Notes under the pieces: model-generated
The model's database searches: none
The model's input: only the letters and a program-made list of their open reading frames with translations
What the model was told of the DNA's origin: nothing
Position numbers and translations under genes: made by a program
Source of the DNA: a virus
DNA: 29,857 nucleotides
Strand: one strand, 5' to 3'
Virus record (IMG/VR): IMGVR_UViG_3300045999_004110
Span: 1 to 29,857 of that record
In this document: positions 1 through 29,857 of the stretch, one piece after another
Layout of the letters: each line of letters starts with the position of its first letter
How positions within the stretch are numbered: the first letter of the stretch is position 1

Positions 1-1
1 G

Positions 2-1207
2 GGTGGCCGCAGCCTCGATGAGGCTCGCGCTGCTGTGCTCGAGAAGATCGGCGCCAAGCCCGTCGAGACCGTGGCACCCGTTGAGATGGCTGCGCAGGAG
101 CGCGCTGCCTACAGCATCACCGCCGGCATCCGCGCTGCCCTGACCGGCGACTGGTCGAGCCGCGAGGCTGGCCTGGTGCGCGAGCTGTCCCGCGAGGTGG
201 AGAAGTCTGGCGTCAGCAAGACCGCTGAGCGCTCCTTCTTCGTGCCTTTCTCCGCTCTGGCCAAGCGCGCCACCTACGTGACCTCTGGTGCCACCACCGG
301 CGGCAACCTGGTGGCCACCGACCTGCTGGCCGATGACTTCATCGAGTATCTGCGGAACAACTCGCTGATGCTCAGCCTGGGCGTGCGCACCATGCCCGGC
401 CTGGTCGGCAACGTGGCTGTGCCTCGTCGCTCTGGTGTGGCTAACACCTACTACCTGAGCACCCAGACCACCGCGATCACCCAGTCGGAGTCCACCTTCG
501 ATCAGGTGACCATGGCTCCCAAGAACCTGGCCGCCCTGTCCAAGTACAGCCGCCAGACCCTGCTGCAGGGCACCCCTGGCATCGAGGAGCTGGTGCGCCG
601 TGACCTGACCGATGGCCTAAACCTGGCTGTCGATCTCGGCATCCTCAACGGTTCTGGCTCCAGCGGCCAGCCCACCGGCATCATGCAGACCTCCGGCATC
701 GGCTCGGTGGCGATGGGCACCAACGGTGGCGCCATCACCCTCGAGAAGCTGGTCGACCTCGAGACTGAGGTGATGATCGACAACGGCGCCGTGAACCGCG
801 ACGCCGTGGCCTATGTCACCAACGCCAAGGTGATGGGCGCTCTGAAGAAGCTGCGCGCTGGTGGCTCCACCACCGGCGACGGCCCCTTCCTGGTCAACAG
901 CGTTCCCAACGCTCTCGGCCGCGGCCCTGCCGGCACCCAGATCAACGGCTACCCCATCGGCGTGACCAACCAGGTTCCCAGCAACCTGACCAAGGGCACC
1001 TCCAGCGGCGTCTGCTCCGCTGTGCTGATGGGCGACTTCAGCCAGGCCATGGTGGGCTTCTGGGGCAACGGCCTCGAGATCACCGTGGGTGAGGATCAGG
1101 ACGACTTCAGCAAGGCTCTGACCTCTGTCCGCGGCATCATCACGTACGACGTGGCCGTGCGGCACGCTGAGAGCTTCGCTGCCATCCTCGACGTCACCAC
1201 CGCCTGA
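2..1207 (+). CDS. Major capsid protein, HK97 fold (5' end cut by window)
   Basis: Builds the icosahedral head shell. The reading frame is open to the left edge, so the true start lies outside; a GTG at 35 is only the first in-frame start codon. The alternating hydrophobic pattern and the stretch LNGSGSSGQPTGI are typical of HK97 gp5-like capsid proteins, as is the ending with an Asp/Val/Ala-rich strand. The N-terminal residues, with EARAAVLEKIGAK followed by a charged helix, look like a delta (scaffold) domain or the junction of a protease-capsid fusion; the missing upstream sequence would decide which. Strong GGC/CTG/ACC codon preference fits high expression. A strong terminator follows directly. 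The capsid call is confident; the fusion idea is inference. Confidence 0.9.
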   Translation, partial: GGRSLDEARAAVLEKIGAKPVETVAPVEMAAQERAAYSITAGIRAALTGDWSSREAGLVRELSREVEKSGVSKTAERSFFVPFSALAKRATYVTSGATTGGNLVATDLLADDFIEYLRNNSLMLSLGVRTMPGLVGNVAVPRRSGVANTYYLSTQTTAITQSESTFDQVTMAPKNLAALSKYSRQTLLQGTPGIEELVRRDLTDGLNLAVDLGILNGSGSSGQPTGIMQTSGIGSVAMGTNGGAITLEKLVDLETEVMIDNGAVNRDAVAYVTNAKVMGALKKLRAGGSTTGDGPFLVNSVPNALGRGPAGTQINGYPIGVTNQVPSNLTKGTSSGVCSAVLMGDFSQAMVGFWGNGLEITVGEDQDDFSKALTSVRGIITYDVAVRHAESFAAILDVTTA

Positions 1208-1215
1208 TAGGAGAC

Positions 1216-1244
1216 GGGGCCGGGCAACCGGCCCCCTTTTTTTT
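1216..1244 (+). terminator. Intrinsic terminator after the capsid gene
   Basis: A perfect 8-bp stem, GGGGCCGG (1216-1223) with CCGGCCCC (1228-1235), closes a GCAA tetraloop of the GNRA class. One C and eight consecutive T (1237-1244) follow. It begins 9 nt after the capsid stop codon, and the next gene starts 3 nt beyond the T run, so genes downstream probably depend on read-through. Confidence 0.9.
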
Positions 1245-1247
1245 CTG

Positions 1248-1430
1248 ATGAAGGTACTTCTCACCCGCTCCTGCGCTGCTCAAGGGCAGCACCTCGAGGA
1301 GGGCAAGGTCTACGAACTGGCTGGCGAGGTGGCTGCGGAGCTGCTGCGCATCGGCCGGGCCGTGGCTGCACCTGCTGAGGAGCCGAAGGCAAAGCCTGCA
1401 CGCAAGGTGAAGGCCGATGGCGCTGAGTGA
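1248..1430 (+). CDS. Small head-tail region protein (60 aa), function unknown
   Basis: A short protein with the pattern KVLLTR...G..LEEGKVYEL followed by a helix ELLRIGRAVAA and a Lys/Ala/Pro-rich tail. Small proteins with this 'long-tail-of-charge' layout are common directly after capsid genes in siphophages, where they are usually left as unknown or tied to head completion. No Shine-Dalgarno sequence is visible because the T run of the terminator sits in front of the ATG. The 3' end overlaps the next gene by 14 nt. I do not assign a function. Confidence 0.75.
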   Translation: MKVLLTRSCAAQGQHLEEGKVYELAGEVAAELLRIGRAVAAPAEEPKAKPARKVKADGAE

Positions 1431-1695
1431 AGATCTGAACGTCTTCCTCGATGATTTTGGCGTCAGCTGCACGGCTGGCGCCGTGACCGCGCTCGGGATT
1501 CTGGACATGCCGAGCCAGATCATCTCCGGCGACATGGTGCTGAGCACCGACTACACGCTGACTGCACGCGCTGCCGACTTTGGCGGCCTGAAGTACGGCG
1601 ACAGCATTACGGTCGCGACGGTGGCCTACACCGTGCGCGAGACGCGCCTGATCGACGATGGCGCCTTCGTTGAGATCGGACTGCAGAAGGTATGA
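1417..1695 (+). CDS. Head-tail joining / head completion protein, lambda FII-like (92 aa)
   Basis: Probably forms the stopper or joining ring between the filled head and the tail. The C-terminal segment GDSITVATVAYTVRETRLID followed by DGAFVEIGL matches the conserved end of the lambda gpFII-like and phage head-tail joining families, and about 90 residues is the usual length. The ATG lies inside the end of the previous gene, preceded by AAGG (about 1410-1413). The stop overlaps the next start as ATGA. Its position between capsid and tail terminator genes supports the role. Family assignment is from recalled motifs, not a search. Confidence 0.7.
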   Translation: MALSEDLNVFLDDFGVSCTAGAVTALGILDMPSQIISGDMVLSTDYTLTARAADFGGLKYGDSITVATVAYTVRETRLIDDGAFVEIGLQKV

Positions 1696-2120
1696 CGACC
1701 CGCCGCGAGACGATCTTGGCTGCCGTGCACACGGCACTGACCGGCACCACGGGTGTGAGCACGCGGATCTACCGCTCGCGCGTGGAGCCGATCAGCAGAG
1801 CCGAGAGCCCGGCGATCGTTGTTGAGCCGCTGAGCGACAACGCGGCGCAGAACACCGCGCTGCCGACGCTCGACTGGAGCATGACGGTGCGCGTGACAGT
1901 GATCGTGCGTGGAGCAGTGCCGGACCAGATCGCGGATCCGATCATCGAGAGCCTGCATTCAAAGCTGATGGCTGACCTGACGCTTGGTGGTTATGCGATC
2001 GACATTCAGCCGATCAGCGTGACGTTCAACTTCGCCGAAGCTGATGGAGCTGCCGGTGAAATCCAATGCGACTATCGTGTTCTGTACCGCACGGCGGTCG
2101 CTAACCTTGCGAGTGCATGA
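1692..2120 (+). CDS. Tail terminator / minor tail protein, lambda gpU-like (142 aa)
   Basis: Likely caps the head-proximal end of the tail tube and sets the tail-head interface. It starts with TRRETILAAVHTALTG, a helix typical of gpU/tail completion proteins, continues through a beta-rich middle (SPAIVVEPLSDNA, WSMTVRVTVIVRG) and ends with a strand pair reading YRVLYRTAV. Length and position, after the joining protein and before the tail tube gene, are those of tail terminators. Both ends overlap neighbours by 4 nt as ATGA. Confidence 0.7.
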   Translation: MTTRRETILAAVHTALTGTTGVSTRIYRSRVEPISRAESPAIVVEPLSDNAAQNTALPTLDWSMTVRVTVIVRGAVPDQIADPIIESLHSKLMADLTLGGYAIDIQPISVTFNFAEADGAAGEIQCDYRVLYRTAVANLASA

Positions 2121-2293
2121 TGGCTACGATGGTGGATGAATACTGGGGCCAAGGCGGGACATACCTGCTCGACCCCAAAACCGGCAAGCGGACGCTCATC
2201 GAGCGGACGGAGCCGGCCCAACCCTCCCAACCTGACGAGGTAGAGAGCAATGCCGCTCCTGAGCCGCAAGCGCCTGATCCTGGCGAAGACTGA
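2117..2293 (+). CDS. Small conserved tail-region protein (58 aa), function unknown
   Basis: A short gene between tail terminator and tail tube. It begins in an ATGA overlap with the previous gene (a second ATG follows at 2120) and its 3' 44 nt overlap the tail tube gene in another frame. The protein starts with VDEYWGQGGTYLLDPKTGKR, a stretch I recall in many cyanobacterial siphophages at the same place, then continues with an acidic Pro/Glu/Ala-rich tail that is probably disordered. The order of genes and the coherent N-terminal half argue that it is real. Role unknown. Confidence 0.65.
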   Translation: MMATMVDEYWGQGGTYLLDPKTGKRTLIERTEPAQPSQPDEVESNAAPEPQAPDPGED

Positions 2294-3182
2294 ATCCACC
2301 TACGGGACCGATGCGACGCCAGCCGGCACTGATGCGGTGCTGGTGCGTTCGCTTGAGGTGACCCCGCTCGAGTCGGATGTGGTCTCTCGCGACCTGATCC
2401 GCCCCTACCTGGGCAACAGCGACCAGCTGCTGGCCAATGCCCGAGTGCTCTGCAGCTTCGAAGTTGAGCTGGCGGGCTCCGGCACGGCCGGCACTGCGCC
2501 TCGCTATGACGCACTGCTGAAGGCCTGCGGAATGGTGGCCACCATCGTGGACAACACCAGCGTGACCTACGCGCCCGTGAGCGCCAACTTCAGCAGCTGC
2601 ACGATCGTCTACAACGTGGACGGTGTGCAGCACAAACTGACCGGCGCTCGCGGCACCGTCACGATGAACTGCGAGCTCGGGCAGATCCCGACCCTGCAGT
2701 TTGAGATGACCGGCATCTACAACGCGCCGACCGATACGGCGCAGCCTGCGGTCACCTACAGCAACCAGGCGACCCCGCTGATCTTTAAGCAGGGCAACAC
2801 CTCCGGCTTCCAGTTCTTCTCCTACAGCGGCTGCCTCAACGCCGTGAGCCTCAACCTCGCGAATGAGATTGTCTACCGCGAGCTGATCGGCTGCACCAAG
2901 GAGGTGCTGATCACCGATCGCAAGCCTGCTGGTGAGGTGACGATCGAGGCGCCGACCATCGCCATCAAGGACTATTTCTCCCTGGCGCTGGGCGGCACCA
3001 CCGGGAACCTCACGTTCCTGCACGGCACAACCGCCGGCAACCGGGTAACCTTCACGGCATCACAGGTGGATGTCACCCAGCCGTCCTACACCGACCAGGA
3101 CGGCATCCAGATGCTCCAGTTGCCCTACGTCGCTCTGCCGACCACCGTAGGCAACAACGAGTTCAGCCTGGCCTTCACCTAA
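2250..3182 (+). CDS. Major tail tube protein (310 aa)
   Basis: Forms stacked hexameric rings of the tail tube through which DNA passes. A good Shine-Dalgarno sequence (GAGG, about 2236-2240) precedes the ATG at 2250. The N-terminus SRKRLILAKTESTYGTDATP and the repeated pattern of beta strands with RYDALLKACGM are typical of phage tail tube proteins. Its place after the tail terminator and before the frameshifted chaperone is the standard one. Two later genes (12191-12673 and 12722-13597) appear to carry the same kind of fold, so this copy is taken as the main tube by position. Confidence 0.8.
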   Translation: MPLLSRKRLILAKTESTYGTDATPAGTDAVLVRSLEVTPLESDVVSRDLIRPYLGNSDQLLANARVLCSFEVELAGSGTAGTAPRYDALLKACGMVATIVDNTSVTYAPVSANFSSCTIVYNVDGVQHKLTGARGTVTMNCELGQIPTLQFEMTGIYNAPTDTAQPAVTYSNQATPLIFKQGNTSGFQFFSYSGCLNAVSLNLANEIVYRELIGCTKEVLITDRKPAGEVTIEAPTIAIKDYFSLALGGTTGNLTFLHGTTAGNRVTFTASQVDVTQPSYTDQDGIQMLQLPYVALPTTVGNNEFSLAFT

Positions 3183-3198
3183 CCCTTGGAGCTACTGC

Positions 3199-3543
3199 AT
3201 GGCATTTGTTCTCGCTCAAACTGAGAGCTACAGCTGGCCGGTCACTGTCGAGTTTCCCATCGATGGTGGCCGGTTCGAGAAACAATCCTTTGATGCAGTG
3301 TTCAAGCGCCTGCCTCAGACCCGGATCCGCGAGATCTGGGATCTGATCCAGGCCGGCGAGCTCAACGACGATGAGCTCTGCGCCGAGGTGCTGACCGGTT
3401 GGAAGGGCATCCAGGATGCCAAGGGCGAGGAGGTGCGCTTCAGCGAGAAGGCCAAGGCCGATTTGCTTAACGTGCCTCTGGTCGCCGCAGCCGTGGTCAC
3501 GGCATGGCTTGAGAGCCTTGCGAAGGGCAAACGAAAAAACTGA
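3199..3543 (+). CDS. Tail assembly chaperone, gpG-like short product (114 aa)
   Basis: Chaperone that binds the tape measure and tube subunits during tail assembly and is normally absent from the virion. The protein has an N-terminal beta part (WPVTVEFPIDGG) and a helical part with IREIWDLIQAGELNDDELC and VLTGWKGIQDA, the pattern of tail assembly chaperones in this slot. The gene ends at a TGA immediately after an AAAAAAC heptamer in the correct frame for -1 slippage, so this is the zero-frame product of a two-product gene. Shine-Dalgarno TTGGAG at about 3186-3191. Confidence 0.8.
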   Translation: MAFVLAQTESYSWPVTVEFPIDGGRFEKQSFDAVFKRLPQTRIREIWDLIQAGELNDDELCAEVLTGWKGIQDAKGEEVRFSEKAKADLLNVPLVAAAVVTAWLESLAKGKRKN

Positions 3544-3863
3544 TCGAGGCCGCCGAGCACTGGGCCGGCGGCGGCGGTGATTCAGGCAAGCAGCTCGATG
3601 ACGATGCCGCAGCGTTCGGCGTGATCATGGAGGAGCCTGCCCCTCAAGATTTCGAGGTGTGGCCTGAGAATTGGGATGCGGTGGTAATGTTCCTGCGCAT
3701 CTCGACGCAATGGCGCACCTCAATGGGTGGGCCGATCGGGCTCGATTACGGAGCCTTGGAGTGGCTCTTTAGACTGTACGAAGTGAAGGAGCCGCGCTCC
3801 CTCCTGGAGGATCTGCAGGTCATGGAAGGCGCGGCACTGACGGCGATGGCCAAGGAGGACTGA
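3199..3863 (+). CDS. Tail assembly chaperone, -1 frameshift fusion (gpGT-like; join 3199..3540,3540..3863)
   Basis: Read through by -1 slippage at 3534-3540, the product has 221 residues: the 114 of the short form plus 107 from the second frame. The second frame continues open from CTG at 3540 to the stop at 3861-3863 and contains FEVWPENWDAVVMFLRISTQ and GLDYGALEWLFRLYEV. I recognise these as the DUF1799-type domain usually found here. An internal ATG at 3621 could give a separate 80-residue protein, but the frame is open across the whole gap and has no clear Shine-Dalgarno sequence there. By analogy with lambda gpG/gpGT the fusion would recruit tail tube protein to the tape measure. Confidence 0.8.
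3534..3572 (+). promoter_or_regulatory. Programmed -1 ribosomal frameshift signal
   Basis: The heptamer A AAA AAC (3534-3540) is the canonical X XXY YYZ slippery sequence and is phased to the zero frame (cga aaa aac tga). After an 8-nt spacer containing the zero-frame stop, GCCGCCG (3549-3555) can pair perfectly with CGGCGGC (3566-3572) around a 10-nt loop, giving a GC-only stimulatory hairpin. A second register (3569-3575) could replace the 3' arm. Confidence 0.85.
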
Positions 3864-3867
3864 GCCC

Positions 3868-6800
3868 ATGGCGATGTCCCTCGACACGGCGATCAAGTTC
3901 ACGGCGAAGCTGGAAGGGCAGGGGCTCGACCAGCTGAAGCGTGGGCTGCAGGGCATGGCTCAGCAGGCCAACCGCTCGAGCAAGGATCTCGATCAGCTCT
4001 ACAACGCCAACAAGAAGCTCTCGCAGGCGGCCGGGCAGTCGATCAACTCGCTGAATCGGCAGGTGACGGTGCTCACCAACCTGCGCAATGAGGCGGCGCT
4101 CGGCAGCCGGCAGTTCAAGTTCTACAGCGCGGAGCTGGAGAAGCTGCAGCGGCAGCAGGCCAAGCTGACGGGCACCACCAAGGGCGGCGGCGGGCTGCTG
4201 GCGATGGGTGGCGGCCTTGGCGGGCTGGCTGTGGCGGCTGGCGGCGGCCTGGCGGTGAAGTACATCGCCGACGTGGGGCTCGAGTCTGAGAGCGCGCAGG
4301 TGCGCCTGAAGGCGCTGGCCGATGAGTTTGGTGAATACAACCAGGCGCAGGCTGCCGCGGCACGGATCGCGCAGACGCTGCGCATCAGCACCACGGAAGC
4401 GCAAGGCAGCTTTGCCTCCCTCTATGCATCGCTGCGCCCGACCGGCATCACCATTCAAGAGCTCGAGAAGGCCTTCATCGGATTCTCGGCAGCAGCCCGC
4501 AACAGCGGCGCCACGGCGCAGGAAACCAGCAACGCATTGATCCAGCTAAAGCAGGGTCTGGCCTCCGGCGTGCTGCAGGGTGAGGAGCTGCGCTCCATCC
4601 GTGAACAGGCGCCACTGGCGGCGCAGGCGATCGCCAAGGAGCTCGGCGTTTCGATCGGTGAGCTGAAGAACTTGGCGGCCGAAGGCAAGGTCACCACCGA
4701 CGTGGTGCTGCGGGCGCTGGGCAAGCTGCAGGACACCCAGCTCGGCAAACTCAACGCGCAGTTCCAGACCGGTGCGCAGGCACTGGCTGACCTGCAAAAC
4801 GAGCTCCGCCGCACCGGTGAAGGCATCGCCAAGGCCTTCGGGCCGGCCGCGATCGTCCTGCTGCGTGGTTTCACCAGTGCGCTGCAGCGCGTGTCGGATG
4901 CGCTGCGACTGACGGAAGGTTCACAGGAGCGCGAAGCGGATCGGATCCGCGCCACCATTCAGGCGCAGAAGGAAGCCAGCAAGAAGTTCGGCATCGGCGG
5001 CTTCTTCCGCTACGGCTTCGAGATCGACCGCTTCCAGAACCAACGCGCTGAGGAGCTGTTCGCTCAGTTCCAGGCTGCGCGGCGCCAGCAGGCGATGGGC
5101 GCGATGGGCGACAACCCCAGCGCCGACCAGCGCGAGGCACGTGAGGCTGCTGCCGGCGAGCGTGAGGCTGCCCGCCAGCGTGCGCGCAAGGAGGCGCTGG
5201 AGGACGAGCTGAAGATCCGCAAGGATGCGGAGGAGAAGCTGGCGGATGCAGCGCAGCGCAATGCTGAGCAGATCGCCGACTTCCAGCGCGAGACGATCAA
5301 GCGCGCGATGGAGCTCGAGCGCGATCTCGGTGATGAGCGGCTGAAGATCGAGCGGCAGATCGCCGACACGCGCACCAAGCTGCAGCAGACACTGGAGGAT
5401 CGAGCGCTCGAGGCCGAGCGGCAGCGGCTGGCTGCTGCCGGGCTCTCCACTGAGGGCATCGAGACCGCCAAGGAGGTGAAGGAGATCTTCCGCCGCTATG
5501 ACGAGCAGCGGATTGAGAACGAGCGCGGCGCCGTCGATGCTCAGACCGATCTGCAGCGCCGGCTGGAGGAGTTCAAGATCAGCGTGGCCGAGGGCATCGG
5601 CAAGCTGCAGGAGGGCTACGCGCGCCAGGTCAGCAACATCCTGCAGGACGCAGGCCAGAAGCTGGCGGAGAAGATGAAGCAGGGCGCCGAGGCTGCTGCT
5701 GCCACGCTCGGCGGTGCAACAGGCAGTGGCACTGGCGCTGTCGGCCAGGTGTCGGCCAATGGTCCATCCATTGCGCAGGCGCTGATGGCTGGCTTGGGCA
5801 TCACCAAAGCCCAGGCCGCGGGCATCGTCGGCAATCTGCAGCGAGAAAGCGGTCTGAACCCGCGGGTCAATGAAGGCGGCTTTGTTGGTCTTCCGCTTGG
5901 CGTGGGTGGTTACGGCCTAGCGCAGTGGACTGGTGGCCGGCAGCAGGCGTTGCGGCGCTTTGCTGGCTACGACGACAAGAAAGCAGGAGATCTGCAGACG
6001 CAGGTCAGGTTCATCATTGCCGAGCTGCTGGGACCCGAAAACAAGGCGCTGCAAAAGCTCCGCGAGACTGTCTCACCCGAGCAGGCCGCTGTCGTTTTCG
6101 ACAAGTACTACGAGCGTTCTGGCATCAAAGCTCTCGATGAGCGCAAAGCCAATGCTCGCGCTGTGTTTACCAGACTGGGCAGCGCTGCGCCGATGGCGCC
6201 TGCACTGCCACCGGCAACCGCTCCGGCCATGGCTGGCGTGACGCAGGCCGGCGCCAGCCTCAGCGCGGCTCAAGGTGCGCTCGCCAAGCAGCAGCAGCTG
6301 GTAAACGAGCAGCAGACCGTTGCGGCGCTGGAGCAGAAGTACGGAGCAATCACCGATGCGCTCAGCCGCCAGCAGGAGGCGGCCGGCAACAAGCTGCGCG
6401 ATGAGGTGCGCTATTTCGAGCTGCTGAAGCAGGGCATCAGCCCTGAGATCGCCAAGCAGCGCGTGGAGTTGGAAGGTGTGGCCGCGATCGAAAAGCTGAA
6501 GCTGGAGGCGCTGCAGACCGAGCTCGAGGCGCGGATCGCCACGTTGCCGGTTGAAAGTGCGCTGCGTCAGGAACTGGAAAGGCAGGTTGCGGCGATCGAA
6601 GACCGACTGAACCTGCAAGGGCAGATCGTGGACAAGACGATCGCGCTATCTGAAGCCGAGCGGAAGGCTAACGAACAACGCGAGCGGCAGCAGCGCACCA
6701 TCGATGCGGTGGCCAACAGCATCGGCGACGGCCTCTCTCGCGCGTTTGATCTGCTGGCGACCGGCACCGATGACTGGGGCGCAAGCCTCAAGGAGATCGC

Positions 6801-7341
6801 CAGCGGCGTGCTGAAGGACATCGCCAAGCAGCTGTTCCAGATCTTCGTGATTGAGGCTGCGATCAAGGCATTGAAAGGTTTCCTCCGCCCCGGCACCGAT
6901 GCAGCTGGCAACGTCGCGCCCAACACCTTCGCCAACGGCGGCATCATGACCTCCAGCGGGCCGGCACCGCTGAAGCGCTACAGCCAAGGCGGCATCGCCA
7001 ACCGCCCGCAGCTGGCGCTCTACGGCGAGGGCAGCAAGCCCGAGGCTTATGTGCCGCTGCCTGATGGCCGCCGCATCCCGGTGGCGCTGCAGGGGCAGGA
7101 CAAGATGCGCGACGCCATGGGTGCCGGGCCGACGCAGGGCATGGGTGCCCCGGTGCTCAACATGAGCTTCCATAGCACCAACATCGGCGGCGTCGAATAC
7201 GTCAGCCGCGATCAGCTGGAGGCTGCCATGGCCGAAACCCGGCGCGCTGCATCCCGCGACGGCGCAAAGCGTGGCATGACCATGACGCTCGATAAACTGC
7301 AGCAGAGCCCGTCCACCCGTACCCGTGTGGGGCTGCGCTGA
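3868..7341 (+). CDS. Tape measure protein with internal tail lysozyme domain (1157 aa)
   Basis: Sets tail length and is ejected with the DNA. Residues about 1-100 are helical; 104-140 are a Gly/Ala-rich hydrophobic stretch; about 131-290 match the phage tape measure domain (SGVLQGEELRSIREQAPLAA is diagnostic). About 420-525 is a highly charged coiled coil. Residues about 631-770 look like the Phage_lysozyme2/tail lysozyme family (ITKAQAAGIVGNLQRESGLN, with Glu660 as likely catalytic acid, then GYGLAQWTGGRQ). The C-terminus carries NGGI and GEGSKPEAYVPLPDGR, usual for lambda gpH-like tape measures. Shine-Dalgarno AAGGAGG lies at about 3850-3857. At roughly 0.15 nm per residue, a figure commonly used for such proteins, the tail would be near 170 nm. 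The 3' end overlaps the next start as TGATG. Confidence 0.92.
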   Translation: MAMSLDTAIKFTAKLEGQGLDQLKRGLQGMAQQANRSSKDLDQLYNANKKLSQAAGQSINSLNRQVTVLTNLRNEAALGSRQFKFYSAELEKLQRQQAKLTGTTKGGGGLLAMGGGLGGLAVAAGGGLAVKYIADVGLESESAQVRLKALADEFGEYNQAQAAAARIAQTLRISTTEAQGSFASLYASLRPTGITIQELEKAFIGFSAAARNSGATAQETSNALIQLKQGLASGVLQGEELRSIREQAPLAAQAIAKELGVSIGELKNLAAEGKVTTDVVLRALGKLQDTQLGKLNAQFQTGAQALADLQNELRRTGEGIAKAFGPAAIVLLRGFTSALQRVSDALRLTEGSQEREADRIRATIQAQKEASKKFGIGGFFRYGFEIDRFQNQRAEELFAQFQAARRQQAMGAMGDNPSADQREAREAAAGEREAARQRARKEALEDELKIRKDAEEKLADAAQRNAEQIADFQRETIKRAMELERDLGDERLKIERQIADTRTKLQQTLEDRALEAERQRLAAAGLSTEGIETAKEVKEIFRRYDEQRIENERGAVDAQTDLQRRLEEFKISVAEGIGKLQEGYARQVSNILQDAGQKLAEKMKQGAEAAAATLGGATGSGTGAVGQVSANGPSIAQALMAGLGITKAQAAGIVGNLQRESGLNPRVNEGGFVGLPLGVGGYGLAQWTGGRQQALRRFAGYDDKKAGDLQTQVRFIIAELLGPENKALQKLRETVSPEQAAVVFDKYYERSGIKALDERKANARAVFTRLGSAAPMAPALPPATAPAMAGVTQAGASLSAAQGALAKQQQLVNEQQTVAALEQKYGAITDALSRQQEAAGNKLRDEVRYFELLKQGISPEIAKQRVELEGVAAIEKLKLEALQTELEARIATLPVESALRQELERQVAAIEDRLNLQGQIVDKTIALSEAERKANEQRERQQRTIDAVANSIGDGLSRAFDLLATGTDDWGASLKEIASGVLKDIAKQLFQIFVIEAAIKALKGFLRPGTDAAGNVAPNTFANGGIMTSSGPAPLKRYSQGGIANRPQLALYGEGSKPEAYVPLPDGRRIPVALQGQDKMRDAMGAGPTQGMGAPVLNMSFHSTNIGGVEYVSRDQLEAAMAETRRAASRDGAKRGMTMTLDKLQQSPSTRTRVGLR

Positions 7342-7730
7342 TGGCTGAGCAGTTCCCCCGGATCAAGCCGACCACCCGAGCCTTCAAGCTCGGCAGCTTC
7401 CCGGTGAAGGTCTACCGGGCGCTGTCGGGTGCAACGGTTAAACGCGCCTTCGGCAACCGTGCGACCGGCTATGAGCTGCAGCTCGGCTACGACAACATCC
7501 CCGACGCCACCACCGAGCAGCTGCTCGCGCACTACAACGGCAGCTCAGGCGGCTTTGAGCGCTTCACGCTGCCGGCTGATCTGTTTGTCGGCATGACCAC
7601 CACGCTGCGCGGCTACATCCAAGCGCCGACCAGCATCAAGTGGGAATATGCCGGGCCGCCTGAGGTGCAGTCGGTGTTCACCGGCCGCAGCCGTGTCTCG
7701 ATCACCCTGCTCGGGGAGCTCGACTACTGA
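7341..7730 (+). CDS. Minor tail protein, tail-tip region (129 aa)
   Basis: Sits directly after the tape measure gene, where lambda has gpM. The protein begins FPRIKPTTRAFKLGSFPVK, a pattern I recall in small tail proteins of picocyanobacterial siphophages, and continues with beta-rich segments (GYELQLGYDNIPDA, WEYAGPPEVQSV) ending in RVSITLLGELDY. It is coupled by 1-nt overlaps to both neighbours. I infer a tail-tip or distal tail role from position only; no enzymatic motif is visible. Confidence 0.65.
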   Translation: MAEQFPRIKPTTRAFKLGSFPVKVYRALSGATVKRAFGNRATGYELQLGYDNIPDATTEQLLAHYNGSSGGFERFTLPADLFVGMTTTLRGYIQAPTSIKWEYAGPPEVQSVFTGRSRVSITLLGELDY

Positions 7731-8194
7731 TGGCCGAGCTGCGGATCTGCCAGTTCTTCAAGCTGCTGACCACCGATGGCGTCACCCACCGCTATCAGAA
7801 CTATTTCGTCGGCCAGAACGCTTCGCTGCTGAGTGAGAGCTACAGCTTCGCGCCGTTCCGCGCTGAGGGTGCGCTGGCCGCGCTCAACGGCGAAAACTCG
7901 CAGCTGCAGGTGCTGTTCCCGCATGTTGACTTCGCGCTGGTGCTGGTGGAGCGCGGCGACGGCAACCGGCTCAGCGAGCTGACGCTCACCACCGCCTGGC
8001 TGAACGCCAGCGGCAGCATCACCAACACCGCCACCGACTTCTACATCGGGCTCGGCGCCAGCTTCAGCGACACCACCATCGAGCTGCGGTTCCGCTCCGC
8101 GATCGACAGCGTGGGATCCTCTTTCCCCGGCCGCAGCTTCACCCGCGACATGGTGGGGCCGCTGCCGCTCAACTCGGAGCTCTACCTGCGATGA
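7730..8194 (+). CDS. Minor tail protein, lambda gpL-like position (154 aa)
   Basis: A beta-rich protein in the slot of lambda gpL, between the gpM-like and NlpC-like genes. Visible features are a start reading ELRICQFFKLLTTDGVTHRY, a block SYSFAPFRAEGALAALNGEN and a polar C-terminus. There are no iron-sulphur type cysteine clusters, although some gpL proteins have them. DUF2163/baseplate hub-like proteins occupy this position in other phages, and that is a possible alternative identity. Function is inferred from gene order; ATGA overlap with the next gene. Confidence 0.55.
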   Translation: MAELRICQFFKLLTTDGVTHRYQNYFVGQNASLLSESYSFAPFRAEGALAALNGENSQLQVLFPHVDFALVLVERGDGNRLSELTLTTAWLNASGSITNTATDFYIGLGASFSDTTIELRFRSAIDSVGSSFPGRSFTRDMVGPLPLNSELYLR

Positions 8195-8568
8195 ACGATC
8201 TGGTCGGCCTCCGCTACGGCTGGGGACATCGGCCGGGCGATGGCAGCGGCTGCACCGACTGCTTCCAGCTGGCCTGCGAGGTGCGCGACCGGCTGGGGCT
8301 CAGCGACTACCGCGACCGGTTCGCGTGGGTCTACCGCGACTGGGCCGAGGAAACCTTCCCGCGCTCGATGATCGTGCGCTGGGTGCTCGAGCACGGCACC
8401 AAGCTGGAGAAACCTCGCCGCGGTGCGATCGCGCTGCTGCCGACTGAAGCCGGCGCTGCCCTTGGCACCTATCTCGGCCGGGCGCTGCTGTTCATCGGAC
8501 CGGGGCAGAATGTAGTGCAGGCGCCGCTACCTGATGGCGTGGCGCGCTTCTTCTGGATGGATCGATGA
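8191..8568 (+). CDS. NlpC/P60-like tail protein, lambda gpK C-terminal-like (125 aa), probably inactive
   Basis: The N-terminus LVGLRYGWGHRPGDGSGCTD followed by CFQLACEV resembles the NlpC/P60 motif around the catalytic Cys (here Cys23, in a DC pair). In active members a His follows in a strand reading roughly HVGIYLG. The matching region here reads AALGTYLGRALLFIGPG with no His, so the catalytic triad seems incomplete. Position just before the gpJ-like gene is that of lambda gpK, a tail-tip protein that can cut peptidoglycan. It may be purely structural. ATGA overlaps on both sides. Confidence 0.6.
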   Translation: MNDLVGLRYGWGHRPGDGSGCTDCFQLACEVRDRLGLSDYRDRFAWVYRDWAEETFPRSMIVRWVLEHGTKLEKPRRGAIALLPTEAGAALGTYLGRALLFIGPGQNVVQAPLPDGVARFFWMDR

Positions 8569-11500
8569 CGCGCAAGCTGCTGCCCTACGAGCACGAGCTG
8601 ATCGAGACCCTCAAGATCACCAAGGAGGAGTATCTCGACTTCCTCGCGGTGCAGCACGACTTCACGCGATCGCGTGAGGAGAAGCTGCAGGAGCTGCGCG
8701 CCGAGCCCTTGTCGATCATCCTTGCGGTGGTCGGCATCATCCTGCAGGCGGTCAGCTACCTGCTGGCACCAAAGCCGGAGCTGGAGCAGAAAAACCAGCG
8801 CCAGCGCCGTGATCAGGTGTTCGCGCCACGCTTCGGCTTCAACTCGCAGCAGGAGCTCGCCAAGTACGGCGACACGGTCAATCTGGTCTACTGCAACACC
8901 GGCGACAACGAGACCGGTGGCGTGCGCGTGGCCACCTCGCTGATCTGGTCGGCGGTTCACTCGGAAGGCTCGAGTCAGTTCATGCAGATACTGGTGGCGG
9001 TGGGCGCCTCCGACATTCAGCGCATCGGACCCGGCCGCATCGCCTTCGGTCAGACACCAATCCGCCAGCTGGCAGCCGGCAAGACCTGGGCCTACTTCGG
9101 CGCCAACCGGCCGCTGGTGTTCTCCGATCTGATCCGCGGCGATGAGACGGACCCGACCCGAGTTGGGGAGGCACCCGGCAGCGCTGCCTACCGGCCAACA
9201 CTGATTGGTGACAAACACGAAGACGGCTTTAGCCAAGCCTTCTCGCCGAGCACCATGACCCGGTTCGGCGTGTTCGCGCCGATCCCGATCAACGTCAACT
9301 ACATCGATCGCGACGAGGACGGTGACGAGCGGGACGCCCCGGTCGGCATCGAGATCGACGGGCTACAGGATTACTGGCCCACCAACGTGCTCAACGACGC
9401 GCGGCCGGTGGTGCCTGTCGGGCAGCGCATGACGCTGATTTTTCGGCGGATCACGTCCACCGACAGCGACACCGCACGTGCCGCGCGCGAGCTCCGCCGG
9501 ACGCTCTCCAGCTACATCGACGCAGCCAGCACCTACAAGCTGGGCAGCGCCAAGTTCCGCGTGGCTGCAGCGATCAAGAACGTCGAGCTGGACGATGGCT
9601 CGATGCGGGTCAGGATGGAGTGCATCGAGTCCGGTGTGTGCCCGACCGAAGACTACGGCACGGAAGACTTCAAGAAGAACGGCAAAGAAGCCAGCCGCGA
9701 AATTGTGCTCCTGAAGCAGGAGATCACCGCGCTGAATGAGCAACTGCTTCGCAATGAGCCGATCCTAAAGGCCGGCGTTGGCGATAGCATTAAAGCAAAG
9801 CTAAACGAAATCAATCAACTTAAAGACACGATTGCTGACCTAGAAGATAAAAAGTGGACATCAGCAGAACTTGACCAACTACTCATCAACGCAGAATTCT
9901 ACGATCCCGTCGTGGTTGACTACGCACAGCGCGTAGACGGACTGCGCGATCGTCGCAAGCAACTTGATGATCTGATTGAGGATGAGCTTGACAAGCCACG
10001 AGAAAACCGGCGCTACAACAAGATTGCAGATTGGCGAAGCGAGAAACGAGATTGCAACGATAAACTTAAGCGCGCGCAGGCGAAGTTAGACAAAGCCTTC
10101 CAGCAGTACGGCCTAGCTGATGGCGTGATTCCAGGTCGCGGAAAGACGCTTAAGCAAGAGAAGCAGGCTCTCAATAAACGTGAAAACAGGCTTAACAATG
10201 AGATCGCCGAACTGACGGCAGACGCCAACAACCTCAATCTCGCTGAAATGGCCGCACGCGATGAAAGGCTGCGAGAACAGATCAGCACCAAGCAGAAACG
10301 CATCACCTATCTGGAGGACTACCTCTCACGGCCGGAGGCATGGAACGACTTCTTCAACACCAAGTGCTTGGTGAAGATGGAGGAGGCCGGCTACGAAACG
10401 ATCACCGAGTGCCGCGTGGTCGATTTCGCGATCAAGGCCAAGGTGTTCAAACGCATCCAAGGCCGCGCCAAGAAGTACGGCGAGGAGAAGGTCAAGAACT
10501 ACCGCGACAGCGACAACGGCACGAAGGTGCGCTCTGCCTTCTTCTGGGTGCGCTACCGCCGCACCGGGCAGGAATGGGCGCGGCTGCCCTACATCTTCGC
10601 GGTGCGCCGTGGTGCTGATGTCGACAATTTCGTGTCTTTGAAGTTTATCGCAGGCGACAACATCGGCAACTGGCAGTTCAGATTTGATCCGATTGCGGAA
10701 ACGGCTGCAGAGATGCGCACGCACGGCTTCGCTGATTTCGCCTACATCGAGAACAGCGGCGACACGGTGGTGCTTCCCGGCCCGGCCGGTGGGCAGTTCA
10801 CCTTCCTTGGCTCGGTACGCACCCGCGCTGGCTCGCGGCCACCGCTCAACGTCAACCCGTCAGAGGTGGATGAGTGGGGCCTGTTCTCCGTTCGCTCGGA
10901 CACGCAGATCAGCTTCAGCTTCGAGGGTGGTCCCGAGTTCGCGATCACCGCTGTGACCGAGCAGCGCGTCGAGCCTTTCAGCACCTACCCGAACCTCTAC
11001 AACGGCCTCCAGCTGATGGGCTTCAACGCCTACAGCGGCCAGGGCATTCAGGATCTGCGCTCGCTGTCGGTGTTCGTGCTGGAAGGCAAGAAGCTACGCC
11101 GCCTGCGCGACGACGGCACCTACCCCAGCCAGCCGGACGGATCCAGCAGCTACGCGCCCGACATCTTCCTCGACACCATCCTCGATTCGCAGAACGGCAT
11201 CGGCCGCTTTGCCAAGATCGGCGGCGTGGACCTTGAGGCGCTGGCGCTGGCCAAGCGCTTTTGCCGTCAAAACAACCTGTTCATGGATGGCGTGATTGCA
11301 GACAAGGCGCCATGGCGTCAGTTCTGGGCTGAGGTGGCACCGTTCTCGCTGCTCGAGCTCGGCCGTGTCGGTGGCCGCGAAACTCTGGTGCCGGCCGTGC
11401 CGTGCGATAACGACGGCAACATCACCCGCGAGGTGACGATCACCGCACTGTTCAACCAGGGCAACATCCTCGAGGACAGCTACCGCGAGGAGTTCGTCGA

Positions 11501-12164
11501 TTTCGGCAGCAACGTGCAGGACCTGATCGCATCCGTGATCTACCGCGACACTGAAATCGAGGGCACCTTCCCCCGCAACCGCAGCGTGGAGGTGAGCCGC
11601 TCGGACGTGACCGAAGCGAACGCCGTGCGGCAGACCTTTGATCTCTCCCAGTACGTCACTAACCGCAGCCAGGCGATCCTGTTCGGCAAGCTGCTCTGCA
11701 ATCAACGCCGCTTCATCCGCCGCGCGATCGACTTCTCGACCTTCCCCACCGACAGCGTGCTGGAGCCCGGCTCCTACATCTACGTGGCGATCGGCGAGAA
11801 CCAATGGGATCAGGTCACCACCGGCGTGGTGGAAGCCGGCGGCGTGCTCAACACCCCAATCGGGCAGGTACCAGACGGCAGCGACCTGAAGGCACTGGTC
11901 TACCAGTCCGGCAGCGCCGTGATCCAAGTGGACAGCGTGACCGTCACCAACGGCACCGCGGCCGCGCTGGCGCCTTATACCGGCCGCTTGTTCGTGCTCG
12001 GTCAGACGATCAACCGCAAGCGGGTGTTCCGCGTAACCGAAGTGCAGATGGATGAAGAAGGGCAAGTGACCGTGAGTGCCATCGAGCATCCGTGCGTTCA
12101 ATCAGACGGCCGCACCTTGAGCCGCATCGCCAACTTCGCGGATAGTGTGTTCACTGTTCGCTAG
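8565..12164 (+). CDS. Tail tip / host specificity protein, gpJ-like (1199 aa)
   Basis: Central tail-tip hub that closes the tube and contacts the host. After a charged start, residues about 48-68 are hydrophobic (SIILAVVGIILQAVSYLLAP), similar to the segment in lambda gpI; this suggests that an I-like part is fused ahead of the J-like part. Residues about 70-375 and 590-1199 form the beta-rich hub, with blocks such as FGVFAPIPINVNYIDRD and GQTINRKRVFRVTEVQMDEE typical of J proteins. Between them, about 376-582, lies a long, highly charged coiled-coil stretch encoded by AT-richer DNA (23 of 60 bases are G/C at 9781-9840 against 38 of 60 at 9541-9600). This looks like an insertion. The gene ends in TAG. 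Confidence 0.8.
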   Translation: MTRKLLPYEHELIETLKITKEEYLDFLAVQHDFTRSREEKLQELRAEPLSIILAVVGIILQAVSYLLAPKPELEQKNQRQRRDQVFAPRFGFNSQQELAKYGDTVNLVYCNTGDNETGGVRVATSLIWSAVHSEGSSQFMQILVAVGASDIQRIGPGRIAFGQTPIRQLAAGKTWAYFGANRPLVFSDLIRGDETDPTRVGEAPGSAAYRPTLIGDKHEDGFSQAFSPSTMTRFGVFAPIPINVNYIDRDEDGDERDAPVGIEIDGLQDYWPTNVLNDARPVVPVGQRMTLIFRRITSTDSDTARAARELRRTLSSYIDAASTYKLGSAKFRVAAAIKNVELDDGSMRVRMECIESGVCPTEDYGTEDFKKNGKEASREIVLLKQEITALNEQLLRNEPILKAGVGDSIKAKLNEINQLKDTIADLEDKKWTSAELDQLLINAEFYDPVVVDYAQRVDGLRDRRKQLDDLIEDELDKPRENRRYNKIADWRSEKRDCNDKLKRAQAKLDKAFQQYGLADGVIPGRGKTLKQEKQALNKRENRLNNEIAELTADANNLNLAEMAARDERLREQISTKQKRITYLEDYLSRPEAWNDFFNTKCLVKMEEAGYETITECRVVDFAIKAKVFKRIQGRAKKYGEEKVKNYRDSDNGTKVRSAFFWVRYRRTGQEWARLPYIFAVRRGADVDNFVSLKFIAGDNIGNWQFRFDPIAETAAEMRTHGFADFAYIENSGDTVVLPGPAGGQFTFLGSVRTRAGSRPPLNVNPSEVDEWGLFSVRSDTQISFSFEGGPEFAITAVTEQRVEPFSTYPNLYNGLQLMGFNAYSGQGIQDLRSLSVFVLEGKKLRRLRDDGTYPSQPDGSSSYAPDIFLDTILDSQNGIGRFAKIGGVDLEALALAKRFCRQNNLFMDGVIADKAPWRQFWAEVAPFSLLELGRVGGRETLVPAVPCDNDGNITREVTITALFNQGNILEDSYREEFVDFGSNVQDLIASVIYRDTEIEGTFPRNRSVEVSRSDVTEANAVRQTFDLSQYVTNRSQAILFGKLLCNQRRFIRRAIDFSTFPTDSVLEPGSYIYVAIGENQWDQVTTGVVEAGGVLNTPIGQVPDGSDLKALVYQSGSAVIQVDSVTVTNGTAAALAPYTGRLFVLGQTINRKRVFRVTEVQMDEEGQVTVSAIEHPCVQSDGRTLSRIANFADSVFTVR

Positions 12165-12190
12165 CCTGATTTCAGACTGGGCCGCTGTTC

Positions 12191-12673
12191 ATGGGTTTCT
12201 ACACAGGCCGCACCGGCAAGCTCGAATTCTGGGATGGCACGGCCTACAAGCCCGTGGCCAAGATCCGCGACTGGTCCCTCGAGACCAGCCTCGAACTGCT
12301 TAGCACCACCGCGATCGACAGCACCGTCACCACCTACACGCCCGGCATGAAGTCGGCGAGCGGTAGCGCGACGCTGCTCTACTACCGCTTAGAGACCGGT
12401 GAGTCGGACGCGCTGGCCGAGTTCACGGCACTGCTGCGCAAGATCCACAAAGTGGGCGCCATCACTGAAGCTGATCGCGTCAGACTAAACCTAAAGGTTG
12501 GCGACAATGCAGCTGATAACATTGAATTCAATGCCTACATTACATCGGCGCAGGTTGGTGTCAGTACCGGCGAACTTGTATCAGTACCGATCCAGTTCAC
12601 GGTAGATGGAGACTTCCTTGATAATGGCGTGATTGCCCCTGGCAGAGTGTCACGCCCCATTCTGATTATTTGA
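12191..12673 (+). CDS. Second tail-tube-like protein (160 aa) with altered C-terminus
   Basis: The body reads IRDWSLETSLELLSTTAIDS, then PGMKSASGSATLLYY and ends in a strand GELVSVPIQFTVDGDF. This is the layout of phage tail tube domains and parallels residues about 140-270 of the next gene. From about 12475 the DNA becomes AT-richer (24 of 60 G/C at 12481-12540). The last codons lie in a duplicated segment (12618-12687), so the protein ends DNGVIAPGRVSRPILII rather than with the alternative end encoded just downstream. No Shine-Dalgarno sequence is obvious. It may be a tail-tip tube-like ring or a decoration protein; the role is inference. Confidence 0.65.
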   Translation: MGFYTGRTGKLEFWDGTAYKPVAKIRDWSLETSLELLSTTAIDSTVTTYTPGMKSASGSATLLYYRLETGESDALAEFTALLRKIHKVGAITEADRVRLNLKVGDNAADNIEFNAYITSAQVGVSTGELVSVPIQFTVDGDFLDNGVIAPGRVSRPILII

Positions 12674-12687
12674 TAATGGCGTGATTG
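12618..12687 (+). repeat. Two direct copies of an 18-nt sequence at the 3' end of the tube-like gene
   Basis: TTGATAATGGCGTGATTG occurs at 12618-12635 and exactly again at 12670-12687, 52 nt apart. The bases after each copy are also related (cgccccattctga against cgccccgtcctga), so a unit of about 50 nt was duplicated. The spacing is not a multiple of three, which puts the second copy in the +1 frame, where it encodes DNGVIVAVDVTRPVLST and ends at 12723-12725. Confidence 0.85.
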
Positions 12688-12721
12688 TTGCCGTCGATGT
12701 TACTCGCCCCGTCCTGAGCAC

Positions 12722-13597
12722 ATGACCTTCTTCCTCGGCACCAAAGGAAACATCCGCCTGAGGCGTGGCACCTCGGTGCAGATGGGCGAGCTGGTTGATG
12801 AGATCAGCCCCGACGACGTGACTCTGACGTTGAACCGGCTGGGCTTCAACAGCGCAGGCGCCAACCTGCTCACCGGCGACCGCGTGGACATCGCCACCAG
12901 TGACGCCCGTGGGCTGGTCTGCTTTGCGGCTGGCGCGTGGAATGACTCGGTGCTGCGCCCCAGCATCGCTGCCTACGTCAACGTGAACGCTGCCGGTGGT
13001 CTGCGTTTCTTCCGCAGCTTCACTGATGCGATTAACAACGTGCGCGCCAATGAGCTGCCGCTGGCGGCTTTCACCGGTGCACCGCTGCCGATCACCGTGG
13101 CGATCAAGGACACCACCTACAACGTGCTCGGGAATGTGGTCGAATACACGCTGGCCACCGATCGCGAGGCCATCGACTCCACCAGCCTCAGTGATCGTTT
13201 CCGCCAGCTCTACTCGGCCGGGTTGCTGTCAGGCAGTGGCACAATCACCTGCGCCTTTGACTACACCACCTCTGGCGTTACCGAGACACCGCTGCTGATG
13301 CTGCAGCTGATCAACCGCTTGGACATCGGCAGCGAGTTCGATTGCGCTCTGTACCTCACCGACAAGGCAAACGATGAGACGGTGCAGAACGTCTATTACG
13401 AGTTCACTGCAATGGTGACCAAGGCCGGCGTTGAAGTGCGCGCTGGCGACATCATCAACAGCACGATCGACTTCGTTGCGACTGGTGAAATCAAACTGCT
13501 GATCGGTCAGGCTTCCGGCTACGTGCTGAAGGAAGACGACGACAAGATCAAGCTTGAGCAGAGTCTCGACTTCTTGCTGACAGAACCGGACGACTAA
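12722..13597 (+). CDS. Tail-associated protein with C-terminal tail-tube-like domain (291 aa)
   Basis: Two parts can be seen. Residues 1 to about 135 form an own domain (GTKGNIRLRRGTSVQMGELV; SPDDVTLTLNRLGFNSAGA). Residues about 136-275 parallel the previous protein: VEYTLATDREAIDSTSLSD, LLSGSGTITCAFDYTT and GDIINSTIDFVATGEIKLLI line up with its WSLETSLELLS, SASGSATLLYY and GELVSVPIQFTVDGDF. The C-terminus is charged. The ATG at 12722 forms an ATGA with the stop of the alternative frame of the previous gene, which suggests that this was the ancestral gene junction. Probably a tail-tip or tail-surface ring protein; exact role unknown. Confidence 0.6.
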   Translation: MTFFLGTKGNIRLRRGTSVQMGELVDEISPDDVTLTLNRLGFNSAGANLLTGDRVDIATSDARGLVCFAAGAWNDSVLRPSIAAYVNVNAAGGLRFFRSFTDAINNVRANELPLAAFTGAPLPITVAIKDTTYNVLGNVVEYTLATDREAIDSTSLSDRFRQLYSAGLLSGSGTITCAFDYTTSGVTETPLLMLQLINRLDIGSEFDCALYLTDKANDETVQNVYYEFTAMVTKAGVEVRAGDIINSTIDFVATGEIKLLIGQASGYVLKEDDDKIKLEQSLDFLLTEPDD

Positions 13598-13634
13598 CAT
13601 GGGCCTGAGCAGTGGTGCCCCTGGAGGCTGAGCC

Positions 13635-16163
13635 TTGGCAGACCAACGCATTACCCAGCTGACGGCGCTGCCCAAGGCTTCGGTGGCAGCCACCGACGTG
13701 CTGCCGATCGCCGACATCTCGGCATCCGAGACCAAGAAGGTCACCGCCAAGGACTTGGTGGATGCCGGTCTCGATCTGGTGGATGCCAGCTCGATCGATC
13801 TCGGCAAGCTCGACCAAGCAAGCACCACCAAGCTCGGCACCGCTGCGCTGGCTGATGACGCCATCACAGCGGCCAAGCTGGCTGACAGCAGTTCGGTCTC
13901 CATCAGCGCCAGTGCGCCAACCACAGACAACTTCGAGGGGCGCGGCTGGGTCAGCCAAAGCACCGGCACGCTGCGCGTCTTCCGCTCCGGCGCCTACACC
14001 GCGCTGACGCCTGAGCTGGTGGATGGCTCGGTGACCACAGCCAAGCTGGCTGATGGTGCGGTCACTACGGCAAAAATTGACAGCGGTGGTCTTGGTACGG
14101 CCGCGCTGGCGGATAATGCTGTCACCTACGCCAAGCTGCAGAACACCAGCGGCAGCAACGTGCTGCTGGGGCGCAGCACTGCAGGCGCGGGCAACGTCGA
14201 AGAGATCACCTGCACCGCGCAGGGCCGCGCGCTGCTCGATGACGCAGACGCTGCCGCACAGCGCGCCACGCTGGGGCTTGGCACGCTCGCCACGCAGAAC
14301 GGCACGTTCTCGGGCACGTTCTCGGGCACCAGCTCCGGCACGAACACCGGCGACCAGACGATCACCCTCACCGGCGATGTCACCGGCTCCGGCACCGGAT
14401 CGTTCGCGGCGACGATCGCGAACAGTGCCGTCACCGAAGCGAAACTGGCGACCAATGCCGTCACCACCGCCAAGATCTTCGAGGGCAGCGTCACCGGCGT
14501 GAAGCTGGCCAACAATTCGGCCGCAGTCGTTGCCTCCACCGTGCCAGCAGGCGCTGGCGCGTTCATCGGTCAGCAGTGGCTCAACACCAACACCGCGATC
14601 GAATACACCTGGGATGGCTCCAGCTGGGTGCGGCAGGCATCGCTTGGCGCGGTGCTGCTGTTCTCCGAGACCACACCGCTGAACTTTACGGTCAGCTATC
14701 CCGACCCCTACACCGCGAGCGTTGCGGTGGGTGTAGACACGCAGGCTGCGGGTCGCGTATGGGCAGGCCCCACCAGCGGCGCTGATACGACCCCAACCTT
14801 CCGTGCGCTGGTGCCTAGCGACCTGCCGGATGCCACCGCCAGCACCAAGGGCATCATCCAGCCTGGCACCGGCCTCACCGTCAGCAGCGGCACGCTGAAC
14901 CACAGCAACAGCACAACCGCCGGCACCTACACCAAGTTGACGGTGGATGCGCAAGGCCATGTCACAGCTGGCGCGTTGCTGTCCGCTTCGGATGTTCCTG
15001 AGCTGGCCGCCAGCAAGATCACCAGCGGCACCTTCGGCACCAGCTATATCGCCGACGATGCAATCACTGGCCTGAAGCTGGCCAACTACTCCACCGCAAA
15101 GGTTGGCGAGACTCTGCCGACTGCGGACTACATCGGGCAGATCTTTCTTAATCCGCTCGACAAAGCCTTCTTCATGTGGGATGGCAACGTCTGGCAGCCG
15201 ATCGGCATCTCAGCCGGTTCTGTGATCTTTGCCGGTACGTACAACGCCAGCACCAATCAGATCGCAACGGTGACCACTGAGGGCACCGCGATCGGGCTCA
15301 GCGTCGGTAACCCGCTGCCGACAGCCAGTGCCATCAATGAGTCCTACTACGTGGTGGTGTCCACCGGCGGCACCGGGACCAGCCCGGCGCCTGCTGTGGC
15401 ATTGGCACCGCCTGACCTGATCCTGTCCAACGGCAGCAACTGGGTCGAAATCGATGTCAGCTCCACTTTCGTGGCGCAGACCGCATCGAACGTTGGGTTC
15501 ACGCCGGCTGCCAACTTGGCCAGCACCAACGTGCAGGCAGCGCTCGAGGAAGTCTCAAATGAATGCCGCAACGCCGATAACGTGACCAGCGGCACGCTGC
15601 TCGCGACGCGCGGCGGCACCGGCTTCGGCAGCTACACCAAGGGCGACCTGCTGGCAGCTTCCGGCGGTGCGGCACTGAGCAGGCTGGCCGTCGGCACCAG
15701 CGGCCAGGTGCTGCGCGCCAACAGCGCCACAGCCACCGGCCTCGAGTGGGGCGCCGACTTCGTGGGCACGGTCACGACCGTGAGCAGCTCCACCGGTGCG
15801 CTCACCGTTGCAAATGCCACCACCACGCCGGCGCTGACGATCCGATCGGCCACTACATCGGTGGACGGCATCGTGCAGCTGAGCGACAGCGTGAGCACCA
15901 GCAGCTCGGTGCTGGCGGCAACATCCACCGCGGTGAAGTCGGCTTACGACTTGGCGAACGCGGCGCTGCCCAAGGCTGGCGGCACCATGACCGGGCCGCT
16001 TGAGCTGGGTGCTGGCGTCTCGATCGTGTTCGAGGGCGCTACCGGCGATGCGTTCGAGACAACGCTCACCTGCGCCGATCCAACAGCCGATCAGCAGATC
16101 ACGCTGCCAAACCTGACCGGCACGGTGGCACTCACCAGCCAGCTTGATGACGGGACCTACTGA
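13635..16163 (+). CDS. Long tail fibre protein with repeated modules (842 aa)
   Basis: An elongated trimeric fibre is likely. The start is TTG at 13635 with GGAGG 7 nt upstream. The N-terminus (ADQRITQLTALPKASVAATD) is a common virion-attachment sequence in cyanophage fibres. Residues about 60-300 repeat a heptad-like unit (ALADNAVTYAKL, SVTTAKLADGAVTTAKI, NAVTTAKIFEGSVTGVKL), followed by Gly/Ser/Thr-rich strands (GTFSGTFSGTSSG). A roughly 30-residue module with a G.QWLN...WDGS.W pattern occurs near residues 305-335 and, diverged, near 495-525. The C-terminus reads ITLPNLTGTVALTSQLDDG, typical of fibre ends in such phages. A 10-codon ORF (13599-13631) precedes it, probably without meaning. 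Confidence 0.8.
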   Translation: MADQRITQLTALPKASVAATDVLPIADISASETKKVTAKDLVDAGLDLVDASSIDLGKLDQASTTKLGTAALADDAITAAKLADSSSVSISASAPTTDNFEGRGWVSQSTGTLRVFRSGAYTALTPELVDGSVTTAKLADGAVTTAKIDSGGLGTAALADNAVTYAKLQNTSGSNVLLGRSTAGAGNVEEITCTAQGRALLDDADAAAQRATLGLGTLATQNGTFSGTFSGTSSGTNTGDQTITLTGDVTGSGTGSFAATIANSAVTEAKLATNAVTTAKIFEGSVTGVKLANNSAAVVASTVPAGAGAFIGQQWLNTNTAIEYTWDGSSWVRQASLGAVLLFSETTPLNFTVSYPDPYTASVAVGVDTQAAGRVWAGPTSGADTTPTFRALVPSDLPDATASTKGIIQPGTGLTVSSGTLNHSNSTTAGTYTKLTVDAQGHVTAGALLSASDVPELAASKITSGTFGTSYIADDAITGLKLANYSTAKVGETLPTADYIGQIFLNPLDKAFFMWDGNVWQPIGISAGSVIFAGTYNASTNQIATVTTEGTAIGLSVGNPLPTASAINESYYVVVSTGGTGTSPAPAVALAPPDLILSNGSNWVEIDVSSTFVAQTASNVGFTPAANLASTNVQAALEEVSNECRNADNVTSGTLLATRGGTGFGSYTKGDLLAASGGAALSRLAVGTSGQVLRANSATATGLEWGADFVGTVTTVSSSTGALTVANATTTPALTIRSATTSVDGIVQLSDSVSTSSSVLAATSTAVKSAYDLANAALPKAGGTMTGPLELGAGVSIVFEGATGDAFETTLTCADPTADQQITLPNLTGTVALTSQLDDGTY

Positions 16164-16218
16164 TCGGTCCAGTTAGCCTGAGGCGATAACTTCCGGCCCC
16201 AAAGGAGGGCGTTAAGGA

Positions 16219-18219
16219 ATGGCACTGCAGCACCTGCGCAGCAGCACCGCACACAAGCGGCCGGTGCCCGGCAATATGTCGGACGGTCAGATCGGCATCA
16301 ATACCAACCTTGCTAGCCCCGGCCTGTTCTTCAAGGACACGAACGGCGATCTGGTGAAGGTCGGCCCGGTGCATGTCGGCACCACAGCGCCGAACGCTTC
16401 GCCAGCCAGCGGCGGCACTGCGGGCAACAGCGTGGGTGAGCAGTGGCTCGACACCACCGGCGGCACCTACGTGTTCAAGGTGTGGGATGGCAGCGCATGG
16501 CGCAGTGAGACCGGCACGTTCGTGGACGTGAACGGCGACGTGATGACCGGCGCGCTTGGCATCATCGCGGGCTCGAATGGATCGCCGGGGATCTACTTCT
16601 CGGGCGACACCAATACCGGCATCTACAGTCCTGGCGCAGACCAAGTAGCCATCAGCACTGGTGGGTCTGGAAAGTTATTTGTAAACAATGCGGGGGAGGT
16701 TGATGTATCTTCGGCAAATGCGCGTTTGTATATTACAACTACTGGCGCCAATACCGCTGTAGCGACGCTTAGAAATGCTAGTTACTATTACAACATTAAC
16801 CTTGATGGAGCCAATGGTGGGCTGACGTTTTATAACGGCACCGAACGCCTGCGAATCACAGCGGCAGGGCTCGTGGGCATAGGGACTAGTGCGCCTAATA
16901 GTGCATTCGAAGTTGGCACTAGCGGCGTCAACTTAGATGGATCAATGTCTGCACTTCCTGGTGCAGCAGCAGACGCCGCAGTGATTATAGGCAAAACAAA
17001 CGCATTAGGATCTGCTCCCTTTGACCAAGCTGGATCAATTATTTATCGTCCACGAGTAAGCAGCGTCGCTGGTAGAAGTTCTCATATCTTCTACACTGGT
17101 AGCCCATCCGCAATTCGGATGGTTATCAACGAGACAGGCAACGTCGGTATCGGCACCACGAGCCCTGGTTATGCCCTTGATGTCAACGGCGCGGGATCTT
17201 TTTCAGGTTCCTTGCGAGCGACCAGTACAGGGACTTTTACAGTTCTTCCAGCCGGTGTTTCTGGTAGCTGGACTGGCTCAGGTTTTGCTATTCAGTCAGA
17301 AGCAGGTACGGCACCGATTGGATTCCTCCAAGGCGCTTCCGAACGCGCCCGCATCGACAGCTCCGGCAGGCTCTTGGTTGGAACTTCTACGGCGCGTGCA
17401 AACTTCCTAAATACCACAGGCACCGCCCGCTTGCAGGTAGAAGGCACTGATGCAAACAATAGTGTAGTTAGCATCACCAGAAACTCTGCCAACACTGGTG
17501 GCGCTTTTCTTTATCTCAATAAAACGAGGGGAGCCGCTGTTGGTGATAACACCATTGTCCAATCAGGCGATACTCTTGGCGGTGTTGTATTTGAAGGATC
17601 TGATGGATCTGAGTTTGTAGCTGGAGCTTGGATTCTTGGCGAAGTAGACGGCACCCCTGGCGCTAATGACATGCCGGGCAGGTTAGTGTTCTCCACTACC
17701 GCCGACTTAGCAAGCAGCCCGACGGAGCAACTGCGCATCACCTCCGATCGTTATGTGCGCCTTGCATCCGGCACCGGCGGCATCCAGTTCGGCGGCGACA
17801 CCGCCGCAGCCAATGCGCTGGACGACTACGAGGAGGGCACCTTCACGCCGACCATCGTGGGCACGTCCACCGCGGGCACTGCGACCTATGCAGCCAACGG
17901 GCAGGTGGGGCGATACACGAAGATCGGCAACCGCGTCTTCTTTGATCTCTACCTCAGCTGGACCGCTCACACCGGCACTGGCGATCTGCAGATCAACGGC
18001 CTGCCCTTCACGGTGCAGAACACCACCAACCTCAACCGCAATTACAGCGCCATCCTCAACGTGGTCGCGATGACGGCCGGCAACCTTGGCGCCGCGTTCT
18101 CATCGCCCAACACCACTGCAGTCGCGCTTCGTCAGATGCCGACCGGTGGTGGATCTGTCGCGACCATCCCGATGGACACCAGCGCGCAGATCTCCATCTC
18201 GGGCTGTTTCGAGGCCTAA
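16219..18219 (+). CDS. Tail fibre / receptor-binding protein, mosaic (666 aa)
   Basis: Second fibre gene, with a strong Shine-Dalgarno sequence AAAGGAGG (16201-16208). The N-terminus (LRSSTAHKRPVPGNMSDGQI) and a third copy of the WDG module (EQWLDTTGG...WDGSAWRSE, about residues 74-98) attach and extend the shaft. Middle motifs TGIYSPGADQVAISTGG and NVGIGTTSPGYALDVNG are classic fibre repeats of marine phages. The C-terminal domain (about 535-666, from DDYEEGTFTPTIVG) is a likely receptor-binding head. Residues about 140-494 are encoded by AT-richer DNA (26 of 60 G/C at 16681-16740, 25 of 60 at 16981-17040), while both ends are GC-rich. This is a sign of modular exchange. No S74 chaperone domain is visible. 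Confidence 0.8.
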   Translation: MALQHLRSSTAHKRPVPGNMSDGQIGINTNLASPGLFFKDTNGDLVKVGPVHVGTTAPNASPASGGTAGNSVGEQWLDTTGGTYVFKVWDGSAWRSETGTFVDVNGDVMTGALGIIAGSNGSPGIYFSGDTNTGIYSPGADQVAISTGGSGKLFVNNAGEVDVSSANARLYITTTGANTAVATLRNASYYYNINLDGANGGLTFYNGTERLRITAAGLVGIGTSAPNSAFEVGTSGVNLDGSMSALPGAAADAAVIIGKTNALGSAPFDQAGSIIYRPRVSSVAGRSSHIFYTGSPSAIRMVINETGNVGIGTTSPGYALDVNGAGSFSGSLRATSTGTFTVLPAGVSGSWTGSGFAIQSEAGTAPIGFLQGASERARIDSSGRLLVGTSTARANFLNTTGTARLQVEGTDANNSVVSITRNSANTGGAFLYLNKTRGAAVGDNTIVQSGDTLGGVVFEGSDGSEFVAGAWILGEVDGTPGANDMPGRLVFSTTADLASSPTEQLRITSDRYVRLASGTGGIQFGGDTAAANALDDYEEGTFTPTIVGTSTAGTATYAANGQVGRYTKIGNRVFFDLYLSWTAHTGTGDLQINGLPFTVQNTTNLNRNYSAILNVVAMTAGNLGAAFSSPNTTAVALRQMPTGGGSVATIPMDTSAQISISGCFEA

Positions 18220-18257
18220 CCTACGCTCACACCTAATCAGACCGGAGGCCTGATCGG

Positions 18258-18497
18258 ATGACACTCACCAAGCAGTCGATCGTTGACAAAATTGAGGTGG
18301 TCGGACCCTACAGCCACATTCAAGTGCGCGTCTGTGAGCGCGTGCTTGAGGATGGCGAGGTAATCGCTGAGCGCTACCACCGCCACGTGATCACGCCTGG
18401 CGCAGACACTTCGGCCGAAGATGAGCGCGTGCAGGCGATCGCAAGCGCAGTCCACACTCCTGAAGTAATCTCCGCCTACGAGGACTCTCTCGCATGA
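18258..18497 (+). CDS. Conserved phage protein downstream of fibres (79 aa), function unknown
   Basis: A small acidic protein (QSIVDKIEVVGPYSHIQVR, VLEDGEVIAERYHRHVITPG) of a type I recall after fibre genes in picocyanobacterial phages. It may be a fibre assembly or attachment helper by position; no motif shows this. Shine-Dalgarno GGAGG at 18243-18247. Its stop overlaps the next start as ATGA. Confidence 0.7.
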   Translation: MTLTKQSIVDKIEVVGPYSHIQVRVCERVLEDGEVIAERYHRHVITPGADTSAEDERVQAIASAVHTPEVISAYEDSLA

Positions 18498-18805
18498 GCA
18501 CCACCTTCACCTGGGGCATTGCCAACCTCGACCGCAAGCTGGCCGATGGCGCCGTCACCTGTGTTCATTGGACGCTGCAGGCGCACGATGGCACGTACTC
18601 CGCGAGCGCCTATGGCTCGATCGGGCTGCCTGAGCCTGACCCCGAGAACATGATCCCGTATGCCAACCTGCAGCCTGCTGAGGTGATCGGCTGGGTGCAG
18701 GATCAGTTCGGTGCCGAAAAGGTCGCTGAGATCGAGGCCGCACTCCAGCAGCAGCTGGATCAGCAGCGCCATCCCGTCACCGGCCAAGGCCTGCCATGGC
18801 AGTAA
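18494..18805 (+). CDS. Conserved phage protein (103 aa), function unknown
   Basis: The N-terminal half is beta-rich (FTWGIANLDRKLADGAVTCV, HWTLQAHDGTYSASAYGS) and the C-terminal half helical (VIGWVQDQFGAEKVAEIEAA), ending in Gln-rich residues. This two-part layout is a common cyanophage family near fibre genes, sometimes linked with tail fibre assembly, but without proof. Coupled to both neighbours by overlap. Confidence 0.7.
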   Translation: MSTTFTWGIANLDRKLADGAVTCVHWTLQAHDGTYSASAYGSIGLPEPDPENMIPYANLQPAEVIGWVQDQFGAEKVAEIEAALQQQLDQQRHPVTGQGLPWQ

Positions 18806-18933
18806 AAGCCAAGACCGGCACCGCGCGGCTCGATCATCAGGCCGGGCCGCCCAAGACCACGCGCCAAGGGTTCGGCCAACGCAGCCGGCCCCGGCGCCGC
18901 GGGAAGAAGCCCCTCCGCGGGCAGGGCCGGTAG
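18796..18933 (+). CDS. Small basic protein (45 aa), function unknown
   Basis: Starts with an ATG inside the previous gene (10-nt overlap) and ends in a TAG that overlaps the GTG of the next gene. The sequence TTRQGFGQRSRPRRRGKKPL ends in RGQGR. Very small basic proteins with the ending RxxRGQG are frequent in cyanophages and I recognise the type. The density of Arg/Lys suggests nucleic-acid or membrane contact, but the role is unknown. Confidence 0.65.
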   Translation: MAVKAKTGTARLDHQAGPPKTTRQGFGQRSRPRRRGKKPLRGQGR

Positions 18934-19115
18934 TGGACAGGGACACGCTCGAAAACTGGCGCAAGATCCGCGACCACCTAGAGCGTGTCGGACAAACCGA
19001 GAACCACTACTACCGGCGAGCGCTTGCCATCCTCGCCGGTAGGCCTGATCCCTTTGATCGGTACCATGAAACCGAGCCAAGGCGCGCCGATGGCGGAGGA
19101 CACCAAGACCGTTAG
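18933..19115 (+). CDS. Small conserved phage protein (60 aa), GTG start
   Basis: The protein MDRDTLENWRKIRDHLERVG continues QTENHYYRRALAILAGRPDP, a short helical protein I recall from cyanophage lysis regions. The GTG at 18933 overlaps the TAG of the previous gene. Its 3' end overlaps the following membrane gene by 26 nt, or 50 nt if that gene starts at 19066. A longer in-frame extension to 18711 exists but runs through two real genes and is rejected. Function unknown. Confidence 0.65.
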   Translation: MDRDTLENWRKIRDHLERVGQTENHYYRRALAILAGRPDPFDRYHETEPRRADGGGHQDR

Positions 19116-19323
19116 CGGCGTCTTCGCGGCGTCCCTCCCCGCTGCACTCGCTGCCGGCATGGTCGCCATTGGCGCGCTCCTCATCTCCATGCAGGTTCAA
19201 TCCGCACGGATCGAGGCCACCATCGTGCAGATGGCCAAGTCGGTGGATGAGCTGAAGACCGACGCCCGCGCTGAAATCGCCGATCTGGATCAGCGCGTGC
19301 GTGCCCTTGAACGCCGCGACTAA
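19090..19323 (+). CDS. Membrane protein with C-terminal coiled coil, lysis-associated (77 aa)
   Basis: One membrane segment (VFAASLPAALAAGMVAIGAL) is followed by a helix with heptads (MAKSVDELKTDARAEIADLD, QRVRALERRD). This layout is seen in accessory lysis proteins such as XhlA-like and spanin-like factors, and the gene lies just upstream of the endolysin. I choose ATG 19090, with AAGG at about 19078-19081; ATG 19066 would add eight residues. Holin, antiholin or spanin are all possible; topology alone cannot decide. Confidence 0.6.
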   Translation: MAEDTKTVSGVFAASLPAALAAGMVAIGALLISMQVQSARIEATIVQMAKSVDELKTDARAEIADLDQRVRALERRD

Positions 19324-19338
19324 CTTGAGGGCAGCGCC

Positions 19339-19488
19339 ATGGATGCAATGAGCCCCGAAACCGTAGCGATCATCGCGATCATCATCGCCGCAGGTAGCGA
19401 GATCATCGCGCTCACCCCGCTCAAGTCCAACAGCTGGATCCAGCTGCTGCTCACTGCAGCGCGGATGGTCTTCCCAAAAAAGCGCTGA
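19339..19488 (+). CDS. Small holin-like membrane protein (49 aa)
   Basis: Starts at ATG 19339 with GAGGGC at about 19327-19332. One hydrophobic helix (ETVAIIAIIIAAGSEIIALT) is followed by an amphipathic helix (WIQLLLTAARMVFP) and a basic end KKR. The pattern SEIIALTPLKSNS plus KK at the end recurs in small membrane proteins beside cyanophage endolysins. Holin is the best guess because the endolysin gene begins 3 nt later and has no signal peptide, so it would need a membrane pore. Confidence 0.6.
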   Translation: MDAMSPETVAIIAIIIAAGSEIIALTPLKSNSWIQLLLTAARMVFPKKR

Positions 19489-19491
19489 GCC

Positions 19492-20574
19492 ATGTCCAAC
19501 GCCGCACCGATCACCCTCGAGCAGCTGTTCCGCTACTACAAGAGCCTGCCGCATCAGGCCGCAGCGATCGCGCAGCTGGAGCAGGATCTCGCCGTGAACG
19601 GCTACGCGGCAGCGATGCGCCGCGATCGGGCATGGTTCAACACGTGGAGCCAGGACGGCAAGCAGGCGGATCTGGCAGCAGCGCTGAAGCTGATCAAGGA
19701 CTTCGAAGGCTGTCACCTCGACGCCTATCCCGATCCGCTGAGCGGCGGCGCACCGTGGACGATCGGCTACGGGACAACGCGCTACAGCGACGGGCGCGCC
19801 GTCAGCAAAGGCGACAGGATCAACGCGATCGAAGCTGACATGCTCCTGCGGCAGGAGGTGGATCGCATCGCCGCGAAGCTGCGCACCACCGTGCCCTATT
19901 GGGTGGAGATGACCGACGCGCAGAAGTGCGCGCTGATCTCCTTCGCCTACAACCTTGGCGCTGGGTTCTACGGCACCAAGGGTTTCGAGACGATCAGCGC
20001 CAGGCTGCGTGAGAAGAACTGGGCCGGCGTGCCCGATGCCCTGCTGCTCTACCGCAACCCCGGCACCAACGTGGAGGCCGGCCTCAAGCGGCGCCGCATC
20101 GCTGAGGGTGACCTGTGGGGCCGTGAGCGGCAGACCACCGGGCCGATCAGCGCGATGTTCACGCCGGAGTCGCCGTTCAGCCACAAGCTGACCCCGCACA
20201 TCACATACGGCGAATTTGCGCTCGGCCAAGAGGCGCGGCGCTTCGATCATCAGCATCAGTGCGACACCGCCATGCGGATCGCGCAGTTCCTCGAGAAGAC
20301 CCGCGCGCAGTTCGGCGGCAAACCTGTGGTGATCACATCGGGCTACAGGCCGGCAGCAATCAACAAGCTGATCGGTGGCGCCAGCAGCTCAGAGCACCTA
20401 TACAACGCACCGGGTGTGGGTGCGGTGGACTTTTATATCGAAGGCGCCGACATCTACGCAGTGCAGGCTTTTTGCGACAAGCAGTGGTCGTATTCGCTCG
20501 GGTACGGCGCACCTCGCGGTTTCGTTCACCTTGGCATTCGTCAGGGCGCACCTAGGGTGCGGTGGGATTACTGA
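19492..20574 (+). CDS. Endolysin: GH24 lysozyme fused to M15-type peptidase (360 aa)
   Basis: Cuts host peptidoglycan at lysis. Residues about 1-62 are a helical N-terminal extension. Residues about 63-210 are a T4-lysozyme-type GH24 domain: Glu72 (DFEG), Asp81 (AYPD) and Thr90 (WTIGYG) have the same spacing as Glu11-Asp20-Thr26 of T4 lysozyme. Residues about 228-360 look like a metal-dependent M15 D-Ala-D-Ala carboxypeptidase/endopeptidase: SGYR (283-286), His302 and Asp313 in a stretched SxxxH...GxGAVD motif, and His346 (FVHLG). One enzyme could therefore cut both glycan and peptide bonds. No signal peptide; release needs a holin, and two membrane proteins lie directly upstream. Confidence 0.88.
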   Translation: MSNAAPITLEQLFRYYKSLPHQAAAIAQLEQDLAVNGYAAAMRRDRAWFNTWSQDGKQADLAAALKLIKDFEGCHLDAYPDPLSGGAPWTIGYGTTRYSDGRAVSKGDRINAIEADMLLRQEVDRIAAKLRTTVPYWVEMTDAQKCALISFAYNLGAGFYGTKGFETISARLREKNWAGVPDALLLYRNPGTNVEAGLKRRRIAEGDLWGRERQTTGPISAMFTPESPFSHKLTPHITYGEFALGQEARRFDHQHQCDTAMRIAQFLEKTRAQFGGKPVVITSGYRPAAINKLIGGASSSEHLYNAPGVGAVDFYIEGADIYAVQAFCDKQWSYSLGYGAPRGFVHLGIRQGAPRVRWDY

Positions 20575-20581
20575 GCGCCTA

Positions 20582-21097
20582 GTGCCCCTTCCTGATTACG
20601 AGATCCACGATCTCTGCAAGCGCCACGCGATGGTGGTGCCGTTCGATCCTGATCTGGTGAACCCGGCCAGCCTCGATGTGATGCTTGGCGATCGGATCAT
20701 GATCGAGGTGGCGGAGTCGCCGCAGCTGCAGATCCACGGCATCGCCGGCCACACCGCGGAGGATCCGTACTGGCTGCAGCCGGGCGAGTTCTGCCTCGCG
20801 GAAACGCGCGAGATCTTCAACCTGCCGGACTGCATCGCCGCTCAGTTCGTGCTGAAGTCGAGCCGCGCACGCGAAGGCCTCGAGCACCTGCTGGCCGGCT
20901 GGTGTGATCCAGGCTGGCATGGCAGCCGCCTCACGCTGGAGCTAAGCAACGCGCGCAAGATGCACCCGGTGGCGATCTGGCCCGGCATGAAGATCGGGCA
21001 GATGGTCTTCCACAAGATGGAAGGCATCCCCGGCCGTAGCTATGCGGTCACCGGCAGGTACAACGGCGACGTGGCCGTGACCGCGAGCAAGGGCTAA
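20582..21097 (+). CDS. dcd: dCTP deaminase / dUTPase-superfamily protein (171 aa)
   Basis: Probably converts dCTP to dUTP, feeding phage dTTP supply. Motifs KSSRAREGL (92-100), AGWCDPGW (105-112), LTLELSN (117-123) and PGMKIGQ (134-140) are those of Dcd proteins. Ser93, Arg97 and Glu120 have the spacing of the E. coli Dcd residues Ser111, Arg115 and Glu138, so the deaminase site seems intact. The start is taken as GTG 20582, 7 nt after the endolysin stop; the frame stays open further upstream but overlaps the endolysin. A bifunctional deaminase-dUTPase is possible. This late-module position is unusual for nucleotide metabolism. Confidence 0.8.
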   Translation: MPLPDYEIHDLCKRHAMVVPFDPDLVNPASLDVMLGDRIMIEVAESPQLQIHGIAGHTAEDPYWLQPGEFCLAETREIFNLPDCIAAQFVLKSSRAREGLEHLLAGWCDPGWHGSRLTLELSNARKMHPVAIWPGMKIGQMVFHKMEGIPGRSYAVTGRYNGDVAVTASKG

Positions 21098-21126
21098 GCT
21101 GACGCCGGAGAATCCTGTGAGGACGC

Positions 21127-21157
21127 GCCCCGGCCTAGCCAGCTGGGGCTTTTATTT
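21127..21157 (+). terminator. Probable intrinsic terminator after dcd-like gene
   Basis: GCCCC (21127-21131) pairs with GGGGC (21145-21149). Inside, GGC (21132-21134) can pair with GCC (21138-21140), leaving a small bulge. TTTTATTT follows. The minus-strand gene from 21340 ends inside this T run, so the hairpin may act on both strands, though without a U tract on the minus side. Confidence 0.55.
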
Positions 21158-21340
21158 GCGCATCGGATGCGCCAGCTCTGCCATGCGCAGCCGGTGGATC
21201 CTGATCGGCGCTTCGGCCGGATCATCGAGCGGGATCATCGTGAAGTCGTCGCACCCGTGGCGCTCGGCCCAGTGCTGCGCGCCGGTGTGGGTGGAGAACG
21301 GCCCGACGTGCCACGGGCCGATTCGGAGGATGTAGGTCAT
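21152..21340 (-). CDS. Small conserved phage protein (62 aa), function unknown
   Basis: The product (YILRIGPWHVGPFSTHTGAQ; DDFTMIPLDDP) is of a type I recall scattered in cyanophage genomes, with a WxVGPF core and a DD...IPLxDP end. It is the only minus-strand gene between late plus-strand genes. No good Shine-Dalgarno sequence is seen upstream of the ATG at 21340. Function unknown. Confidence 0.6.
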   Translation of the reverse strand: MTYILRIGPWHVGPFSTHTGAQHWAERHGCDDFTMIPLDDPAEAPIRIHRLRMAELAHPMRK

Positions 21341-21446
21341 GGGTGGAGATTACGCCGCATACGGCGCACCCTGCGCCCCGGTCACAATCCTTCACACTTC
21401 CCGTTTCGGTTCTCCCCGCTACCGTTGGCCCAGCGGCGGCCAGCCC

Positions 21447-21629
21447 ATGCGGGCGTTCTACCTAGAGATCTCCGCCAAGCTCATCATCCGGTCAAACACC
21501 GATCCCGACGACATCGCGGCCGACATTTACAGCCAGCTGGCCGAGTTCCTCCCGCCCGACGAGGACATCATCGAGATCGACGTGACGACAGTTCCCCTGC
21601 CGCCGGACCTTGGATCGACACCACATTGA
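21447..21629 (+). CDS. Small acidic protein (60 aa), function unknown
   Basis: The frame opens at 21339, but residues before the Met at 21447 are low quality and overlap the minus-strand start, so I choose 21447. The product (AFYLEISAKLIIRSNTDPDD; DIYSQLAEFLPPDEDIIEID) has one strand and an acidic helix, like many small phage proteins of unknown role. It overlaps the HNH gene by 20 nt. The 106 nt upstream (21341-21446) hold no clear promoter. Confidence 0.5.
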   Translation: MRAFYLEISAKLIIRSNTDPDDIAADIYSQLAEFLPPDEDIIEIDVTTVPLPPDLGSTPH

Positions 21630-21927
21630 CGAGACCCGCCTGGTCACACGTCGATCGGCGCGCGATCAGATCCACCTCGCATGGAACTACCGCTGCGCCT
21701 ACTGCGGCGATCCGCTAGGTCGCTCACCGACGCTCGATCACGTCGTGCCCAAGGTGCACGGCGGCCTGACCGTGCGCGAGAACCTGATCAGCTGCTGCTT
21801 GATGTGCAACAGCCAGAAGGGCCACAAGGAGTGGGTCAGCTGGTACCGCGCGCAGCACTTCTGGACACCACTGGGCGAGTGGGCGATTGCGCGGTGGATT
21901 GCAGGGGAGGGTAACGTTGGCGCCTAG
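21610..21927 (+). CDS. HNH endonuclease (105 aa)
   Basis: Carries CAYCGDPLG, LDHVVPKVHGG, ENLISCCLMCNSQKG: the HNH core with paired Cys residues of a structural zinc and the DH...H...N catalytic set. It is short, without a separate DNA-binding domain. Such genes are either homing endonucleases or terminase-associated nickases in phages; the terminase is not in view, so the choice is open. The start is TTG 21610 inside the previous gene, with no strong Shine-Dalgarno sequence. Confidence 0.8.
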   Translation: MDRHHIDETRLVTRRSARDQIHLAWNYRCAYCGDPLGRSPTLDHVVPKVHGGLTVRENLISCCLMCNSQKGHKEWVSWYRAQHFWTPLGEWAIARWIAGEGNVGA

Positions 21928-22108
21928 ACCTTCTTCTGGAGAGTCTGGGCGTTCCCGTAGAGGCCGGCTGCGGGCACCAGGTGGACACCGCGTGAGGACC
22001 CACCACCGGCCACATTATTAAGAGATGTTGCAGCGGTCGCAGATGCACCGTCCATCGACTATATTGAATGAGTCGGGAGCGATCCCGGCGTCCACCGCAC
22101 CTAGAAAA
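21928..22108 (+). promoter_or_regulatory. Intergenic region with promoter-like site and leader hairpin
   Basis: About 180 nt without a convincing gene. TATATT (22060-22065) is a possible -10 box; no good -35 lies at 17-18 nt. Eight nt later, CGGGA (22074-22078) pairs with TCCCG (22083-22087) around a GCGA tetraloop, near the expected transcript start. The site would serve the gene at 22109. The rest of the gap holds nothing I recognise. Confidence 0.35.
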
Positions 22109-22297
22109 ATGAATACACTCTCTGCCGGCCTCGAGGCACTGGCTGACACGCTCCGCTCTGCGGAAGCAGTTGTTGCCGCCTTCCAGACCTTGCGGGACAC
22201 CACCACCGAAGATCGGTGGGAGGAGCTCTGCAGCGATGAGCTGCTAGATGCTCTGCTGTGTGCCTGCACTGATCTGGAATACCACCTCGAGCGCTGA
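22109..22297 (+). CDS. Small acidic helical protein (62 aa), function unknown
   Basis: ATG 22109 gives LSAGLEALADTLRSAEAVVA and DRWEELCSDELLDALLCACT, an all-helical acidic protein. The frame extends upstream to 22025, but that part crosses the promoter-like site and reads poorly. It is a single-gene unit between a possible promoter and a strong terminator, a typical 'moron' layout. Function unknown; small acidic phage proteins often bind host proteins, but nothing here proves it. Confidence 0.55.
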   Translation: MNTLSAGLEALADTLRSAEAVVAAFQTLRDTTTEDRWEELCSDELLDALLCACTDLEYHLER

Positions 22298-22303
22298 TGG
22301 ACC

Positions 22304-22330
22304 GGCCCGCTTCGGCGGGCCTTTTTTTTT
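22304..22330 (+). terminator. Strong intrinsic terminator
   Basis: GGCCCGC (22304-22310) pairs perfectly with GCGGGCC (22315-22321) around a UUCG tetraloop, followed by nine T (22322-22330). It ends the plus-strand gene at 22109-22297 and separates it from the minus-strand early genes. The 90 nt beyond (22331-22420) hold nothing recognisable. Confidence 0.93.
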
Positions 22331-22420
22331 GCCTAGCGGTCGGCGCTATCCGTAAGGACGCGCGCGGTGTTGCAGTCGCGGTGGCTGCAGCTGAAACCGT
22401 ATCGGAGGCCGCTTCAATCA

Positions 22421-22495
22421 GCACCCAGGCGGGATTCGAACCCGCATCGTCCTGCAGCGCAGTGACCGCCCTGTCCGATTGGTTCGCACTGGGTG
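22421..22495 (-). tRNA. tRNA-like element with an abnormal core (possibly degenerate tRNA or att-related)
   Basis: On the minus strand, CACCCAG (22495-22489) and CTGGGTG (22428-22422) form a perfect 7-bp acceptor stem, with a C at 22421 as discriminator. The T arm is perfect: GCGGG (22445-22441), loop TTCGAAT, CCCGC (22433-22429). Total length is 75, as in a tRNA, and the D-loop-like AATCGG is present. However, I cannot fold a regular D stem or 5-bp anticodon stem in the 43 nt between, so no anticodon is assigned. No CCA is encoded. Either a decayed or unusual tRNA, or a tRNA mimic. Confidence 0.45.
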
Positions 22496-22532
22496 AGCCC
22501 GATGCCATAGGCAGAGCGGGAACACGATCACG

Positions 22533-22619
22533 CTACGGCAGGATCCTGCTGCACACCCACAGCGCGATCAGGCACGTCGCCCAATACTCGAGCACCAGCA
22601 CCAGCACGTCGCGCAGCAT
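22533..22619 (-). CDS. Very small membrane protein (28 aa)
   Basis: Begins in a TGATG overlap with the previous minus-strand gene and reads RDVLVLVLEYWATCLIALWV, one membrane helix, ending in CSRILP. It is the last gene of the minus-strand train. The precise coupling and pure hydrophobic pattern support it, but the length makes it uncertain. Role unknown. Confidence 0.45.
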   Translation of the reverse strand: MLRDVLVLVLEYWATCLIALWVCSRILP

Positions 22620-22792
22620 CAGCGTGCCAGCAGGTGGTCGAGGTAGAGCTCGGCCTGCCACAGGTCGCTCGAGTAGCGGCAGATCCCACCGACGCAGCTG
22701 CGGTAGTACAGCTCACCGCCACCATCAGGCTCCAGCGTTTCGATCCATCCGCCGTCACGATCCGTGCGGCTGATCACCTTCGGCTGGCTCAT
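22619..22792 (-). CDS. Small conserved phage protein (57 aa), function unknown
   Basis: Start chosen at the Met of MSQPKVISRTD (22792). The sequence DRDGGWIETLEPDGGGELYY, YRSCVGGICRYSSDLWQAEL is compact and rich in aromatic residues, a type I recall in cyanophage early regions. It overlaps the preceding gene by 38 nt, the largest overlap in the train. Function unknown. Confidence 0.65.
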   Translation of the reverse strand: MSQPKVISRTDRDGGWIETLEPDGGGELYYRSCVGGICRYSSDLWQAELYLDHLLAR

Positions 22793-23102
22793 AGATCTCG
22801 CACTTCGCCGCATAGCGGCCGCCGCTCTGCTTCGATTCTGGCAACGCCAGTTCGCAGCGCTGCCGGTGGGTGCACCAATGCAGACAGTCCCAACACATGC
22901 GCTGGCCGCCAGCCGGGCGCAGCTTCACCAGCGCTGCCTCGTAGATCTTCTGCGCCCGCTGGAACGCTTCCTGCAGGTGCATGGTGCCGGTGTCAGCCTC
23001 CAGCTGGTGCTCGGGCTTCGGTCCAAGAATGACCCGTGCGTGCCAGTTCCGATCGGAGCGGCTGCACACCAGCAGCAGGCGGCCGGCGTGCAGTCTGATC
23101 AT
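22755..23102 (-). CDS. Cys-rich small protein (115 aa), possible metal binding
   Basis: Start at 23102 in an ATGA overlap. The N-terminal half is beta/alpha mixed (HAGRLLLVCSRSDRNWHARV). The C-terminal part holds Cys70, 73, 77, 83 and 101 within CWDCLHWCTHRQRCEL and AAKCEIYEP, which suggests zinc or an iron-sulphur cluster. A middle helix (AFQRAQKIYEAALVKLR) separates the two. No named family recognised. The longer in-frame extension to 23393 is rejected because it lies across another real gene. Confidence 0.6.
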   Translation of the reverse strand: MIRLHAGRLLLVCSRSDRNWHARVILGPKPEHQLEADTGTMHLQEAFQRAQKIYEAALVKLRPAGGQRMCWDCLHWCTHRQRCELALPESKQSGGRYAAKCEIYEPAEGDQPHGS

Positions 23103-23329
23103 TCTTCCTCGCCGTATGCCGGCTGATGGAAGATCCGCTCGAGCTGCATCGATGGCGGCTCGGTGTCGTTGTTGGTGACGTAGGCCGCCACCGGATCGCT
23201 CGGATCCGCAGCGGTGAACACGGTCGGCCAGAGCCGCTCCTTCACCACCACCAGACTGGTGCGCGGGCTGCGCACCAGAACCCACAGCGCTGCGCGCTCC
23301 AGCAGGTTCAAACCGGGCAGGTGCATCAT
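23099..23329 (-). CDS. Small early protein (76 aa), function unknown
   Basis: ATG 23329 overlaps the upstream stop as ATGA; a second ATG follows directly. The upstream sequence contains GGAGGG just before the start. The product has a helix LNLLERAALWVLVRSPRTSL and strands LVVVKERLWPTVF, AAYVTNNDTEPPS, ending acidic. I do not recognise it. Confidence 0.6.
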   Translation of the reverse strand: MMHLPGLNLLERAALWVLVRSPRTSLVVVKERLWPTVFTAADPSDPVAAYVTNNDTEPPSMQLERIFHQPAYGEEE

Positions 23330-23538
23330 CCCTCCAGTTTGCCGAGCAGTCGCCGCAGATACCACTGCGCCTTGGCCAGCGATACCGCCTCACCCTTGTG
23401 GCGCTCGCGCCAGGTGTACTTGATCACGTTGCCCTTGCAGTAGCCGCGAAACTCCTCCGGCGTCAGAGCGGCCTCGATCGCATCAATGCACTCGATGCCA
23501 CCCTGCCGGTAGTGGTCTGGGTTGATCTGGTCGTTCAT
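23326..23538 (-). CDS. DUF3310 protein (70 aa)
   Basis: The sequence NPDHYRQGGIECIDAIEAAL, TPEEFRGYCKGNVIKYTWRE, AKAQWYLRRLLGKLE is an almost complete match to the DUF3310 (SaV-like) family as I remember it, short helical proteins widespread in phages and sometimes labelled nucleotide kinase by weak analogy. The true role is not known. Start 23538 in an ATGA overlap with the HTH gene; the in-frame extension to 23577 is not needed. Confidence 0.85.
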   Translation of the reverse strand: MNDQINPDHYRQGGIECIDAIEAALTPEEFRGYCKGNVIKYTWRERHKGEAVSLAKAQWYLRRLLGKLEG

Positions 23539-23720
23539 TGCAGCCATCCCCATGCGATGCCCTTGCAGATGCGCCATGCGTGTTTCTTGTCGATCTCATA
23601 CCGGTCGGCCAGCTGTTGGTAGCTGAGCCCGGCAGCGCGAAGCTGGCGCAGCTCGCGCACCAGCTCCTCGCTCAGGATCACGGCGAAGTTCTCTTCACCG
23701 CGCTTGAACGGCCGGCTCAT
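23535..23720 (-). CDS. Small helix-turn-helix protein (61 aa)
   Basis: SEELVRELRQLRAAGLSYQQ, LADRYEIDKKHAWRICKGIA is a clear HTH of the homeodomain-like/resolvase type, with the recognition helix at about residues 44-54. A basic N-terminus (SRPFKRGEE) precedes it. Start at 23720 in ATGA overlap. Likely a DNA-binding regulator of early genes; the target is unknown. Confidence 0.7.
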   Translation of the reverse strand: MSRPFKRGEENFAVILSEELVRELRQLRAAGLSYQQLADRYEIDKKHAWRICKGIAWGWLQ

Positions 23721-23986
23721 CGCCACTTATCCCCCAGCAGCTGCTGGCGGCAGACCTCGATCGCCTGCTGCGCCTGCTTCTGCGTCATCACCGACTCGGT
23801 GGCATCCATGGCGCGCACCACGCGGGACAGCAGCTCGGGGTATGACGTGTCGCGGAAGTTGGCAGCCAGGTCGCGGCAGAACTCATCCCACAGCCCTGTG
23901 TAGGTGCCGCAGGTGCGGCCGCTGCGTTCGTAGAGCGCGTCCATCATGTCGGCGCGCATCTGGTCAAGCTTGACTGCTTCGCTCAT
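23717..23986 (-). CDS. Small helical protein (89 aa), function unknown
   Basis: An acidic helical protein (EAVKLDQMRADMMDALYERS; WDEFCRDLAANFRDTS; VMTQKQAQQAIEVCRQQLLG). Coupled on both sides by ATGA. No family recognised. Confidence 0.65.
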   Translation of the reverse strand: MSEAVKLDQMRADMMDALYERSGRTCGTYTGLWDEFCRDLAANFRDTSYPELLSRVVRAMDATESVMTQKQAQQAIEVCRQQLLGDKWR

Positions 23987-24180
23987 GGCTCGAGGAGTTG
24001 GCGGATGTGGAGCAGCTCAGCGCAGAGCTGCTGGCGGTTGCGGAGCCCAACGGTGCCGCACAGCTGATCGATGCGGATGTCGATCAGCTGGCGGATCCGC
24101 TGGCGCTCCTCAGTCTGACCAGCCGTGAACGCACTGGTGTCGCTCAGCAGCTGCTCGATGCGGTGGCGGATGTCGCTCAT
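23983..24180 (-). CDS. Small helical protein (65 aa), function unknown
   Basis: Starts at 24180 (MSDIRHRIEQLLSDTSAF), all helix, with many Gln and Arg (EERQRIRQLIDIRIDQLCG). Probably a coiled coil. Coupled by ATGA to the RlpA-like gene upstream and to the next gene. The upstream in-frame extension overlaps the RlpA-like gene and is rejected. Confidence 0.6.
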   Translation of the reverse strand: MSDIRHRIEQLLSDTSAFTAGQTEERQRIRQLIDIRIDQLCGTVGLRNRQQLCAELLHIRQLLEP

Positions 24181-24500
24181 GGATGCGAGATACGGACGGT
24201 GGCGATGCCATCGAGCGGCACACCAAGGCGGTGGGCAGCACCGGCGCTGAGATCGATCGAGCCGCAGTCGCACCGATCGGTGACGCGCACCGTGAGCGTG
24301 CGGCCGCGGTGGCTGACGCGCACCGGTGTGCCGCATGGCAGCCATGGATGCGCGGCGCTGATGCCCCAGTGCTGGTAGGTGGTACCGCAGTAGGTGGTGC
24401 GGCCGTGATACCAGCCGTCGTAGACCGTGGCGGTTACCTGCCGGGCGTGCACCGGGCTGGCCAGCAGCAGTGCGGCAGCGGTCAAGGCAGCGCGGATCAT
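24177..24500 (-). CDS. Secreted RlpA-like double-psi beta-barrel protein (107 aa)
   Basis: Residues 1-19 (MIRAALTAAALLLASPVHA) are a clear Sec signal peptide with an AxA-like cleavage site. The mature part is one double-psi beta-barrel: WGISAAHPWLPCGTPVRVSH, LTVRVTDRCDCGSIDLSAGA, then LGVPLDGIATVRI. His51, Asp75 and Asp83 match the conserved polar positions of RlpA lytic transglycosylases and related expansin-like proteins. Four Cys (38, 56, 77, 79) may form disulphides, fitting export. It would act in the periplasm on peptidoglycan or bind it. It is unusual in an early, tiny-gene operon far from the lysis cassette. Confidence 0.75.
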   Translation of the reverse strand: MIRAALTAAALLLASPVHARQVTATVYDGWYHGRTTYCGTTYQHWGISAAHPWLPCGTPVRVSHRGRTLTVRVTDRCDCGSIDLSAGAAHRLGVPLDGIATVRISHP

Positions 24501-24733
24501 GCCACCTCCACCGCAGCGCCCGGCCAGCGCGCCTGCGCGTAGCGGATCGCGTGCTTCTTCGATTCAGCGCGCGTGATCCACGTCATCGGGCGGGCACCCT
24601 GCGGGTAGACCAACAGCCGGAACTCCTTGGTGCGTGCCTTCGGCCGCGGCCGGCTGATGCCGTCACCGTGCTGGCTAGTGGGCTCCTCATCTCTCCATGC
24701 GAACGGCAGCATGGCGCCGGTGATCTCAGGCAT
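24497..24733 (-). CDS. Small basic protein (78 aa), function unknown
   Basis: The product starts PEITGAMLPFAWRDEEPTSQ and ends with a coherent unit KEFRLLVYPQGARPMTWITR, AESKKHAIRYAQARWPGAAV, a strand-helix pattern seen in several small phage proteins. ATGA overlap downstream, 8-nt overlap upstream. Function unknown. Confidence 0.6.
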   Translation of the reverse strand: MPEITGAMLPFAWRDEEPTSQHGDGISRPRPKARTKEFRLLVYPQGARPMTWITRAESKKHAIRYAQARWPGAAVEVA

Positions 24734-24890
24734 CGGTCTCTGGTGCAGGTGTGATCCACTCGATCTGTGACCACCACTCGATCCACGTGTCGGCGGCGAT
24801 CAGCTTGGCTTCAGTGAGGCTGGTGGCCGTGACGCACTCGAGCACGTTCGCGGCCTTGATCTGGAAGTAGTAGCGCTGGGTGTCAGTCAT
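24726..24890 (-). CDS. Small acidic protein (54 aa), function unknown
   Basis: ATG 24890 reads TDTQRYYFQIKAANVLECVT then SLTEAKLIAADTWIEWWSQI. The strand-helix layout, with residues YYFQIKA...A.SLTEAK, resembles the end of the next protein and other phage small proteins that take part in an unknown early function. Overlaps both neighbours by 8 nt. Confidence 0.55.
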   Translation of the reverse strand: MTDTQRYYFQIKAANVLECVTATSLTEAKLIAADTWIEWWSQIEWITPAPETDA

Positions 24891-25014
24891 GCCGCACCAC
24901 CTGCTGCGTGCCGGAGTGGGTGGGGCTGTGATGCGCGCCGGATTCGACGCCGATCATGGCGAACACACTCGCAGCGATCAGGCAGCAGATGGCGTTGTTG
25001 ATGTGGTTGATCAT
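24883..25014 (-). CDS. Very small membrane or exported protein (43 aa)
   Basis: Reads MINHINNAICCLIAASVFAM followed by IGVESGAHHSPTHSGTQQVV. One hydrophobic helix and a His/Ser/Thr-rich tail suggest a membrane anchor or signal peptide with a short exported end. Start in ATGA overlap with the gene upstream. Function unknown. Confidence 0.5.
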   Translation of the reverse strand: MINHINNAICCLIAASVFAMIGVESGAHHSPTHSGTQQVVRHD

Positions 25015-25205
25015 GATGCGAGCGCCCGGCGGACGCGGTAGCGGGTGAGGGTGAGGCGATCAGCGATCTGGCGCTGGCTGAGGCCGGTGCGGTGCAGGAC
25101 GCGGATGCGGCGATCGTCGCTGGCGGTCAGCCAGTCGATCACGGCGACCACCAGCAGCAGCGGCAGGAGCAGCTTCCAGATCACCAGGAGAGTGGCGGTG
25201 AACAT
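25011..25205 (-). CDS. Membrane-anchored helix-turn-helix protein (64 aa)
   Basis: First gene of the minus-strand train. Residues about 4-26 are a membrane helix (LLVIWKLLLPLLLVVAVIDW). Residues about 34-62 are an HTH (IRVLHRTGLSQRQIADRLTL, TRYRVRRALAS) like resolvase or sigma-type DNA-binding helices. A regulator held at the inner membrane is the direct reading. The start is ATG 25205 without a strong Shine-Dalgarno sequence; a TTG at 25235 would add ten residues. I recall similar short proteins in picocyanobacteria, but no function. Confidence 0.65.
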   Translation of the reverse strand: MFTATLLVIWKLLLPLLLVVAVIDWLTASDDRRIRVLHRTGLSQRQIADRLTLTRYRVRRALAS

Positions 25206-25381
25206 GGTGCAGTGTGGGTAGGTGTGCCGGGCCAACCGGCGGTGCAGCCTTACTCAGGGCGTGTTGGGCTCGTGGTGACGCGTCGTGTACCCGGTTCCGC
25301 GGGGAAGATTGTTTAGCGAGGGATCCCCGTCCCTCGTGTCACCACTATACACCGTAGACCGCGCACACTGTGCCCCTGCTG
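25206..25381 (-). promoter_or_regulatory. Probable control region of the minus-strand gene train
   Basis: A 176-nt gap. On the minus strand TATAGT (25349-25344) may be a -10 box; the expected start falls near 25337. There begins a perfect 7-bp hairpin: CGAGGGA (25317-25323) with TCCCTCG (25330-25336), 6-nt loop. GTGGTGAC (25272-25279) is repeated as its exact inverse GTCACCAC (25338-25345), flanking the hairpin and overlapping the -10 box. No good -35 is seen. These are candidate operator half-sites. Confidence 0.45.
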
Positions 25382-25654
25382 TCACACTTCGTTACGCCGC
25401 CACCGGTCGCGCTCCTCCACCGCCTCCACCCGCAGCTTGGTGTGCCCTGTGCTCAGCTCCAGCGGTACGCGCAGCACCGGCTTGTGCAGGTGCGCCACGC
25501 TCCAGCCCACCGCGTAGTCCGGCACCGCCAGCTCCACCGTGAACCACTTATGGCCGCACTCAGCGCACAGGCGCCGGCGCACCACCTGATCAGCCAGCCG
25601 ATTGTTCGTGATCGGCACACGCAGCGTTGTGCTCGAGCACTTAGGGCATTCCAT
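25382..25654 (-). CDS. NrdR-like zinc-ribbon protein without ATP cone (90 aa)
   Basis: MECPKCSSTTLRV and VRRRLCAECGHKWFTVEL match the N-terminal zinc ribbon of NrdR regulators (Cys3, 6, 30, 33, with the RRRxCxxCGxxF block). The ATP-cone domain of NrdR is missing; in its place are about 50 residues of unknown type, ending with a basic helix. It could bind DNA as a short phage regulator, perhaps at nrd-type boxes. Start Met at 25654; ATG 25663 would add three residues. The longer upstream frame overlaps the plus-strand gene and is rejected. Confidence 0.65.
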   Translation of the reverse strand: MECPKCSSTTLRVPITNNRLADQVVRRRLCAECGHKWFTVELAVPDYAVGWSVAHLHKPVLRVPLELSTGHTKLRVEAVEERDRWRRNEV

Positions 25655-25663
25655 GGGCAACAT

Positions 25664-25678
25664 GGGGCAATACGCCCC
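25664..25678. repeat. Inverted repeat between divergent genes
   Basis: GGGGC (25664-25668) and GCCCC (25674-25678) flank AATAC. It fills most of the 30-nt gap between the zinc-ribbon gene (-) and the gene at 25685 (+), and may be a small operator or a hairpin in either leader. Confidence 0.4.
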
Positions 25679-25684
25679 AGACAG

Positions 25685-25882
25685 ATGAACTTCGGTGAGT
25701 GGATGGTGGCTGCAATACCACCGGAGAAACAGTTCGAGATCGAGAAGCAATGCCGGCAGCTGGAGCAGCACCCGCAGGCCGGCACCATTGCGGCAAAGCT
25801 CCTCAAGCAGTGCTACCACCAGCAGGAGATGCTCCAGGCCGCGGTGCACGAGATCGCGCGCTTGGAGCTCGAGCTGATGTAG
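25685..25882 (+). CDS. Small conserved phage protein (65 aa), function unknown
   Basis: ATG 25685 reads NFGEWMVAAIPPEKQFEIEK, then HPQAGTIAAKLLKQCYHQQE and MLQAAVHEIARLELELM. I recognise this type from cyanophage early regions: two helices with a short N-terminal strand. It is the only plus-strand gene in this block, with its 3' end 2 nt from the convergent gene end at 25885. The in-frame extension to 25370 is antisense to the zinc-ribbon gene and rejected. Function unknown. Confidence 0.65.
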   Translation: MNFGEWMVAAIPPEKQFEIEKQCRQLEQHPQAGTIAAKLLKQCYHQQEMLQAAVHEIARLELELM

Positions 25883-25884
25883 CC

Positions 25885-26211
25885 CTAGAAGAGATCGGCC
25901 TCGACGATCTCGGTCACCACGCCATCAGTGGCGGCCGCCAAGCTCTGGGCAGCAGCCTGCGCAGTCACAGGCGGCACCCAGTCACGTGGCGGCTGCGCCA
26001 CAGCGCTCACATACGCCAGCCCCTTCTGGCTGGTCTTCTTCCAGCCGCTGATCGGCACCTGCACGCTGCCGTACTGATCCGGCGTCTGGCTCATCACGAA
26101 CGCGCAGAACGCATCCAGCTCCTCGACCTTCACGTTCAGCATTCCGCTGAAATCCACTTTGCTCTCGGGCTTGGTGGACTTGAAGATCGACAGGTTCAGC
26201 TTGAAGCTCAT
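25885..26211 (-). CDS. Conserved early protein (108 aa), possible recombination partner
   Basis: The product (FKLNLSIFKSTKPESKVDFS, VKVEELDAFCAFVMSQTPDQ, VPISGWKKTSQKGLAYVSAV) has strands on both sides of a helix and an acidic C-terminus ending EADLF. An acidic tail with a terminal Phe is typical of ssDNA-binding proteins that dock partners, and the gene is last in the RecE/RecT-like operon; an SSB-like role is a guess only. ATGA overlap with the HTH gene upstream. Confidence 0.6.
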   Translation of the reverse strand: MSFKLNLSIFKSTKPESKVDFSGMLNVKVEELDAFCAFVMSQTPDQYGSVQVPISGWKKTSQKGLAYVSAVAQPPRDWVPPVTAQAAAQSLAAATDGVVTEIVEADLF

Positions 26212-26438
26212 GGTCTCGGTTGGGTAGGTGGGTGGTTGGGCATCCCGCGCAGGTTTCGGGCTTCATAGGCCTCCACCTCAGCCACGGGATACAGGACACG
26301 GCCTCCGATCTTCACGAATCTCGGGCCGCGGTTCTGGCTGCGCCAGTTGTCGAGCGTGCTCAGCGTGACAACACCGCGCCACCTGGCTGCAAGCTCACGG
26401 GGCTGCAGGTAGCCCGGCTGATCAGAAGATTTCGTCAT
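26208..26438 (-). CDS. Excisionase/AlpA-like HTH protein (76 aa)
   Basis: The protein reads YLQPRELAARWRGVVTLSTL, DNWRSQNRGPRFVKIGGRVL, YPVAEVEAYEARNL. This is the MerR-like winged helix of the HTH_17/excisionase class: LxxxELAxxW...TLxxWR..GxGPxFxKxGxxxxYxxxDxxxYE. It may be an excisionase or a regulator. No integrase is in the window, so the temperate reading is not proven. Start overlaps the RecT-like gene by 17 nt. Confidence 0.75.
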   Translation of the reverse strand: MTKSSDQPGYLQPRELAARWRGVVTLSTLDNWRSQNRGPRFVKIGGRVLYPVAEVEAYEARNLRGMPNHPPTQPRP

Positions 26439-27102
26439 CGGGCACCTCCTTGGTGATCACCACCGGCGCAGGCTCGCGCAGCTTGGCGTTCAGATCCTCG
26501 AGCTTTGCCTTCGGCGCAGCAGGCTCAGGCACGCTCACGCGCACCGGCTCCACATCCACCACCTCCTCTTCGGTGTGGATGCCGACCAGCAGCTCGGGAA
26601 TGAACAGCCGACCCCAGAACGCAGCCGCGCGGTACCGGATCATCAGCTCGGGCATGGTCTGCCACTTGCTGCCGGCCTTCGTCGCCCAGCCTTCCTTCTT
26701 GGCCATCGCCATCGTCACGGTCGGACCCTTGAGCTCCGCACCGCTGGCCAGCTCGGTCGCCGTGCAGAAGCAGGCCATCGCGTCACCGGTGCCGCTGACC
26801 TCGTACTTCAGCGGGCTGAAGCGGCCGCACCCGTTGATTAGGCCGATGATGAACTGGCTGCTCCAGCTCGGGCGCCCGTGGATGATATGCAGATTTTGCA
26901 TAACCTGAAACGGGCTCATCCGCATACGGCCGGCGATCTCAAGCGCCACCAGGCAGTTGGCGAAACCCTGCTGCCCTTGGAACTGCGGCGGGATCAGCGT
27001 GCTGCTGGCCAGTGCCTTCGCGATGCGCTGTGCATCCTCAAATGCCTGGATGCCGGAGAACACGCTGCCTCCGGTAGTGGTCAGTGCTGTGGACTCGCTC
27101 AT
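26422..27102 (-). CDS. RecT-like single-strand annealing protein (226 aa)
   Basis: Likely anneals complementary DNA strands after exonuclease processing. Starts MSESTALTTTGG at 27102. The core reads NCLVALEIAGRMRMSPFQVM, QNLHIIHGRPSWSSQFIIGL, then MAKKEGWATKAGSKWQTMPE and LMIRYRAAAFWGRLFIPELL. This is the pattern I associate with RecT-type proteins (GxxxxxxxxWxxxPExMxxxRA...R...P). The C-terminus is acidic (EVPDDEIF). Support comes from the exonuclease gene two genes upstream. A search is needed to confirm the family. Confidence 0.6.
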   Translation of the reverse strand: MSESTALTTTGGSVFSGIQAFEDAQRIAKALASSTLIPPQFQGQQGFANCLVALEIAGRMRMSPFQVMQNLHIIHGRPSWSSQFIIGLINGCGRFSPLKYEVSGTGDAMACFCTATELASGAELKGPTVTMAMAKKEGWATKAGSKWQTMPELMIRYRAAAFWGRLFIPELLVGIHTEEEVVDVEPVRVSVPEPAAPKAKLEDLNAKLREPAPVVITKEVPDDEIF

Positions 27103-27242
27103 GGTTGGACTCTGAGGGTGAGGTAGAAGAACAGGCAGCCGGCCACCGCCGGCCAGAACTCGATCGGCCACAGCTCGCTCACGAACCATGCCCCGGCCAG
27201 CGCAGCCGCTGGTGCCCTGATGGCCGCAAACGAGATGCGCAT
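27099..27242 (-). CDS. Small membrane protein between exonuclease and annealase (47 aa)
   Basis: Reads RISFAAIRAPAAALAGAWFV, SELWPIEFWPAVAGCLFFYL, TLRVQP: one long or two short membrane helices. It overlaps the exonuclease gene by 1 nt (TGATG) and the RecT-like gene by 4 nt (ATGA), so it is locked into the recombination operon. Function unknown. Confidence 0.6.
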   Translation of the reverse strand: MRISFAAIRAPAAALAGAWFVSELWPIEFWPAVAGCLFFYLTLRVQP

Positions 27243-28141
27243 CAGTAGAGCTCGATCTCGGGTGCAGTAGCCGGCAGCAATCCATCCGGCCGCGGCCGCA
27301 TCCAGCCCGGCAGGCTGATGATCTCGATCTGCTCGCTGTAGCTGGGCCATGCGTTCGCCTGCTTGCAGGTGGCCAGCACGTCGAGATCACGCGCAGCTGC
27401 TTCTGCACCGGCCGCGATCATCTCGGCATCGGCCGCGTAGACCGCCACCGCGTGCGGTGCCTTCTTTTCGACGCACACGAAGATGAACTGCTCCGGCCGC
27501 GTGCCGGTGGCCTGCTCCAGCCCGTGCAGATACCAAGCGGCCTGCACGTAATATCGCCAGCTGCTGATCGACTTCCTGAACCCGGCCGGGCTTGCATCCT
27601 CGGTGGTCTTCACGTCCACCACGATCGAGCCATCAGCCGTCAGCCAGTCGGGCCGGCACTTGCACTCGAGCCCGGTCGCTTCATCCGTCCACATGTGCGT
27701 GGTCTCGGCGGTCCCCTCCATGCCGAGCAGCAGCGCAGCAGCAGGGTGCCGGTACACCGCACGGCTCATCGCCTGCACCTGATCGAGATCGGCGCGGCTG
27801 ATCACCGCACGGCCTTCGGCCTCCGCCTCGAATGCAGCCCACAGTTCCTTGCCGGCCTTGGTGCGGCGATCCACGCCATCGGGCGCCGTGATGTAGCGCT
27901 CATCCCATGCCTCGAGCTCCAGCACGTGGGTGTGCAGCGCCGTGCCCAGCAGCATCGCGGGCGTCGGCTCCGGCTCCACCCGGTTGGGGTCCACGTAGCG
28001 CGCCCAGTAGTGCAGCGGGCTGCGCGCCACCAGGTCGAGGTGGCTTTTGCTCACCGCTGGATGGCGGTGGTAGGCGGCGTTCTCCATAGGCAGGCCGTAT
28101 CGGAAGCTCACGCAACTTACCACCTGTTCCTCCCTAGTCAT
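27242..28141 (-). CDS. RecE-like PD-(D/E)XK exonuclease (299 aa)
   Basis: Likely 5'-3' exonuclease that makes 3' tails for the RecT-like protein. The fold matches the DUF3799/RecE C-terminal family: SKSHLDLVARSPLHYWARYV, GTALHTHVLE with His70, CRPDWL with Asp165, VVDVKTT with Asp176 and Lys178, then YYVQAAWYL with Gln200. These are the PD-(D/E)XK active-site positions. The start is ATG 28141, preceded by GGGAGG with proper spacing; the frame runs 90 nt further upstream, across the control region. First gene of the minus-strand recombination operon, divergent from the helicase. Confidence 0.82.
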   Translation of the reverse strand: MTREEQVVSCVSFRYGLPMENAAYHRHPAVSKSHLDLVARSPLHYWARYVDPNRVEPEPTPAMLLGTALHTHVLELEAWDERYITAPDGVDRRTKAGKELWAAFEAEAEGRAVISRADLDQVQAMSRAVYRHPAAALLLGMEGTAETTHMWTDEATGLECKCRPDWLTADGSIVVDVKTTEDASPAGFRKSISSWRYYVQAAWYLHGLEQATGTRPEQFIFVCVEKKAPHAVAVYAADAEMIAAGAEAAARDLDVLATCKQANAWPSYSEQIEIISLPGWMRPRPDGLLPATAPEIELY

Positions 28142-28236
28142 GGTGCCTCCCAGATGTTCTAAGTATTTCCTTCCCCACCGGCTAGCATCCGGCCGCTGAC
28201 CTTGGTATTCCTTCCCGCAGTCCAAGGTCAAGTCCC
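28142..28236. promoter_or_regulatory. Divergent control region with inverted and direct repeats
   Basis: GACCTTGG (28198-28205) and CCAAGGTC (28222-28229) are a perfect 8-bp inverted repeat with a 16-bp spacer. The right arm contains the AAGG that would be the Shine-Dalgarno sequence of the helicase ATG at 28237. GTATTTCCTTCCCC (28163-28176) and GTATTCCTTCCC (28205-28216) are near-identical direct repeats 42 bp apart. No strong -10/-35 pair was found on either strand. A shared operator for the two early operons is likely. Confidence 0.5.
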
Positions 28237-29616
28237 ATGAGTCTCACGCTCCGCGACTACCAAGCACGCGCAATACACGACCTTCGCTGCGCCTACCGCC
28301 AAGGCGCGCGCGCTCCACTGCTGGTCTGCCCGACCGGCGCTGGCAAGACTGTGATGTTCTCAGCGATCACCGCTGGCGCCGTAGATCGTGGCCGCCGCGT
28401 GCTCATCCTTGTCCACCGGCGCGAGCTCATCCGTCAGGCCAGCGCGAAGCTCAGCCTGGTAGATGTCCCGCACGGGATCATCGCAGCTGGATTCCCGGCT
28501 TCAGACGAGCCAGTACAAGTCGCCTCCGTGCAATCGCTCGCACGGCGCCTCGGGCGCCAGCACTGGCAGCCCGATCTCATCGTTATTGATGAGGCGCACC
28601 ACGCTGTCGCTGGCACTTGGTCGTCGGTGCTCAGCCACTGGCCGGACGCCTACCGTCTTGGCGTCACGGCGACCCCCATCAGGCAGGACGGCCGCGGCCT
28701 CGGTGCGGTGTTTGATCATTTGGTAAAGGGGCCATCCGTGGCAACCCTTACATCGCAAGGGCACTTATCACCGGCCCGGCTATTCGCCCCGCCAATCACT
28801 GCGGATCTATCAGGCCTGCAAATCCGCGCCGGTGACTATAAGCAAGAGCAGCTGGAGGATCGTCTGAATCGCCCAACCGTCACCGGCGACGCGATCGCTC
28901 ACTACCGGCGATTCTGCAACCACAAGCGTGCGATCGCCTTCTGCTGTTCTGCCAAGCACGCGCACGCCGTCGCAACTGCCTTCAACCGGGATGGAGTCCC
29001 GGCCGCCGTGATGCTGGGTGAAACACCCACCGCCGAGCGCGACGACATGGTGCGTCAGTTCGCCGCGGGCACGATTCAGCTGCTGGTGACGGTGGATGTG
29101 GTCTCGGAGGGCTTCGATTGCCCCGACGCCGAAGCCGCGATCTTGCTGCGCCCCACCGCCAGCCTGGGGCTCTACCTCCAGCAGGTGGGCCGTGTGCTCA
29201 GGCCTGCACCCGGCAAGCCGCACGCTGTGATCCTCGATCACGTCGGCAACGTTCACCGCCATGGCTTTCCCGATGACCTGCACGACTGGTCGCTCGATGA
29301 TCGCCTTCGCCGCACGCGCGGTGGTGGCCCGGCAGCGCCATCGGTGCGCACCTGTGAGCAGTGCTTCGCTGCGTTCGCACCAGCGCCGCAGTGCCCGGTC
29401 TGCGGTGCAGCCTGTGCGCCAGCACCAGCGCGGCAGGTCAAGCAGGTGGCCGGTGAGCTCAAGGAGCTGAAGCGCGAAGCAGTCCGGCAGCGGGTGGCGG
29501 AGCGGAAGCGTGCGCGCAGCCTGCAGGACCTGATCCACATCGGCCAGGCACGCGGCATGAAGAACCCGGTGGGCTGGGCCAAGCACGTCTACTTTGCGCG
29601 GCAGCAGCGCGCATGA
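28237..29616 (+). CDS. Superfamily 2 DNA/RNA helicase with C-terminal zinc ribbon (459 aa)
   Basis: ATP-driven strand separation in phage replication or recombination. Q-motif-like start (TLRDYQARAI), Walker A PTGAGKT (32-38), motif Ia VHRREL (59-64), DEAH (118-121), motif III TAT (144-146), motif V DVVSEGFDCP (287-296) and motif VI QQVGRVLR (315-322) are all present. The C-terminal part has two CxxC pairs (Cys373/376 and Cys386/389), a probable zinc ribbon, then a basic helix. The layout is that of SSL2/RadD-like phage helicases. The start is just after the inverted repeat; the stop overlaps the next gene as ATGA. Confidence 0.92.
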   Translation: MSLTLRDYQARAIHDLRCAYRQGARAPLLVCPTGAGKTVMFSAITAGAVDRGRRVLILVHRRELIRQASAKLSLVDVPHGIIAAGFPASDEPVQVASVQSLARRLGRQHWQPDLIVIDEAHHAVAGTWSSVLSHWPDAYRLGVTATPIRQDGRGLGAVFDHLVKGPSVATLTSQGHLSPARLFAPPITADLSGLQIRAGDYKQEQLEDRLNRPTVTGDAIAHYRRFCNHKRAIAFCCSAKHAHAVATAFNRDGVPAAVMLGETPTAERDDMVRQFAAGTIQLLVTVDVVSEGFDCPDAEAAILLRPTASLGLYLQQVGRVLRPAPGKPHAVILDHVGNVHRHGFPDDLHDWSLDDRLRRTRGGGPAAPSVRTCEQCFAAFAPAPQCPVCGAACAPAPARQVKQVAGELKELKREAVRQRVAERKRARSLQDLIHIGQARGMKNPVGWAKHVYFARQQRA

Positions 29617-29857
29617 TCGTGGCCAACGCCGAAACCGACCTCCAGCAGCGCATCCGCCTCGCGCTCGGCACGCACCCTGAACTCCGCATCTTCCGCAATC
29701 AGGTCGGCAGCCTGCCCGACCCGCGCACCGGCCGCTTGGTGCAGTTCGGCCTCGCACGCGGCTCCGCTGATCTCATCGGCTGGCGCACCGTGGTGATCAC
29801 GCCTGAGATGGTCGGCCAGCGGATCGCCGTCTTCACCTCGCTCGAGATCAAGACACC
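29613..29857 (+). CDS. VRR-NUC domain nuclease (3' end cut by window)
   Basis: A PD-(D/E)XK nuclease of the VRR-NUC family. Visible are ETDLQQRIRLALG, then FGLARGSADLIGW (Gly50, Asp53) and SLEIKTP (Glu78, Lys80), the D...ExK active site. In phages this family often follows a helicase of the kind encoded upstream and is thought to act on branched DNA. The reading frame stays open at the right edge (81 complete codons seen). Confidence 0.85.
   Translation, partial: MIVANAETDLQQRIRLALGTHPELRIFRNQVGSLPDPRTGRLVQFGLARGSADLIGWRTVVITPEMVGQRIAVFTSLEIKT

Follow-up and report, generated by a model that had tools for sequence, protein, structure and literature searches.

A predicted pseudoknotted RNA leader ahead of a conserved train of thirteen small genes in an S-CBS1/S-CBS3-like cyanosiphovirus

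The window analysed here, a virus record from IMG/VR taken at its full length of 29,857 bases, carries on its minus strand at 22533–25205 thirteen open reading frames (ORFs) of 28–115 aa, all starting with ATG. From gene 1 to gene 13 the overlaps are 4, 8, 8, 4, 4, 4, 4, 4, 1, 4, 38 and 1 nt; the ORF list is identical to the description given by an earlier, sequence-only reading of the window (tiny, gapless minus-strand genes overlapping by 1, 4, 8 or 38 nt). The genes are as follows.

Gene 1, 25011–25205 (–): 64 aa; one membrane segment and a C-terminal helix-turn-helix (HTH), weak match; homologues at 153 loci
Gene 2, 24883–25014 (–): 43 aa; hydrophobic N-terminus
Gene 3, 24726–24890 (–): 54 aa; phrog_22131 (unknown function); present in S-CBS1 and S-CBS3
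Gene 4, 24497–24733 (–): 78 aa; uncharacterised
Gene 5, 24177–24500 (–): 107 aa; predicted exported RlpA-like DPBB protein
Gene 6, 23983–24180 (–): 65 aa; uncharacterised; present in S-CBS3
Gene 7, 23717–23986 (–): 89 aa; uncharacterised; S-CBS3 homologue 82% identical
Gene 8, 23535–23720 (–): 61 aa; HTH-like, HTH_31 slightly under cut-off
Gene 9, 23326–23538 (–): 70 aa; DUF3310
Gene 10, 23099–23326 (–): 75 aa; uncharacterised
Gene 11, 22755–23102 (–): 115 aa; conserved cysteines (CWDC..C..C)
Gene 12, 22619–22792 (–): 57 aa; uncharacterised; S-CBS3 homologue 75% identical
Gene 13, 22533–22619 (–): 28 aa; hydrophobic

A search of viral contigs with gene 5 returned 259 related places, 80 of which were retained. 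Comparison of all 13 proteins with the fetched loci by tblastn showed at least 10 of the 12 neighbour links in order at 54 loci, so that the synteny in relatives proposed as a check in the sequence-only reading is indeed present. Non-conservation of the frames, which would have told against that reading, was not observed: each frame has 34–93 distinct homologues in other viral contigs, and all 13 are under purifying selection (pooled pN/pS 0.30–0.48, dN < dS in nearly all comparisons), including the 28 codons of gene 13 (pooled pN/pS 0.39, dN < dS in 23 of 26 comparisons). Some relatives have additional small genes on the same strand at the junctions of genes 7 and 8, 2 and 3, 5 and 6, 8 and 9, and others; these insertions belong mostly to a few recurrent families and are tiny and unnamed. 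Their occurrence at several junctions suggests that the train is a conserved backbone with slots for added tiny genes. At the junction of genes 7 and 8, many of the gaps may merely reflect gene ends left unaligned.

The train is on the same strand as recT and the exonuclease gene, in the replication-side half, and its upstream neighbours (an exonuclease, a RecT-like protein and an excisionase/HTH protein) place it in the early half. A single putative promoter, followed by the leader described below, stands ahead of it, and no intrinsic terminator was found within the train on the minus strand. We conclude that the 13 genes are probably one early operon of an S-CBS1/S-CBS3-like cyanosiphovirus; a cyanobacterial host is suggested by these two phages and the shared genes, the remaining contigs being metagenomic. 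The dense early operon of the sequence-only reading is thus upheld as a tight, conserved, early-half train, but its proposal that such operons hold host take-over or anti-defence functions found no support. A PADLOC scan of the proteins of genes 1, 3–8 and 10–12, in which the reference proteins are defence and not counter-defence proteins, gave weak partial matches only (E ≥ 0.006), and the anti-defence reading was rejected on this ground; the DPBB, DUF3310 and HTH assignments do not suggest it, and the inserted cassettes are unnamed tiny genes. A tRNA-like stretch 3′ of gene 13 was likewise set aside, with no ARAGORN prediction in the window and 18 loci, no Rfam tRNA match and a poor anticodon arm. 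As tiny, mostly unnamed early genes in a conserved operon with a common control element, the train can be studied for its expression as a unit.

Blast comparisons revealed unexpected conservation in the 177-nt gap that precedes gene 1, with contig L059 for instance matching at 97% over 133 nt. Directly ahead of gene 1 the gap holds an element of about 112 nt, with the start codon about 20 nt beyond its last hairpin. The lineage of L059 retains just part of the train. The elements at the head of the operon are as follows.

25344–25349 (–): putative −10 box TATAGT of an early promoter; the first conserved base of the leader lies 6 nt downstream
25226–25337 (–): predicted structured RNA leader, conserved and non-coding; 5′ domain with P1 and pseudoknot 1, core with pseudoknots 2 and 3
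25206–25225 (–): linker from the last hairpin to the start of gene 1; 20 nt, G-poor, without a tetramer resembling a Shine–Dalgarno (SD) sequence; length and composition conserved

The train had been regarded as the likeliest place in the window for undescribed activities; this needs amending in that the newest element is the RNA leader, which lies outside the train and is not one of its 13 proteins.

The core of the leader was aligned from 80 distinct sequences and scored over helices P3, P4, P5 and P6 and a loop-to-upstream helix. Its 19 pairs are formed in 99.2% of cells, against 24–44% in slid controls, and it contains 178 double-sided changes against a shuffle mean of 43, with 0 of 500 shuffles as high; the shuffles keep relatedness, and these figures are not probabilities. 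The strongest type of covariation is the occurrence of several pair types at one pair, such as A-U, G-C and C-G at columns 19/46. The 5′ domain is 97.4% paired overall. Its hairpin loop pairs downstream in 100% of cells, with 18 double-sided changes among 38 distinct type-A 5′ domains (pseudoknot 1); P3 and P4 of the core interlock (pseudoknot 2), and the P6 loop pairs upstream through two pairs only, one of them covarying between G-C and A-U (pseudoknot 3). These patterns support a leader with three predicted pseudoknots. Its unpaired segments AAC, ACACGA, CAACA, TAAG and TTGG are invariant or nearly so. The folding energy is by itself not evidence (z = +0.56), so that the case for structure rests on covariation, and the excess of G-U over A-C cells in the leader pairs (35 versus 8) fits the minus strand as the RNA strand. 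A coding origin was rejected because the 5′ domains vary by non-triplet lengths (43–51 nt) with the helices kept. Judged from these alignments, it is nearly certain that the leader is a real structured RNA family.

Iterated nhmmer searches found the leader ahead of differing genes at 44 loci, S-CBS3 and S-CBS1 among them, and an exact IUPAC pattern built on the 3′ half of the leader occurs in at least 119 viral contigs; an element heading the early operon in so many cyanophages, two of them cultured isolates, is accessible to experimental test. The window contains one copy (core covariance-model match at 25223–25304 (–), 101.6 bits; next best 8.2), and covariance model R1, in which P5 is one column off relative to R2, found a single copy in 20 of the 21 whole records with a match (71–102 bits, with one weak extra match at 24). 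Contig L150 has two copies and a fragment. Among 50,697 phage records, blastn detected the leader in S-CBS1 and S-CBS3 only, with no annotated feature beneath the match in either. S-CBS3 resembles the window in having the leader followed by a TM-HTH protein and in keeping genes 3, 6, 7 and 12, and S-CBS1 in keeping the leader and gene 3; both differ in that a sigma-factor gene is found in that region, most of the train is absent and the RNA is unannotated. The 4227 models of Rfam release 15 gave no match at gathering score in the window or in loci L003, L062, L188 and L172, and a permissive scan of the leader (E up to 10) returned only KCNQ1OT1_2, on the opposite strand, at 16.6 bits against 80. 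The Downstream-peptide, glnA, manA, wcaG and PhotoRC-II motifs are also structured 5′-UTR RNAs of cyanobacteria or cyanophages, some of them before short ORFs, but the leader matches none of these models even at that threshold. A host origin was rejected, as one exact core pattern is absent from 84,980 prokaryote species genomes and blastn of plasmids found no leader. Apparently the family has not been described before in the open-access literature; an earlier description elsewhere is possible.

A −10-like hexamer precedes the leader in 73 of 74 distinct upstream sequences, at 6 nt in 66 and at 7 nt in 7. The −35 of the window is weak, and several homologous upstreams have a near-consensus TTGACA with 16–18 nt spacing. 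Since the −10 lies 6–7 nt before the leader, transcription probably begins with the structure; we infer that the message starts at about 25337, with the leader probably at its very 5′ end.

On the downstream side, 85 distinct contexts were compared, with the caveat that related contexts are not independent. A start codon lies within 45 nt in 63 of them, and in 61 of these at 18–23 nt; the first genes in these direct contexts fall into about 10 unrelated families (crude clusters merged by hand). GGAG, GAGG, AGGA and AAGG are absent from the last 18 nt of the linker in all 63, and the linker is 48% C, 33% A, 13% T and 7% G. For comparison, the sequences upstream of 2003 ATG ORFs (90 aa or longer) from the same loci, a set that includes spurious ORFs, have 27.9% G against 6.7% in the linkers, and 22% of them carry an SD-like tetramer. 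An intervening 65-aa ORF (MDDITRN..) at about 110 nt has GGAG ahead of its ATG. No start codon is found within 45 nt in 22 of the 85 contexts, and in contigs L157 and L159 a hairpin resembling a terminator, with a T-run, comes immediately after the promoter and leader, and no gene is obvious there. In S-CBS1-like copies the 5′ domain is replaced by a module X (GCCAYAAGCCNGATAG..GGATNCTCCGC..GACAAGAG), which elsewhere occurs alone; most of its 16 matches lie 19–20 nt ahead of an SD-less AUG.

Across unrelated genes the start codon keeps its distance and the linker stays poor in G and free of an SD, a combination that points to translation initiation. We hypothesize, with roughly even confidence, that the leader is a new structured 5′-UTR RNA acting in cis on translation initiation at the operon head. 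The message would open near 25337 with a folded leader comprising a 5′ hairpin with its loop paired to downstream bases, the interlocked P3 and P4, the small hairpin P5 and finally P6, a hairpin with its loop paired back to upstream bases. P6 would end some 20 nt short of the AUG of a gene that lacks an SD, which is approximately where a 30S subunit positioned on that AUG would have its upstream edge. Most probably the folded RNA would help to dock or position ribosomes at gene 1, or gate their docking, and it could stand in for the normal ribosome-binding signal, while the overlapping stop and start codons may hand ribosomes down the train. We infer this action on ribosomes, be it activation or regulation, and the coupling of the genes from spacing and composition.

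A precedent for structured initiation without an SD is the S1-dependent leader of E. coli rpsA (PMC10931766), likewise a conserved structured 5′ UTR before a gene lacking a canonical SD. The rpsA region serves one host gene, is controlled autogenously by S1 and has single strands rich in A/U, whereas the leader has an A/C-rich linker, is phage-borne and stands before many first genes. A/C-rich linkers, unlike the A/U-rich type known for S1, speak against an initiation role. Also against such a role is a report that initiation in cyanobacteria and cyanophages preferentially uses an SD and that their genes lacking one are weakly structured near the start (PMC6847405). A more ambitious version sees in the leader an IRES-like phage RNA whose compact, pseudoknotted fold would itself dock the 30S subunit and fix the start distance without an SD; the leader would be a portable element, swapped among unrelated first genes, in which 5′ domains of types A, B and X can be exchanged on a single conserved core. 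This version is conceivable but doubtful. Should the leader indeed replace the SD signal, DNA phages would have their own equivalent of viral IRES elements, and the leader could serve as a portable part for gene expression in cyanobacteria.

Other explanations place the action of the leader elsewhere. The 22 of 85 contexts without a near start codon, together with L157 and L159, would fit a role in trans or in transcription better than one in initiation. A put- or EAR-like element that modifies RNA polymerase (antitermination or anti-pausing) to allow read-through of long early operons would explain why the leader sits at the head of an early operon directly behind the early promoter and in one copy in 20 of 21 records, as HK022 putL does behind PL (PMC9378689), and would suit the intrinsic terminator right after the leader in L157 and L159; putRNA has a further target in a pause some 21 nt past its second stem, which could mimic the 20-nt spacing (PMC9378689). 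However, put RNAs consist of two stem-loops within about 70 nt and bind RNA polymerase to suppress termination (PMC9378689), whereas the leader has about 112 nt, three covarying pseudoknots and a start codon usually 20 nt off. With no intrinsic terminator found on the minus strand within the train, and with a fixed start-codon distance, a lack of SD-like tetramers and a second module inside operons that such an element would not lead one to expect, we consider this explanation unlikely.

The leader as a ligand-sensing riboswitch, responding to a metabolite of the infected cell and switching translation of the first early gene, would be in keeping with the (nearly) invariant unpaired segments and the several pseudoknots, and candidate riboswitches (manA, wcaG) are known in cyanophages and the Downstream-peptide motif before short ORFs in cyanobacteria (PMC2864571). 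We nevertheless find it quite improbable: the roughly 10 unrelated gene families downstream share no metabolic theme, most members have neither an SD to hide nor a terminator alternative, and the pattern used found no member in host genomes. That the RNA seems to open with structure at +1 would also suit a 5′ stability element guarding early mRNA against 5′-end-dependent decay, with no direct role in initiation; protection needs neither near-invariant unpaired bases nor a set start-codon distance, and we regard this as very improbable.

As for the products of the operon, most proteins of the train remain uncharacterised. The DUF3310 and Cys-rich proteins named in the sequence-only reading are found in genes 9 (PF11753, 6e-20; 71.5 bits against a gathering score of 24) and 11, and its two HTH proteins in genes 1 and 8, albeit weakly; its three exported or membrane proteins are a slight undercount, as N-terminal or single hydrophobic segments are visible by eye in genes 1, 2, 5 and 13. 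AlphaFold models of gene 7 (AF2; all-helical, low confidence, pLDDT 62) and gene 11 (pLDDT 66) were of too low quality to be used. Gene 5 matches the DPBB family PF03330 (2.3e-17; domain residues 24–104) behind a signal peptide, with invariant residues H51, D75 and D83 and four Cys, and its best full-domain relative in the PDB is 4avr (PA4485; 9e-9). RlpA-like proteins are annotated in many cyanophages, with up to about 44% identity to gene 5, which makes it a protein of a known kind. It shares the DPBB fold family and predicted export with cyanophage RlpA-type proteins such as the S-CRM01 RlpA-like lipoprotein (38% identity), but its 107 aa consist of the DPBB domain and signal peptide only, without a SPOR domain or a lipobox (there is no Cys at the end of the signal peptide), and its gene is set within the early train.

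The operon of 13 tiny overlapping minus-strand genes and its leader, a conserved structured RNA upstream of gene 1, are flanked in the window by the following features:

22304-22330 (+), strong intrinsic terminator serving the rightward operon
22422-22495 (-), sequence resembling a tRNA, just past gene 13
25382-25663 (-), gene encoding an NrdR-type zinc ribbon, directly upstream of the leader

The terminator sits between the convergent operons, and no minus-strand counterpart to it was seen. The tRNA-like stretch has a perfectly paired 7-bp acceptor (CACCCAG/CTGGGTG) and a T-arm (GCGGGTTCGAATCCCGC) and lacks a proper anticodon arm; ARAGORN and Rfam called no tRNA in it. It is kept at the same position in ~10 related loci (including L007, L019, L029, L045 and L052). 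It may be what is left of a degenerating tRNA or of an attachment site, or it may mimic a tRNA. The group 2 sigma factor (rpsD4) found in the early regions of S-CBS3 (L003:6946-7845) and S-CBS1 (L004:344-1234) is absent from the window.

Among the related loci, the leader occurs in unusual arrangements, and a second element, module X, is found:

L204 near 5060-5470 (= G025:C1:18230-18311, -), and also L159, leader and promoter without an obvious gene
L150:1325-2270 (-), tandem leaders, two full copies and a 5' fragment
L007:4321, L020:4967, L039:4194, L045:277, L004 (minus strand) and others, module X, conserved and RNA-like

In L204 and L159, a terminator-like hairpin with its T-run lies directly 3' of the leader, which adjoins a convergent gene whose protein has a hydrophobic stretch; this leader may be a free-standing small RNA. 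Each tandem copy in L150 precedes a different small gene, and AGCACTC repeats lengthen one leader linker. Module X follows the pattern GCCAYAAGCCNGATAG...GGATNCTCCGC...GACAAGAG..., with compensatory changes apparent by eye. It is fused to the leader's core in S-CBS1 and stands alone before gene 1 in other loci.

Cassettes of tiny genes are inserted between the operon genes in L045 (1597-4352), L007 (between genes 8 and 9), L041 and others. Their genes belong to recurrent families (HPITPPPEL.., SELSPAAQ.., TDYRATPERW.. and GYIHSTMSAEAYYL..), the last of which appears AP2-like by eye. The sole genome match of gene 5, which encodes an exported RlpA-like DPBB protein, is a 20-kb contig (L203, JAIXVM010000181.1) placed in a Hyphomonadaceae MAG; it probably comes from a phage and was mis-binned.
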